NCBI GenBank assembly: GCA_023703615.1
Contig: CP097971.1
Location: forward strand, 336,315 to 400,314
DNA length: 64,000 nucleotides
Direction: 5' to 3'
Origin: SAR86 cluster bacterium
GTDB lineage: Bacteria > Pseudomonadota > Gammaproteobacteria > Magnimaribacterales > D2472
A model generated the notes under the pieces. It was not told the DNA's origin. It ran no database searches and saw only the letters and a list, made by a program, of their open reading frames with translations. Shown piece by piece: positions 1 to 64,000 of the stretch. The stretch's first letter is position 1, and every line of letters starts with the position of its first letter. Position numbers and translations under genes: made by a program.

Positions 1-153
1 GTTGAAAAGTCTGGTGCCTTCTATAAATTAGATGGTGAAACTATTGGTCAAGGCAAGGTTAAGGCCAGCATGTTTCTTAAAGAAAATGCTAAGATTAGAA
101 ACAAACTTGTAAAAGAAATTCGATCTTCATATATCACCTCTAATTCAAAATAA
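1..153 (+). CDS. recA: RecA recombinase, C-terminal end only
   Basis: The window opens inside a reading frame that runs to a TAA at 151-153. The 50 visible residues begin VEKSGAFYKLDGETIGQGK and match the end of the RecA core, where E. coli has a similar KAGAWYSYKGEKIGQGK stretch, followed by the helical C-terminal region. RecA is the DNA strand-exchange protein of homologous recombination and SOS induction. The tail after this motif is short and lacks the strongly acidic end seen in E. coli. recX, often next to recA, is not downstream. Only the last sixth of the gene can be judged. Confidence 0.9.
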   Translation, partial: VEKSGAFYKLDGETIGQGKVKASMFLKENAKIRNKLVKEIRSSYITSNSK

Positions 154-168
154 TTTGTTTTTTGATAC

Positions 169-199
169 AATCCTTGTTAATTTAAAGTTAACAGGGATT
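169..199 (+). promoter_or_regulatory. Hairpin between recA and the thiolase gene, covering its Shine-Dalgarno
   Basis: A 12-base arm at 169-180 pairs with 188-199 (11 Watson-Crick pairs and one G-U) around a 7-base loop. No T-run follows, so it is a poor intrinsic terminator. The 3' arm contains the AGGGA that would act as Shine-Dalgarno for the ATG at 204, so the folded RNA would hide the ribosome site. It could be a recA 3' end stabiliser, a terminator of another kind or a translational control; the sequence does not decide. Confidence 0.45.
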
Positions 200-203
200 C
201 TTT

Positions 204-1385
204 ATGGCAGAAAAAGCATATATTGTTGAAGCAGTTAGAACTGCTGGAGGAAAGAGAGATGGTAAACTCAGTAAATGGCATCCTGCGGATTTAGGTGCAC
301 AAGTTTTAGATGAGTTAGTAACTCGTCTTGATATGGATCCAGCACTTGTAGATGATGTTATCTTTGGTTGTGTTGATCAAGTAGGCGCCCAATCTGGAAA
401 TATTGCTCGAAATGCAGTTCTTTCTTCATCTTTTCCTGAATCAGTTCCAGGCACCTCTGTTGACCGTCAATGTGGATCATCTCAGCAAGCAATTCATTTT
501 GCAATTCAGGCAGTGATGTCTGGAACTCAAGATATTGTAATAGGTGGTGGCGTTGAGGTAATGTCAATTGTTCCAATTGGTGCTTCAGTTACTGATGGCT
601 TTAATGCAGGTCATGGATTCCCTTTTGACTCAGATGGTATGAAAGTAAGATATCCAAATGTCTTTTTCTCCCAATTTACAGGAGCAGAACTTGTTGCAAA
701 TAAGTGGAAACTTTCAAGAGAAGATCTTGATTCTTTTGCATTAGAAAGTCATCAAAAAGCTGCTTATGCTACAGAATCAAAATTTTTTGATAAAGAAATT
801 CTTCCAGTTATAGGTAAAAATGATAATAACTTTAACGATTTAGTTTTTAGTGATGAGGGAATTAGATTCGATGCTTGTTTAGAAAAACTAGCTGGCCTTA
901 AGCCAGTAACAGAGGGAGGTGTTATTACTGCAGGAAATGCCAGTCAAATTACTGATGGAGCAGCCGCGGTTATTATTTGTAATGATAATGGCCTAAAAAA
1001 AATAAAGGCAAATCCTAGAGCAGAGATTGTTGCTATTTCAGTTGTAGGTGACGATCCCGTATTTATGTTAACAGGCCCAATACCAGCATCAAAAAAAGCT
1101 CTTGAATTTGCTAATTTGTCTATAAATGATATGGATCTTTATGAAGTGAATGAAGCTTTTGCTCCCGTTCCTTTAGCATGGGCAAAAGAGTTAAATGCAG
1201 ATCATTCAAAACTCAATGTTAATGGCGGCGCAATGGCACTTGGCCACCCTCTAGGTGCAACTGGTGCAAAATTAATGACTACTCTTTTGCATGAAATGGA
1301 TAGAAGAAAATCTAAATATGGCCTTCAAGCTATTTGTGAAGGTGGTGGAACAGCTAACGCAACAATAATTAAAAGAGTAAGTTGA
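204..1385 (+). CDS. Thiolase, acetyl-CoA C-acyltransferase family
   Basis: A complete 393-residue thiolase. The nucleophilic cysteine is Cys90 in [13 protein letters not shown]. The C-terminal half has [11 protein letters not shown], the [17 protein letters not shown] loop with the catalytic His, and the second cysteine in [11 protein letters not shown], all family hallmarks. Such enzymes cleave 3-ketoacyl-CoA with CoA or condense two acetyl-CoA. The GGVEVMS...GASVTDG segment resembles FadI/steroid-type degradative thiolases more than biosynthetic PhaA, but chain-length preference cannot be read. The gene stands alone without a fadB partner. ATG 204 has AGGGA seven bases upstream. Confidence 0.9.
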
Positions 1386-1415
1386 AGAATATCTCTCTGA
1401 AACTTTATAACTATA

Positions 1416-2855
1416 ATGCATTCAGTTCTTAAGAACACATATGCGAGAGAACTTTCAAATATATCAAAAAAATGTATTCCTTCTGGCTTCAACAACTCAC
1501 AAATTCTCTTAAAAAATTATAGTCTTGGGGAAGAACTAGGTTTTAGTAAGGAGTTTTTAGATTCTGATGAGTGTGTGAAAATATTTTCTGGAAATACATT
1601 ACTTAAAGATTCAATACCAATTGCTCAGGCTTATGCAGGCCATCAATTTGGACAATTTAATCCACATCTTGGTGACGGAAGGGCGATTCTATTAGGCGAA
1701 ATAAAAAATTATGATATTCAATTAAAAGGCATCGGAAAAACACCCTTTTCGAGAAGAGGAGACGGTAACTCTGCATTAGGTCCCGTCCTAAGAGAATATA
1801 TAATAAGTGAATTTATGAACTCAGCAAATATACCTACGACAAGATCATTATTCGCTATAAAAACTAATGAAAATGTATTAAGGGAAACAAAACTTCCTGG
1901 AGGTATTTTAACGCGTGTTGCAAAAAGCCATATCAGAATAGGGACATTTGAGTTTGCAGCAATGCAAAATATTAAAACTTTAAAGAAATTAGCAGATTAT
2001 TCTATCTCTAGACATTATCCTGATCTAAAGGATGTAGATGATAAATATTTAAAGTTTTTTGCTTCAGTTTGCAATAGACAAGCAAAACTTGTTTCAAAAT
2101 GGATGAATATTGGGTTTGTTCATGGGGTTATGAATACTGATAATATAACAATTTCTGGAGAAACTATTGATTATGGTCCTTGTGCATTTATGGATAGCTA
2201 TGATCCAGAAATTGTATTTAGTTCAATCGATATTGGCGGAAGATATTCTTACAAAAATCAGCCAGCAATTCTTATATGGAATCTTTCTAAGCTAGCACAA
2301 ACACTAATACCTTTGATAGATAAAAAAGAGAATAAAGCAATAGAAAAATTGACTGAAGTTTTGCAGCATGTAATGCCATGCTATCAAGAATATTTTTATA
2401 AAGAATTAGGAAAAAAATTGGGCTTAGAATCACTAAATAAAAAACATATTATACTAATAAAAGACTATCTTAAAATTTTAAAAAGTGAATCAATTGACTT
2501 TACTTTATCTTTTAGAAATTTATCAAATATTCTCGGCAAAATAATGACAATTGAGGATTCAGTTTTCGTAAATGTAAATGATTTCAAAAAATGGTTAAAA
2601 AACTGGAATGATGAAATTTCTAAAAAGATCAATATAAAAGATGTTATAAAAAAAATGGATCTAATTAATCCTTGTTATATTCCAAGAAATCACATTATTG
2701 AAAATGCTCTACATAATGCATTAAATGGTGATATGTCTTTGATAGAAGAACTAATGCAGCTTTATAAAAATCCTTTTGAAGAACAAGAAAAAAAAGATCT
2801 GTTTAAAAAGCCAGCTGAGACTAGATCTCAATATGTAACGTTTTGTGGTACTTAA
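1416..2855 (+). CDS. selO: SelO family protein adenylyltransferase (YdiU)
   Basis: The 479-residue length equals the usual SelO size. SelO is a pseudokinase that binds ATP upside down and transfers AMP to Ser/Thr/Tyr of target proteins, with proposed roles in oxidative stress. The core is intact: AYAGHQFGQFNPHLGDGRA at about 72-90, IQLKGIGKTPFSRRGDG at 101-117 with the probable catalytic Lys104, GGILTRVAKSHIRIGTFE, and metal-binding NTDN and DYGP. The C-terminus YVTFCGT keeps the conserved cysteine next to the chain end, where eukaryotic SelO has selenocysteine. No clear Shine-Dalgarno precedes ATG 1416, but the N-terminal NTYARELS aligns with family starts. Confidence 0.9.
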   Translation: MHSVLKNTYARELSNISKKCIPSGFNNSQILLKNYSLGEELGFSKEFLDSDECVKIFSGNTLLKDSIPIAQAYAGHQFGQFNPHLGDGRAILLGEIKNYDIQLKGIGKTPFSRRGDGNSALGPVLREYIISEFMNSANIPTTRSLFAIKTNENVLRETKLPGGILTRVAKSHIRIGTFEFAAMQNIKTLKKLADYSISRHYPDLKDVDDKYLKFFASVCNRQAKLVSKWMNIGFVHGVMNTDNITISGETIDYGPCAFMDSYDPEIVFSSIDIGGRYSYKNQPAILIWNLSKLAQTLIPLIDKKENKAIEKLTEVLQHVMPCYQEYFYKELGKKLGLESLNKKHIILIKDYLKILKSESIDFTLSFRNLSNILGKIMTIEDSVFVNVNDFKKWLKNWNDEISKKINIKDVIKKMDLINPCYIPRNHIIENALHNALNGDMSLIEELMQLYKNPFEEQEKKDLFKKPAETRSQYVTFCGT

Positions 2856-2864
2856 AACTTGTGA

Positions 2865-3593
2865 TTATAGTTCGTCTTCCCATTCAAATTTTGGTAGTTC
2901 TTTAAAGAGATTTCTTAAGCCATTTGACCATTTGCTTGATAAGTCTGAAAAGAAGGGCGTTTTAAATTGCAAATGCTCTTCTTGTGATATCGACATAGAA
3001 TCTATCTTATAAGCAATTAAATCTATAGGTGGACCAACAGTAAGATCACTTTTCATTGTTGAGTCAAATGAGACGAGGGCACACCTTGCGGCATCACCTA
3101 GTGAAGTCTCGCTTCTTATAAGTCTATCCAATATTGGCTTGCCATATTTTGTCTCACCAAGTTGAAAAAATGGCTTAATTTCAGATGCTCTTATATAGTT
3201 ACCAACTGGATAAACCATCATGAGGTCTGGATCTTGTCCTTGGATTTGACCACCAATAATAAAATTTGAACCAAGATGCGTATTAACCGAAATCCCATCT
3301 GTTTTTGAATGATTCCATGAAATTTGACCAATATAATCAGCAATTTCATCAAAATTATTACAAGTATTTAGACTAGCAAGTGGACTTTTAGAATCAAGGT
3401 CATTTCTAAGAGTCTTAAAAACATGTTGGGATGTAGATAAATTTCCAGAAGTAACAATAACTATGCATCTATCGCCAACGGCATATGTGAACATTTTCTT
3501 ATAAGTAGAAACATTATCTAAGCCAGCATTAGTTCTGGAATCAGATGCCATAACAATTCCATCTTTCATTTTCATTCCAACACAATAAGTCAT
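2865..3593 (-). CDS. Anbu-type proteasome-like peptidase (COG3484)
   Basis: This 242-residue protein matches Anbu, the bacterial ancestral proteasome beta-subunit family. It starts MTYCVGMKMKDGIVMASDSR: Thr2 becomes the N-terminal nucleophile once Met is removed, so no propeptide is needed, and Asp18 and Lys32/33 sit where the proteasomal Asp and Lys of the triad lie. NAGLDNVSTYKKMF is a family signature. Anbu forms open ring or helical assemblies; its substrate is unknown. It is divergent from the ATP-grasp/alpha-E pair, its usual genomic partners, but the transglutaminase-like protease that normally accompanies them is absent here. The Shine-Dalgarno AAAGGTGA lies at about 3603-3610 on the minus strand. 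Confidence 0.9.
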   Translation of the reverse strand: MTYCVGMKMKDGIVMASDSRTNAGLDNVSTYKKMFTYAVGDRCIVIVTSGNLSTSQHVFKTLRNDLDSKSPLASLNTCNNFDEIADYIGQISWNHSKTDGISVNTHLGSNFIIGGQIQGQDPDLMMVYPVGNYIRASEIKPFFQLGETKYGKPILDRLIRSETSLGDAARCALVSFDSTMKSDLTVGPPIDLIAYKIDSMSISQEEHLQFKTPFFSDLSSKWSNGLRNLFKELPKFEWEDEL

Positions 3594-3695
3594 ATTTTTT
3601 GATCACCTTTATTAAGATTAAATATTTTATATTTATATAACAAAAAAATACATAATATTTGCTACCTTTACATCTTGTTTTAATAGATCTTAAAA

Positions 3696-3701
3696 TATAA
3701 T
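3696..3701 (+). promoter_or_regulatory. -10 box (TATAAT) for the riboswitch-ATP-grasp transcript
   Basis: A perfect TATAAT. A start about 7-9 bases downstream would place the RNA 5' end at about 3708-3711, just before the riboswitch-like element beginning at 3711. The -35 region (TCTTGT, 3673-3678, 17-base spacer) is weak. The exact fit with the RNA element is the main support. Confidence 0.5.
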
Positions 3702-3710
3702 GTATATATA

Positions 3711-3762
3711 AACGTTCATCTTTTAATGAAAGACGGAAGTAGGTTAGAACCGAAGGAACGCA
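3711..3762 (+). promoter_or_regulatory. glnA-type glutamine riboswitch candidate
   Basis: The sequence reproduces the conserved core of the glnA RNA (glutamine riboswitch aptamer): CGTTCATC, then GACGGAAGTAGG, then CCGAAGGAACGC. Three stems can be drawn. P1 pairs CGTTC 3713-3717 with GAACG 3756-3760; P2 pairs TCTTT 3719-3723 with AAAGA 3729-3733; P3 is GGT(T) 3742-3745 with (A)ACC 3748-3751. This is the three-stem junction of the class, which binds L-glutamine and is known mainly from cyanobacteria and marine metagenomes, upstream of nitrogen-assimilation genes. Here it lies upstream of an ATP-grasp/alpha-E operon. Recognition is from memory of the consensus, not a covariance-model score. Confidence 0.8.
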
Positions 3763-3782
3763 AAATGCTATCTTATCTGATT

Positions 3783-3814
3783 TAACTTTTATTAATTGAA
3801 TAACATAAAAGTTA
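3783..3814 (+). promoter_or_regulatory. Hairpin abutting the ATP-grasp start codon (possible expression platform)
   Basis: AACTTTTAT at 3784-3792 pairs perfectly with ATAAAAGTT at 3805-3813, and T3783 can pair with the A of the ATG at 3814. The 12-base loop holds the alternative TTG start at 3796. The stem directly precedes the start codon and follows the aptamer by about 20 bases, the position of a translation-controlling platform. It is purely AT-rich, so its stability is modest. Confidence 0.5.
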
Positions 3815-5247
3815 TGAAAAACATAAAAAAACAAGGAACTAATTTTTTTAACGAATATTTAAATGATAAAAATATTCCTCGAAGAGGTTTCACAAATGTT
3901 TTTAATTATTTTTCTAAACTAACTAGTGCTAAAAAGTATTCTCTAACAAAAATGCGTGATTCTGTTATTCGAACTATGGGCGTAACTTTCCGTGTATATA
4001 ACAAAAAGAAACTTGTTGATAGAGAATGGCCATTAGATTTAATGCCAAGGATAGTTAAACAAAGAGAATGGGACTTAGTGCAAGATGGCCTAATCCAAAG
4101 AACAAAGGCAATCAATTTATTTATAGATGATGTTTATCATAAGCAAGAATTTTTAAATAAAAATCCTGTTTTGAAATCACTAATCTTAGATTCACCCAAC
4201 TATCTTAAAGAATGTAAAAATATTAAACCAAAAAATAAGATGTGGGCAAATATATCTGGTATTGATTTAATTAAAGATCACAATGGTAAGTTCTATGTTT
4301 TAGAGGATAATCTAAGAGTTCCTTCAGGTGTTGCTTATATGCTTGAAAATAGAAACATAATGAAGAAAGTTGTACCAAATCTTTTTAATAAATATCAAGT
4401 TTCTCCAGTTGATGATTATACTTCTCAACTATATTCATGCTTACTAGATGCCAGCTATTCAAAGGACAAAAAAAAGACAGTTGTAATTTTAAGTCCTGGC
4501 GTTTTTAATTCAGCTTATTTTGAACATGCCTATTTAGCACAACAAATGGGCATTAATCTTGTTGAATCAAAAGATTTATTTTTATCAAAAGATAATTTTG
4601 TTTATATGAAAACAATTCAAGGTAAAAAGAAAGTTGATGTGATCTATAGAAGAGTAAATGATAACTTTCTTGACCCTAAAGTATGGATTAAAGATTCCAC
4701 ATTAGGAGTTCCTGGCATTATTAATTCATGGAAAGAAAAGAAAATAGCCATTGTAAATGCTCCAGGCTCTGGTGTTGCAGATGACAAAGCTGTCTATGCT
4801 TTTGTTCCAAAAATGATTGAATTTTATTTAGGTGAAAAATCAAAACTTCGTCAGGTTAAAACATATCTCTGCGCATTTGACAAGGATAAAAAGTATGTTC
4901 TGGAGAATATAAATAAGCTCGTCTTAAAACCTGTTAATGAGTCAGGAGGTTATGGAATTATGATAGGACCAAATGCATCAAAAAAAGAAATTAATGAATA
5001 CAAATTAAAAATAATAGCTAATCCAAGAAATTTTGTTGCACAACCATTAATAAAACTATCAACTACTCCAACTCTTATAAAAAATTCTATTCAACCTCGT
5101 CATATTGATTTAAGACCATTTATATTGTCTGGAAAAAAAATATTTGTTACAAAGGGAGGCCTTACAAGAGTAGCACTTAAAAAAGGCTCAACTATTGTTA
5201 ACTCCTCACAAGGTGGCGGCAGCAAAGACACATGGATAATACATTAA
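3814..5247 (+). CDS. Circularly permuted ATP-grasp protein (COG2308)
   Basis: The 477-residue product matches the circularly permuted ATP-grasp family. Blocks in order: REWPLDLMPRIVKQREW, VLEDNLRVPSGVAYML, YRRVNDNFLDPKVW, NAPGSGVADDKAVYAFVPK, LKPVNESGGYGIMIGP and RHIDLRPFILSG, ending in SSQGGGSKDTWI. ATP-grasp enzymes form carbon-nitrogen bonds by acyl-phosphate chemistry; this family is predicted to make or modify peptides, but no substrate is established. I prefer ATG 3814 to the in-frame TTG 3796, which lies in the loop of a hairpin ending at 3813. Neither has a Shine-Dalgarno. One base separates the stop from the alpha-E gene, so the two are co-transcribed behind the glutamine-riboswitch-like leader. 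Confidence 0.88.
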   Translation: MKNIKKQGTNFFNEYLNDKNIPRRGFTNVFNYFSKLTSAKKYSLTKMRDSVIRTMGVTFRVYNKKKLVDREWPLDLMPRIVKQREWDLVQDGLIQRTKAINLFIDDVYHKQEFLNKNPVLKSLILDSPNYLKECKNIKPKNKMWANISGIDLIKDHNGKFYVLEDNLRVPSGVAYMLENRNIMKKVVPNLFNKYQVSPVDDYTSQLYSCLLDASYSKDKKKTVVILSPGVFNSAYFEHAYLAQQMGINLVESKDLFLSKDNFVYMKTIQGKKKVDVIYRRVNDNFLDPKVWIKDSTLGVPGIINSWKEKKIAIVNAPGSGVADDKAVYAFVPKMIEFYLGEKSKLRQVKTYLCAFDKDKKYVLENINKLVLKPVNESGGYGIMIGPNASKKEINEYKLKIIANPRNFVAQPLIKLSTTPTLIKNSIQPRHIDLRPFILSGKKIFVTKGGLTRVALKKGSTIVNSSQGGGSKDTWIIH

Positions 5248-5248
5248 A

Positions 5249-6142
5249 ATGCTATCAAGCATTGCTGAAAAAATATATTGGCTTTCAAGATATATAGAAA
5301 GAGTAGAAAATACATCAAGACTAATTAATGTGAATTCCGATCTACTTTTAGATATACCTCATGATGAATCAAATGATTTAAAGCATTTAATTCAAATCAC
5401 AGGCCATATAGAAAATTTTAAAAAACCTAATTATAAAGAAAATGTATTTTTCTTTTTAATAGAAGATGAAACCAATCCGTCATCAATAAAATTTTCTCTT
5501 GAAATGGCAAAAATGAATTCAAGATATCTTCTTACAATGCTACCAAAATCTGCATGGGAACAATTTAATAATTTATACACAGATTTTACTATTTCAAAAA
5601 AAATGAGGAGAAATAGTGATGATCTCTATCAAATCATTCGAAATTCTCAAAGATTTTTTGCTATTATTTCTGATGGAATGCAGAGAAATAATGTATTTAA
5701 TTTTATTAAACTAGGTAGATTTATTGAAAGGGCGGACATGTTATCAAGAATTATTGAAGATCAAATCTTAAGAAAGGAAACTTATGTAAACAAATATTAT
5801 CAAAATCTTCAATGGAGCAGCGTCTTGAGATCAATAAATGGATATGAATCATTCAAGTCTATAAACAAAGATAACTTAAATCAGGAGATAGTTTTAAAAT
5901 ATATAATTATGGAAAGATTATTTCCAAGATCATTAAAATACTGTGAAAATAAACTGCTAGAAGTTTTAAAATATTTACCAAGATCTAAAAAAATACTAAA
6001 CACTTCTCGGGCTTTATTGAAAGATTTTTCAAACAATAATTTTTATAAAAACGATAAGAAAATTCTAAAACTTCTAGATGACTTTCAATTAGGTTTAATT
6101 AAATTGGATAAAGAAATACACGAGAGATTTTTTATATATTAA
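5249..6142 (+). CDS. Alpha-E domain protein (COG2307)
   Basis: The 297-residue, mainly helical protein begins MLSSIAEKIYWLSRYIERVENTSRLI, the diagnostic start of alpha-E proteins (IYWLGRYxERAE in most members). RMRRNSDD-like, GRFIERADMLSRIIEDQ and YESF segments follow the family pattern. Alpha-E proteins almost always accompany circularly permuted ATP-grasp enzymes and are predicted to work with them, although no reaction is proven. The ATG follows the ATP-grasp stop after one base, so translation is probably coupled. The stop overlaps the convergent proS stop by four bases. Confidence 0.85.
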   Translation: MLSSIAEKIYWLSRYIERVENTSRLINVNSDLLLDIPHDESNDLKHLIQITGHIENFKKPNYKENVFFFLIEDETNPSSIKFSLEMAKMNSRYLLTMLPKSAWEQFNNLYTDFTISKKMRRNSDDLYQIIRNSQRFFAIISDGMQRNNVFNFIKLGRFIERADMLSRIIEDQILRKETYVNKYYQNLQWSSVLRSINGYESFKSINKDNLNQEIVLKYIIMERLFPRSLKYCENKLLEVLKYLPRSKKILNTSRALLKDFSNNNFYKNDKKILKLLDDFQLGLIKLDKEIHERFFIY

Positions 6143-7416
6143 TTTTTAAAGAAATCTAATATTGTTTTAATATCATCAATTGGATTCACAGAATTTTTGC
6201 CATTTCTACCTAATAATTCAATCTCCTTGTTTTTAAGAAAATTTTTACCAATAATTATATTTAGAGGAATACCTATAAGTTCTGAATCTTTAATTTTAGC
6301 TCCGTATCCGTCTTTTCTATCATCTAGGATAACCGAATAGCCCATTTCACATAATTCTTGATATAAATCATTTGCAGCAGATGTAATTTTTTCATCCTTA
6401 TTATGACCAATTGAAATTATGTTTATATCAAATGGAGCAATACTATGTGGCCATATAATTCCCTTTTCATCGTAGTTTTGCTCTATAGCAGCAGCAACTA
6501 ATCTAGAAACTCCAATGCCATAACAGCCCATAAAGAGCGTTGACTTTTGCCCATCTGAATTCAAAACACTAGCATTCATTGATTCTGCATAAAGCTTACC
6601 TAATTTAAAGATATGTCCAACTTCAATTCCTTTTTTAACTTGAATAACTCCGTTACCATCAGGTGATGGTTTACCGTTAAGAGAATTGATGTCTTCATCA
6701 TCTTTTAGTAGTAATTCTGTATTAATTGCAAATTCTGATGAATCACTTATTGCTATCGAATCTTCACCATTTTCAGCAAGAACGTGAAATTCTTCTGAGC
6801 TATCACCACCAATTGCACCAGAGTCTGCTTTAGAAATCTTAAAATCTAGACCAATTCTATTCAATACTCTTTTATATGTGTCTCGCATTGACAAATATGT
6901 TTCTTGAAGAGACTCTTCATCTATATTAAAACTATATGAATCTTTCATTAAGAATTCTCTGCCTCTCATAATTCCATATCTTGGTCTCACTTCATCTCTA
7001 AATTTAGTTTGAATTTGATATATATTTAAAGGTAGCTCTTTATAACTCTTAATGTTATCTCTAATAATATCAGTGATAATTTCTTCATGGGTAGGGCCAA
7101 GACAAAAATTTCTTTGATGCCTGTCTTGAATTCTAAGCAATTCAGGACCCATTTTTTCCCATCTTTGAGTTTCTTCCCATAGTTCTTTTGGCTGAACCAT
7201 AGGCATAAAGACCTCTTGAGCTCCAGAAGCATTCATTTCTTCTCTAACAATATCCTCTACTTTTCTGAGAACGCGAAGTCCAATTGGAAGCCAAGAATAA
7301 ATTCCTGATGCTACTTTGCGTATCATCCCAGATCTAAGCATTAGTTTATGACTAACTATTTCAGCTTCTTGCGGAGCGTCCTTTAGCGTAGGCAATAGTA
7401 GCTTTGAAAATAACAT
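6139..7416 (-). CDS. proS: Prolyl-tRNA synthetase lacking the INS editing domain
   Basis: It charges tRNA-Pro. Class II motifs are present: motif 1 around WLPIGLRVLRKVEDIVREEM, motif 2 FRDEVRPRYGIMRGREF, and motif 3 GCYGIGVSRLVAAAIEQ, followed by an anticodon-binding domain with IIIGKNFLKNKEIELL. The flanking sequence is of the E. coli type, but the protein has 425 residues instead of about 570. Between FAINTEL and KKGIEVGHIFKLG lies only a linker of about 30 residues where the roughly 180-residue INS domain that deacylates Ala-tRNA-Pro normally sits. Alphaproteobacterial enzymes also lack INS. Editing must be absent or supplied in trans. Start ATG 7416 is divergent from the next gene. Confidence 0.95.
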   Translation of the reverse strand: MLFSKLLLPTLKDAPQEAEIVSHKLMLRSGMIRKVASGIYSWLPIGLRVLRKVEDIVREEMNASGAQEVFMPMVQPKELWEETQRWEKMGPELLRIQDRHQRNFCLGPTHEEIITDIIRDNIKSYKELPLNIYQIQTKFRDEVRPRYGIMRGREFLMKDSYSFNIDEESLQETYLSMRDTYKRVLNRIGLDFKISKADSGAIGGDSSEEFHVLAENGEDSIAISDSSEFAINTELLLKDDEDINSLNGKPSPDGNGVIQVKKGIEVGHIFKLGKLYAESMNASVLNSDGQKSTLFMGCYGIGVSRLVAAAIEQNYDEKGIIWPHSIAPFDINIISIGHNKDEKITSAANDLYQELCEMGYSVILDDRKDGYGAKIKDSELIGIPLNIIIGKNFLKNKEIELLGRNGKNSVNPIDDIKTILDFFKN

Positions 7417-7447
7417 AGTTTATAATTTTATCTTTTTTTAGGTAATT

Positions 7448-7738
7448 ATGCCGATTTATGACTATAAATGTTCAAAATGCGAACATCAAATTGAAGTAAT
7501 ACAAAAAGTAAATGATGAACCAAAGACTTTTTGTACAAAATGCAAAAGTGAGAGTTTGAAAAAACTTGTTTCAGCTCCGTCCTTTAGATTAAAAGGAGGT
7601 GGTTGGTATGAAACAGACTTTAAAACAGGTAAAAAAAAGAACATTTCAACAAATGAAGCAGCAAATACTGATAAAATTAAGAAAACTGCTAAACCAACCT
7701 CCAACGAGAGCTCTAAACAAGATAAAATTAAGGATTAA
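7448..7738 (+). CDS. FmdB-family zinc ribbon protein
   Basis: A small protein of 96 residues starting MPIYDYKCSKCEHQIE. Cys8, Cys11, Cys29 and Cys32 form a CxxC...CxxC zinc ribbon, followed by LVSAPSFRLKGGGWYETDF, which is the FmdB/CxxC_CXXC_SSSS signature. The lysine- and serine-rich tail is low complexity. The family function is unclear; members were first seen with formamidase genes and are often regarded as regulatory. It precedes aspS by 13 bases, the same arrangement as in many gammaproteobacteria. Confidence 0.85.
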   Translation: MPIYDYKCSKCEHQIEVIQKVNDEPKTFCTKCKSESLKKLVSAPSFRLKGGGWYETDFKTGKKKNISTNEAANTDKIKKTAKPTSNESSKQDKIKD

Positions 7739-7751
7739 ATAGGGAATATAA

Positions 7752-9518
7752 ATGAAATCTCATTATTGTGGTGAAATTACCTCTTCTAATCTGAAGGAAG
7801 AAATAACAATTTGCGGATGGATTCACAGAAGAAGAGATCATGGAGGTGTGATTTTTCTTGACATAAGAGATATCAGGGGAATATGCCAAGCAGTTGTAAA
7901 TCCTTCAAATAAAAAATCTTTTGAATTAGCAGAATCAATTAGAAATGAATATGTCGTTCAGATTTATGGAGTTGTAAGGAAAAGGCTTGAAGGCACAGTT
8001 AATAAAAATATGTTTACGGGTGAAATAGAAGTAGAAGTTGAAAATATAAATATATTAAGCAAAGCAAATACTCCAGTATTTCCAATTGATGAATATCAAG
8101 AGGTTAATGAAGATGTGAGATTAAAAAATAGGGTACTAGATTTAAGAAGACCAGAAATGAATGAAAGAATTATCACTAGATCAAAAATTACATCTTTAGT
8201 AAGAAATTATTTAGATAAGAATGAGTTCCACGAAATTGAAACACCAATACTTACCAAGGCAACGCCGGAAGGTGCACGAGACTATATTCTTCCAAGCAGG
8301 GTTCAGCCTGGAAGCTTTTATGCTTTACCTCAGTCACCTCAATTATTTAAGCAGCTCTTGATGATCGGTGGTTTAGATAAGTATTATCAAATTGCAAGGT
8401 GTTTTCGAGATGAAGATTTAAGAGCTGATAGACAACCCGAGTTTACTCAAATAGATATAGAAGCATCTTTTTTAAGCCAAGAAGAAATAATGGACATTAG
8501 TGAAAAGATGATAAAAAAAATTATCAAAGAGTTTTGTAATGACTCATTGAAGAAATTTCATATCATGGATTGGCATGATGCAATGGAGGGTTATGGATGT
8601 GATAAGCCTGATCTAAGAATTCCTCTGAACCTTGTTGATATATCAAATAGTGTTAAAGATGAGGAATTTAAAGTTTTTTCAGAACCTGCAAAGAAAAAAA
8701 ATTGTAGAGTAGTAGCACTTAAAGTGCCTAATGGTAACTCTTTATCTAGAGGACAAATAGACGACTATACAAAATTTGTTTCAAAGCTTGGCTCAAAGGG
8801 CCTTGCTTATATAAAAGTTAATGATGTAAATGACTTAGAAAATGGTATTCAGTCACCGATATTAAAATTCTTAAAACCACTAACAATTTCAAATATATTT
8901 AAAGAATTAGAAGTTCAAACAGATGATTTAATATTTTTTGGTGCAGGCTCAGAGTCTGTTGTTAATTTATCAATGAGTAGTCTAATAAAAAAACTTGGAG
9001 AAGATTTAAAGCTGTTTACATCAAAATGGGCACCATGTTGGATTATAAATTTCCCAATGTTTGAAAAAAATAATGATGGCAATATAACACCACTTCATCA
9101 TCCCTTTACTTTGCCAAAATGCTCAAAAAAAGAATTAGAAGAAAATCCAGAAAATTCTATTGCTTATGCATACGATCTTGTATTAAATGGTTATGAAATT
9201 GGGGGCGGTTCTCTAAGGATATATGATAAAGATATGCAACAGGCAATTTTTGATATTCTTAAAATTTCTCGAGATGAAGCAAACACCAAGTTTGGTTTTT
9301 TATTGAAAGCACTAACCTCAGGATGTCCACCTCATGGGGGTATAGCATTTGGTCTAGATAGAATAGTAATGCTAGTAACAGATACTAATAATATAAGGGA
9401 TGTCATAGCTTTTCCTAAAACACAAAGCGCTACATGTCTATTAACTGATGCTCCGAGCAAAGTCGAACAGGAACAACTTGAAGACTTAAAAATTGTAAGC
9501 ACTCATAAGGAAGAATAG
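7752..9518 (+). CDS. aspS: Aspartyl-tRNA synthetase, probably non-discriminating
   Basis: 588 residues, the full bacterial size. An N-terminal OB fold ([15 protein letters not shown]), the class II core with [20 protein letters not shown], an inserted GAD domain, and motif 3 [14 protein letters not shown] are all present. His30 in RRRDHGG, and the glycine in [11 protein letters not shown], match the Pseudomonas-type enzyme that charges both tRNA-Asp and tRNA-Asn; the E. coli discriminating enzyme has RRRDLGS there. If so, Asn-tRNA is made by GatCAB amidation. GGGAATATAA precedes the ATG. yebC follows after three bases. Confidence 0.95.
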
Positions 9519-9521
9519 TTT

Positions 9522-10259
9522 ATGGCTGGTCATTCAAAATGGGCAAACATAAAACATAGAAAAGCAAGGCAAGATGCTTCCAGAGGCAAAGTATGGACAA
9601 AAGTAATAAGAGAAATTACTGTTGCTGCAAAGGACGGACCAGATCCAAATGACAATCCGCGGTTGAGATTAGCATTAGAAAAAGCTAACGCTGCAAACAT
9701 GCCAAAAGACACCATCAAACGAGCTATCGAAAAAGGTTCTGGTACAGGTGATACTGGTTCATTAGAAGAAATTATATTTGAAGGCTATGGACCTGGCGGT
9801 ATCGCTATTCTTGTAGAAACAATGACAGATAATCGCAATAGAACTGTTTCAGATGTGCGACACGCATTTTCAAAATTTGGAGGGAACCTTGGAACAGATG
9901 GCTCTGTTTCATATTTATTTAAAAAACTTGGGCTGATACATATATCAAAAGAATATACAGATGAAAAAATAATGGAACTAGTAATTGAGTCTGGTGCAGT
10001 TGACTATACAGAAGAGGATGAATTTTTTGAAGTAATAACAGATGCAAATGATTTTAATAATGTTCTTGAAACTTTTAAGCAAAAAAGTGTCGGATACATA
10101 AATGCTCAGTTAACTTTAAGAGCTGAAACATACATAAATATTGATCAAGAAATGTCAGAAAAAGTTATAAATATTATGGAATTTATGGATAATCTTGATG
10201 ATGTTCAGGAAGTTCATACTAATGCAGAATTTACAGAAAATTTTGAAACAAAAGGATAG
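9522..10259 (+). CDS. yebC: YebC/TACO1 family translation or transcription factor
   Basis: The 245-residue protein begins MAGHSKWANIKHRKARQDA, the invariant family start, and carries FEGYGPGGIAILVETMTDNRNRT and SYLFKKLG. YebC proteins were annotated as transcriptional regulators; bacterial members have since been linked to relief of ribosome stalling at proline-rich stretches. In most gammaproteobacteria the next genes are ruvC-ruvA-ruvB; here a nuclease-like gene follows after three bases. Confidence 0.95.
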   Translation: MAGHSKWANIKHRKARQDASRGKVWTKVIREITVAAKDGPDPNDNPRLRLALEKANAANMPKDTIKRAIEKGSGTGDTGSLEEIIFEGYGPGGIAILVETMTDNRNRTVSDVRHAFSKFGGNLGTDGSVSYLFKKLGLIHISKEYTDEKIMELVIESGAVDYTEEDEFFEVITDANDFNNVLETFKQKSVGYINAQLTLRAETYINIDQEMSEKVINIMEFMDNLDDVQEVHTNAEFTENFETKG

Positions 10260-10262
10260 ATA

Positions 10263-10688
10263 TTGTCAATCAACTCCAGAAATAAAGGCGCAGCTTTTGA
10301 AAGACAAATAGCCAATGCTTTAATTGACGATTTGAATCTTAAAAATCCTGTCAAAAGAATTTTAGAGCAAACTAGAACTAAAGAATTACCAGATTTGATG
10401 CTAGGAAAATGGTGTATTGAATGCAAAGCATATGGTTCTGGTGCTGAACCTAGACCAGATTGGTGGGAACAGGTTCTTGCATCCTCTAGAGCAAATGGTT
10501 TCAAACCTGCACTTGTTTATAAGTTTAACAATAGACCAATCAAGGTAAGAATTCTGGCATGTTCATTAAATAAACATATAAGCAATAATATGGTTACTGT
10601 AGATCTTTTGTGGCCAGATTTTATTCAAGTATTATTAGAGTTATTTCAAGAGGATATTCAGTTGCATGAGCAAAATTATCAAGTGTAA
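10263..10688 (+). CDS. PD-(D/E)XK nuclease, Holliday junction resolvase-like
   Basis: A 141-residue protein. NKGAAFERQIANAL near the N-terminus (conserved Glu), LPDLMLGKWCIECKAYG (PD followed by ExK) and a basic RPIKVRI segment form a PD-(D/E)XK nuclease core resembling archaeal Hjc and small phage-type resolvases. The start is TTG at 10263: AAAGGA at 10251-10256 gives a six-base spacing and no upstream ATG exists. It lies between yebC and ybgC, exactly where ruvC-ruvA-ruvB stand in related genomes, so a replacement role in resolving recombination junctions is a reasonable inference. A restriction-like or general nuclease remains possible. Confidence 0.7.
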   Translation: MSINSRNKGAAFERQIANALIDDLNLKNPVKRILEQTRTKELPDLMLGKWCIECKAYGSGAEPRPDWWEQVLASSRANGFKPALVYKFNNRPIKVRILACSLNKHISNNMVTVDLLWPDFIQVLLELFQEDIQLHEQNYQV

Positions 10689-11076
10689 TGATTTAAACAT
10701 CAAAATTTATGTTGAAGATACTGATTTTCAAGGAGTGGTATATCACTCAAATTATTTAAAGTTTTTTGAAAGATCAAGATCAGAATTTTTAGAAAAAAAT
10801 AATATTTCTCAAAAAAAACTTATAACTTCCGGTAATGCCTTTGTAGTCAAAAGTATTGAAGTTCAATATTTAGCTTCAGCAAAATTAGGCGATGAGGTTA
10901 TTGTTGAGTCAAATGTCGAAAAAATTTCAAATGCTAGATTGCTTTTTCACCAAAAAGTTTTTGAAGCCGAGAAAAACAGTGATTTAGTAAATGGTAAGGT
11001 TGAAGTTTGTTTTGTAGATCTTTCTACAAAAAAACCACAAAAGTTCTCAGATGATTTATTATTAATTTTTAAATAG
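10666..11076 (+). CDS. ybgC: Acyl-CoA thioesterase YbgC, Tol-Pal associated
   Basis: A hotdog-fold protein of 136 residues. IYVEDTDFQGVVYHSNYLKFFERSRSEFL carries the catalytic Asp20 and His27 of the 4-hydroxybenzoyl-CoA-like thioesterase family. YbgC hydrolyses short acyl-CoA and acyl-ACP and has been linked to phospholipid metabolism near the Tol complex. The ATG lies inside the preceding nuclease gene (23-base overlap). It is the first gene of the tol-pal cluster. Confidence 0.92.
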   Translation: MSKIIKCNDLNIKIYVEDTDFQGVVYHSNYLKFFERSRSEFLEKNNISQKKLITSGNAFVVKSIEVQYLASAKLGDEVIVESNVEKISNARLLFHQKVFEAEKNSDLVNGKVEVCFVDLSTKKPQKFSDDLLLIFK

Positions 11077-11085
11077 GTAATAATT

Positions 11086-11760
11086 ATGGACGATATTTCT
11101 GTACTAAATCTTTTTATAGAAGCTGGATTGGTTGTTAAGTTAGTAATGATTATTTTATTAATAGCTTCTCTTTTAACCTGGATTGTAATCTTTGAAAGAT
11201 ATAATTTTTTTAGAGATTTAAAAAAAACTAATTCTGATTTTTTAAAAACTTTTTGGAGTGGTGGCGATTTAAATAAATTATATGCAAAAACAGAGAATTC
11301 CAAAAATGTAGAATTTGGAGTAACAAATGTTTTTAAAAATGCTTTTAAAGAATTTAATCAATTAAAATTAGATAGATCTATTAATGAATTTGATTTAGAA
11401 AGCATCAATAGAGCGATGAGAGTTTCTATAACAGCAGATGAAGAGGTTATGAGTAAACATTTATCATTTCTTGCAAATGTAGGGTCGGTGAGTCCCTATA
11501 TTGGTCTACTTGGAACTGTTTGGGGAATAATGACTTCATTTCAGGGCCTTTCTGATGCAACTCAGGCTACAATTAATGCAGTTGCTCCTGGAATTTCAGA
11601 GGCTCTTGTTGCAACGGCTCTTGGATTATTTGCAGCTATTCCTGCTGTTCTTGCATTCAATAAATTTACTTCAGAGCTTGAAAATATAAGTCAATCAACA
11701 GTTATTTTTTCTGAAGAGCTCGCAAGCATTTTTTATAAAGAGACCCTTAGGAAAAAATGA
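11086..11760 (+). CDS. tolQ: TolQ, proton-channel subunit of the Tol-Pal system
   Basis: 224 residues with a first membrane helix at about 18-38, a cytoplasmic loop, and two later helices in VGSVSPYIGLLGTVWGIMTSF and GISEALVATALGLFAAIPAVL, the MotA/TolQ/ExbB signature. With TolR it converts proton flow into force on TolA to constrict the outer membrane during division. The stop overlaps tolR by four bases (ATGA). Confidence 0.95.
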   Translation: MDDISVLNLFIEAGLVVKLVMIILLIASLLTWIVIFERYNFFRDLKKTNSDFLKTFWSGGDLNKLYAKTENSKNVEFGVTNVFKNAFKEFNQLKLDRSINEFDLESINRAMRVSITADEEVMSKHLSFLANVGSVSPYIGLLGTVWGIMTSFQGLSDATQATINAVAPGISEALVATALGLFAAIPAVLAFNKFTSELENISQSTVIFSEELASIFYKETLRKK

Positions 11761-12179
11761 TTTATAGATTAGGTAAAAAAAGAAAGCTTCACGCAGAAAT
11801 AAATGTAGTTCCCTACATTGATGTTATGTTGGTCTTGCTCATTATATTTATGATACTTTCACCTCTTTTAATACAAGGTATAGATGTAAATTTACCAAAA
11901 ACTGATACGACTAAAATGACTGTTCAAAACGAACCTCTAGTTATTTCAATAAATAATGCTGGAGAATACTTCTTAAATATTGGAGAAGAAACATTACCCA
12001 TTGATCTTGAGGAATTAAAAAGAAAATCATCTGTTATTTTTAAGGCAAATCCAAAAATAGAAGTTATTTTTCAAAGTGATAAAAACGTTAAATTTGATTA
12101 TGTTGCTAAAGCAATGGCCTCTGTTCAAAGTACTGGAATTACAAAAATAGGAATAGTGACAACTGGATATGCAGATTAG
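11757..12179 (+). CDS. tolR: TolR, Tol-Pal energy-coupling subunit
   Basis: 140 residues. The single membrane helix INVVPYIDVMLVLLIIFMIL contains Asp22, the proton-carrying residue of ExbD/TolR proteins. A periplasmic domain of about 100 residues follows, with KFDYVAKAMASVQSTGITKIG typical of the family. Four-base overlap with tolQ and 11-base overlap with tolA show tight coupling. Confidence 0.95.
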   Translation: MIYRLGKKRKLHAEINVVPYIDVMLVLLIIFMILSPLLIQGIDVNLPKTDTTKMTVQNEPLVISINNAGEYFLNIGEETLPIDLEELKRKSSVIFKANPKIEVIFQSDKNVKFDYVAKAMASVQSTGITKIGIVTTGYAD

Positions 12180-12792
12180 AGAGGATTATTTTTTAGCATC
12201 TTTTTATTCATTTCTTCTTCATGGAATGATCATTTTGTATCTAATGAATTTTTTTTATTTTGAAAAAAATGAAAATAAGATATTGAGCTCGCCAGTAAAT
12301 GTAAATCTTGTTTTTCAAGAGCAAGTAACAAAAAACCAAAAAACTCAACCAAATGAAATTCCGAAGATAGAGATTAAACAAGAAAATATAAACAAAATTG
12401 AGCTTTCGCAAACTTTAACAAATCAAATAACACCAATAATTCAGAGAACTGATATTAATAAATTATTAAAAGAGGATGAAGTAGCTTTAAAAAAATCTCA
12501 AGCAGAACAAATAAATATTTTTAGTAATTTAATTATTCAAACTATTCAATCTGCATGGATAAAACCTAAAAATATTCAAGATGGACTTGTTTGCGAACTG
12601 AGAATCTTTGTTAATCAAAATGGAAGAGTATTAAAAGCTGATTTGATTAAAAGCAGTGGAAACATAAGATTTGATAATTCAGCATTAATGGCAATAGACA
12701 GGTTAGAAACTTTTAATTTTTATAATCAAATACCGAACAATTTATTTAATAAAGAATTTAAAAATATTCTTATTACTTTTAATCCAAAATGA
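12169..12792 (+). CDS. tolA: TolA, unusually short
   Basis: Only 207 residues against 421 in E. coli. An N-terminal membrane helix (about 10-30, SFYSFLLHGMIILYLMNFFYF, with the Ser-His pair typical of TolA/TonB helices) is followed by a linker of roughly 90 residues and a C-terminal TonB-like domain with SAWIKP, CELRIFVNQNGRVLKADLIKSSG and FDNSALMAIDR. The long alanine- and lysine-rich helical domain II of E. coli is almost absent; the linker is rich in Asn, Gln, Lys and Ile. Position between tolR and tolB and the C-terminal domain support the call. The stop overlaps tolB by four bases. Confidence 0.85.
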   Translation: MQIREDYFLASFYSFLLHGMIILYLMNFFYFEKNENKILSSPVNVNLVFQEQVTKNQKTQPNEIPKIEIKQENINKIELSQTLTNQITPIIQRTDINKLLKEDEVALKKSQAEQINIFSNLIIQTIQSAWIKPKNIQDGLVCELRIFVNQNGRVLKADLIKSSGNIRFDNSALMAIDRLETFNFYNQIPNNLFNKEFKNILITFNPK

Positions 12793-14069
12793 AGATAAAG
12801 ATTTTACCGTTTTTTTTTATTTCTCTTTTTTGTTTTTCTGAACTAAATCTGGAGATCACCAAAGGTGCAAATAATCCATTCTCAATAGCAATAATCGGTT
12901 TTAATGAAAATCAAAGAATGGGCAAAGAAGTTCTAAAAGTTATAAAAAATGATTTATTAAGAACAGGTGAGTTTAATATATTTAATGAAAAGGATTTATT
13001 ATCTTTTCCAAAAAAAGAAGAAGACATAAATTTTAAAGATTTTAAATTATTGAATATGGATTATTTAATTATTGGATCAATTCAAATTGAAGATCAATAT
13101 AATATAGTAGCGACCTATGACGTATATAATGTAAAAAGATCTATTAAAATTAGAAACTCAAAAGTATTCGGTATCCCAAAGAGAATTAGACAATTATCAC
13201 ACTATATAAGTGATGGAATATATGAGGAAATTACAGGAATTAAAGGTGTTTCTTCAACTAAACTTTTATATGTAAGTCAAACAATCGGTAGAAAAAATGA
13301 AGAAGTTTATAAACTATTAGTTTCCGATGCTGATGGAGCTAATGAACAAATTCTCTTAAATAGCAATGAGCCAATAATATCTCCAACATGGTCGCCAGAT
13401 TCTTCCAAAGTGGCTTATGTTTCGTTTGAAACTGGAGTTGCAAAAGTTTATATCCAAGAGTTAAGAACTGGAAAACGAGAGCTTGCATTAGAAAGCAAAT
13501 ACCAAATCAGCTCTCCATCTTGGTCACCAGATGGAAAATATCTTTCCTTGACTTTGTATCAAGATAAAAATGCTGAGATATATATTTTAAATCTAAAGAA
13601 TAAAAATCTAACTAGACTTACAAATCATTATTCAATAGATACTGAATCGTCATGGTCATCGAAAGGCAGTAAAATTTTATTTACTTCAGGAAGATCTGGT
13701 TCACCTCAATTATACGAAATCAACCTTAGAAAATTTAATTCAAAGCCAAAACGGATTACCTTTGAAGGAAACTATAATGCTAAAGGATCTTACTTGCCAA
13801 ATAATGAGGGCATAGTTTTTGTTCATAGATCTAACGGAAATTTCATAATAGCTTTAAAATACTTTGACGAAAACTTTATTAGACCTCTGACTGAGTCAAA
13901 ATTAGATGAATCCCCTAGTATTTCTCCAAATGGTAATGTGATAATCTATGCAATAACAGAAGATAAAAAAAGTCTTTTAGCTGGATTGTCATTAAGCGGA
14001 ACAAGGTTTAGGCTTCCTTTAAAAGATGGTGAAGTAAGAGAACCCTCATGGTCAGGATTCATAAGATAA
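12789..14069 (+). CDS. tolB: TolB, periplasmic beta-propeller
   Basis: 426 residues with a hydrophobic signal peptide (KILPFFFISLFCFSEL). The N-terminal domain contains FSIAIIGFNEN; the rest is a propeller with WSPDSSKVAYVSF, WSPDGKYLSLTLY and WSSKGSKILFTSGR repeats. TolB binds Pal and lipoproteins and is released when TolA pulls. The length is close to the 430 residues of E. coli. ATGA overlap with tolA. Confidence 0.95.
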   Translation: MKIKILPFFFISLFCFSELNLEITKGANNPFSIAIIGFNENQRMGKEVLKVIKNDLLRTGEFNIFNEKDLLSFPKKEEDINFKDFKLLNMDYLIIGSIQIEDQYNIVATYDVYNVKRSIKIRNSKVFGIPKRIRQLSHYISDGIYEEITGIKGVSSTKLLYVSQTIGRKNEEVYKLLVSDADGANEQILLNSNEPIISPTWSPDSSKVAYVSFETGVAKVYIQELRTGKRELALESKYQISSPSWSPDGKYLSLTLYQDKNAEIYILNLKNKNLTRLTNHYSIDTESSWSSKGSKILFTSGRSGSPQLYEINLRKFNSKPKRITFEGNYNAKGSYLPNNEGIVFVHRSNGNFIIALKYFDENFIRPLTESKLDESPSISPNGNVIIYAITEDKKSLLAGLSLSGTRFRLPLKDGEVREPSWSGFIR

Positions 14070-14085
14070 AACTTAAGGAGATAAT

Positions 14086-14592
14086 ATGAACTTTTTAAAC
14101 AAACAATATCTATACAATTTAAATTTATATATTGTACTAATTTTTATTTTAAGCTCATGTGCGAGCATGAATGTAACTCAAGAAAGCGTCTCTGATTCAG
14201 AAGTACAAACTGTAAAGGTTTCAAAATCAATAAGTGTTGAAGAACTTGATTATGAAACAAAAGCAATTTTTGCAAATGCAACAGTTTATTTTGAATTTGA
14301 TAGATCAAATTTAACAAGTAAATCTATCCAAATTTTAAAAAGTGTTATTGACGCTATGAAAGAGAATTCTGCAGTTAAAATCACTATCTCAGGGCATGCT
14401 GATGAAAGAGGCACTAGAGAATATAATTTAGCATTAGGACAAAGAAGAGCTGCATCAGTTAAAGATTATTTTGTACTTAATGGAATAAATGCATCTAGAA
14501 TTTCTGTAAAAAGCTTTGGTGAAGAAAAACTTTTATCAGATGGTATTGATGAAGCAAGTCACTCTAAAAACAGAAGAGCTGAGATAAACTAA
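14086..14592 (+). CDS. pal: Pal, peptidoglycan-associated lipoprotein
   Basis: 168 residues. A signal peptide ends in the lipobox ILSSC, lipidation Cys25. The OmpA-like domain follows: VYFEFDRSNLTSKSIQIL and GHADERGTREYNLALGQRRA, the diaminopimelate-binding motif. It anchors the outer membrane to the wall and binds TolB. AAGGAG at 14074-14079 precedes the ATG by six bases, one of the better ribosome sites here. Confidence 0.95.
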   Translation: MNFLNKQYLYNLNLYIVLIFILSSCASMNVTQESVSDSEVQTVKVSKSISVEELDYETKAIFANATVYFEFDRSNLTSKSIQILKSVIDAMKENSAVKITISGHADERGTREYNLALGQRRAASVKDYFVLNGINASRISVKSFGEEKLLSDGIDEASHSKNRRAEIN

Positions 14593-14596
14593 TTTA

Positions 14597-15277
14597 ATGT
14601 TTCACTTAGCGTTAGCGCGAATAAATTTTTTTTGTTTTTTTATTTTTACTTTTTCTGCATCTTTAATTTTTTCACAGGATGCTGAATTAGATTCAACTCT
14701 ATCTCAGGAATCATTTCAAGTTGATATTTTATTTCTAAAAATTCAAGAGCTCGAATCTCAAATAGAAAGATTGACAGACAAAGTTGAAGCTCAAGATTTT
14801 TTAATTGATAAGTTGATACAAGAATCATCACCTGATTTAGATAATAATGAATTAGATATAAATACTAATTCTTCTATTAGATTTAAGGGCCTAAATGATG
14901 CAAGAAGTCTTGAAGAGGTTTTTGATTCAGCAATTAACTCACTTGAAAATCAAGATTTCGTTTCTGCCAAGGATCTATTTAAATATTTTATTGATACATT
15001 TGAGGATGAAGAAAAATTACCTTTATCCTATTTTTGGATTGGGGAGATAGGGTTTATCAATGAGAATTATGAAGAATCAAAAAATTATTTTACACAAATG
15101 ATTACTTTGTATCCAAATCACTATAGAATTCCTCTTGCGCACAAAAAAATAGGCGATATTTTTTTAAAGAACAACGAATTTGATAAAGCAAAAGAAAAAT
15201 ATAATTTTGTTGTTAGAGAATTTCCTGATAATACAGCTTCATCTTTAGCCTTGCAGTTATTGAAAAATATGGAATAA
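14597..15277 (+). CDS. cpoB: CpoB (YbgF), Tol-associated TPR protein
   Basis: 226 residues: signal peptide (about 1-27), a short coiled coil (LKIQELESQIERLTDKVEAQ) for trimerisation, then three TPR-like repeats from about residue 95 (FDSAINSLENQDFVSAKDLF, YFWIGEIGFINENYEESKNYF, HKKIGDIFLKNNEFDKAKEKY). CpoB coordinates PBP1B activity with Tol during division. It closes the tol-pal operon, as in E. coli. Confidence 0.92.
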   Translation: MFHLALARINFFCFFIFTFSASLIFSQDAELDSTLSQESFQVDILFLKIQELESQIERLTDKVEAQDFLIDKLIQESSPDLDNNELDINTNSSIRFKGLNDARSLEEVFDSAINSLENQDFVSAKDLFKYFIDTFEDEEKLPLSYFWIGEIGFINENYEESKNYFTQMITLYPNHYRIPLAHKKIGDIFLKNNEFDKAKEKYNFVVREFPDNTASSLALQLLKNME

Positions 15278-15301
15278 TCTCTTTTTTTTATGCATAAAAA
15301 T

Positions 15302-15377
15302 GGGTCGCTAGCTCAGCTGGTAGAGCAGTTGGCTTTTAACCAATTGGTCACAGGTTCGAATCCTGTGCGACCCACCA
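15302..15377 (+). tRNA. tRNA-Lys (anticodon TTT)
   Basis: A complete 76-base cloverleaf. Acceptor GGGTCGC 15302-15308 pairs with GCGACCC 15367-15373, discriminator A, and encoded CCA 15375-15377. The D arm contains AGCTCAGCTGGTAGAGC, the anticodon stem GTTGG/CCAAT encloses loop CTTTTAA giving TTT, and the T loop is GTTCGAATC. In many gammaproteobacteria tRNA-Lys genes also follow the tol-pal operon. Confidence 0.97.
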
Positions 15378-15398
15378 TTAAACAGGCATAATATCTAT

Positions 15399-16625
15399 AT
15401 GAAATTTAAGGATATTTTTCTTTCAAGTTTTCTTTTTTTTCTTGTGCTATCGTCCTGGTATGTAATCAGATCGGTAAGAAATGAAATAGCAGTTGAAAAT
15501 TATAGTGAAGATTTTTTATTAATTTTACTGTCTTCAACGGCAATCGTAATGATATTTGCAAATTCTGTTTATTCTTGGGTAGTTTCTAAATCAAATTTTA
15601 TAAAAATAATCTCTTATTCATATTCTTTTTTAATATCTAATTTAATTCTATTTCTTATATATTCTAAGTTCCTAACAGAGTCTGATTCTATACAACTAAT
15701 TTGGCTTGGAAGAATTTTTTATGTTTGGGCAAATGTATATTCTTTTTTTGTAGTAGCAATTTTTTGGGTGCTAATTATAAACATTTATAGAGATGTAAAA
15801 TCCAGAAAATTTTATGGTTTTATTATGGCAGGAGGCTCATTGGGAGCAATTTTTGGATCAGAAATTTCAGTCAGGTTATCGGAAACATTTATAAGCACTA
15901 GAATTGAACTTTTTGTTTTATCATCTTCAATTTTATTATTTTTAGCAATGCTTTTGGCAATCTACATAGCAAAATCTAAGAAATCTTTTAATGTATCTGA
16001 GGTAGTTGGTGGTAAATGGTCTGATTCTTTTAATAATGTTGTATCATCAAATCAAATTAGATCAATAGCAATCTATTCTTGGCTTTTTACAGGCCTAATG
16101 ACAATTCAATGGATAAGCGCAATACCTATTATTGAATCATATTCAGAATTATCTTCCGAAAGAATAGTTTTATTTGGAAGAATAGAACAATTAGTATCTC
16201 CAATCACTTTAATAACACAAATATTTTTTACATATATAGTAATTTCAATAATTGGAATAAAGCTAATCTTAATTTTTTATGGAATTTTATTTGCGCTTGT
16301 TTTTTTTACATATGGATTCTATCCATCTTTAGGGGCAGTAATCTTTGCACAACTTTTCTTAAGGGTCTTTGAATATGGATTTAATAAACCAAGCAGAGAA
16401 ATTGTTTACAGTGAATTAGATAAAAATAATAGATATAAATCTTCAGTTTTTATTGATACTTTTGTATCTAGATTTGGAGATTTATCAGGAAGCATTTTTA
16501 TGGGAATTGGTAAATTTTCTGGTATTGCTATAAGTTTTATGCCATTGATAGCACTTCCTGTTACATTTATTTTATCTTTGGTTGGTATGAAAATATCAAA
16601 AAATAAAAACTTTAAAAACCTCTAG
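15399..16625 (+). CDS. Membrane transporter resembling bacterial ATP:ADP antiporter-like MFS proteins
   Basis: 408 residues with about 11-12 hydrophobic segments. LSSWYVIRSVRNEIAVE at the N-terminus, WLGRIFYVWANVYSFFVVAIFW in the middle and FYGFIMAGGSLGAIFGSE match a family in free-living bacteria distantly related to nucleotide (ATP:ADP) translocases, often annotated MFS transporter or NTP/NDP exchange transporter. The substrate cannot be inferred. It follows tRNA-Lys by 21 bases. The stop overlaps the convergent bepA stop by 14 bases. Confidence 0.6.
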   Translation: MKFKDIFLSSFLFFLVLSSWYVIRSVRNEIAVENYSEDFLLILLSSTAIVMIFANSVYSWVVSKSNFIKIISYSYSFLISNLILFLIYSKFLTESDSIQLIWLGRIFYVWANVYSFFVVAIFWVLIINIYRDVKSRKFYGFIMAGGSLGAIFGSEISVRLSETFISTRIELFVLSSSILLFLAMLLAIYIAKSKKSFNVSEVVGGKWSDSFNNVVSSNQIRSIAIYSWLFTGLMTIQWISAIPIIESYSELSSERIVLFGRIEQLVSPITLITQIFFTYIVISIIGIKLILIFYGILFALVFFTYGFYPSLGAVIFAQLFLRVFEYGFNKPSREIVYSELDKNNRYKSSVFIDTFVSRFGDLSGSIFMGIGKFSGIAISFMPLIALPVTFILSLVGMKISKNKNFKNL

Positions 16626-18057
16626 AATTTTCAATAGATTCTTTAATTGTTACGATCTTATTCATGATACTCTCTGATGCTTGAAAGTTATTTTTAGTTA
16701 ATTTTAATGCAAATTCTAATTGATTTAGCGCTTCTTCGTTTTGTCCAAGCAATATATAGTATTCTGCTCTGCTTTGATGATATCCAATAATATTTTTGCT
16801 TGACCTTTGTATTTCTGATAAAAACATCCACAGATCAGGATTATCATTTCTTCTAAGAAGTTGATCTCTTATTATTTCTTCAGATTCAAAATATTTTTTC
16901 ATTGCTAATAAAATTTTGGATTTAATAAATGATAATGGATAGTTTTTTGGCGAAATTTCTAAATATTTATTTACATATAAAAGGGCATCTTGAAACCTTT
17001 CAGCTTGTAAAAGCACTTCAACATATGTAGTACTAAGCATTAAGTTTTTCGGATACTTTTGTATTAAATTCTCAATTATTTCTATACTTTTTGAAAAGTT
17101 TCCATTTCTAGCAAGAGCTAGTGCTAGACCATAAAATGAAGAATCACTTTCATCATTTTTTATTTTTGATTCAAATAATCTTAAAGCAGTAGACGGAAGT
17201 TTTTGATAGTAAACTAGAAGCCTTGATCGCACGAAGGAAAACTCTAGGCTATCTTTTTTAGTATTTTCCGTTGGTAAATTTTCTGCAGAATTAAAAGCAT
17301 CAGATATTCTTGATGAGGTAATAGGGTGTGTAAGTAAGAATTCTGGTGGTAAATCTCCAGAGAGTCTTCTAAGATCATTCATGATTTCAAACATCTCACC
17401 CATTGCTTCTGGGTTATAACCAGCCCTTACTAAATTAGAAAATCCGACTCGGTCTGCTTCTTTTTCAAAAAGTCTACTATATCGTAAACTTTGTTGTTGC
17501 AATATTGATGGCCCTAATGCAATTGCATTTGGGTTATTGCTTATAAGAGCAATAGCAAGAGAAGATACCATAACTAATGCAGATGCAAGATTAGAATCCT
17601 GCGACTTCAAAACATTTCTGGCAAAGTGTCTTTGGCTCAAATGGGCAAGCTCGTGAGCAAGAACAGAAGCAAATTGAGCTTCATTTTCAGCTTTTAAAAA
17701 AAGACCGCCGTTAACTCCTATTATTCCACCTGGAGCTGCAAATGCGTTTAATGAGTCATCGTCTATTAAAAGAATTGTAAAATATCTATCAGAAACTTGA
17801 CTATATTCTGATAGTCTATAAATCAATAGCTCTGTATATTCATGAATAAGAGGATCCTCAATTATAGGCGCCTGTGCATATATTTGTTTTAAAAAAGCTT
17901 TACCAATAGCTTTTTCCTGTGCAGTTGAGACTGCGGCTGAAACCCTATCTCCTAAAACTGGTAATTCTATTTCTTTTTTTTCTTGAGGGCTTACATACAC
18001 TGATAAAAAAAGAAAAAAAGTGAATAAAACAAAGTGTTTATATTTTAAAACTAACAT
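16612..18057 (-). CDS. bepA: BepA-like M48 metallopeptidase with TPR domain
   Basis: With start ATG 18057 the product has 481 residues. The hydrophobic signal LFTFFLFLSVYV precedes a peptidase domain with the zinc motif HELAHLSQRHF (His135, Glu136, His139) and the third ligand in LFEKEADRVGF, then a C-terminal TPR region (about 290-470). BepA/YfgC degrades or matures stalled outer-membrane proteins such as LptD in the periplasm. A longer frame reaches TTG 18096, but ATG 18057 places the signal peptide at the start and is preferred. Confidence 0.85.
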   Translation of the reverse strand: MLVLKYKHFVLFTFFLFLSVYVSPQEKKEIELPVLGDRVSAAVSTAQEKAIGKAFLKQIYAQAPIIEDPLIHEYTELLIYRLSEYSQVSDRYFTILLIDDDSLNAFAAPGGIIGVNGGLFLKAENEAQFASVLAHELAHLSQRHFARNVLKSQDSNLASALVMVSSLAIALISNNPNAIALGPSILQQQSLRYSRLFEKEADRVGFSNLVRAGYNPEAMGEMFEIMNDLRRLSGDLPPEFLLTHPITSSRISDAFNSAENLPTENTKKDSLEFSFVRSRLLVYYQKLPSTALRLFESKIKNDESDSSFYGLALALARNGNFSKSIEIIENLIQKYPKNLMLSTTYVEVLLQAERFQDALLYVNKYLEISPKNYPLSFIKSKILLAMKKYFESEEIIRDQLLRRNDNPDLWMFLSEIQRSSKNIIGYHQSRAEYYILLGQNEEALNQLEFALKLTKNNFQASESIMNKIVTIKESIENSRGF

Positions 18058-18161
18058 AAAAATACATTTTAGATTAATATGGTGCCTATAAGACAATTAA
18101 ATTAGTATTAATTTCATAATATAAAGAATATTTAATGAAAATTAAAAAATAATTTATAGCA

Positions 18162-19220
18162 ATGATTGAGCAAGTAAATAAATTTTTTAAGAAAATTTTT
18201 CCAAATGACGAAACTGTTGTTTTTGCATTTCTTATTTTTGCTGTGTTAATTATATTTAGTATTTTTAGCTCGATACTTCCGCCATTTATTATAAGCATAG
18301 TGACAGCATATCTTTTAGTTGGACTTCAAAAGAAAATACAATCTTTTGGGCTAGGCTTGCAATTATCATCTATTACAACATTTACAATTTTTATCATTGT
18401 AAGTACTGCATTATTATTTTGGCTTATGCCTATTCTATATAATCAGCTACAGTCTTTTGTTGTTGATATGCCGAGATTAATAAATGAATTTATTAATTTT
18501 GTTGCCACTATACCTGCAGCATATCCTGAACTTGTATCGTCTGATCAAATTTCATTGTTTTTTCAAGCAGTATCATCAGAATTAACTTCGATAACTCAAA
18601 ATATTGTGAAAACATCAATTTCTGGTATTCAAAGCACTATAACTTTTTTAATTTATGTCATCTTATTCCCTATATTGGTATATTTTTTCTTCTTTGATAG
18701 AAAAAATATTACAAATGGATTTGTAAAAATTATTCCTGGAAAAAGAGATATGCTCCTTAAGGTATGGGAAGAGATGGATGTACAACTTAGTAACTATGTA
18801 AGAGGTAAGTCTCTTGAGATTGTTATCGTTGGTTTTTCAGCTGCAATTATATTTGCTTCACTTGGTTTAAAATACTCTGCTCTCTTATCAGTTCTAGTTG
18901 GACTATCTGTCATAATTCCCTATATAGGAGCTTTTTTAGTAACAATTCCAGTAGTATTGGTTGGCTTATTACAATTTGGAACAACTTTTGATTTTTGGTT
19001 ATTAATAATATTGTATCTTTTGCTACAAGGTCTAGATGGTAACTTACTTGTTCCTATTATTTTTTCAGATGCAGTAAAACTTCATCCAGTAGCAATTATC
19101 GTTGCTGTTTTCGTTTTTGGTAGCATGTTTGGTTTTTGGGGAGTATTTTTTGCGATACCTATTGCTACATTTATAAAGGCAGTTTGGAACGCCTGGCCCA
19201 GCTATCAGGATCAGCAATAA
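18162..19220 (+). CDS. AI-2E family transporter, PerM-like
   Basis: 352 residues with eight predicted membrane segments. VVGLSVIIPYIGAFL-like (LVGLSVIIPYIGAFLVTIP), GLDGNLLVPIIFSDAVKLHP and FGSMFGFWGVFFAIPIATFIKA are hallmarks of the AI-2E/PerM family (PF01594). Members include TqsA and sodium-proton antiporters; substrates are mostly unknown. PerM lies next to bepA in E. coli, which fits this divergent pair. Confidence 0.85.
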   Translation: MIEQVNKFFKKIFPNDETVVFAFLIFAVLIIFSIFSSILPPFIISIVTAYLLVGLQKKIQSFGLGLQLSSITTFTIFIIVSTALLFWLMPILYNQLQSFVVDMPRLINEFINFVATIPAAYPELVSSDQISLFFQAVSSELTSITQNIVKTSISGIQSTITFLIYVILFPILVYFFFFDRKNITNGFVKIIPGKRDMLLKVWEEMDVQLSNYVRGKSLEIVIVGFSAAIIFASLGLKYSALLSVLVGLSVIIPYIGAFLVTIPVVLVGLLQFGTTFDFWLLIILYLLLQGLDGNLLVPIIFSDAVKLHPVAIIVAVFVFGSMFGFWGVFFAIPIATFIKAVWNAWPSYQDQQ

Positions 19221-19681
19221 TCCTTTACGCTCTGTAAAACTTCTTTAACATGATCTTTAACTTTCACTGATCTCCATTCTTTAACGATTGTACCTTCTGC
19301 ATTTACTAAAAATGTGCTTCTATCAACACCCATGTATTCTCGTCCATACATTGATTTTAATTGCATTACATCAAAAGATTTACAAACTTTTTCATCGGGA
19401 TCTGATAACAATTCGAAAGGAAAAGATTGTTTAGATTTAAAATTTTCATGAGACTTAATACTATCTCTTGATACACCAAGAATCTCTGTATTAAGTTCTT
19501 TAAACTCCTCATAATTATCTCTAAAATCTTGTCCTTCAACTGTGCATCCGGGAGTACTATCTTTTGGATAAAAATATATAACAAGATTTTTATTTGCAAA
19601 AGTCTCATTGGTTAGATTTTTATCACTTGTTGCGTAAGCTTGAAATTTCGGGCATTTTTTTCCTTCTAGTTTTTTGACCAT
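19211..19681 (-). CDS. bcp: Peroxiredoxin of the Bcp/PrxQ family, without the nearby resolving cysteine
   Basis: 156 residues. The peroxidatic Cys46 is in FYPKDSTPGCTVEGQDFRD, and VDRSTFLVNAEGTIVKEW is family typical. It reduces hydroperoxides with thioredoxin. The usual second cysteine five residues on is Gln51 here; other cysteines are Cys10, one in KVCKSFD and the last residue. I use ATG 19681, preceded by AAAGGAAAT, rather than the longer frame to 19750, which would overlap dapA. In E. coli bcp also lies beside dapA. Confidence 0.9.
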   Translation of the reverse strand: MVKKLEGKKCPKFQAYATSDKNLTNETFANKNLVIYFYPKDSTPGCTVEGQDFRDNYEEFKELNTEILGVSRDSIKSHENFKSKQSFPFELLSDPDEKVCKSFDVMQLKSMYGREYMGVDRSTFLVNAEGTIVKEWRSVKVKDHVKEVLQSVKDYC

Positions 19682-19748
19682 GGTATTTCCTTTTAAAATT
19701 GTGTTATAAAATAGTGTATAGTCATATTTTTTACTGATTTTTGAATTC

Positions 19749-20636
19749 ATGCAAGTATTACAGGGAAGTTTAGTAGCATTAATTACGCCAATGCTTAAAA
19801 ATGGCGATATAGATTATGTTGCTCTAGAAAGACTTATTGATTGGCACATTGATATGGGCACAAATGGAATTGTTTCTGTTGGCACAACCGGAGAATCCGC
19901 AACTCTGGATTTCGAAGAGCATTTTAATGTTATTTCCCATACGATTAATTATGTAAAAAAAAGAGTACCAGTTATTGCTGGTACTGGAGCAAATTCAACA
20001 AAGGAAGCAATTTATCTCACTGCAAAAGCTAAAGATGCTGGTGCAGATTATGCACTTCTTGTAACTCCTTATTATAATAAACCAAATCAAAATGGGCTTA
20101 TTAAACATTACACAGAATTAGCAAACGAAGTTGATATTCCTCAAATTTTGTATAATGTACCATCAAGAACGGCATGTGATCTTTTACCAGAATCTGTAAA
20201 GCTTTTGTCAAAGCATCAAAATATTATAGGTATAAAAGAAGCAGTTGATGACCAACAAAGAATTGAAGAGCTTCTTGAAATTGCTAGAGATAGAAAAGAC
20301 TTTTATATTTATTCAGGAGATGATCCAACTTTCTGTAAATCCTTGAAAATGGGGATCGATGGAGTTATATCTGTTGCTGCAAATGTAATACCAAATTTAA
20401 TAACAGCAATATGCAAATACTCATTAAATAATGATTTTGAAAAAGCTCAGCAAATAGATGCAGATTGTAAAAATTTATATAAACTTTTATTTATAGAATC
20501 TAACCCCATACCTGTAAAATGGATGTTATACAGAATGAAAAAAGTGCATGATGCAATTAGATCACCTCTTATAACATTAGATGAAACTTTTCATGATGAA
20601 GTATTGTCAGAACTTCAAAGGTTGAAATTATTATGA
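19749..20636 (+). CDS. dapA: 4-hydroxy-tetrahydrodipicolinate synthase
   Basis: 295 residues, the standard size. The Schiff-base Lys163 is in IGIKEAVDD, Tyr135 in LYNVPSRTACDLLPE, and GTTGESATLDFEEH holds the pyruvate-binding Thr pair. It condenses pyruvate with aspartate semialdehyde in the diaminopimelate/lysine pathway. bamC overlaps its stop by four bases, the same dapA-bamC order as in E. coli. Confidence 0.97.
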   Translation: MQVLQGSLVALITPMLKNGDIDYVALERLIDWHIDMGTNGIVSVGTTGESATLDFEEHFNVISHTINYVKKRVPVIAGTGANSTKEAIYLTAKAKDAGADYALLVTPYYNKPNQNGLIKHYTELANEVDIPQILYNVPSRTACDLLPESVKLLSKHQNIIGIKEAVDDQQRIEELLEIARDRKDFYIYSGDDPTFCKSLKMGIDGVISVAANVIPNLITAICKYSLNNDFEKAQQIDADCKNLYKLLFIESNPIPVKWMLYRMKKVHDAIRSPLITLDETFHDEVLSELQRLKLL

Positions 20637-21610
20637 AAACATACTTTATAAATATACCTATTTTATTTTTATTTTTTGGATGTTCTTCTATGTCGGGCCC
20701 TGATGGATTTTTTCCTGATACAAAATATGATTTTTTTGATGAGCAGGTTGCTGATGAAATTATACTTCCAGATCATCTGAATCAACCTAATAAAGAAAAT
20801 CATTTTCCTGTAACTAATAACGTAATCATTGAAGAAGATATAGATGTTCCTAAACCAAGACAAATATTTGCCTCATCAGGTACTAGTGCTGTTCAATTGC
20901 GCAGATTAGGCGAACTAATGTGGGTTTATATAGAGACTCTTCCTTCTACCTCATGGCCTATTGCAAAAAATTATTGGGATACATCTATCTACTCTGTAAT
21001 AAGTGCAAATCCAGAGAATGGTAAAATTAAAGTAGATTTTGACGATGAATCAATTCTTGAGATGCGAATTGAACATGGAATTAAAGAAGCTTCTACAGAA
21101 ATATTTTTATATGTTGTTAACAAAAATAATAATGAAATACTCAGTAATCCAGAGTTTATTAGAAGTGAATTAGAAAAAATGGTTAATTATTTAGCTCAAT
21201 CAGTTAATAATTTTTCAGGAACATCTTTAGCGGCTCAAAATTTAAATGAAAACAAGAAAGCTAAAATATTTTCTGAGAATGGGCAAACTGTCATATCTTT
21301 GGAGCTTTCATTTGACAGAGCTTGGTCATCAGTTAGTAAAGCATTGGATGCTGCTAATATTATAGCGAATGATAAGAACAGAAGCGCAGGGATTTTTTAT
21401 GTAAGTTATCAACAAGAGGAAAGAAATGGATTTTTTTCATTTCTAGGTTTTGGTAAAGAAAGAAATAGCAGCACACTATCAAATGAATCTGATTTTGAAG
21501 TAACTATTACAGAAAAAAATAATAAGAGCTATGTTAGAGCAAGACCAACAAATGATAATATACAAGAAGCAGAAGAATTACTTTCAAAAATTAATGAAGC
21601 ATTGAGTTAA
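20633..21610 (+). CDS. bamC: BamC, lipoprotein of the outer-membrane assembly complex
   Basis: 325 residues. The signal ends in the lipobox LFLFFGC (Cys17), followed by SSMSGPDGFFPDTKYDF, the conserved unstructured N-terminal segment of BamC that lies on BamD. Two helix-grip domains follow; AWSSVSKALDAANIIANDKNRSAGIFYVSY marks the second. Between dapA and purC, as in E. coli. Confidence 0.9.
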   Translation: MKTYFINIPILFLFFGCSSMSGPDGFFPDTKYDFFDEQVADEIILPDHLNQPNKENHFPVTNNVIIEEDIDVPKPRQIFASSGTSAVQLRRLGELMWVYIETLPSTSWPIAKNYWDTSIYSVISANPENGKIKVDFDDESILEMRIEHGIKEASTEIFLYVVNKNNNEILSNPEFIRSELEKMVNYLAQSVNNFSGTSLAAQNLNENKKAKIFSENGQTVISLELSFDRAWSSVSKALDAANIIANDKNRSAGIFYVSYQQEERNGFFSFLGFGKERNSSTLSNESDFEVTITEKNNKSYVRARPTNDNIQEAEELLSKINEALS

Positions 21611-21612
21611 AT

Positions 21613-22335
21613 ATGGAAAAAATTAAAGAATTAACAAAAGGTAAGGCAAAATCATTATTCACGACAAGCAATGATGATCATTTAATTATGCATTTCAGTG
21701 ACGATACCTCAGCCTTTGATGGCAAAAAAAAGGAAGCTTTGTTAGGTAAAGGAACTATTAATAATCAATTTAATGCATTCATTATGGAGCATTTGAAAGA
21801 AAATAATGTTGAAACTCATCTGATTGATGTTCTTAACACTTCAGATTCATTAGTATATAAATTAAATATGTTTCCTATTGAATGTGTTATAAGAAATAGA
21901 GCTTCTGGATCAATTTGCAGAAGACTAGGAACTGAAGATGGTCTAATTTTTGAATCGCCACTATTTGAATTCTTCTTAAAAGATGACGACCTTGGCGACC
22001 CACTTATAAATGATGAACATATCATTTCTTTTGGTTGGGCATCAATAGATCAAATAAAAGAAATGAAATCTTTAACATATAAAATTAATACAATTTTATC
22101 AAAATTATTTTTAGATTCAGGCCTGATACTTGTTGATTTCAAGGTGGAGTTTGGAGTTTTTAAGGATTCTAAAATATTGTTAGCAGATGAGTTTACTCCT
22201 GATGGTTGTAGACTTTGGGATTCTAAAACTATGAAAAAAATGGATAAAGATAGATTTAGACAAGGTTTGGGTGATGTTGTTGAATCCTATCACCAAGTTG
22301 CAGATCGCTTAGGTATGAATATTAAACTTGACTAA
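21613..22335 (+). CDS. purC: SAICAR synthetase (purine synthesis)
   Basis: 240 residues. [16 protein letters not shown] at the start, [30 protein letters not shown] and [12 protein letters not shown] are canonical PurC motifs. It ligates aspartate to CAIR using ATP. The last codons and stop lie inside the IscR operator of the next operon. Confidence 0.96.
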
Positions 22336-22348
22336 ATAAGTCAGGTAT
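22324..22348 (+). promoter_or_regulatory. IscR type 1 operator
   Basis: The 25 bases match the E. coli type 1 IscR site: a TTGACT half at 22328-22333, four A/T bases, and an AGTCAGGTAT half at 22339-22348. The dyad overlaps the purC stop codon and covers the -35 box and spacer of the promoter before iscR, the geometry used by holo-IscR to repress its own operon when Fe-S clusters are sufficient. Confidence 0.8.
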
Positions 22349-22355
22349 TTATAAT
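22328..22355 (+). promoter_or_regulatory. Promoter of the isc operon
   Basis: TTGACT (22328-22333) and a perfect TATAAT (22350-22355) are separated by 16 bases. The expected transcription start, six or seven bases after the -10 box, is at or within one base of the iscR GTG at 22362, so the mRNA would be leaderless. Confidence 0.8.
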
Positions 22356-22361
22356 TCATGC

Positions 22362-22796
22362 GTGAGGTTAACAACTAAAAGCAAATACGCTATAAATGCG
22401 CTTACAGAGATGTCTGCTCTTCAGTCAACTGGACCAGTTGCCTTGTCTGATATTTCAATAAATCAGAAAATAAAACTTCCTTATTTAGAGCAACTTTTCA
22501 GAAAATTAAGAATTGCAGGAATAGTGAAAAGCATTCGTGGAAGAAATGGAGGCTATCTTTACGCTAAACATCCTAAGTTTATTACTATAAAACAAATTAT
22601 GGATGCGGTTGAAGAAGAGTTGGATGCAACAAATTGTAAGAACAATTCTCCTTGTAAAGATGGCAAGAAATGCAATACGCATAATTTATGGCACGAATTA
22701 AATAATGTTGTAAATAATTATTTGTCAGAAACAACACTCTCAAGTCTTGTAGACGCTGACAATAGCCCATATATAGATATAAGAGAGATTAATTAA
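22362..22796 (+). CDS. iscR: IscR, Fe-S cluster-sensing Rrf2 regulator
   Basis: 144 residues. The start [13 protein letters not shown] aligns with E. coli MRLTSKGRYAV, which fixes GTG 22362 as start; no in-frame start lies upstream and there is no Shine-Dalgarno. The winged helix is followed by the cluster ligands in [16 protein letters not shown] (three Cys plus His). Holo-IscR represses the isc operon through type 1 sites such as the one found in this promoter. Confidence 0.95.
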
Positions 22797-24017
22797 ATGA
22801 AAAAAAATAATACTATATATTTAGATTACGCTTCGACTACTCCAGTTGATCCAAGAGTTGCATCAAAAATGATGGAATTTTTAACAGTTGATGGTGAATT
22901 TGGTAATCCTGCGTCCAGATCACACAGATATGGTTGGAAAGCTGATGAAGCTGTTGAAGAAGCAAGATCTCATGTTTCTAATTTAGTCAATTGCGATCCA
23001 AGAGAAATAGTTTGGACTTCAGGTGCAACCGAAGCAGACAATCTTGCAATAAAAGGGGTTGCTAGATTCTATAAAAACAAAGGTAATCATATTATTACTT
23101 CAAAAATTGAACATAAGGCTGTTCTTGATCCATGCAGACAGCTTGAAAGAGAAGGTTTCGAAGTTACATATTTAGAACCAGATGATGGCGGTATTATTTC
23201 ACCGGAAGACATAAAAAGTGCCCTCAAAGAAAATACTATTCTTGTTTCAATAATGCATATAAATAATGAATTAGGAACTATAAATAACATAAATGAGATA
23301 GGCAAAATTGTTAAAAATAAAGGAGCGTTTTTTCATGTTGACGCTGCACAAAGCACAGGTAAAGTTAACATTGATTTAAAAGATGCACCTATAGACTTAA
23401 TGTCTTTTTCAGCTCATAAAACATATGGACCAAAAGGAATTGGAGCCCTTTATGTAAGAAGAAAACCTAGAGTAAGAATAGAGGCGTTGTTGCATGGAGG
23501 TGGTCATGAGAGAGGAATGCGCTCTGGGACATTAGCTACTCATCAAATAGTAGGAATGGGAGAAGCTTTCAGGCTTGCAAAGTTAGAAATGAAAAAAGAT
23601 CACGAGAAAGTTAGTAAATTTCATAAAAAATTCTTAGATGATGTTGGTAAGATCGAACACGTTTACATTAATGGTGATGTAGAAAATAAAGTTCCTAACA
23701 TTCTGAACGTTAGTTTTAATTTTGTTGAAGGAGAATCATTAATAATGGGACTTAAAGATATTGCAGTATCATCTGGATCGGCATGTACGTCAGCCAGTCT
23801 TGAACCATCTTATGTGTTAAGAGCTCTTGGAAGAAAAGATGAATTGGCTCATAGCTCTATAAGATTTTCTTTTGGAAGATTTACAAATGATGATGAAGTT
23901 CAAAGAACCTTACAACTATTAAATAATGTAGTTGAGAGATTAAGAGAACTCTCACCTCTATGGGAAATGCATTTAGATGGTATTGATTTGGATACTGTAG
24001 AGTGGACAGCACATTAA
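22797..24017 (+). CDS. iscS: Cysteine desulfurase IscS
   Basis: 406 residues. PLP Lys208 is in [12 protein letters not shown], His106 in EHKAVLDPC, and the persulfide Cys330 in [17 protein letters not shown]. It takes sulfur from cysteine for IscU and for tRNA thiolation. ATG follows the iscR stop directly. Confidence 0.97.
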
Positions 24018-24032
24018 TTTTGGAGGAATGTA

Positions 24033-24437
24033 ATGGCATATAGTAAAAAAGTTGTAGATAAATTTGAAAATACTTTAAACAACCCTGAAGCATACAAGGT
24101 TGGAAGATTTGATCCAAAAGAATTAAATGTTGGCACAGGAATGGTTGGAGCACCGGCATGTGGTGACGTAATGAAACTTCAGATTAAATGCGAACCAAAA
24201 GGAAATTCACATATTATTAAAGATGTAAAATTCAAAACTTATGGATGTGGATCTGCAATTGCTTCGTCTAGTGAATTAGTTGAAATGCTAATTGGAAAAA
24301 CTCTTGAAGAGGCAAAAGCAATTAAAAATATTGAAATAGTAGAGGCCTTAGAGTTACCTCCTATTAAGATACACTGTTCAGTACTCGCTGAAGATTCTAT
24401 AAAACAAGCAATAGAAGATTACGAATCAAAACAATAA
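24033..24437 (+). CDS. iscU: Fe-S scaffold IscU
   Basis: 134 residues. Cys43, Cys72 and Cys115 are the cluster ligands, with Asp45 in PACGDVMKL. LPPIK (108-112) is a conservative variant of the LPPVK motif bound by the chaperone HscA, notable because hscA is not in this operon. GGAGG precedes the ATG. Confidence 0.97.
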   Translation: MAYSKKVVDKFENTLNNPEAYKVGRFDPKELNVGTGMVGAPACGDVMKLQIKCEPKGNSHIIKDVKFKTYGCGSAIASSSELVEMLIGKTLEEAKAIKNIEIVEALELPPIKIHCSVLAEDSIKQAIEDYESKQ

Positions 24438-24440
24438 TCC

Positions 24441-24782
24441 ATGGAAAATTTTTCTTCAAAAAATATAAGTTTTTCAAAAACTGCTATTAAACATTTTACA
24501 AAGAGTCTTGAATTAAGAGGCTCAGGTATTGGTATTCAAATAGGTGTTAAAAAAGCTGGTTGTTCAGGATACGAATATTTTTTTGATTATATTGATGCTG
24601 AAAATGAAAGTTTTATTAGGTATGAAGAAGATGGATGTAAAATATTTATTGATCAAAAAAGTTTAGATTTTCTAAAAGGAAGTTTAATTGACTACACAGA
24701 AGATGGATTAAACAAAGGCATTAAATTTAAAAATCCTAATGTGAAAGCAACATGTGGTTGCGGCGAAAGTTTTACAATCTAA
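24441..24782 (+). CDS. iscA: A-type Fe-S carrier IscA
   Basis: 113 residues of the HesB/IscA family with the three cysteines in KKAGCSGYEYFFDY and TCGCGESF. It carries iron or [4Fe-4S] clusters to target proteins. It follows iscU by three bases. hscB and hscA should come next in a standard isc operon but fdx follows after four bases. Confidence 0.93.
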   Translation: MENFSSKNISFSKTAIKHFTKSLELRGSGIGIQIGVKKAGCSGYEYFFDYIDAENESFIRYEEDGCKIFIDQKSLDFLKGSLIDYTEDGLNKGIKFKNPNVKATCGCGESFTI

Positions 24783-24786
24783 TTAA

Positions 24787-25125
24787 ATGACAAAAATAAA
24801 AATCTTACCTCATTCTGAGATATGTCCTAATGGCGTTGAAATAGAATCTTTAGAAGATGAAACTATTTGTGAGGCAGCTCTAAGAAATGGAGTTAAAATT
24901 GAACATGCGTGCGAGATGTCATGTGCTTGTACCACATGTCATTGTATTGTTAGAAAAGGTTTCGAGACACTTAATGATTCTAGTGAAATAGAAGAAGATT
25001 TGTTAGATAAAGCATGGGGGCTTGAACAGACATCAAGATTAAGCTGTCAAGCTATTCCAGGGGATGAAGATATTGAGATTGAATTACCCAAATATAATAT
25101 AAATATGGTTTCAGAGGATCATTAA
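24787..25125 (+). CDS. fdx: [2Fe-2S] ferredoxin of the isc operon
   Basis: 112 residues. Ligands Cys42, Cys48, Cys51 (in ACEMSCACTTCHC) and Cys87 (RLSCQ) are at the same positions as in E. coli Fdx. It donates electrons to cluster assembly on IscU. The stop overlaps the iscX start by one base. Confidence 0.96.
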   Translation: MTKIKILPHSEICPNGVEIESLEDETICEAALRNGVKIEHACEMSCACTTCHCIVRKGFETLNDSSEIEEDLLDKAWGLEQTSRLSCQAIPGDEDIEIELPKYNINMVSEDH

Positions 25126-25328
25126 TGAATGAACTTCAGTGGTTAAGTGTTGATGATATTGCTATAGAACTCTATGAAAAATTTCCAGATGTTGATCCTA
25201 AATGGATAAGTTTTCCTGATCTGCATGCAAAAATATGTGCTCTAGAGAATTTTAAAGGCGATCCTAAAAAATCTAATGAAAAAATTCTTGAAACTATTCA
25301 AATGTTATGGATAGAAGAATACGAATAA
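25125..25328 (+). CDS. iscX: IscX, small IscS-binding protein
   Basis: 67 residues, acidic, with LQWLSVDDIAIELYEKFPDVDPKWISFPDLH, the conserved IscX fold including the DPxxIxFxDL pattern. It binds IscS and iron and modulates cluster assembly. Last gene of the isc operon, as in E. coli. Confidence 0.93.
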   Translation: MNELQWLSVDDIAIELYEKFPDVDPKWISFPDLHAKICALENFKGDPKKSNEKILETIQMLWIEEYE

Positions 25329-25364
25329 GTTTCATATAATACTTGCATCTTATTGAGGTGAATT

Positions 25365-25784
25365 ATGACAGAAAAAACTTTATCAATTATAAAGCCTGAT
25401 GCAGTATCAAAAAATATCATTGGTAAAATTATCTCCAGATTTGAAGATAATGGACTTGAGATTATTGCAGCAAAGTTAATTCGTTTATCTGATGATGAGG
25501 CCTCTGGTTTTTATGCAGAACATCAAGGCAAGCCTTTTTTTAATGCACTAAAAGACTTTATGACATCAGGTCCTGTTTTTATTCAAGTTCTTCAAGGTGA
25601 AAATGCAATTTCAAGAAATAGAGAATTAATGGGTGATACTGATCCCGCAAAGGCTAAAGTTGGATCAATAAGATCAGATTTTGCTTCAAGCATTGATGCA
25701 AATGCTGTTCATGGCTCTGACTCTAAAGAAAGTGCTGAAAGAGAAATAAATTATTTTTTTGTAGAAGAAGAAATTCTAAAATAA
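25365..25784 (+). CDS. ndk: Nucleoside diphosphate kinase
   Basis: 139 residues. [16 protein letters not shown] at the start and the phosphohistidine His116 in [10 protein letters not shown]. It equilibrates NTP pools. TGAGGTG precedes the ATG. In E. coli ndk is also followed by rlmN. Confidence 0.96.
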
Positions 25785-25789
25785 TTATC

Positions 25790-26872
25790 TTGGAATCAAA
25801 AAAAAATCTTCTAGGGTATTCAATGATACCTTTAATTGATTTTTTTAAATCAATTAACGAGCCCAAATATAGAGCGCAACAATTATTAAAATGGATTCAT
25901 CAAAAAGGAGTAACTAACTTCGATTTGATGACTGATTTTAATAAGCCATTACGAGAGAAATTGAAATCATTAGCTACTTTGGAACTACCAAAAGTTTCTA
26001 AAGTATTTAAATCACCTGAAGGTACAGAAAAATATTTAGTAGAATTAGCCTCAGGATCTATGATAGAGATGGTTGTTATTCCTGAAAAAAAAAGAACAAC
26101 TCTTTGCATTTCATCTCAAGTTGGATGCGCTCTTCAATGTACATTCTGTGCAACAGGCGCACAAGGATTTGAAAAAAATCTTACTGCAGATGAGATTATT
26201 GGTCAGTTATGGCTTGCTAATTTTTATACTAAAAATAGTAATAATATATCTAATGTAGTTTTTATGGGTATGGGAGAACCTTTGCTTAACTTTGATCCAG
26301 TTATTGAGTCTGCCAAATTAATGAAGGATCAGTTTGCATATGGCTTATCTAGAAAAAGAATCACCTTGAGTACATCAGGAATAACACCAAAAATTAATAA
26401 ATTCTTTAAAGAAATTGATGTTTCTTTAGCTATTTCTCTTCATGCGCCATATGACAAACTTCGTGATGAAATTGTGCCAATTAATAAAAAATATCCAATA
26501 AAAAAACTCATAGAGGCTTGTAAGAATTACTTAAAATATTATGAGGGAAAAAGAAACGTTACTATTGAATATATACTTATAGAAGGAGTAAATGATTCAA
26601 AAGATAATGCGATAAAACTTGCAAAACTGTTAAAAGATATCTCATGCAAGATCAATTTGATTCCTTTTAATCCTTTTGATGGAAATGACTATAAACGATC
26701 AAATAACAAAACTATTAAAATATTTAAGCAAGTTTTAATGGACTCAGGTTACATAACTACACTAAGAGTCACAAGGGGCGATGTAATTGACGGTGCATGT
26801 GGGCAATTAGTTGGTAAATTAAATAAACCTGTAAAAGGTAAAAACATAATAGATCATCAGTTTGTTTCATGA
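25790..26872 (+). CDS. rlmN: RlmN, 23S rRNA A2503 and tRNA A37 C2-methyltransferase
   Basis: 360 residues from TTG 25790, chosen because the N-terminal NLLGYSMIPLIDFF aligns with family sequence before the first ATG. The radical SAM motif is CALQCTFC (Cys113, 117, 120); Cys106 and the Cys in DGACGQL match the auxiliary and methyl-carrying cysteines of E. coli. The stop overlaps the RodZ-like gene by four bases. Confidence 0.95.
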   Translation: MESKKNLLGYSMIPLIDFFKSINEPKYRAQQLLKWIHQKGVTNFDLMTDFNKPLREKLKSLATLELPKVSKVFKSPEGTEKYLVELASGSMIEMVVIPEKKRTTLCISSQVGCALQCTFCATGAQGFEKNLTADEIIGQLWLANFYTKNSNNISNVVFMGMGEPLLNFDPVIESAKLMKDQFAYGLSRKRITLSTSGITPKINKFFKEIDVSLAISLHAPYDKLRDEIVPINKKYPIKKLIEACKNYLKYYEGKRNVTIEYILIEGVNDSKDNAIKLAKLLKDISCKINLIPFNPFDGNDYKRSNNKTIKIFKQVLMDSGYITTLRVTRGDVIDGACGQLVGKLNKPVKGKNIIDHQFVS

Positions 26873-27612
26873 AAAGTAAAAATACAAAGGGTGATTCAGC
26901 AAGAATTGGACTTTTATTTTCAAAAAAAAGAGATAATTTAGGTTTATCAATAGAAGATATTGCTAAAAGTATTAAAGTTAATACATTTCATTTGGAAGCT
27001 ATAGAGAATGGCGATTACTCAAAATTTCCTAGTGAAGGTTTTGCTAGGGCATATTTTATTAAGTATTCAAATTACTTATCATTAGATTACTCGTTTCCCT
27101 CCGATGCATATAAAAAAGACAGAGAAGATGAAATTATTGAAAGATCAGTTACATGGAAAAAACCATTTTATTTTTCCAAAAATTATATTTACTTGTCGTT
27201 AATTTTTTTAATAATTCTTATTTTACTTTTTTTGAGCTTTCTTCAATTTAATGTAAAACAAAAAAATATTTTAGAACCAAATTATGAGGCTATTTATAAC
27301 TTAGTAGTAGCAAATAAAAAATCTTTTCAAATAAAATCGTCTAACACCCCAGAAAATGAACCTCAGACCAATAATAATTTGGTTTTAAGCTTTACTTCAC
27401 AATGTTGGATTGAAATTTATTTTGATGAAAAATTAATAAAGAAACAGTTATTTTTTAAAGGAGAAAGCATTCAAGTGAAAGTTAAAAAACCATTTAAAGT
27501 AATAGTTGGTAATGCAGATGCTGTAATAGGGTCGTATAATAATGAGTTAATTGACTTTACTACTTATGCGAATAGATTAAGAGTAAGTAAGATTGAATTT
27601 AAAAATGAGTAA
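26869..27612 (+). CDS. rodZ: RodZ-like helix-turn-helix membrane protein
   Basis: 247 residues: cytoplasmic HTH (about 11-80, with [29 protein letters not shown] and [10 protein letters not shown]), one membrane helix at about 107-125, and a periplasmic DUF4115 domain ([19 protein letters not shown]). RodZ links MreB to the cell-wall machinery. In E. coli pilF sits between rlmN and rodZ; it is missing here. The end overlaps ispG by eight bases. Confidence 0.85.
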
Positions 27613-28702
27613 CTGGATAACACGAAAGAAAACTAAATCAGTAAATGTTGGTGGTGTTTTAATTGGTGATGATAATCCTATTGCAGTTCAGTCAATGACT
27701 AATACAGACACCAATGATGTATTAGCTACTGTTAAACAAATCAATGATCTTCAAGCATCAGGTGCTGATATTGTAAGAGTTTCGGTTCCTAGTTTTGATG
27801 AGGCGGCAGCTTTTAAGGAAATTAAAAAAGCGGTCAATATTCCTTTAGTTGCAGATATTCATTTTGATTACAAAATTGCTCTCGAAATTGCAGATAGTGC
27901 AGATTGTCTTAGAATTAATCCAGGTAATATTGGCAAAGAAAAGAAAGTTCAAGAGGTTATTCAAGCAGCTATTCATAATAATGTTCCAATTAGAGTTGGC
28001 GTGAATGCTGGTTCTTTGGAAAAAGATTTACAAAAGAAGTATGGAGAACCTAATGCTGATGCTTTAGTTGAATCTGCGTTAAGGCATGTTGATATATTGG
28101 ATAAATTTAATTTTGAAAATTATAAAGTGAGTTTGAAAGCCTCAAATATTGAGATGACTGTTGAAGCATATAGAAAAATTTCAAATCTTATAGATCAACC
28201 ACTTCACCTAGGAATTACTGAAGCAGGTAGTTATAGGTCAGGGACTGTAAAATCTTCAATTGGTGTGGGCATGTTATTAAGTGAGGGCATTGGCGATACA
28301 ATCCGTATTTCTCTTGCATCAGACCCAATTGATGAAATTAAAGTTGGTTGGGATATATTAAAAAGTCTCAATATAAGAAGTAGAGGAGTAAAAATTATTG
28401 CATGCCCAAGTTGTTCCAGACAAAATTTTAATGTCATTGAGGTCGTGAATGAATTAGAAAGTCGCCTAGAGGATGTATCAGAGGATATTGAAGTTGCAAT
28501 AATAGGTTGTTATGTAAATGGTCCTGGTGAAAGCAAAGCTGTTGAAGTTGGATTAACTGGCGCAAGCCCAAATAATTTAATGTATGTTGATGGTTTGCCA
28601 AACAAAAAAATAAGCAGCGAGAAGATAGTTGATGAGATTGAAGATCAGGTTAGATCTAAAATTGCTAAAAAAAAACCAGTTGAAATAATTGCGAGGAATT
28701 AA
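27605..28702 (+). CDS. ispG: IspG, HMBPP synthase (MEP pathway)
   Basis: 365 residues from ATG 27605; an in-frame TTG at 27593 is less likely. [16 protein letters not shown] near the start, cluster cysteines in [10 protein letters not shown] and [10 protein letters not shown] near the end. It converts MEcPP to HMBPP with a [4Fe-4S] cluster; the partner ispH is at 53.9 kb. Confidence 0.96.
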
Positions 28703-28703
28703 A

Positions 28704-29954
28704 TTGGATAAAATTAAATCATTAACTGGTATGCCTGATTATTATGAAGATTTTCAAGACGACAACTCAAAAAAAATTTTTTACATAGAAGATGAATTAA
28801 AAAAAATATTTAATTTATATAATTTGAAAGAATTTAGAACGCCTGCATTAGAAGATAGCTCTTTGTTTAGTCGCTCTGTTGGCGATATTTCAGATATTGT
28901 AAATAAAGAGATTTATTCTTTTGAAGATAAAAATAAAAAAAATATTTCTTTAAGACCAGAGGGCACAGCAGGGATCATTAGGTCAATAATTCAAAAAAAA
29001 CTTGATATCTCGTCACACAAACTATGGTACATAGGACCAATGTGGAGATATGAAAGACCTCAAAAAGGAAGATTTAGACAATTTACACAAGCTGGTGTTG
29101 AGATTTTAGGGAATGAAGAAGGCACGTCTGAATTTGAAATGATTTCTATAGTTACTTCTATTGTTAATAAATTTAAGCTTAAAAACTATGTCATTAAAAT
29201 AAACCATTTAGGTAACAAAAAAACCAAAGATTCGTATTGCACAGCATTAAAAAAATTCCTTGAAAATTTTAAAGATAATATTCATTCCAGTGATCTAGAA
29301 AAATTAGAAAAAAATCCATTAAGAATTCTTGATTCTAAAAGTCAAGAAACACAAACGATTCTTAAAAACGCACCCTCCATAAAAGATTTTTTAGATAAAG
29401 AATCTTATGACTTATTAAAAAAAATAAAAGATACTTTTTCTGACATTGAAATTGATTTCAAGCTAGTTAGAGGACTTGACTATTATTCTGGATTTGTTTT
29501 TGAAGCAAACTCATCTGATCTTGGTGCTCAAGATGCTATCCTTGGTGGTGGTAGATATGATAATTTATCAAAGGATCTTGGTGGCAAAGATTTGCCAGCA
29601 ATCGGAATGGCAATTGGTATCGAAAGGCTTGCTAATCTAATAACAATACCCTTAAAAATTGAAAAGCGCGTATCTTTTATAATACTTACTAGCAATTTAC
29701 GACAAAATGCATATAAAATAGCCAACCAATTAAGAGAGACTAATAATAGTGTTATTCTAGATATAAGTCTGTCTGATGCTAGCATAAAAGCTAAACTAAG
29801 GAGAGCTAATAAGGATAATTCATCGCATGCAATAATCATTGGGGAAGATGAGCTCAAAAACAATAAGGCTATAATAAAATCTTTAGAAAATGAAAAAAAC
29901 GAGCAACAATCTGTCACTGTAGATGAATTATTAAAATTTTATAAATCCTTATAA
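28704..29954 (+). CDS. hisS: Histidyl-tRNA synthetase
   Basis: 416 residues. The start is probably TTG 28704: GAGGA at 28693-28697 gives a six-base spacing and MDKIKSLTGMPDYY aligns with family starts; the frame also opens at TTG 28689 inside ispG. Class II motifs include SLRPEGTAGIIR, MWRYERPQKGRFRQFTQAGVE, and the histidine-binding LVRGLDYYSG and GGGRYDNL. Standard ispG-hisS-yfgM-bamB order. Confidence 0.95.
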   Translation: MDKIKSLTGMPDYYEDFQDDNSKKIFYIEDELKKIFNLYNLKEFRTPALEDSSLFSRSVGDISDIVNKEIYSFEDKNKKNISLRPEGTAGIIRSIIQKKLDISSHKLWYIGPMWRYERPQKGRFRQFTQAGVEILGNEEGTSEFEMISIVTSIVNKFKLKNYVIKINHLGNKKTKDSYCTALKKFLENFKDNIHSSDLEKLEKNPLRILDSKSQETQTILKNAPSIKDFLDKESYDLLKKIKDTFSDIEIDFKLVRGLDYYSGFVFEANSSDLGAQDAILGGGRYDNLSKDLGGKDLPAIGMAIGIERLANLITIPLKIEKRVSFIILTSNLRQNAYKIANQLRETNNSVILDISLSDASIKAKLRRANKDNSSHAIIIGEDELKNNKAIIKSLENEKNEQQSVTVDELLKFYKSL

Positions 29955-29972
29955 ATAAAACCTGAACAAACA

Positions 29973-30608
29973 ATGAATAGAATAATTGAAAATAACAGCT
30001 TTAGGGCGATCTTATCTAATTTCATTAATAGGTATAAAAAAATACTTTTCACTTCTATTATTGTTCTTTGCTTAATTATTATTTTTATTTTGTTTAATTA
30101 TTTTTATAACAAAACTCAAAATGAAGATGCAGCAAAAATATATTCACAGTGGACTAAACAAATTCAAGAATCAGAAACTAATGCTTTAGTTTTATATGAA
30201 GATCTTACAAGCACATATATAAAGACTGGTTATGCTCATTTAGCATTATTAAATTATGCTTCACTTGAGGCAAAAAAAGGCAACAACCAAAATGCTTTAG
30301 ATGAATTTTTATTGCTTGTAGAGGCCACAAATGGATTTAGTGGCAACAATCTGCTTAATAAACTAGCCAGAATTAACTCAGCAAGACTTTTTCTTGAGCA
30401 AGGAGATCTTGATGATGCATTGAAAATGATCAAAAAATATATTGACTCTCCTTCGAATGCTTTAATTCATGAACTAGCTGGCGACATTTTTTTTAAAAAA
30501 AAGGAATTCAATAATGCAAAGCACCAATACATAATTGCTAAAGAAGAATACTCAAACGAAACATCAAAATTAATAATTGATATGAAAATTGCTAATTTGG
30601 AGATTTAA
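29973..30608 (+). CDS. yfgM: YfgM-type periplasmic TPR protein
   Basis: 211 residues: a cytoplasmic N-terminus, one membrane helix (about 22-46), then TPR-like helices with LALLNYASLEAKKGNNQNALDEF and LARINSARLFLEQGDLDDALKMI. YfgM works with the SecYEG-associated chaperone PpiD in E. coli. The call rests on architecture and its place between hisS and bamB. Confidence 0.87.
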   Translation: MNRIIENNSFRAILSNFINRYKKILFTSIIVLCLIIIFILFNYFYNKTQNEDAAKIYSQWTKQIQESETNALVLYEDLTSTYIKTGYAHLALLNYASLEAKKGNNQNALDEFLLLVEATNGFSGNNLLNKLARINSARLFLEQGDLDDALKMIKKYIDSPSNALIHELAGDIFFKKKEFNNAKHQYIIAKEEYSNETSKLIIDMKIANLEI

Positions 30609-30609
30609 G

Positions 30610-31773
30610 ATGATTTTTTTAAACAATAAATACATTATTAATTTATCGATTATATTAATATTTATATCATCTTGTTCATCATTATCTAATTTAAAGTTTT
30701 GGGAATCTGAAGAGGTTGAAGATGACGAGCCAAGGAAATTACAAAACTATAATGAAGTTTTTAAAATTGAAAATTCATGGAAAATTAGTTTTGATGGTGA
30801 AAATACTCTTGGCAACTTTAAACCATCTTTCTCGGGTAAAAATATTTATTTTGCTGATACAGAGGGAAATGTAAAGTCGATAGACATTTCAACTGGAATT
30901 GTTAATTGGAGCATTAAATTAGATAAACTTGCTTCGGGCATCTCATCTGGATTTGGTGTCTTAATAGTATCAAATACCACAGGTGAAGTAATATGTTTAG
31001 ATCAGGAAAAAGGGTCGATACTTTGGTCTAGAGACGTAAAGGGAGAAGTGCTTTCAAATGCTGCAATTGATGCGAAAATAATTGTTATAAAAACTAGTTC
31101 AGGTGAGTTATTAGGTCTCAGTAAAGAATCAGGAACTACAAAGTGGTCATATAGATCTAAATTACCTACATTGACTATAAGGGGTAGTAGCAGTCCTATT
31201 ATTGAAGAAAACAAAGTTTACGCAACATTTGATAGCGGTCGTCTCGGAGTATTTGAATTAGATTCTGGATTTCTTCTATGGGATTCTGCAATATCTTATG
31301 TTAGTGGAAACTCTGAATTAGAAAATATCATTGATTCTGATTCAAAACCTGTAATAGACGGTAATTTTATATATGCAACTAATTATCAGGGTAGTTTAAG
31401 TATTTTTGATAACGCACAAAGAAGACAGGTTTGGAATTCACCCATTTCATCTTTTTATGAACCTGTTGTATTAAAAGGAATAATTGCGGTAATAGAGGAC
31501 GATTCTGATATAAAAACTTTTGCATCAAAAACATTAAATGAATCGTGGTCTTCAAATGAATATAAAAATAGAGAACTCTCAAATGCTATATCTCATAAAG
31601 GACAAATAATAATTGGAGATTTAGATGGATTTATTCACATAATTAACCCAGTGAATGGCCAGACAATTGGAAGAAAAAAAATATCACGAAAACCAATAAT
31701 GACCTTATATAGCAGGAGTAATCAATTTTATGCAGTTGATAATAACTTCAATTTATTTTCATTAAGCATTTAA
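30610..31773 (+). CDS. bamB: BamB, beta-propeller lipoprotein of the BAM complex
   Basis: 387 residues from ATG 30610, with GGAG at 30599-30602; the longer TTG frame is rejected because it pushes the signal inward. Lipobox IFISSC (Cys22). Eight-bladed PQQ-like propeller, with repeats such as GIVNWSIKLD, GSILWSRDVKGEVLSNAAI and GTTKWSYRSKLP. It scaffolds outer-membrane protein insertion. Confidence 0.93.
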   Translation: MIFLNNKYIINLSIILIFISSCSSLSNLKFWESEEVEDDEPRKLQNYNEVFKIENSWKISFDGENTLGNFKPSFSGKNIYFADTEGNVKSIDISTGIVNWSIKLDKLASGISSGFGVLIVSNTTGEVICLDQEKGSILWSRDVKGEVLSNAAIDAKIIVIKTSSGELLGLSKESGTTKWSYRSKLPTLTIRGSSSPIIEENKVYATFDSGRLGVFELDSGFLLWDSAISYVSGNSELENIIDSDSKPVIDGNFIYATNYQGSLSIFDNAQRRQVWNSPISSFYEPVVLKGIIAVIEDDSDIKTFASKTLNESWSSNEYKNRELSNAISHKGQIIIGDLDGFIHIINPVNGQTIGRKKISRKPIMTLYSRSNQFYAVDNNFNLFSLSI

Positions 31774-31786
31774 ATGTTCAACAAAA

Positions 31787-33172
31787 ATGTTTACTTCTGT
31801 TTCAATATTAGGCAAACCGAATGTAGGTAAGTCAACATTATTTAATAAACTCACCAGATCTCGCAAAGCTATTGTTTCTGATTTTTCAGGTTTAACAAAA
31901 GACAGAAATTACGGTTATATCAATTTTCAAGAAAATTATTGCTTGTTAATTGATACAGGCGGAATTCAAAAAGAAGCTGAATCTAACAACAAAGATATTT
32001 CAGAACAGGCATGGATTGCTGCAGAAGAATCAAATCTAGTAATCTTTTTATTAGATGGATCTCAAGATCTTTCTAGTGAGGATTTAGATATTTTAAGAAA
32101 AATCAGAAAATTAGATAAACCATTTATAACTGTCTTAAATAAACTAGATAAAAAAAGCAAAAATAATCTAAAAAATGATTTGAATGAAAAAGGTATCGAT
32201 GATTTTTTTGAAATAAGTGCAGAACATTCAAAAAACTTACCACTATTAAAATCTTTTATACAAAAATTTCTTCCTTTAAAGGCTAAACCTGTTGAAGATG
32301 GAAAAAAAATAGCGGTGTTAGGAAGGCCAAACTCAGGAAAATCGACGTTTATTAATAAATTCATCAAAGAGGATAGATTAATAGTTTCAGAAATTGCAGG
32401 AACAACAATAGACTCTATAAGTATTCCATTTATTGCAGGTGGTAAAGAATTTATATTTATAGATACAGCAGGTATTAGAAAAAAATATAAAAAGAGTGGA
32501 AAAATTGAATATTTCTCATTTATAAGAGCAATGCATTCTGCAAGTGAATCTGACGTTGTTCTATTTATTTGCGATGCAAATGAGGGTCTTGTTGATCAGG
32601 ACTTAAAAATAATTAATATGGTTTCAGAAATTGGGAAACCTATAGTAATAGCATTCAACAAAATTGATTTACTTTCAAAAAATAAAATAAAAGAGCTTTT
32701 AGATTCAAGAGAAGTTAAATCAAAATTAGTTGAAAATTATTTATGCCTCACAATGTCAGGAAAAAATAAAATAGGTTTTAAAAAACTCTTTTATTCAATA
32801 AATAGAGTGCTTATGAAGTCTCAAAAAAAATATTCAACATCTTTATTAAATAAGCTTTTAGAAAAGTTTATACATCTTAGTGCGCCACCATCTGTGAGTG
32901 GAAGACAATTAAAATTAAAACATGCTCATTTTGCAGGAATCAATCCTACAACAATTATTATAAGTTCAAATCAAGACAAAAAAATTCCACAAAACTATAA
33001 GAAATATATTAAAAATTCGTATAAAAGTTCACTTAATTTAGAAAGCGTTCAACTTAACGTAATTTTTAGAAAATCTGATAATCCATTTAAGAATAAATCA
33101 AATGAGCTTACAAAAAGACAAATTAAAAAAAGAACAAGATTAAAAAAATTTACTAATAAGAATAAAAAATAA
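31787..33172 (+). CDS. der: Der (EngA), tandem GTPase for 50S assembly
   Basis: 461 residues with two G domains: GKPNVGKST at about 9-17, DTGG, NKLDKK, then GRPNSGKST at about 180-188, DTAGIRKK, NKIDLL. A KH-like C-terminal domain follows, with the basic tail KKRTRLKKFTNKNKK. The bamB-der order is typical. Confidence 0.96.
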   Translation: MFTSVSILGKPNVGKSTLFNKLTRSRKAIVSDFSGLTKDRNYGYINFQENYCLLIDTGGIQKEAESNNKDISEQAWIAAEESNLVIFLLDGSQDLSSEDLDILRKIRKLDKPFITVLNKLDKKSKNNLKNDLNEKGIDDFFEISAEHSKNLPLLKSFIQKFLPLKAKPVEDGKKIAVLGRPNSGKSTFINKFIKEDRLIVSEIAGTTIDSISIPFIAGGKEFIFIDTAGIRKKYKKSGKIEYFSFIRAMHSASESDVVLFICDANEGLVDQDLKIINMVSEIGKPIVIAFNKIDLLSKNKIKELLDSREVKSKLVENYLCLTMSGKNKIGFKKLFYSINRVLMKSQKKYSTSLLNKLLEKFIHLSAPPSVSGRQLKLKHAHFAGINPTTIIISSNQDKKIPQNYKKYIKNSYKSSLNLESVQLNVIFRKSDNPFKNKSNELTKRQIKKRTRLKKFTNKNKK

Positions 33173-33215
33173 GGTTTTATAATATGTATTGTAACTTTCT
33201 TTTAAATTTCTAAGT

Positions 33216-33233
33216 TATAATCTCAAATATAAT
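33216..33233 (+). promoter_or_regulatory. Possible -10 elements upstream of sdhC
   Basis: Two perfect TATAAT hexamers occur at 33216-33221 and 33228-33233 in the 92-base gap before sdhC, the first clear gap before the eleven-kilobase sdh-suc gene run. No convincing -35 is seen. They may mark the start of the operon transcript; in such AT-rich DNA, chance matches are likely. Confidence 0.35.
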
Positions 33234-33264
33234 TGCACCTACATATAGACATTTGTCACTTTAA

Positions 33265-33648
33265 ATGAGCCAAAGACCAGTTTATATTGATTTAAGAAAG
33301 ATTAACTTACCTATGTCGGCAGTATCATCTATCACGCATAGATTATCGGGTATGTATGTATTCTTTGTCACTTTGCCTTTGAGTTTATATTTACTTAACG
33401 AAACAACATACAGTAAAAGTGGTTTTGATTTTGTATTAAAAACATTTGATAATTTTACGTTTTTTTCTTTCTTCATCTTATTAAGTTTTTTAATATTTTG
33501 GTATCATATTTTAACAGGTGTAAGACATCTCATTATGGATTTCTTTCACATTGGTGAAACTTTAAATGGCTCATATTATTCTTCAATTACAGTATTTTTA
33601 ATTTGGTTTTTATCTTCTGCAGCACTAATTTTAAGTATTTATTTATGA
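33265..33648 (+). CDS. sdhC: Succinate dehydrogenase cytochrome b556 subunit
   Basis: 127 residues and three membrane helices. RPVYIDLRKINLPMSAVSSITHRLSGMYVF contains the quinone-site Ser and Arg and SITHRxSG signature; HILTGVRHLIMDFFH carries the heme-ligand His. Complex II anchor. The stop overlaps sdhD (ATGA). Confidence 0.95.
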   Translation: MSQRPVYIDLRKINLPMSAVSSITHRLSGMYVFFVTLPLSLYLLNETTYSKSGFDFVLKTFDNFTFFSFFILLSFLIFWYHILTGVRHLIMDFFHIGETLNGSYYSSITVFLIWFLSSAALILSIYL

Positions 33649-34004
33649 AAGGCTCATTAATCTGGAAAATTCAAAGATATAGTTCATTGATTACATTGTC
33701 TTATGTTATTTATTTGTCTTATTTTTTTATTTCTAGTAGCGATATTACTTTTTTTAGTTGGACGACCTTCATTCTGTCTTATCAAATGAGAGGGTTAACT
33801 ACATTAGTCGCATTAATTTTGTTAGTTCATGCAGCAATAGGTCTTTGGACAGTGGGAACTGATTACCTTACAACACGAACACTGGGTTTTTTAAATAATA
33901 CGTTGTCTAATAATGCTACTAATATAAGATATTCTTATTTTTTTACTATTGCATTGCTTTTAATATTTTATTTATTGGGAACTTTATATATTGTTTGGAA
34001 ATAA
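33645..34004 (+). CDS. sdhD: Succinate dehydrogenase membrane anchor
   Basis: 119 residues from ATG 33645; the longer frame from 33603 is rejected because this start couples to the sdhC stop. Three helices; LVHAAIGLWTVGTDYL matches the SdhD heme-ligand His and quinone-site Asp-Tyr region. Confidence 0.92.
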   Translation: MKGSLIWKIQRYSSLITLSYVIYLSYFFISSSDITFFSWTTFILSYQMRGLTTLVALILLVHAAIGLWTVGTDYLTTRTLGFLNNTLSNNATNIRYSYFFTIALLLIFYLLGTLYIVWK

Positions 34005-34029
34005 ATAATAATGATATATAATTATAAAT

Positions 34030-35826
34030 ATGACAAATAATCTACATTCGATTAATTTTAACGATATTAAAACAAAAGAATTTGACGCTCTCATTATTGG
34101 TGGCGGTGGCTCAGGTATGAGAGCATCACTAGAATTAGCAAAATCAGGACTTAAAACCGCAGTTGTTTCAAAAGTTTTCCCAACAAGATCTCATACTGTT
34201 TCTGCACAGGGAGGCATAACATGTGCTATTGCAAGTGCCGACCCAAATGACGATTGGAGATGGCATATGTATGATACTGTCAAAGGTGCAGACTTTATTG
34301 GCGATCAAGATGCTATAGAATATATGTGTTCAGAAGGCCCTAAGGCAGTTTTTGAGTTGGAGCATATGGGATTGCCTTTTTCTAGATTTGATAATGGTAG
34401 AATCTACCAAAGACCATTTGGTGGTCAATCAAAAGATTTTGGTAAAGGTGGTCAAGCAGCCAGAACTTGTGCTGCGGCGGACAGAACAGGCCATGCATTA
34501 TTACATACTTTGTATCAAAATAATGTCAAAGAAGGTTCAAATTTTCTCAACGAATGGTTCGCAGTTGACCTTGTAAAAAATAATAAAGATGAAGTTACCG
34601 GAGTGATTGCTTTTTCAATAGAATCTGGAGAAGTAGCTTATTTAAAAGCGCAAGCAACAGTTCTTGCTACTGGAGGCGCTGGAAGAATATATGCTTCAAC
34701 AACAAATGCTTTAATTAATACTGGAGATGGCTTAGCTATGGCATTAAGAGCTGGATTCCCAGCTCAAGATATGGAAATGTGGCAGTTTCATCCAACTGGA
34801 ATTTTTGGCGCAGGATCATTAGTCACTGAGGGTTGCAGAGGAGAGGGTGGATATCTAGTTAACGGAGAAGGAGAAAGATTTATGGAGAGATATGCTCCAA
34901 ATGTGAAAGATCTTGCAGGAAGAGATGTAGTTGCAAGATCAATGGTCCTTGAAATTCTTGAAGGTAGAGGATGTGGTGAAAATAAAGATCACATTCATTT
35001 AAAATTAGATCATTTAGGAGCTGACGTTTTAAATGCAAAATTACCTGGAATATGTGAATTATCAAGAACTTTTGCTCATGTTGATCCGATTTACGAGTCA
35101 ATACCAGTTGTTCCTACATGTCACTATATGATGGGAGGAACTCCTACGAATGTCCATGGACAAGCCTTTAATAGAGTTAATGATCAAGATTATGTTATTC
35201 CTGGGCTTTTTTCTGCTGGAGAAGCTGCATGTGTATCTGTTCATGGCGCAAATAGACTTGGAGGAAATTCTTTGCTTGATTTAGTTGTCTTTGGTAGAGC
35301 AACTGGGAAACACATTCAAGAAGAAATCAAATCGGGTGGTGGAGTTGAATCAGCTACAAAAGAAAATATTTCTGAGTCTCTAGAAAGACTTAATAAATTA
35401 AACGAATCTTCAAAAGGTTATGAAACTTCACAGGTAAAAAAGGAATTACAAGACTGTATGCAAAATTATTTTGGAGTTTTTAGACGTGGTGAATTTATGG
35501 AGAAAGGGCTCACTGAGCTATCAGAAATAAAACATAAAGTAGAAAACTTACACTTAAAAGATAAAAGTTCTGCTTTTAATACTGGTCGAGTTGAGGCAAT
35601 TGAATTGCAAAATTTATTTGAGGTAGCAGAGGCTACAGCAGTTTCTGCATATAAGCGAACTGAAAGTAGAGGAGCACATGCAAGAGACGATTATCCAGAA
35701 CGAGATGATGAGAATTGGTTATGCCATTCACTTTATGATCCAAAATCTAAAAGTTTATTAAAAAGAGATGTCAATTTTAAACCAAACGAAGTTGAAGCTT
35801 TCCCTCCACAAGTCAGGACATATTAA
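34030..35826 (+). CDS. sdhA: Succinate dehydrogenase flavoprotein subunit
   Basis: 598 residues. Dinucleotide fold [18 protein letters not shown], the covalent FAD His in [22 protein letters not shown], the catalytic Arg in [17 protein letters not shown] and the C-terminal [15 protein letters not shown]. It oxidises succinate to fumarate in the TCA cycle and respiratory chain. Confidence 0.97.
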
Positions 35827-35829
35827 AAT

Positions 35830-36579
35830 ATGAGTAACTTAGAAGTTAATTTATACAGATATAACCCTGAAGAGGATAAGTTTCCATATATGAAGCAATA
35901 TCATATTGAAAAGCCCTCTAGAGATATTATGGTATTAGATTTGCTTCATCTTTTGAAAGAAGATGACCAAAGCATTTCATACAGAAGATCATGTCGAGAA
36001 GGTGTATGTGGTTCTGACGGGATGAATATTAATGGAAAGAATGGTTTAGCATGTATAACTCCCCTATCTTCGGTTATTAAGAAAAATAAAATCGAATTAA
36101 GACCATTACCAGGATTGCCAGTCATCAGAGACCTTGTTGTTGATATGTCAGAATTTTATGCGCAATATGAAAAAATTAAACCTTTTCTTCAGAACGAAAC
36201 TACAGCACCAGAGCAAGAGAGATTACAGTCTCCTGAAGATAGAGAAAAATTAGATGGTCTTTATGAATGTATTCTATGCGCATGTTGCTCTACAAGTTGT
36301 CCATCATTCTGGTGGAATCCTGATAAATTTGTTGGACCTGCAGCTCTTCTTCAGGCTTACAGATTTTTAGCAGACACGAGAGATTTAAAAACAACTGAAA
36401 GACTTGCTGAGTTATCAGATCCTTACAGTGTCTATAGATGTCATGGAATTATGAATTGTGTAAGCGTTTGCCCAAAAGGATTAAATCCAAATAAAGCAAT
36501 TGGAGAAATTAAATCTATGTTGCTTTCTAACAAAAACAAAAAAAATGAAGTTATCGCCACTGATGGAGTATTAAAATAA
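35830..36579 (+). CDS. sdhB: Succinate dehydrogenase iron-sulfur subunit
   Basis: 249 residues with all three clusters: CREGVCGSDG...C for [2Fe-2S], CILCACCSTSCP for [4Fe-4S], and CHGIMNCVSVCPKGLNP for [3Fe-4S]/[4Fe-4S]. It passes electrons from FAD to quinone. Three bases after sdhA. Confidence 0.97.
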   Translation: MSNLEVNLYRYNPEEDKFPYMKQYHIEKPSRDIMVLDLLHLLKEDDQSISYRRSCREGVCGSDGMNINGKNGLACITPLSSVIKKNKIELRPLPGLPVIRDLVVDMSEFYAQYEKIKPFLQNETTAPEQERLQSPEDREKLDGLYECILCACCSTSCPSFWWNPDKFVGPAALLQAYRFLADTRDLKTTERLAELSDPYSVYRCHGIMNCVSVCPKGLNPNKAIGEIKSMLLSNKNKKNEVIATDGVLK

Positions 36580-36586
36580 AATTAAA

Positions 36587-39391
36587 ATGAGTCAATCTAT
36601 GCATGAGCTCTGGGGGAGCTCTCATATATCATCTGGACATTCCAGTTATCTCGAATCACTTTACGAAATTTATCTAACAAATCCAGAAAATTTATCTAAA
36701 GAATGGATTACTTTTTTTTCTGATCTCGTAAAAAATAAAAAAGAAGTTTCCCACAAGCTTATTATCGAAGAATTTAAAAACCTATCCAGAAGTGGCACTG
36801 TTTTATCGGATGCTATTGATGAAAGACAAGGAAAGGTAATTCGATTAATACAATCATATAGAAATAGAGGACATCAACAAGCACATTTAGATCCTCTAGA
36901 GATGATGGAAAGGAATCCAATAGAAGATTTAGATATCGAATTTCATGGTTTAAAAAATACGGACTTAGATGATGAATTTTATACTGACACATTCTTGATG
37001 GGTGCAAAAAAAGCACCGTTAAGAGCTATTATAGATGAGTTAAAAAGAGCATATTGTGGTCATATTGGAATCGAATATAACTATATAATGGATTCTGTTG
37101 AAAGAAGATGGTTTCAAAAGATATTTGAATCAAAGGTAGGAAAATATAAGTTTTCTAACAAAGAAAAATTACACATATTTGAACGTTTAAATTCTGCAGA
37201 AGGTTTAGCAAAATATCTTGCTGCTCAATACCCTGGTATGAAAAGATTTGGTATTGATGGTGCTGAATCTCTTGTACCAATGATTGACGCAATAATACAA
37301 AACTGTGGAGAATTGGGTGCAAGTCAAGTTTGCTTTGGAATGGCTCATAGAGGCAGATTAAACCTTTTGGTTAATGTTCTTGGCAAACTTCCCTCAGATT
37401 TATTTTCGTCCTTTAATGAAGAGGGTGTGCTTGAAGGAGCAAATACTGGTGACGTGAAATATCATTTAGGTTTTTCTTCAAATTTCATAACACCTGGTGG
37501 TGAAGTTCATGTTTCTCTTAGCAATAATCCATCACATCTCGAAATAGTAGATCCAGTTGTACTTGGGTCAGTTAGAGCAAGACAAGATAGACTTCATGAT
37601 AAAAAAAGAGAAAGTGTAATTCCTGTTTTACTTCATGGAGATGCATCTTTTTCAGGACAGGGTGTCGTTATGGAATCTCTTCAAATGTCTCAAACTAGAG
37701 GATTTTTTGTTGGAGGAACAATTCATGTCATTGTGAATAATCAAATAGGCTTTACAACAAGTAACAAAAGTGATGCAAGATCTACTGATTATTCAACAGA
37801 TGTAGCTAAAATGATTCAAGCTCCAGTTATTCACGTAAATGGCGATCATCCGGAAATGGTAATAAATGCTGTCAAAGTAGCTACAAAGTATAGAAAAAAA
37901 TTCAAAAAAGATATTGTAATAGACTTATTTTGTTACAGAAGAAGAGGTCATAACGAAGCCGACGATCCATCTGCAACTCAACCATTGATGTATGAAAAAA
38001 TAAAACAACATCCATCAGTATTAAAACAATATCAAACTAAACTTATTAAAGAAAATATTCTTACTATTAAGGATGCTGAAAATATAAAAAATAATTATAG
38101 AAAATCACTTGATTCAGGTAAGACAGTAGCCAAAAATTTAGCAAAAAATCCGAATAATGATATGTGGTTTGATTGGAAGCCATATCTTGATGTTTTATGG
38201 TGGCCAAAAGTTGATACTACTTTTAATAAAAATAAACTCGAAGAATTAGGTATAGATGTTTCATCTACTCCAGATAATTTTAATTTAGGTATTCAAGCAT
38301 CAAAAATTTTTCAAGATCGTATAAAGATGAACAACCAAGAAATTGAAGTTAATTGGGGTTATGCTGAAATTATGGCATATGCAACTCTTCTTTCTGAAGG
38401 ATATCCAGTAAGAATTTCAGGACAAGATGTTAGAAGAGGTACTTTTTCTCATAGACACGCTTGTGTTTTTGATACAAATACTGGAAAAGGTTTTATTCCA
38501 CTTTCTAAAGTTGCAAAAAAATATAATACCAGATTTGACATATATGATACTTTGCTGTCTGAAGAGGCAGTTCTAGCATTTGAATACGGATACTCTGCAA
38601 CGTGGCCGTCAGGTCTAACGATATGGGAGGCGCAGTTTGGGGATTTTGCCAATGGAGCTCAGGTTGTAATAGACCAGTTTATTGTATCTGCTCAACATAA
38701 ATGGGAAAGATTATCTGGTTTAGTAATGCTATTACCGCATGGCTATGAAGGACAAGGACCAGAACATAGTAGTGCAAGAATAGAAAGATTCTTGCAATTA
38801 TGTGCATCAGAAAATATACAAGTATGCATTCCAAGCTCTCCATCACAGATGTTTCATTTGCTTCGAAGGCAGACCATAAGAAAAATGAGAACACCTCTGA
38901 TTGTTATAACCCCAAAAAGTCTTTTAAGAAATCCTAAGGCAGTTTCATCTATAGAAGGATTATGTAATGGAAGTTTTAGGACTGTTATTGATGATAAAAT
39001 TATTGATAAAGACAATGTCAATAATATAGTGCTTTGCTCTGGAAAAGTTTATTATGAACTTGAGCAAAGAAAAAAAGAAACGAAAATAGAAAACATGGCA
39101 ATAATAAGAATTGAGCAGTTATATCCATTTCCCTATGATGATTTAGAAGAGTTATTAGTATCATATAAAAATGTTAATAAAGTTAAATGGTGCCAGGAAG
39201 AGCCATCCAATCAAGGTGCTTGGTTTAGTCATAGGCATAGATTACAAAGAGTTCTTGATAGGCTTAAAAATAAAAAAATTGAAATAACACTTGTTAGCAG
39301 GCCTCCTGCAGCAGCACCTGCAGTTGGAATGATGAAATTACATCAACAACAGCAAGATAAATTGATTAATGAAGCTTTAGAGATTAAATAA
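36587..39391 (+). CDS. sucA: 2-oxoglutarate dehydrogenase E1
   Basis: 934 residues, the E. coli size. It starts with the E2-binding segment containing [18 protein letters not shown]. Thiamine core: [56 protein letters not shown]-terminal [15 protein letters not shown] and [10 protein letters not shown]. It decarboxylates 2-oxoglutarate and passes succinyl to the E2 lipoyl group. Confidence 0.97.
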
Positions 39392-40599
39392 TGAGTATTG
39401 AAATTAAATCACCTACCTTTCCAGAATCTGTTGCCGAGGGAACAGTTGCTAATTGGTTAAAGCATGAAGGTGAAAATGTTTCTCAAGATGAAGTTCTTGC
39501 TGAAATTGAAACTGATAAGGTTGTATTAGAGGTTTTGGCCCCTGAAAATGGTATTTTATCGAAAATCATTAAGAAAGAAGGAGAGGTTGTTCTAAGTGCT
39601 GAAAAAATTGCTGATTTTGAAGAAACATCAGAATTATCAGAAGTTCATGAAGAAGAAAAGGTCAGCAAAGTTGAAGAAAAATCGGTAGAAAGTAAATCTA
39701 AAATTTCTGAAGTTAAGATTAATAAAACAGGACCTGCAGCAAAAAAATTAATTAGTGAAAACAATATTATTGAAGAAGAAATTATAGCAACTGGTAAACA
39801 CAATAGAATTACTAAATCTGATGTCGTCAATCATTTAGAAAGTCAATCAAGCTCAATAAATACATCAGAAAAAAAACATTCATCAGATATTACCAGTGGT
39901 AGAACAGAGAAACGAGTTGAAATGTCGAGATTAAGGGAAACAATCGCAAAAAGACTAGTTCAAGTAAAACAGGATACAGCAATGCTAACAACTTTTAATG
40001 AAGTTGATATGCAACCTATTAAAGATCTACGAAAAAAATATGGAGACGAATTTCAATCTCAACATGGAGTGAAACTTGGTTTTATGGGATTTTTCATTAT
40101 CGCATCAGTACAAGCTTTAAAAAAATTTCCTCTAGTAAATGCTTCAATTGATAAAAAAGATATTGTATATCATGGTTTTCAAGATATAGGTGTTGCGGTA
40201 TCAACTGAAAGAGGTTTAGTTGTCCCAGTAATAAAGGACGCAGATACAAAATCTTTATCAGATATTGAAAAAGATATTATTGAATATTCAGAAAAAGCAA
40301 GATTAGGAAAATTATCAATTGAAGAAATGCAAGGTGGAACCTTTACTATCTCGAATGGAGGCGTTTTTGGATCTCTCCTATCAACTCCTATTCTTAATGC
40401 GCCCCAAACAGCAATTCTTGGCATGCATTCAATTCAAGAGAGACCTGTTGCAATCAATGGTGAAGTTCTAATTAGACCAATGATGTACTTGGCTTTGAGC
40501 TATGATCATAGATTACTAGATGGAAAGGAAGCTGTAACATTTTTAGTTTCAATAAAAGAGCAGCTTGAATCACCAGAAAGATTATTATTAAATTTATAG
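39391..40599 (+). CDS. sucB: 2-oxoglutarate dehydrogenase E2, dihydrolipoyl succinyltransferase
   Basis: 402 residues: one lipoyl domain (Lys43 in [11 protein letters not shown]), a charged linker of about 40 residues, the peripheral-subunit binding domain ([13 protein letters not shown]...[11 protein letters not shown]) and the catalytic domain ending in [16 protein letters not shown] (His and Asp). It shares one base with the sucA stop. Confidence 0.97.
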
Positions 40600-40609
40600 A
40601 GGTATTTAG

Positions 40610-42028
40610 GTGTTCGATGTTATTGTAATTGGAAGTGGACCAGCAGGTTATGTGGCTGCAATAAGAGCGTCTCAATTAGGCCTAAAAACTGCATGTGTAG
40701 AAGAATTGACAGATACAGATGGCAGTGCAAATTTAGGAGGCACATGCTTAAATGTTGGATGCATACCATCTAAAACACTTTTAGATTCCTCTCATAGATA
40801 TTACGAAGCAAAAAATAATTTAGGGTCTCATGGCATAAATCTTGAAAATTTATCATTAGACATTGAAACAATGATGAACAGAAAAGATAAGATCGTAAAG
40901 AAATTAACATCAGGAGTAAAAGCTTTATTTACTGCAAATAAGGTTGAATCAATTGTTGGAAGAGGTAAAGTTTTATCTGATGTTCTTGTCGAGGTAACTA
41001 AACCTGATGGATCAATAACACAAATTGAAGCTAAAAATATCATCATTGCTACAGGCTCAATCCCAATTGAAATTCAATCAGCAAAATTTAGCAAAAATAT
41101 TGTTGATAGTACAGGCGCACTTTCTTTTAGTGATGTTCCTAAAAAATTAGGTATTATTGGCGCTGGCATAATAGGTCTTGAATTAGGAAGTGTTTGGTCA
41201 AGATTAGGTGCAAAAGTTACTGTAATTGAAGCACTTGATGAGTTTTTGCCAATGACTGATCATGAAATAGCAAAAGAATCTTTTAAGGAATTTAAAAAAC
41301 AAGGCCTTGATTTCAAACTAAGCTCTAAACTAATTAATGCAAAAGATTTAAAAAATTCTGTAAAAATTAAATATCACACAAATAATAAAGAGCATGAATT
41401 AGAATTTGATAAATTAATAGTTGCAGTCGGCAGAAAACCAAATTTAAAAGATGTTATTAACAAAGATATAAATCTTAATTTAAATAATGGTTTCATCGAA
41501 GTTGACAACTTTTGTCAAACAAAAATACCAAGCATATGGGCAGTAGGTGACGTTGTGCGCGGACCAATGTTAGCCCACAAAGGAAGTGAAGAGGGTATTA
41601 TGGTAGCCGAAAGAATTGCAAAAAATCATTTTGCAGTCAATTATTCACTTGTGCCATCTGTTATTTATACTCATCCAGAAATTGCATGGGTTGGAAAGAA
41701 TGAAAAAGAGTTAAGAGAAGAAGGGATAAATTTTAAAGTAGGAAAATTTCCATTTTCTGCAAGTGGAAGAGCTCTTGCGGTCGATCAATCTTCAGGATTT
41801 GTAAAGGTTATTTCTGATTCAAAAACAGATACAATTTTAGGAGTTCATGTAATAGGTCCTGCTGCAGCTGAATTAGTGCAACAAGCACTTATATCTATGG
41901 AATTTGGTGCAAGCTCTGAAGATATTGGTTTAACAATGTTTAGTCATCCAACAGTTTCAGAAGCATTACATGAAGCAGCTTTATCATCAAATAACCAAGC
42001 TATTCACATGTGGAATAAAGTTAAGTGA
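40610..42028 (+). CDS. lpdA: Dihydrolipoyl dehydrogenase (E3)
   Basis: 472 residues from GTG 40610, with AGAGG upstream. FAD fold [19 protein letters not shown], redox disulfide [19 protein letters not shown] fold [19 protein letters not shown], and the His-Glu catalytic pair in [11 protein letters not shown]. Its place between sucB and sucC suggests service for the 2-oxoglutarate complex, and possibly other lipoyl complexes too. Confidence 0.96.
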
Positions 42029-43185
42029 ACCTTCACGAATATCAAGGAAAGTTTTTATTTGCACAATATAATTTACCTGTTTCAAAAGGAAAAGTCATAT
42101 CAAATGCAGACGAAGCTGCAAATGCTTGCAATGAGATTGGAGGTACAAAATGGGTTATAAAAGCACAGGTTCATGCAGGCGGAAGAGGAAAATCTGGAGG
42201 CGTTGAGCTTATAGATAGCCCTGAATCAGCCACCAAATTTGCTGAAAAATGGCTAGGACAAAGATTAGTCACTTATCAAACTGATAAAAATGGCCAGCCT
42301 GTTAATTCAATTTTAATTGAGAAGTGTACAAACATTACAAAAGAACTTTATCTTAGTATGGTAATTGATAGAGAATCTCAAAAGATTGTTGTCATAGGAT
42401 CAAGTGAAGGAGGAGTAGATATTGAAAGTGTTGCAAAAAATCATCCTGAAAAAATAATATATGTAGGTTTTGATATCGATGATAATAATATAACTAATAA
42501 GGCAATAAAAATTGCCAATGTTTTAAACCTTAATGGTAAACAGATTAAACAATTCATTGAAATGATTAAAAATCTAACAAACTTGTTTATTGAAAAAGAT
42601 TTAAGTCTTTTAGAAATCAATCCATTAGTAATAAATGATAAGGATGAATTGCATTGTTTAGATGCAAAATTAAATATAGATTCTAATGCGTTGTTTAGAC
42701 AACCAGATCTTCTTGAGATGCATGACCAATCACAAGATGATCCTAGTGAAGCTGAAGCAGCAAAACATGACTTAAGTTATGTTTCTTTAGATGGAAATAT
42801 TGGATGTATGGTAAATGGAGCTGGTTTAGCAATGGGCACAATGGATACGATTAAATTTTTTGGCGGTAATCCAGCAAATTTTTTAGATGTTGGCGGAACA
42901 GCAACGCAAGAAAGAGTTTCCAAAGCATTTAAAATTATTTTAAAAGATCCTAATGTAAAGGTTGTACTTGTTAATATTTTTGGTGGAATAGTTAGATGCG
43001 ACCTTATAGCTGAAGGAATAATTGCTGCTGTAAATGAAATAGAAGTTAAAGTTCCAATAGTTGTTAGGCTTGAAGGCAACAATTCAAATGAAGGATCGAA
43101 AATTTTATCAGATTCAAATGTTAAAATTGAGAGTCTCAACAATTTATCAGAAGCAGCCCAAAAGGCAGTTGAGTTATCAAAATGA
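42025..43185 (+). CDS. sucC: Succinyl-CoA synthetase beta subunit
   Basis: 386 residues from GTG 42025, overlapping the lpdA stop (GTGA). [22 protein letters not shown] is the standard ATP-grasp start; [23 protein letters not shown] and [16 protein letters not shown] follow. It makes ATP or GTP from succinyl-CoA with SucD. Confidence 0.97.
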
Positions 43186-44057
43186 GCATATTAGTTGATA
43201 AAAACACAAGACTAATAGTTCAGGGCTTTACTGGCTCTCAAGGAACACTCCATTCAGAACAATCGTTAGAATATGGAACTAATATTGTTGGGGGAGTTAC
43301 TCCTGGCAAAGGCGGGCAATCTCATTTAAATAAACCAGTATTCAATTCAGTGGCAGAAGCATGTAAAAAGGTAGAACCAAATGCATCAATAATTTTTGTG
43401 CCCGCACAGTTTTGTAAATCATCAATTCTTGAAGCTGCTGAGTCAGGTATTAAGTTAATTATATGTATAACTGAAGGTGTACCAACATTAGATATGCTAG
43501 AAGTAAAAAATCGAGTAGATGAGCTAGGAGTCAGATTAATTGGTCCAAATTGTCCAGGAGTGATAACACCTGGACAGGCTAAACTAGGTATAATGCCAGG
43601 AAATATACACAAGCCTGGCTCTATTGGAATTATCTCAAGATCAGGTACTTTAACTTATGAGGCTGTAAAACAAACTACTGACTTGGGTTTTGGTCAAAGC
43701 AGCTGCGTTGGAATTGGTGGTGATCCAATACCTGGCTCATCTTTTATAGATATTTTGAAGCTTTTTGAAAATGATTCTGAAACAGAAGCAATAGTTATGG
43801 TAGGTGAAATAGGCGGCAATGCAGAAGAGTTAGCCGCAGAATTTATAAAGGATAATATCACTAAACCAGTCATATCATATATAGCAGGTCAGACAGCACC
43901 AGCTGGAAAAAGAATGGGCCATGCTGGAGCGATAATTGCTGGCGGTAAAGGTACTGCAAAAGATAAAATTATTAAATTAGAAGAATGTGGTGTCCATATT
44001 GCGGACAATTTAGTTAATATTGGTCAAAAAGTTGCAAGTGTTCTTTTAGATAAATAA
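43182..44057 (+). CDS. sucD: Succinyl-CoA synthetase alpha subunit
   Basis: 291 residues. CoA-binding fold [26 protein letters not shown], and the phosphohistidine loop in [18 protein letters not shown]. The last 34 bases overlap the 3' end of the convergent MATE gene. Confidence 0.97.
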
Positions 44058-45388
44058 TTTTTAATAATATTATTTAACCTATATATAGCTAAAATAGAGC
44101 AAACACACAAACCTATTGTCATCCCATACCACATACCATATGCACCTTTTGGATTACCGAATCCATAATTTGTTAGATAATAACCAATTGGCAATGCAAC
44201 GAACCAATAAGATATCAAAATAAGAATCATAGGTATAAATGTATCTTTAAAACCTCTTAAACTTCCCAATGCTGCTATTTGTATTCCATCTGGAAGTTGA
44301 AATAACGCTGCGATAATTAATAAACTTATAGCCAGCTCGATCACTAAAAATTCCGAAGTATAAACACTTACTATATAACCTCTAAATATAATGATGATAA
44401 AAGTGTTAATAAATGCACCAATGATGCACATATATACTGTTGATAATGAAGCTATTTTGGCTTGGTAGAAATCTTCTTCTCCAATTAAATTACCAACTCT
44501 TGTTGCAGATGCCAAACCTACAGAAAGGTAAGTCATAAAGAACAAGCTAGCAATATTTATTGCTATTGCATGACTTGCCACGACTATCTCTCCAAGGCTT
44601 CCTAATATAATTGCTGCTCCGGAAAAAAGACTTAATTCAATAAAAATACCAAAGCCTATTGGTAAACCTAATCTAAAAACCTCTTTAGTGGTTTCAATTG
44701 ATGGAAAATTAAATGATTGAAAAGGCTTTGTTTTTTGATAATGTTTAGATTTAAAAATGTAAATGAGCAATACCAACATCATAATTACTGAAACAATCGA
44801 AGTTGCAATTCCGCATCCAACACCACCAAGCTCTGGTGCGCCTAACCATCCATAAACAAATATTAGATCCAAGGGAATATTCAAAAGCATACCTGTAAAT
44901 GCAATATAAAATATAGGTTTAGTTAATGTCATTCCTTCGCTATAACATCTCAGACAAGTAAAAATTGTTATACAGGCTACTCCTATTGAAATCGCTTTAA
45001 GGTAATCTATTGATATTTGAGTAATTGAATTCTTTATCGGAAGTAATTTTAAAATTATATCCATGTTAAAAAATATAAATGCCATTAAAATACCTAGAAA
45101 AAATGAAATCCATAAAATTTCTCTTAATTTTTTTCCAATTAATATAAATTTTTTTGCTCCATAAAGCTGAGCTACTATAGGAGTTACTGAAAAAATCACA
45201 CCAGTAATAAACATCCAAATTGTATTTGCAAATGCAGTACCAATTGCTAATCCGGCTAAATCATTAGCACTAGCTCTTCCAGCTATTATTGTATCGGCAG
45301 TTCCCATTAATAAATATGACATTTGGGATCCAAAAATTGGAAAACCAATTACTGTTAATTTCTTAAATTCTTTTAAATATTTTTTCAA
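44024..45388 (-). CDS. MATE family multidrug/Na+ exporter, NorM-like
   Basis: 454 residues with twelve predicted helices in two halves. [28 protein letters not shown] is the conserved first helix of NorM proteins (IxxPxxxxQ...MxxVDTxMxG pattern), and [28 protein letters not shown] the mid-protein signature. Exports cationic compounds against Na+ or H+. Substrate not inferable. The convergent overlap with sucD leaves no terminator space. Confidence 0.9.
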
Positions 45389-45453
45389 TTAAATGGCCAA
45401 TAATAATTTTTCGGTACTTTATCATATTAAAATATAAAGTTAAGGAGATTATT

Positions 45454-46173
45454 ATTAGAAAAGACAATAGACCATATTGGTTAAAAAAGATTTCTCAAAA
45501 ATTTGTAAAAATATATGTGAGACATTTTCTTGAACCTCAATTTTTGTATCTAGGAAAGGGGGGTGCTTTTTTTAAACCTAGACATATAAAAGTATTTGGT
45601 AATAACGTATTCATTGATGATTATCCAACATTGATTGGTGCAAAGGATGCAAATATACAATTTACTTCATGGAATATATCAGATCATAAAGGCGAAATTA
45701 AAATAGGAAAGTATTGTTTAATCACGCCTGGTGTTCGAATTATGGCTGCAGAAAAAATCCATATTGGAGATTCATGCATGATAGCACATGGTGCATATAT
45801 ATCTGATGCTGATTGGCATGGCATATATGATAGATCTAAGCCGGTAGGCAAAACCAAACCAGTAATTTTTGAGGATAATGTGTGGATAGGAGATACTGCA
45901 ATTGTATGTAAGGGAGTAAAAATAGGTAAAAATAGCATCATTGGCGCGGGTTCTGTTGTTACAAAAGATGTTCCTCCAAATACGGTATTTGCTGGCAATC
46001 CTGCAAAAAAAGTTAAAGATCTAGATATTAAAAACTTTACTTCAAGAAAAGATTTTTTTAAGGATCCTATTAAGCTTGCGAATGACTTTGATGCTCTAGA
46101 TAAATTCTCTCTTGGAGACAACTCGCTCTTTGGATGGATAAAAAGCTTATTATTTCCAAATAAAAACAATTAA
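45454..46173 (+). CDS. Hexapeptide-repeat acyltransferase, probably started at ATT
   Basis: The first conventional start is GTG 45517, but the frame upstream continues without a stop and encodes RKDNRPYWLKKISQKFVKIYVRHFLEPQF, which resembles the N-terminal segment I recall for this acyltransferase family. AAGGAG at 45442-45447 lies six bases before ATT 45454, and no ATG, GTG or TTG is available in frame there. From 45454 the product has 239 residues, with left-handed beta-helix repeats (KIGKYCLITPGVRIMAAEKIHIGDSCMI, VWIGDTAIVCKGVKIGKNSIIGAGSVV) and DADWHGIYDR. It is likely an O-acetyltransferase; the acceptor is unknown. The stop overlaps pdxB by one base. Confidence 0.75.
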   Translation: MRKDNRPYWLKKISQKFVKIYVRHFLEPQFLYLGKGGAFFKPRHIKVFGNNVFIDDYPTLIGAKDANIQFTSWNISDHKGEIKIGKYCLITPGVRIMAAEKIHIGDSCMIAHGAYISDADWHGIYDRSKPVGKTKPVIFEDNVWIGDTAIVCKGVKIGKNSIIGAGSVVTKDVPPNTVFAGNPAKKVKDLDIKNFTSRKDFFKDPIKLANDFDALDKFSLGDNSLFGWIKSLLFPNKNN

Positions 46174-47216
46174 TGATAGTTGTTGTTGATAAAGACATTA
46201 AAAAATTTAAAGAAATAACTTCAATAGTAGAAGAATTTAGTGATATAGAATTTAATTATGTAGAAGACAAAGAGATCAATAATAAAAAAATAAAAAATGC
46301 TGATGTATTGTTTGTAAGATCAACAACAAACATTTCAGAAAATCTTTTAAAAGAATCAAAAATAAAGTTGGTTGGTTCTGCAACTTCTGGTATTGATCAC
46401 TTAGATACAAATTACCTTGAAAGTAAAGGCATTAATTGGTTTTATTCTCCAGGCTGTAATTCAATATCTGTGATGAATTATGTATTAAGTTGTATAAATT
46501 TTTTATTTAAAGAAAAATACTTGAGAAGAAATGACAGTATTGGAATAATTGGCTGTGGAAATATAGGCAATTTAGTGAGACTTGCACTCAATAAATTTAA
46601 AATAAGTGTCAAAGTATTTGATCCATACATCACCAATGAGCATTCAGCTGAATATAAAGATTTAATTAAATGTAAGTTACTTACTTTTCATGTTCCATTA
46701 ACAATGAATCATTTACATGCTACATATAAGATGATTAATAAAGAATTCATTTCTAAAATGAAGCCTTCAATAATTATTAATACCTCAAGAGGAGAGATTG
46801 CTAAAGAAAAAGATATCATTGATAGCAACTTAATATATTTATCAGATGTTTGGGTAAATGAACCGGAGCCCTCAATTGATATTTTAAACAGAAGTATCAT
46901 ATCAACTCCTCATGTGGCTGGTCACAGCATGAGAGGTAAATTGAATGGCACATTAAAATTAATATTTGAATTAATGCGCTTTTTGAAAATTGACATTAAT
47001 AAAACGAATGAGTATGAAAAAAAAATCATCAGCTTAATAAACTTTGAAGAATCTAAAATTATTTCATCAATAGAACAAATTGATACATTATATGATGTAG
47101 AAAAAGAATCATCTTCTTTTAAAAAAAAGCTAATAGGCAGTAATCATAGAATAAAGAAAAAAACTTTTAATTTAATCAGATCGCAACACAAAGAAAGGCA
47201 AGAATATATTCTTTAA
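46173..47216 (+). CDS. pdxB: Erythronate-4-phosphate dehydrogenase
   Basis: 347 residues of the D-2-hydroxyacid dehydrogenase superfamily. VGSATSGIDHLD, SPGCNSISVMNYVLSCI and GIIGCGNIGNLVRLAL are PdxB signatures; a C-terminal extension of the PdxB type follows the HVAGHSMRGK segment. It makes the pyridoxal phosphate precursor 2-oxo-3-hydroxy-4-phosphobutanoate. ATG shares a base with the previous stop. Confidence 0.9.
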   Translation: MIVVVDKDIKKFKEITSIVEEFSDIEFNYVEDKEINNKKIKNADVLFVRSTTNISENLLKESKIKLVGSATSGIDHLDTNYLESKGINWFYSPGCNSISVMNYVLSCINFLFKEKYLRRNDSIGIIGCGNIGNLVRLALNKFKISVKVFDPYITNEHSAEYKDLIKCKLLTFHVPLTMNHLHATYKMINKEFISKMKPSIIINTSRGEIAKEKDIIDSNLIYLSDVWVNEPEPSIDILNRSIISTPHVAGHSMRGKLNGTLKLIFELMRFLKIDINKTNEYEKKIISLINFEESKIISSIEQIDTLYDVEKESSSFKKKLIGSNHRIKKKTFNLIRSQHKERQEYIL

Positions 47217-47325
47217 AATATCTTTTTTTATATATAGAAACCTTCTTTACTCAATATATATATATAATTTATACACATTGGCATAGATTTTGCTTTATAT
47301 ATAGATATGTATAGCGCCAAAGTTT

Positions 47326-47703
47326 ATGAATATTATTAAAAACGAAGATATAATTAGTGCTAAATTATTTATTAAAAATATTTTATCTCAGACTATTGAG
47401 AACCCAAACAATCCAGACTCACTAAGTTTCTTTCAGTCTGATACCTATAGGTTCTATTTTTTAATATGTTTTATGTTGGAATATTTTGAAAACAATGAAA
47501 TATCTCAAGAATATGCTATTTCTCTAGTTCCAAAAAAATATGCTTCACGTATAAAAAGATTGCAAGTTCTTAAAAGCGCGGTTCAACTTGGTTTTATTAC
47601 TGAAACGCAATCGAGTCATGATAAAAGAAGAAGGATATATCAGCCCTCAAATATATTGTTAAATGATTTTCTTGATTACACAAAATCAGTATTGAATCCA
47701 TAA
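47326..47703 (+). CDS. Winged-helix protein of unknown role
   Basis: 125 residues, not assigned to a named gene. The C-terminal half ([34 protein letters not shown]) has the recognition-helix and wing pattern of MarR-like winged helices, where the DKRRR segment forms the basic wing. It is flanked by AT-rich gaps of 109 and 73 bases, unlike its packed neighbours, and a 16-base palindrome lies downstream before msrB. A DNA-binding regulator is likely; targets are unknown. Confidence 0.6.
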
Positions 47704-47761
47704 ATTAAATTTTTTCATTTTTCTATTATTTAATATAAATCTACCTATATGGATTGTTGTT

Positions 47762-47777
47762 TATTACAATTGTAATA
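47762..47777 (+). promoter_or_regulatory. Perfect 16-base palindrome immediately before msrB
   Basis: TATTACAATTGTAATA is fully self-complementary. It ends on the A of the msrB ATG at 47777. It could be an operator for the adjacent winged-helix protein or another dyad-binding regulator. As RNA it has no loop, so a DNA site is more likely. Confidence 0.4.
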
Positions 47778-48181
47778 TGTCAAAGATATATAAATCTGAA
47801 GAAGAATGGCGAACTTTCTTAAATGAAGAATCTTTTCGAGTAACAAGAAAATCAGGGACTGAAAAACCATTTACAGGAAAATACTGGAATTTTGATAAAG
47901 AAGGTATTTATAGATGTGTTTGTTGTGGCCAAGAATTATTTTTATCTAAAGCAAAATTTGATTCAGGATGTGGTTGGCCTAGCTTTTTTGTGCCTTCAAG
48001 CAATCAAGTAATTGATGAGCATGTTGACTCTTCTTTTGGCATGGTAAGAACAGAAGTAAAATGTTCAAAATGTGATGCACATTTAGGCCATGTCTTTAAT
48101 GATGGCCCAAATCCAACAGGCTTAAGATATTGTATAAATTCAGCTTCTTTGGACTTTAAAAATTATGACGAAAAAAAATAA
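47777..48181 (+). CDS. msrB: Peptide-methionine (R)-S-oxide reductase
   Basis: 134 residues. Zinc ligands in CVCCG and [12 protein letters not shown], substrate segment SGCGWPSFF and the catalytic Cys in [11 protein letters not shown]. It repairs methionine-R-sulfoxide with thioredoxin. No Shine-Dalgarno; a palindrome takes its place. The end overlaps murJ by 17 bases. Confidence 0.95.
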
Positions 48182-49718
48182 ACCTTTCGTTTTCTATAAT
48201 GCTTTAAAAAAAGTCATAGGGCTTACAGGTTTATCTAGAATTTTCGGACTTGTAAGAGATATTGCTACAACCAACTTACTTGGTGCCTCTATTTTCCATG
48301 ATATTTTTGTAGTTGTTTTAAAAATTCCAAATTTGTTTAGGCGATTTTTTGCCGAAGGTGCATTCAATCAAGCTTTTATTCCAATATATAGTGATTTTGA
48401 AAAAGAGAATCAAAAAGATGCTACAGATGAGTTTTTAAATTCTCTTGCAGGAATTTTAATAAGTTCTTTATTTATCTTCACTATATTAGTCTTAATTTTT
48501 GCACCCGTTTTTATCTTTATTTTTGCTCCCGGTTTTTACTTAGATCCAATGAAGAAAGATATATCTATTAATGTTTTAAGAATAATGTTTCCTTATTTAG
48601 CTTTAATTTCTCTTGTGGCGTTTGCAGGAGGCATACAAAATACCCATAAAAAATTTTCTATTCCTGCATTTACCCCAGTAGTTTTTAATATATGTCTTAT
48701 TATTGCTGCCATATTGGTTGCCCCAATGTTTGAGATGCCAGTGTATGTTCTTGCGTGGGGAGTTTTGTTATCAGGGGTACTTCAACTTCTTATCCAAATT
48801 CTACCTCTATGGAGAATAAATAGACTCCCAATTCCAAAACTAAACATAAACAATCCTGGATTAAATAAATTTTTTAGGCTTATTTTCCCTGCTATTCTTG
48901 CTGGTGGAATAATTCAAATCAACTTACTTATCGATACAATTTTCGCATCTTTCTTAGAAACAGGAAGCCCAACATGGCTTTATGTATCCGATAGATTGGT
49001 TCAATTTCCGATGGGTATCTTTGCTATTGCAATTGGTACAATACTTCTACCAACACTTTCAAAATATGATTTAAATTTTGAAAGAGAACAATTTATTTTA
49101 AGCATTCAAAAAGGACAAAGATTTGTTTTATTTATAGGTGTTCCATCATTAATAGGTTTATTTTTTTGTTCAGAGGATTTGATTAGTACTATTTTTTATA
49201 GAGGTGCCTTTACAGCATCAGATGTTATTAATTCATCATATAGTCTTATGGCGCTCTCATTTGGCTTACCATTCTTTATGTTAATGAAAGTATTAACACC
49301 TGCTTTTTTTGCAAGAAAAGATACTAAGACACCCATGTATGTCGCATTAATATCTTTAATTATAAATGCAGTTTTAAACTATTATTTAGCATTTATTTTA
49401 AATTATGGGCACGTTGGAATTGCAGTTGGAAGCTCAATAGCAGCAATTGTTAGTGTTTGCATTTTAGAAATAGTTTTATATAGAGATGGGTTTATCAAAA
49501 TTAAAAATATATTTAATAAATTTAACTTAAACATAGTAATTTCAAGTTTATTTGTAATTGTTTTTTTATATTTCTGTACATCCAAAATAAATTTTATTGA
49601 GATATCGCAGTCTGAAAGAATAGTATTTCTTTTAATTAAAGTTATAGTTTCAATTATTATTTATTTTGCTATTTCAAGATTAATATTAAAAAAGCCAATA
49701 AGATTTTTATTTGATTAA
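48165..49718 (+). CDS. murJ: Lipid II flippase MurJ
   Basis: 517 residues with about 14 membrane helices. [44 protein letters not shown] and [21 protein letters not shown] are MVF/MurJ signatures. It flips lipid II for peptidoglycan synthesis. The murJ-ribF-ileS-lspA-ispH run matches E. coli except that fkpB and rpsT are missing. Confidence 0.95.
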
Positions 49719-49719
49719 A

Positions 49720-50679
49720 ATGTATTTAATAAGAGGACAGCATAATCTAAAACTTTTTAAATTAAGATATCCTGAAATTCCTTTATGCGGAACAATTGGA
49801 AATTTTGATGGATTACATTTAGGCCATCAAGCAATTTTGAAAAAAATTCAAAATAATGCAAAAAAATATAATTCAAAAACAATTGTTTTCTTTACTGAGC
49901 CGCATGCTGCAGAATATTTTTCAAAAATAGCAAGCAAGAACCAAAATCCTCCACCGCGAATATGTCCATGGCGAGAAAAAGTAAAACTTCTCAAAAATAG
50001 CGGAATAGATTTTGCGTGTTTTTTAAAATTCAATAATGATTTAAGAACAATGTTACCTCAAGAATTTATATCTCAAATATTAGAATCAATAAATCTTAAG
50101 AGCTTTACAGTTGGTGATGACTTTAGGTTTGGTGCCGATAGGAAAGGCGACACGGATCTCTTAAAAGTCTGGGGGAAAAAAAATGGAGTGTTTGTAGAAA
50201 ATACAGAAACTATTTTTTATGGGAATGAACGAGTAAGCAGCTCAAGAATAAGAAATGAACTTTTAGATAATAATTTTGAACTTGCAGCAAAACTTTTAGG
50301 CAGACCTTATACTTTTTCAGGTAAAGTAGTGCACGGTCAACATCTTGGAAGAACTATTGAGGCCCCAACTGCAAATATATGGCTACCAAACCAAAGACTG
50401 CCAATTGAGGGTGTATACGCAGTTAAATGTATGTTAAATAATACAAAACATAAGGGTATTGCAAATATGGGTGTTAGGCCAACTGTCGGTGGTGAAAAGC
50501 CAGTTCTAGAAGTGCATTTATTTGATTTTAATCAAAATATTTACTCAAAAAGGCTTACCGTCAAATTTATTAAAAAAATAAGAGATGAAAAGAAATTTGA
50601 TAATTTAGACATGTTAAAATTACAGATCCAAAAGGATATATCAAAAGCAAAAAATATTTTAGACTCTTCTAATGACTAA
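49720..50679 (+). CDS. ribF: Riboflavin kinase/FAD synthetase
   Basis: 319 residues from ATG 49720 (an in-frame TTG lies at 49711). The N-terminal FMN adenylyltransferase has GNFDGLHLGHQAIL and SSSRIRNELL; the C-terminal riboflavin kinase has GKVVHGQHLGRTIEAPTANI and GIANMGVRPTV. It makes FMN and FAD, needed by SdhA and Lpd nearby. Eight-base overlap with ileS. Confidence 0.95.
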   Translation: MYLIRGQHNLKLFKLRYPEIPLCGTIGNFDGLHLGHQAILKKIQNNAKKYNSKTIVFFTEPHAAEYFSKIASKNQNPPPRICPWREKVKLLKNSGIDFACFLKFNNDLRTMLPQEFISQILESINLKSFTVGDDFRFGADRKGDTDLLKVWGKKNGVFVENTETIFYGNERVSSSRIRNELLDNNFELAAKLLGRPYTFSGKVVHGQHLGRTIEAPTANIWLPNQRLPIEGVYAVKCMLNNTKHKGIANMGVRPTVGGEKPVLEVHLFDFNQNIYSKRLTVKFIKKIRDEKKFDNLDMLKLQIQKDISKAKNILDSSND

Positions 50680-53440
50680 TTACAGAGATACATTAAATCT
50701 TCCAGAGACTGAATTCTCAATGAAAGCAGGATTGCCTAAAAAAGAACCAGAGATGTTAAACTTTTGGTCAAATAACGATCTTTACAACAAAATAAGAAAT
50801 AAATATAAAGATAACAAATTATTTTTATTACATGATGGCCCACCATACGCAAATGGAGATATACATTTAGGGCATTCAGTAAACAAAATCCTAAAGGATA
50901 TTACTGTCAAATTTAAAACCCTTCAAGGTTTTAACGCTCCATATGTGCCTGGTTGGGATTGTCATGGTCTTCCAATTGAGCTTAATGTTGAAAAAAAACA
51001 TGGAAAAAATAGCGAACTTGTAAAAAATAAAGAGAGCTTTCAAAAAGCATGTAAAGAATATGCTGAAAGCCAAATAAAAAAACAATTAAATGATTTTAAA
51101 AGACTGGGCGTGCTTGGTGATTGGGAGCATTCATACAAATCATTAGATCCAAAATTTGAAGCAGACATCGTTAGGTCTTTGGGTATTATCTATAAAAAAG
51201 GTTACCTAGAAAAAGGTGAAAAACCCGTTCATTGGTGCCATGAAAGTGGATCATCCCTAGCAGAGGCAGAAGTTGAATATATTGATAAAACATCTAAAGC
51301 AATTGATGTCGCATTTAAAGTTGATGCTTCATCTTTAAAAAATGTAAAAGATTTATTTAATGCTGAAGATTCAGCTGAAATATCGTTCGTTATTTGGACC
51401 ACAACACCATGGACAATACCCTCAAATGTAGCAGTATGTATCAATCCTAAATACAAATACTCACTTATTAAAATGAATGATAAATTTTATGTAATTGCAT
51501 TTGAGATGATTGATCAATGTTCCAAAAGATGGAACCAAAAATTCGATGTTATATCGACAATACATGGTAAAAAATTACGTGATATTGATCTTATTCATCC
51601 ATTTTTAGATAGAAAATCAGTTCTTTTGCATGCAAATCATGTTACAACTGAAACAGGAACAGGTTGTGTTCATACTGCTCCGGCTCATGGTATGGATGAT
51701 TATTTAATATGTAAGAAAAATAGTATTGATACTATTCATTCTTTAAATAATAAAGCCTTTTTTAAAGATGAATTGGATTTTATTGCAGGACTTCCTGCTA
51801 TGAAAGCAGATCCGCTTATTATTGAAAAATTACAAGAGCACAATGCACTCATTAATATAGAAGATTATCATCATTCTTATCCTCACTGTTGGAGACGCAA
51901 AACACCTCTAATTTTTACATCAACGCCTCAGTGGTTTATTTCAATGAAAAAAAATAATCTCATCAATGATGCCCTAAAACATATCAAAAGTGTTAATTGG
52001 GAACCCTCATGGGGTCTTCAAAGAATTGAATCCATGCTTATTGATAGACCAGATTGGTGTATCTCTAGACAAAGAAATTGGGGTGTCCCAATAACTTTAG
52101 TTGTTCATAAAGATACTGGAGAAATCCATCCCAATCAAAACGACCTATTTGAAAAATTTGCACAAGTTATCGAAAAAGAAGGAATTTCAGCTTGGGATAA
52201 ATTGAATTTGAAAGATTATATTGATGATCATGAAGAATATGTTAAAACTTCTGATTCTCTTGATGTTTGGTTTGATTCTGGAGTAACACACTATGCAGTT
52301 TCCACAGAAAGATTTGGTAGTAATGTCGTTGCAGATCTTTACTTAGAAGGCTCAGATCAACATAGGGGATGGTTCCAATCTTCATTATTAACAAGTATAG
52401 CCATGAAAGACTCTGCGCCGTATAAAACAGTTCTGACACATGGATTTGTTGTGGACGAACAAGGAAGAAAACAATCAAAATCACTTGGAAATGTTGTCTC
52501 ACCTCAGAAAGTGTGGGATAACTTAGGAGCAGACATTTTAAGGCTTTGGGTTGCTTCAACTGATTTTAGAAGTGAAATGGTGGCATCTGATGAAATATTA
52601 AAAAGAACCTCGGATCAATACAGACGTATTAGGAATACATTCAGATATATATTAGGTAATTTAAGTGATTTTAGTGATAAAAATAAAGTTAAATTTGAAA
52701 ATCAAATTGAATTAGATAAATGGATTATTAATGAAACAAAAATCCTGCAAAAAGAAGTCACAAGTTTATATGAATCCTACTCTTATCATAAGGCAATTCA
52801 AAAAATACATAACTTTTGTGTTAACGAATTAGGAGGAATATATCTTGATATAGTCAAAGATAGGCTCTATACCTGCAAAAATGATTCTTTGGCAAGAAGA
52901 TCATGTCAAACAAGCCTTGATTTAATTTTGAATGTATTGGTTAGGTTAATTGCTCCTATCCTTTCTTATACGGCAGAAGAAATATGGCAATCAAGTAACA
53001 GATTGAATAGTCAGGAAGATTCTGTTTTTCTCTCAAATTTTGATATTTCTGAAATAAATTTTGAATCAAATATCAATCAATCTGAATGGAAAAGAATTTT
53101 TGAAGTTAAAGATGCTGTCAATCAATCAATAGAAGAAATGAGAAATGATAATAAAATTAAAGGATCACTTGATTCGGTAGTTACTATTCAAGCTAATTCA
53201 AATGATCTAAATGTTCTAAAAAAGTTAGGCGAGGAACTTCACTTTTTATTTATTTCTTCAGAAGCAATAGTTAACGAAGGAAAAAGTTTTAAAATCAAAG
53301 TCAATTTTTCAAAAAACACAAAATGTGTTAGATGTTGGCATAGATGTTCATCAGTTGGATCTTCTAATAAACATCCTGAATTATGTAATAGATGCATTAA
53401 AAATATAGATAATGAAGGTGAGCAAAGAAACTTTGTATAA
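50672..53440 (+). CDS. ileS: Isoleucyl-tRNA synthetase
   Basis: 922 residues. HIGH motif as GDIHLGHSVNKI, editing domain with WTTTPWTIPSN and GTGCVHTAPAHGMDD, KMSKS variant GRKQSKSLGN, and a C-terminal zinc finger with CVRCWHRCS and CNRC. The zinc finger and QSKS are those of the bacterial type that is normally mupirocin sensitive. Confidence 0.97.
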   Translation: MTNYRDTLNLPETEFSMKAGLPKKEPEMLNFWSNNDLYNKIRNKYKDNKLFLLHDGPPYANGDIHLGHSVNKILKDITVKFKTLQGFNAPYVPGWDCHGLPIELNVEKKHGKNSELVKNKESFQKACKEYAESQIKKQLNDFKRLGVLGDWEHSYKSLDPKFEADIVRSLGIIYKKGYLEKGEKPVHWCHESGSSLAEAEVEYIDKTSKAIDVAFKVDASSLKNVKDLFNAEDSAEISFVIWTTTPWTIPSNVAVCINPKYKYSLIKMNDKFYVIAFEMIDQCSKRWNQKFDVISTIHGKKLRDIDLIHPFLDRKSVLLHANHVTTETGTGCVHTAPAHGMDDYLICKKNSIDTIHSLNNKAFFKDELDFIAGLPAMKADPLIIEKLQEHNALINIEDYHHSYPHCWRRKTPLIFTSTPQWFISMKKNNLINDALKHIKSVNWEPSWGLQRIESMLIDRPDWCISRQRNWGVPITLVVHKDTGEIHPNQNDLFEKFAQVIEKEGISAWDKLNLKDYIDDHEEYVKTSDSLDVWFDSGVTHYAVSTERFGSNVVADLYLEGSDQHRGWFQSSLLTSIAMKDSAPYKTVLTHGFVVDEQGRKQSKSLGNVVSPQKVWDNLGADILRLWVASTDFRSEMVASDEILKRTSDQYRRIRNTFRYILGNLSDFSDKNKVKFENQIELDKWIINETKILQKEVTSLYESYSYHKAIQKIHNFCVNELGGIYLDIVKDRLYTCKNDSLARRSCQTSLDLILNVLVRLIAPILSYTAEEIWQSSNRLNSQEDSVFLSNFDISEINFESNINQSEWKRIFEVKDAVNQSIEEMRNDNKIKGSLDSVVTIQANSNDLNVLKKLGEELHFLFISSEAIVNEGKSFKIKVNFSKNTKCVRCWHRCSSVGSSNKHPELCNRCIKNIDNEGEQRNFV

Positions 53441-53900
53441 ATTACATTATCTAACATTAATCATTGTTCTTTTTGTATTAGATTTGGTTTCAAAAAATTA
53501 TGCTGAAAATAATATTTCATTTGGACAATCTTATACAACTTTCTTGCCATTTATAGATTTCTTCCTAATTTATAATTCTGGCATTGCATTTGGTTTGTTT
53601 GATGGTTATGGAGATTTAGCCTCTAACATTTTATTAATTATTACTGTTATTATTCTTGCATATCTCATAAGAATGCTTATCCAAGAAAAGGTTCAAATTG
53701 CTAAATTAGCATTGTCATTAATTATTGCTGGTGCGCTGGGAAATATTGTCGATAGAATAGTTGATGGTAGAGTTACAGATTTTCTTCATCTAGAGATCGC
53801 TAACTTTTCTTTTTTTATTTTTAATCTCGCGGATGCATTTATAACTCTTGGAGCTATTTTAATTATATACTTTGAATTAATTTATAAAGCAAAAAAATGA
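53412..53900 (+). CDS. lspA: Lipoprotein signal peptidase
   Basis: 162 residues with four membrane helices. LDLVSKNYAEN, YNSGIAFGLF, GNIVDRIVDGRVTDFLHL and FNLADAFITLGA hold the two catalytic Asp. It processes the prolipoproteins Pal, BamB and BamC found in this window. The start lies 29 bases inside ileS; ispH overlaps its end by four. Confidence 0.95.
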   Translation: MKVSKETLYKLHYLTLIIVLFVLDLVSKNYAENNISFGQSYTTFLPFIDFFLIYNSGIAFGLFDGYGDLASNILLIITVIILAYLIRMLIQEKVQIAKLALSLIIAGALGNIVDRIVDGRVTDFLHLEIANFSFFIFNLADAFITLGAILIIYFELIYKAKK

Positions 53901-54835
53901 CTAAAGAGATTAAATTAGCAAATCCTCGTGGTTTCTGTGCTGGTGTTGACAGGGCTATTGATATTGTAAATAGGGCTCTAGATAAATATGGAGCACCAGT
54001 TTATGTAAAACATGAAGTTGTTCATAACAAAGTTGTTGTAGATAATTTAAGAGATAGGGGTGCAGTTTTTGTTGAAGAAATTGATGAAATACCAGATGAT
54101 TCGCTTGTCATTTTTAGCGCACACGGTGTTTCAAGTGCTGTTGAAGACGAAACAAAAGCAAGAAATTTAAATTTTTTTGATGCTACTTGCCCACTTGTCA
54201 CAAAAGTTCATATGGAGGTGAAAAGACATGCAAATGCTAATAGAGATATTATTTTAGTTGGTCATGAAGGCCATCCAGAGGTTGAAGGTACAATGGGAAG
54301 ACACATAAACAAAGATAATAGCTCAATATATTTGGTTCAAGATGAACAAGATGCTAAAAATATAGAAATTAAAAATACAAATAATTTGGCTCTCGTAACA
54401 CAAACTACTCTTAGCGTTGATGAAACTAAGTCTATTATTGCAATTTTAAAAACAAGATTCCCGTTAATTAATATTCCAAAAAAAGATGATATTTGTTACG
54501 CAACTCAAAATAGACAAGATGCTGTTAAGCAACTTGCTCTTGAATCTGATTTTCTAATAGTTGTTGGATCAAGTAATAGCTCTAATTCAAACAGATTAAA
54601 AGAATTGTCAGAAAAATGTGGTTGCAAATCTGTTTTGATAGATGAATTTTCGGATTTAGACCTTGATGATCTTAAAAACTATTTAAAGATCTCTATTACT
54701 GCAGGTGCATCTGCACCAGAATCGAAGGTCATAGAAATAGCGAAATCTATAGAAACATTTACAGATGCAAAAATTATAGAATTTGGAGAAGATAATGAAG
54801 ATATTTATTTTAAGTTACCACCTGAATTAAGATAA
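53897..54835 (+). CDS. ispH: IspH, HMBPP reductase (MEP pathway)
   Basis: 312 residues. The three cluster cysteines are in PRGFCAGVDRAI, DATCPLVTKVH and GASAPES-side segments (DDICYATQNRQDA holds the conserved TQ...Q). It produces IPP and DMAPP, completing the pathway with ispG. Its last codon directly adjoins ampD. Confidence 0.97.
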   Translation: MTKEIKLANPRGFCAGVDRAIDIVNRALDKYGAPVYVKHEVVHNKVVVDNLRDRGAVFVEEIDEIPDDSLVIFSAHGVSSAVEDETKARNLNFFDATCPLVTKVHMEVKRHANANRDIILVGHEGHPEVEGTMGRHINKDNSSIYLVQDEQDAKNIEIKNTNNLALVTQTTLSVDETKSIIAILKTRFPLINIPKKDDICYATQNRQDAVKQLALESDFLIVVGSSNSSNSNRLKELSEKCGCKSVLIDEFSDLDLDDLKNYLKISITAGASAPESKVIEIAKSIETFTDAKIIEFGEDNEDIYFKLPPELR

Positions 54836-55375
54836 ATGCTTATAAAAGACCATCTATTAAAAGATCACATTTTTTTGAAATCACCAAATTTCAATGATAG
54901 GCCTAACTTAGTTCATCCAACTTTAATAGTTATCCATTGCATAAGTTTGCCTGAGGGTAGTTATGATAATCAAAACGTTGAAGACTTTTTTCTCAATAAA
55001 CTAGATTTTAATTTAAATCAAAGCTTTAACGACATTAAAGATATGAAAGTTTCATCACATATTTATATTAAAAGATGTGGAAAAATTATTCAGTTTGTTC
55101 CATTTAATAAAAGAGCTTGGCATGCTGGTATTTCTTGCTTTAATGGTATTGAAAATTGCAATGATTATTCAATTGGAATTGAACTTCAAGGCACTGATCA
55201 AGAACCTTATGAAGATAAACAATACATTTCTCTGATATCTATTACATCGCTGTTATTAAAACATTATGATTCTTTGAATAAGAAAAATATAGTTGGTCAT
55301 TCAGATATTGCTCCAAATAGAAAATCAGATCCCGGCAAACAATTTGATTGGAACAGATATATAAAAAATGTTTGA
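54836..55375 (+). CDS. ampD: AmpD, 1,6-anhydro-N-acetylmuramyl-L-alanine amidase
   Basis: 179 residues of the amidase_2 family. VIHCISLPEG holds the first zinc His, AWHAGISCFNG the substrate region, and VGHSDIAPNRKSDPGKQFDW the second His and the zinc Asp. It recycles muropeptides in the cytoplasm. Paired with ampG, whose start overlaps it by eight bases. Confidence 0.93.
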   Translation: MLIKDHLLKDHIFLKSPNFNDRPNLVHPTLIVIHCISLPEGSYDNQNVEDFFLNKLDFNLNQSFNDIKDMKVSSHIYIKRCGKIIQFVPFNKRAWHAGISCFNGIENCNDYSIGIELQGTDQEPYEDKQYISLISITSLLLKHYDSLNKKNIVGHSDIAPNRKSDPGKQFDWNRYIKNV

Positions 55376-56654
55376 TTTAAGAAAAATGCTGGTGATTAGT
55401 TCATTTGGATTCGCATCAGGTCTTCCATATATTCTTATTTTTTCTACTCTTTCAGCATGGTTGAGGGATGTAGGTATAAATTTGAGTATTATTGGATTTT
55501 TTTCCTGGATTGTTTTGACATACTCTCTAAAATTTTTATGGGCACCTGCGATAGATAGATTTTCTATACCGATTCTGAACAAATTTGGTAAAAGAAAAAG
55601 TTGGATAATATTCTCACAACTCATCATTATTTTTTCATTATTGATTCTTTCAACAATTAATCCTACTGAAAAAATATTAGCGTTTGTAGTGATTGCTTTT
55701 TTTGTCGCTTTTTTTGGTTCTATTCAAGATATTGCTATAGATGCATTTAGAATTGAATATGCAAACTTATCTGATCAAGGAAATTTAGCGGCAGCCTATC
55801 AATTTGGATACAGACTTGCGATTTTAGTGGCAACATCTGCAGCCTTAATAATTGCAGATGTTTATGATTGGTCCTTTGCCTACCTATTAATGAGCAGCTT
55901 GATGTTAATTGGACTTGCAGCAGCCATTTTTTCAAAAAAAGAAAAAACAAATAATGATCTAAAAGTATTAAATTTTTCAGAGGCCTTTATAAATCCTCTC
56001 AAAGATTTTTCAAAAAGATACGGTCTTACTCTAGCCTCAATGATTTTATTAGTTGTTGCAACTTACAGACTTACTGACATAGTTATGGGCCCAATGGCAA
56101 ATCCATTTTACATAGATATGGGTTATACCCTTACTCAAATTGGAAGTGTAATTAAAGTAGTAGCGTTAATAGCTTCAATATGTGGTGTTTTTATAGGAGG
56201 AATATTAATCAAAAACTTTGGCCTATATTACTCTTTACTAGCCGGAGCATTTCTTGTGATGTTCACTAACTTATTTTTTTCATATGTAGCAGTAACTCAA
56301 GATGTTTTTTTAAATATCGCTAATTTAGAGATACCTTTAAATCTCAGCATTGTTGTTAGTTTGGATAGTATAGCTGCAGGCATAGTCGGGACTGTGAATA
56401 TTACATTTTTAACAAGCTTGGTTTCTAAAAAATATACAGCAGTTCAATATGCGCTACTAACTTCTTTTATGATGTTACCAGGCAAATTTTTTGGTGGCTT
56501 TTCTGGATTAATAGCAAATTATTTTCAAACTATTTCTAACTTAAATTTTGGTTGGATGTTTTTTTATATTTTCACTTCACTGCTTTCAATTTTGCCTTTA
56601 TATTTAATATACTTAAATAAAGACTTTTTGAGAAATAATGAAAAATATATTTAA
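55368..56654 (+). CDS. ampG: AmpG, muropeptide permease
   Basis: 428 residues and twelve membrane helices. FGFASGLPYILIFSTLSAWLRDVGI and LKFLWAPAIDR are the AmpG signature at the N-terminus. It imports GlcNAc-anhydroMurNAc peptides, the substrates of AmpD, so this pair forms a wall-recycling unit. Confidence 0.92.
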   Translation: MFDLRKMLVISSFGFASGLPYILIFSTLSAWLRDVGINLSIIGFFSWIVLTYSLKFLWAPAIDRFSIPILNKFGKRKSWIIFSQLIIIFSLLILSTINPTEKILAFVVIAFFVAFFGSIQDIAIDAFRIEYANLSDQGNLAAAYQFGYRLAILVATSAALIIADVYDWSFAYLLMSSLMLIGLAAAIFSKKEKTNNDLKVLNFSEAFINPLKDFSKRYGLTLASMILLVVATYRLTDIVMGPMANPFYIDMGYTLTQIGSVIKVVALIASICGVFIGGILIKNFGLYYSLLAGAFLVMFTNLFFSYVAVTQDVFLNIANLEIPLNLSIVVSLDSIAAGIVGTVNITFLTSLVSKKYTAVQYALLTSFMMLPGKFFGGFSGLIANYFQTISNLNFGWMFFYIFTSLLSILPLYLIYLNKDFLRNNEKYI

Positions 56655-56988
56655 AGCTATATTTTTTATATCTCTTTTTCTTATTTTTATTTTTAGCATA
56701 CTTTCAGCATCCCAAATTTCTAATTTAGCTAAATTGAGTTTTTTTTCAGATAAATTAATACATTTTTTAATTTATTTTTATTTAACGTACATTGGATTAA
56801 TATCATATTTTCACATCAATAGACTGTTTTTAATATTTCTAATTTTTATTTATGGGTTCTGCATAGAAATTATTCATTTTTATCATCCAAACAGACTATT
56901 TGAAATATTTGATTTATTAAGCAATCTTCTCGGAATAGTAGCAGGCTCGTTATTGTTTAACTTAAAATTTTTTTTTGAAAAGTATTGA
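56638..56988 (+). CDS. VanZ-like small membrane protein
   Basis: 116 residues and three or four helices. SDKLIHFLIYFYLTYIGL and EIIHFYHPNRLFEIFDLLSNLLGIVAG match the VanZ-like family, whose cellular role is unknown outside teicoplanin resistance. Overlaps ampG by 17 bases. The 86-base gap after it is the groE upstream region, in which I found no convincing sigma-32 site. Confidence 0.75.
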   Translation: MKNIFKAIFFISLFLIFIFSILSASQISNLAKLSFFSDKLIHFLIYFYLTYIGLISYFHINRLFLIFLIFIYGFCIEIIHFYHPNRLFEIFDLLSNLLGIVAGSLLFNLKFFFEKY

Positions 56989-57074
56989 TTTCTTGATTTT
57001 AGGCCCTAACTACTATTTAAATTAAACAAACTAGAATAAAATTCATTATTAATTTTTTTGAACGGGAGATATAA

Positions 57075-57362
57075 ATGAAATTAAGACCATTACATGACAA
57101 AGTTTTAGTCAAAAGAACTGAAGAAGAAGAAACCTCATCTGGAGGTATTATTCTTTCTGGATCAGCAAAAGAGAAACCGTCCCAAGGCACAGTTGTTTCT
57201 GTTGGTCCGGGTAAAAAGAATGAATCAGGCGAAATTAGCCCATTAAATGTCAAAGAAGGAGATACAGTTGTGTTTGGGCAATATGGTGGGAATGAAATTA
57301 AACTTGATGGTGAAGAGCTTCTCATTTTAAGTGAGAGTGACATCTTCGGAGTCATAGAATAA
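57075..57362 (+). CDS. groES: Co-chaperonin GroES
   Basis: 95 residues. LRPLHDKVLVKRTEEEETSSGGIIL, mobile loop included, and the final GEELLILSESDIFGVIE. A strong GGGAG ribosome site precedes ATG 57075. It caps GroEL. Confidence 0.97.
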   Translation: MKLRPLHDKVLVKRTEEEETSSGGIILSGSAKEKPSQGTVVSVGPGKKNESGEISPLNVKEGDTVVFGQYGGNEIKLDGEELLILSESDIFGVIE

Positions 57363-57389
57363 AAATTATAAATTATTGGGAGAAATTAA

Positions 57390-59033
<1,644 letters not shown>

Positions 59034-59057
59034 TCTCTTTGTGTATTGATTTAAAAG

Positions 59058-59082
59058 AACGGGGAATTTTCCCCGTTTTTTT
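59058..59082 (+). terminator. Intrinsic terminator after groEL
   Basis: AACGGGG (59058-59064) pairs with CCCCGTT (59071-59077) around an AATTTT loop, followed by a run of seven T (59076-59082). It is the clearest Rho-independent terminator in the window. Confidence 0.93.
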
Positions 59083-59140
59083 ATTAGATTTAAAATAAAA
59101 ATTACTTTAAGATATAGCTACACATTTTAGAGGATTATCT

Positions 59141-59776
59141 ATGGAACTTTTAAGCGACCAAGCATTTTTTAGATCTTTTCATATTCTTTTTGGGATAGCA
59201 TGGATAGGCTTATTATATTATTTTAATTTTGTTCAAACTGAATATGTAAAAGTTGCAGATCCAGATGCAAAAGCAGATGTCATGAAAAAACTTGCTCCAA
59301 ATGCATTGTGGTGGTTTAGATGGGCTGCTTTTTTTACTTTTTTAACTGGTTTGATTTTAATTCATCAAATAACAGCAAGACTTGGTACTGAAATAATTCT
59401 TGGTATCACCATGGGAACATTAATGATGTTAAATGTATGGGGTATTATATGGAGAAATCAAAAAATTGTTTTAGGAATGAAAGATGGAGACGTAGCAGTT
59501 GCTGCAGCAAAAGCAGGACTTGCTTCAAGAACAAATACATTATTTTCTGTTCCAATGCTCATGTACATGGTTTATTCTGCTCATGCTCCAGGTTCTTATT
59601 TAGTGCTGGATGATTGGAATCCAACTAGCTTAATTATTGGTTTGGCAATCATATTTTTAATTGAAGCAAATGCGATTTGGGGCAAAATGCTTCCAATGAT
59701 TGCAAGCGTAAGAGGTGTTATTACATCGTCATTTGTATTGACTGTTATTTTTAAAGTATTAACTGATTTTTTATAA
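59141..59776 (+). CDS. Urate_ox_N-type membrane protein (PuuD N-terminal domain only)
   Basis: 211 residues, about five helices. FFRSFHILFGIAWIGLLYYFNFVQ and NALWWFRWAAFFTFLTGLIL match the urate oxidase N-terminal domain family (membrane part of PuuD). The cytochrome c domain of true PuuD is missing and no purine-catabolism gene is nearby, so urate oxidation is not supported. AGAGGA precedes the ATG. It has its own short upstream region after the groEL terminator. Confidence 0.7.
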   Translation: MELLSDQAFFRSFHILFGIAWIGLLYYFNFVQTEYVKVADPDAKADVMKKLAPNALWWFRWAAFFTFLTGLILIHQITARLGTEIILGITMGTLMMLNVWGIIWRNQKIVLGMKDGDVAVAAAKAGLASRTNTLFSVPMLMYMVYSAHAPGSYLVLDDWNPTSLIIGLAIIFLIEANAIWGKMLPMIASVRGVITSSFVLTVIFKVLTDFL

Positions 59777-59786
59777 AATATAAATA

Positions 59787-61043
59787 TTAATTAATTTTTT
59801 TTATTTTTATTTTCGTGATTATGTTGTCTTCTATTTGTATTACTTCAAATCTATAGTTGTCAATTTGAACGCAAAGACTTGATTGAGGAATTTGATCAAG
59901 ATACTCAGTTATTAAACCATTTATTGTTTTAGAACTATCTTCAGGAACACTCCAATTAACAAAATTATTTAAATCTCTTATCCTTGAATTACCATCTGTA
60001 ATAATTGAGCCATCTTTCTTTATATCAAATTCCTTTTTGAGTTCTTCTCTGGCATTACCAAATTTGCCAACAATCTCCTCCAAAATATCCTCTAATGTTA
60101 CAAGACCTTGAATCTCACCATATTCATCAACCACCAGCGCCATATTTCTATCAAGCTTCTGAAATTCTCGCAACTGCTTCATTAATTCAGTTGATTGAGA
60201 AACAAAATATGTTTCAAGTAAAAAATCTTTTATTTCTGCTTCTACTTCAAAATTATCTAAAAAGGAATGAGAATCTTTTAGATGTAGAATTCCAATCACA
60301 TTATCAATATTTTCTTGATAAACAGGAAGTTTTGAATAGGATGATGACTCAACAATACTTCTTGCATTTTCATTGTTTGCATTAATATCTATTCCTATAA
60401 TTTCAGAGGTTGGAATCATAATATCTTCAACTATAAGTTCTTCCATACCGAGCACAGAAGATAATATTCCTCTATATTGTTTTGGAATTAGCTCTCCAGA
60501 TTCTTCAAGAAGAGTTTTAAGTTCTTTAGTATTTAGATTATCATTTTCAGCCAAGTCAATTGAACTTATGTTAAATAAACTTAAAATTTTTGAACTTATA
60601 ATATTTATTAAATAAATTAATGGATTAAAAATTTTTAGAAGTATTTTAAGAATTATTGATGAATTTGTAGCGAAGCTTTCTGGTTTGATTGCGGCAATAG
60701 TTTTGGGTGTAATTTCTGAAAATATTAAAATAACTATTGTTAGTATTACCGAACCTAATAAAACGTTTCCGCCAAAATAATTTATCATAATTATTGTTAC
60801 GATTGCAGATGCTAAAATATTTGCAAAATTATTACCTATTAGAATAGTTGATAAAAGCTTATCCGGCCTTTTCAAAAGTTTTAATGCCCTTTTTGCGCCT
60901 CTGTCTGGTTTTTTTGCTAGGTTCTTTAACTTAATTTTGTTTGCAGCCATCATTCCAGTTTCTGAGCCTGAAAAAAAACCACTTAAAATTAATAAAGAAA
61001 TTAAGACTAGTATTAAAAAAAGAAATGAGGGATCTTCTTGCAT
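59787..61043 (-). CDS. corB: CorB/YfjD family CNNM-CBS membrane protein
   Basis: 418 residues: CNNM/DUF21 membrane domain (SGFFSGSETGMMAANKIKLKNLA, IFSEITPKTIAAIKPE), a CBS pair (LIVEDIMIPTSEIIGID, VDEYGEIQGLVTLEDILEEIVG) and a C-terminal CorC_HlyC transporter-associated domain. The family transports or regulates Mg2+/Co2+. In E. coli yfjD (corB) likewise lies beside ypjD, upstream of ffh-rpsP. Confidence 0.88.
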   Translation of the reverse strand: MQEDPSFLFLILVLISLLILSGFFSGSETGMMAANKIKLKNLAKKPDRGAKRALKLLKRPDKLLSTILIGNNFANILASAIVTIIMINYFGGNVLLGSVILTIVILIFSEITPKTIAAIKPESFATNSSIILKILLKIFNPLIYLINIISSKILSLFNISSIDLAENDNLNTKELKTLLEESGELIPKQYRGILSSVLGMEELIVEDIMIPTSEIIGIDINANNENARSIVESSSYSKLPVYQENIDNVIGILHLKDSHSFLDNFEVEAEIKDFLLETYFVSQSTELMKQLREFQKLDRNMALVVDEYGEIQGLVTLEDILEEIVGKFGNAREELKKEFDIKKDGSIITDGNSRIRDLNNFVNWSVPEDSSKTINGLITEYLDQIPQSSLCVQIDNYRFEVIQIEDNIITKIKIKKIN

Positions 61044-61047
61044 TAAA

Positions 61048-61614
61048 TTAATTATAAACTATGTAAGAATTTCCAATATAAGCTATTAAAACAGCGATCA
61101 TTGAAACGAGCATGCCTCTAGTAGCAAATTTAATAGATAAATTAAAATAACGCATTATTATTAATGATAATAAATAAACTACCCAAGCAATAACAGTAAA
61201 AACACTTTTTAATAATAAATTCGAAGAAATATTAGACTGTATACTGAAACCTGAAACTAAAGCTATAGTTAGAAACGAAAGCCCAATTCCTAATAAATAA
61301 AATACAATTCTATAGTTTTTTTCAATTGAAAATTCATTTATATCAATCAAATTTCCAGTTTTAATTTTTTTTATATTTCTCTCGAGTATTACTATTTCAC
61401 AATAAGCAATAAATAAAAACAATAAACATAAACCAGCTGCAATAAAATGAACTGTTGGTAAAAATTTAATGTAATCATAAATGTACAAATATGCACCAAT
61501 ATAAATTCCAGATGAAATAATTGCTGACAGATAAAGAGAATTTTCTCCCTTTACAGAAAATCTTATAATAAAATAAGTCACAATTGAGATTGTAACTTGG
61601 GTGATAAAACTCAT
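61048..61614 (-). CDS. YpjD-like membrane protein of the CcsA/CcmC family, short
   Basis: 188 residues and about six helices, against some 260 in E. coli YpjD. Identification rests on IRFSVKGENSLYLSAIISSGI, LLKSVFTVIAWVVYLLSLIIMRYF, overall hydrophobicity and position beside corB. The WGxxW heme-handling loop of CcsA proteins is not visible, so a cytochrome c maturation role is doubtful. Confidence 0.5.
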   Translation of the reverse strand: MSFITQVTISIVTYFIIRFSVKGENSLYLSAIISSGIYIGAYLYIYDYIKFLPTVHFIAAGLCLLFLFIAYCEIVILERNIKKIKTGNLIDINEFSIEKNYRIVFYLLGIGLSFLTIALVSGFSIQSNISSNLLLKSVFTVIAWVVYLLSLIIMRYFNLSIKFATRGMLVSMIAVLIAYIGNSYIVYN

Positions 61615-61712
61615 AAATTAACCTGAAATATAAACACTTTATATATTAACACTATCAATATTATCAAGGTTAACCTAAAATACATTTCTTTTTTACATTT
61701 AACGATATAAAT

Positions 61713-62210
61713 ATGGTAATTATTAGACTAGCTAGAAGCGGAGCAAAGAAGAATCCATACTATTTCATCACTGTTGCTGATGAAAGAAAACCTCGTGATG
61801 GATCATTCATTGAAAGACTTGGATTTTTTAATCCAAGTGCGCATGGACAAGAGGAAAGACTAAGAGTTGATCTTGAAAAATTAGAGGAATGGATCAAAAA
61901 AGGTGCTCAGGTTAGCAACAGAGTTAAATCACTTGTTAAAGAAGCAAATATGACTCCAGAAGAATTTCAAGCAAAGTTTGATGCAAAAAAAGCTAAATCT
62001 GAAGCAAAAAAAGTAGCTATTGCAGAAAAGTTAGCAAAAGAAGCAGAAGTAGCAGCTGAGGAAGAAGCTCCAGCAGAGGAAGCACCAGCTGAGGAAGAAG
62101 CTCCAGCTAAGGAAGAAGCTCCAGCAGAGGAAGCTCCAGCTGAGGAAGAAGCTCCAGCTGAAGAAGAAGCTCCAGCTGAAGAAGAATCTTCAGATGATAA
62201 AAAAAATTAA
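61713..62210 (+). CDS. rpsP: 30S ribosomal protein bS16 with a long acidic repeat tail
   Basis: 165 residues, about twice the 82 of E. coli. Residues 1-80 are a normal S16 ([30 protein letters not shown]). From about residue 110 the tail repeats [12 protein letters not shown] units to the end, then SSDDKKN. Such tails occur in some bacterial S16 proteins. The DNA of the tail shares an exact 45-base block with the last gene of the window. ffh, usually upstream, is missing. The end overlaps rimM by 17 bases. Confidence 0.95.
62063..62107 (+). repeat. 45-base direct repeat, copy 1 (rpsP tail)
   Basis: Identical base for base to 63852-63896 and in the same codon phase, encoding Ala-Pro-Ala-Glu-Glu units. 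It lies within a longer imperfect array covering about 62050-62185. Confidence 0.85.
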
Positions 62211-62730
62211 CATTGAAAATTTAATTTGCATTGGATCAATTGGTAAGCCCAAGGGCTTAAGTGGAGAGTTTTTTTTAAATTCCTACTCTTATCCTAAAGA
62301 AAATATTCTTAATTATTCAAATTTTATTTTTGAAAATGATTCACTTATTGATTTTAATATTTCATATGTAAAAAAGATAAACTCCAAATTTGTTGCTAAA
62401 ATCGAGCAGATAAATAACAGGGAAGATATAAAAAAATATACCAATGTTCTTATATATATTTTAAAAGCAGACTTACCGGAATTAGATGATAATAATTTTT
62501 ATTGGCATGAACTAATAGGGATGACTATTGTTAATGAGACCAAAAATGAAAATCTTGGTATTGTTGACGATATTGCCAACTTTGGTTCAAATGACTGTTT
62601 AGTTGTAAAATGCACAAGTGAGTCTATCGATAATCAAAATAGATTAATACCTTTTATAAGAGACATATATATAAAAGAGATTGTTTCTAAAGAAATGTTA
62701 ATTTTAGTTGACTGGGAAAAAAATTATTAG
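62194..62730 (+). CDS. rimM: RimM, 16S rRNA processing factor
   Basis: 178 residues. [23 protein letters not shown] opens the N-terminal barrel and [16 protein letters not shown] the PRC-barrel domain, ending in [14 protein letters not shown]. It helps mature the 30S head. Two bases separate it from trmD. Confidence 0.93.
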
Positions 62731-62732
62731 TC

Positions 62733-63449
62733 ATGCGTTTCAATATTATTACAATTTTTCCAAAAATATTTAATGCCTTAGATGATGGAGTTGCTGCAAA
62801 ATCTATTAAAGTTGATATCTATAACCTCAGAGAAAAAGCATTAAACAAACATGGTCAAATAGATGCTAAACCCTATGGTGGTGGTGAAGGTATGGTTCTA
62901 ATGCCAGAACCATTAAAAGATACACTCTTAAGAATTCCAAAAAAAAATAAAGGAAAAGTAATTTACTTGTCACCACAAGGAAATAAAATTGATCAAAAAA
63001 AAGTAATTGAATTAACTAAAAATAATGCATTAACTTTCATATGTGGAAGATATGAAGGTATTGATCAGAGATTTATTAATAAATATGTTGATGAAGAGAT
63101 CTCTCTAGGAGATTTTGTCTTAACTGGTGGAGAATTAGCAGCAATGTGCATAATTGATGCAATTTCAAGAAATTTATCAGGAACTCTTGGAAACAAAAAC
63201 TCACTAGTTAACGATACTTTCTACAAAGGTATGCTGAAAGGTCCAACTTATACAAGACCAGAAATATTTGAAAATGAAAACATACCAAAAGTTCTTCTTT
63301 CAGGGAATCATAAAAAAATACAAGAATGGAGAGAAAAACAGTCTCTTATTCAAACATATAAAAGAAGGCCTGATTTATTAGATAAATTAGAATTAACAAA
63401 AAAACAAAAAAAAGTCTTGGAAGAATTGCATTCTAAGGATATCCTATAG
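62733..63449 (+). CDS. trmD: TrmD, tRNA (guanine37-N1)-methyltransferase
   Basis: 238 residues. RFNIITIFPKIF, KPYGGGEGMVLMPEPL, the trefoil-knot SAM site ICGRYEGIDQRFI and SLGDFVLTGGELAA. It makes m1G37, which prevents +1 frameshifting. rplS, the usual next gene, does not follow. Confidence 0.97.
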   Translation: MRFNIITIFPKIFNALDDGVAAKSIKVDIYNLREKALNKHGQIDAKPYGGGEGMVLMPEPLKDTLLRIPKKNKGKVIYLSPQGNKIDQKKVIELTKNNALTFICGRYEGIDQRFINKYVDEEISLGDFVLTGGELAAMCIIDAISRNLSGTLGNKNSLVNDTFYKGMLKGPTYTRPEIFENENIPKVLLSGNHKKIQEWREKQSLIQTYKRRPDLLDKLELTKKQKKVLEELHSKDIL

Positions 63450-63468
63450 CACTTTTCAGGCATGATTT

Positions 63469-64000
63469 ATGAGTAATAACGACGATAATAAAAAAAAGGG
63501 CTTTTTTTCAAGATTATTCGGAGGAATTAGCTCTGTATCTGATAAAAAGACTGAAGAGGAAATTAAAAACGTAGCCTCTGAACTTCCTTCATTGACTTCA
63601 TTGAATAAATTGAAAAAAGCAGATATTGTGGAAACTGCTAAGAATTTTGGTCTTGATTTAGATATAAGTCTCACAAAAGTAAAACTACTAGAATCTTGGA
63701 AAACACATTTTAATTTAGAGGATAATTCAGCAGAAAAAGTTCCTGCAGAAGAAGTAAAAGCAGAAGCTCTAGCTGAAGAAGTTCCAGCTGAGGAAGAAGC
63801 TCCAGCAGAAGAAGTTCCAGCAGAAGAAGCTCCAGCAGAAGAAGTAAAAGTAGAAGCTCCAGCAGAGGAAGCACCAGCTGAGGAAGAAGCTCCAGCAGAG
63901 GAAGCTCCAGCAGAAGAGGCACCAGCTGAAGAAGTAAAAGCAGCTGCTGAAGAATCACAAGAGGAAGCTCAAGCAGAAGAAGTTTCAGCTGAAGAAGTAA
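63469..64000 (+). CDS. Acidic-repeat protein, incomplete at window end
   Basis: The frame from ATG 63469 is open through base 64000 (177 codons visible). Residues 1-40 contain KKGFFSRLFGGISSVSDKK, like the membrane-targeting start of FtsY (GFFSWL in E. coli). Residues about 43-78 (SLNKLKKADIVETAKNFGLDLDISLTKVKLLESW) resemble a SAP or Rho N-terminal helix pair. Then an Ala/Pro/Glu/Val repeat fills the rest. FtsY with an acidic A domain is one candidate, but the GTPase part is outside the window. A weak CAGG is the only ribosome site. Confidence 0.6.
   Translation, partial: MSNNDDNKKKGFFSRLFGGISSVSDKKTEEEIKNVASELPSLTSLNKLKKADIVETAKNFGLDLDISLTKVKLLESWKTHFNLEDNSAEKVPAEEVKAEALAEEVPAEEEAPAEEVPAEEAPAEEVKVEAPAEEAPAEEEAPAEEAPAEEAPAEEVKAAAEESQEEAQAEEVSAEEV
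63852..63896 (+). repeat. 45-base direct repeat, copy 2
   Basis: Exact copy of 62063-62107, 1,789 bases downstream in the same orientation and codon phase, inside an imperfect EEAPAEE-coding array from about 63730 to beyond 63990. Confidence 0.85.

Follow-up and report, generated by a model that had tools for sequence, protein, structure and literature searches.

A phage-type PD-(D/E)XK nuclease, predicted to act as a stand-alone Holliday junction resolvase, occupies the place of ruvCAB in SAR86

In SAR86, a small PD-(D/E)XK nuclease fills the ruv slot of genomes that have no RuvABC yet carry RecA. The explanation we consider likely is that a phage-derived, stand-alone, Hjc-like junction resolvase displaced RuvABC in place in an ancestor of SAR86, the cleavage of junctions being inferred. 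RuvAB and a resolvase belong to the near-universal core of bacterial recombination (PMC1193525), and SAR86 is among the most abundant bacteria of the surface ocean (PMC11582366). The order-wide swap of RuvABC, repeated at the equivalent locus elsewhere, bears on the question of whether powered branch migration is needed. In the literature searched, no paper joins SAR86 with ruvC or the Holliday junction.

The stretch of DNA analysed here (the window) comprises 64,000 nucleotides of a SAR86 genome of 1.23 Mb that consists of one contig (G000:C1:336315-400314). The features on which the argument rests are the following.

1..153, plus strand: 3' end of recA, the full gene extending upstream of the window (tblastn match)
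7752..9518, plus strand: aspS, upstream anchor of the slot (aspS-yebC-nuclease order)
9522..10259, plus strand: yebC/TACO1, left neighbour of the ruv slot (Pfam PF01709, PF20772)
10263..10688, plus strand: nuclease of 141 aa, PD-(D/E)XK (PF24608 / phrog_244), predicted stand-alone Holliday junction resolvase (open reading frame, profiles, fold)
10666..11076, plus strand: ybgC-type 4HBT thioesterase, right neighbour of the ruv slot (Pfam PF13279, coordinates)
11086..11760, plus strand: tolQ, start of the tol-pal cluster, which follows ruvB in most sampled Gammaproteobacteria (shared position)

The nuclease gene starts with a TTG codon 3 bp past the yebC stop, and its 3' end overlaps the ybgC start by 23 bp. 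The initial annotation, made from sequence alone, had proposed the order yebC, 141-residue reading frame, ybgC and tolQ, which the coordinates confirm, and had taken yebC-ruvC-ruvA-ruvB-ybgC-tolQ to be the gammaproteobacterial norm. Judged from the surroundings of ruvB in 20 genomes of the class that carry RuvB, the latter holds as well: ybgC or tolQ lies immediately 3' of ruvB in 16 of the 20, and 11 show the full order of yebC-ruvC-ruvA-ruvB followed by ybgC or tolQ. The ancestral content of the slot is ruvC-ruvA-ruvB. A separate observation concerns a class II tRNA synthetase on the other side of aspS (6139-7416, minus strand), only 425 aa long and ProS by size and context; Pfam gives its core and anticodon-binding domains only, and the editing insertion is possibly missing.

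The absence of the ancestral genes from SAR86 was established by profile searches, with positive controls for RuvC, RuvA and RuvB (E. coli, Caulobacter and others) that matched each time. RuvC was detected in none of the 107 genomes of the family and none of the 203 genomes of the order, 40 of which are at least 90% complete; neither RuvA_N nor RuvB_C was found in any of the 107 family genomes. Across the class, sampled evenly, 340 of 369 genomes have RuvB_C; it is absent from the four SAR86 genomes of that sample, which belong to three families. Four AAA+ proteins of the window's genome do match RuvB_N, which alone is a poor marker of RuvB; they were rejected because the C-terminal domain of RuvB is absent, and the one that was read further is DnaX-like. 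The claim that ruvC, ruvA and ruvB are all missing was therefore upheld for the window's genome and its family, and for RuvC across the whole order. An intact ruvABC elsewhere in the genome, which would have refuted the displacement, was sought and not found.

One objection is that ruvABC only seems to be absent because the genomes are incomplete or divergent, many being MAGs or SAGs of 55-95% completeness. This explanation is all but excluded, since the RuvC count of 0/203 includes the 40 genomes of at least 90% completeness as well as several in a single contig, and since reading of the site itself showed the nuclease in place of the ruv genes. Moreover, the closed isolate genome HIMB1674 is likewise devoid of several recombination and repair markers, which are systematically missing in 732 SAR86 genomes (PMC11582366). 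The nuclease swap probably accounts for part of these 'missing' recombination markers.

The nuclease was found in 94 of 107 family genomes and in 180 of 203 order genomes, covering all 22 genera and nearly always as a single copy. Most of the 23 genomes without a copy are incomplete, two being at least 90% complete; the gaps were not inspected individually but are compatible with genome incompleteness. The order aspS-yebC-nuclease-(ybgC)-tolQ-tolR is kept at every locus read, in four families. In one of these families (f4; loci L240, L241 and L242) the site gave no ybgC match and tolQ follows the nuclease directly. Between near relatives dN/dS is about 0.01-0.07, so purifying selection on the nuclease is strong; one pair was uninformative, as it shows almost no changes.

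These data bear on the possibility that the nuclease is a selfish or defensive enzyme (restriction, anti-phage) that came to lie in the locus by chance after an unrelated loss of ruvABC. In its favour, the relatives are mostly phage genes and defence systems often include PD-(D/E)XK proteins. Against it, no PADLOC defence model matches the nuclease, no methylase or partner gene adjoins it in the window, it is kept order-wide as one copy in one place at the low dN/dS given above, and the slot was filled independently in the RuvB-less family f42 described below. We regard this alternative as very unlikely.

As for the identity of the protein, the initial annotation had recognized an Hjc/phage-resolvase-like core, a claim upheld by family profiles, profile-profile comparison and fold. 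The nuclease meets Pfam PF24608 (PDDEXK_15, 'Phage putative PDDEXK endonuclease') with 40.1 bits and an E value of 4.7e-10 (cut-off 27 bits), PF24608 itself being a merely putative endonuclease family. It also matches phrog_244 (E 9.2e-13), labelled 'RusA-like Holliday junction resolvase'. The RusA part of that label is unsupported, as a search with E up to 10 reported no RusA model (PF05866) and the predicted fold is of the PD-(D/E)XK type; the name was merely inherited. Other resolvase profiles gave nothing: the Pfam Hjc profile PF01870 left the nuclease unmatched at E up to 10, the RuvC profile PF02075 did not match, no Pfam model for RecU was reported, and no NCBIfam model matches.

Conservation was examined in an alignment of 49 sequences, 12 from SAR86 and 37 viral. 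Invariant in all 49 are R6, K8, G9, E13, R32, Q36, D44, E53, K55, Y57, W67, W68 and Q70, and R14 is likewise invariant or nearly so. The constellation is that of the three-part resolvase motif published with a Glu in part I, an Asp in part II and a Glu plus Lys in part III (PMC8805305), which the nuclease carries; E13, D44, E53 and K55, Hjc-type residues common to SAR86 and its phage relatives, are predicted to form the active site.

PDB sequences yielded no meaningful match to either a single-sequence or a profile search, so the structure of the nuclease was predicted. The AlphaFold2 model, built from the 49-sequence alignment, has a mean pLDDT of 87 and a pTM of 0.84. Compared with solved structures by Foldseek, its best matches are archaeal Hjc/Hje chains, and in VIA-align Hjc and Hje take the top eight rows, led by 1gef (Z 10.6, 2.7 A over 102 residues). 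Lower rows hold SPARDA nucleases and a Sulfolobus protein (Z 8.2-8.4), RecU (about 6) and, lower still, restriction enzymes. A best match to a restriction-type nuclease, which would have spoken against the proposal, was looked for and not obtained; Hjc stands well above the restriction enzymes. Similarly, hhalign of the nuclease against four Hjc/Hje sequences gave 94.9%, with KGxxxER, R, D, IExK and KF aligned in register. Because its sequence does not place the nuclease in the Pfam Hjc family, our claim is that the nuclease works like Hjc, not that it is an Hjc; in the absence of junction cleavage data this remains an inference. It gives the large, unnamed phage nuclease family PF24608/phrog_244 a predicted function.

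The fold as such does not settle the substrate. The nuclease might instead be a phage-origin branched-DNA or flap nuclease serving general repair or replication, with junctions resolved by YqgF/RuvX or dissolved by a RecQ-type helicase and topoisomerase. YqgF/RuvX was once proposed as a resolvase, and it is present. Further support comes from the fact that a PD-(D/E)XK fold alone leaves the substrate unfixed, and that, compared with bacterial resolvases, those of viruses are described as the more promiscuous (PMC3864405). On the other side, the ruv slot was filled twice independently and each of the closest solved folds belongs to a junction resolvase, restriction enzymes ranking below them. 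YqgF, for its part, accompanies RuvC or RecU in most genomes, and according to a survey no resolvase activity had been shown for it (PMC1193525). We therefore hold the general branched-DNA nuclease to be unlikely. Under the preferred reading of a junction resolvase, some activity on other branched DNA is still probable by analogy, since such viral enzymes are often more promiscuous than RuvC.

The kinship with phages is shown by hundreds of viral contigs that carry relatives of the nuclease. The closest viral relative (51% identical; L136 5995-6414) is encoded on a phage contig with lysozyme and virion genes, and in the tree this protein stands beside the SAR86 proteins with weak support. The L136 copy does not belong to a replication block; its neighbours are a large putative tail/stabilisation protein on one side and, on the other, a virion protein bearing LysM. 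In addition, one SAR86 genome, G095, contains a prophage (G095:C4; L048 8504-18923) with a second copy of the nuclease, 38% identical, just upstream of a primase-helicase and with terminase genes further along. A phage origin of the chromosomal nuclease is the simplest and the likely reading, the direction of transfer being unproven.

The displacement appears to have a counterpart outside SAR86. PF24608 occurs in 11 of the 369 genomes of the class sample, and seven of these carriers are without RuvB: four from SAR86, two from family f42 (G240 and G486) and one from family f145 (G343). For the last three the status rests on the RuvB search, RuvA and RuvC not being covered there. In both f42 genomes a different phage-type PD-(D/E)XK protein of 104 aa sits exactly between yebC and ybgC-tolQ. 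It reaches 19.9 bits against the Pfam Hjc profile PF01870 (cut-off 21.1) and is nested within a set of phage proteins in the tree. A single clade for the SAR86 and f42 proteins was rejected (p-AU 0.001, with a short alignment and long branches). On this evidence the slot was occupied by a phage-type nuclease twice independently.

The 111-aa nuclease of G343 lies outside the ruv slot, among housekeeping genes (L263 6440-6775, G343:C1) of a gammaproteobacterial genome of 1.1 Mb. It shares 83% identity with a widespread protein of marine phages, and the gene may be a very recent acquisition. Around the nuclease of the four RuvB-positive carriers, most of the scanned neighbours are phage genes for RecT, helicase, primase, portal or tail; in G356 only an HNH endonuclease was seen among them. 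Carriage of PF24608 is associated with the absence of RuvB (Fisher p 2e-6, or 0.008 with lineages collapsed), values that serve as a guide only because the genomes are not independent.

The proposal of the initial annotation that a resolvase had been displaced by a non-orthologous one is supported by the order-wide occupation of the slot, the f42 repeat and the retained recA, and several known systems help to place it. The archaeal Hjc/Hje enzymes (1gef of Pyrococcus furiosus, 2wcw of Archaeoglobus and 1ob8 of Sulfolobus) share the fold (Z 10-10.6 over about 100 residues) as well as the order and identity of the E-R...R...D...E-x-K residues, and are small single-domain enzymes that act without RuvAB, as proposed here for SAR86. 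In contrast to them, the SAR86 nuclease is only about 20% identical in sequence and does not match PF01870; it is encoded on a bacterial chromosome, has phage kin and bears extra C-terminal helices. Hjc_15-6 of the Thermus phage Tth15-6 is a phage-encoded enzyme with an archaeal-like fold and an E-(S/P)D-E-x-K motif, and its cleavage of junctions has been shown experimentally (PMC8805305). It is a gene of a thermophile's phage, whereas the gene for the SAR86 nuclease is chromosomal, has been kept vertically and occupies the ruv slot; the two were not compared directly. The phage nucleases of PF24608/phrog_244 belong to the same family as the SAR86 protein, up to the 51% identity noted above, and lie in replication, recombination or structural blocks, while the SAR86 gene is chromosomal and order-wide. 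RuvC shares the genomic position and the presumed job but belongs to the RNase H-like superfamily. RecU of Firmicutes is also a PD-(D/E)XK resolvase replacing RuvC (PMC1193525), with a fold at Z of about 6 to the SAR86 nuclease; it works alongside RuvAB and as a rule not in the ruv slot (PMC1193525), whereas SAR86 has no RuvAB. The exchange of RuvC for RecU with RuvAB kept was already known (PMC1193525); new are the loss of the whole RuvABC, the order-wide substitution in place by a phage-type enzyme, its independent repeat, and a clade that is also without RecG.

This last point follows from the rest of the recombination pathway. RecA is kept: the gene (G000:C1, about 335487-336437) encodes a protein 65% identical over 317 aa to that of E. 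coli, with a Pfam match at E 9e-142. As recX (by Pfam) and recR are present in the window's genome too, junctions should form. RecG frames of about 690 aa were found in families f2, f3 and f4 and in genera g2, g5, g6, g7 and g10. With a full RecG query, RecG was not found in the window's genome or in g3, g4, g8 and g9, where weak matches were rejected as confined to the helicase domain of frames of about 1000-1100 aa, the size of Mfd. Having neither RuvAB nor RecG, the window's clade (genera g1, g3, g4, g8 and g9) is without both classical branch-migration motors. The suspected loss of a motor is thereby confirmed for RuvAB and, in this clade, extends to RecG. E. coli has a third branch-migration system, RadA (PMC4786428). 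In the roughly 70% of the window's genome that was examined, neither a full RadA nor a full RusA turned up, RusA being sought with one BLAST query. A 23% match to RadA at L321:760-1305 was too weak to count.

In the mechanism we propose, the single-polypeptide PD-(D/E)XK resolvase took the place of ruvC-ruvA-ruvB in the SAR86 ancestor. RecA would make the junctions, and RecG would move them in most SAR86 genera; in the window's clade they may be moved by RecA, by RadA (its presence untested) or by spontaneous branch migration before cleavage. By analogy with Hjc, the nuclease would recognize the four-way junction by its shape as a homodimer and introduce paired, Mg2+-dependent nicks through E13, D44, E53 and K55, with no need of RuvAB for loading. 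Dimer, metal, junction specificity, independence of RuvAB and the role in vivo are all inferred.

A bolder reading, to which we lean without much margin, is that recombination in genera g1, g3, g4, g8 and g9 ends on one Hjc-like enzyme without RuvAB or RecG, and that phage resolvases took over the very place of RuvABC on two or more occasions in streamlined Gammaproteobacteria. If true, the ruv slot would be a site at which phage genes repeatedly displace those of the host. In the survey of PMC1193525, just two genomes had RecA and no RuvAB, and both kept RecG; a free-living clade that has RecA and neither RuvAB nor RecG directly tests the need for powered branch migration. As a minor observation on the genes kept, recX of the window's genome (L288 1115-1552, minus strand; G000:C1 about 781115-781552) lies far from recA and adjoins dnaX.
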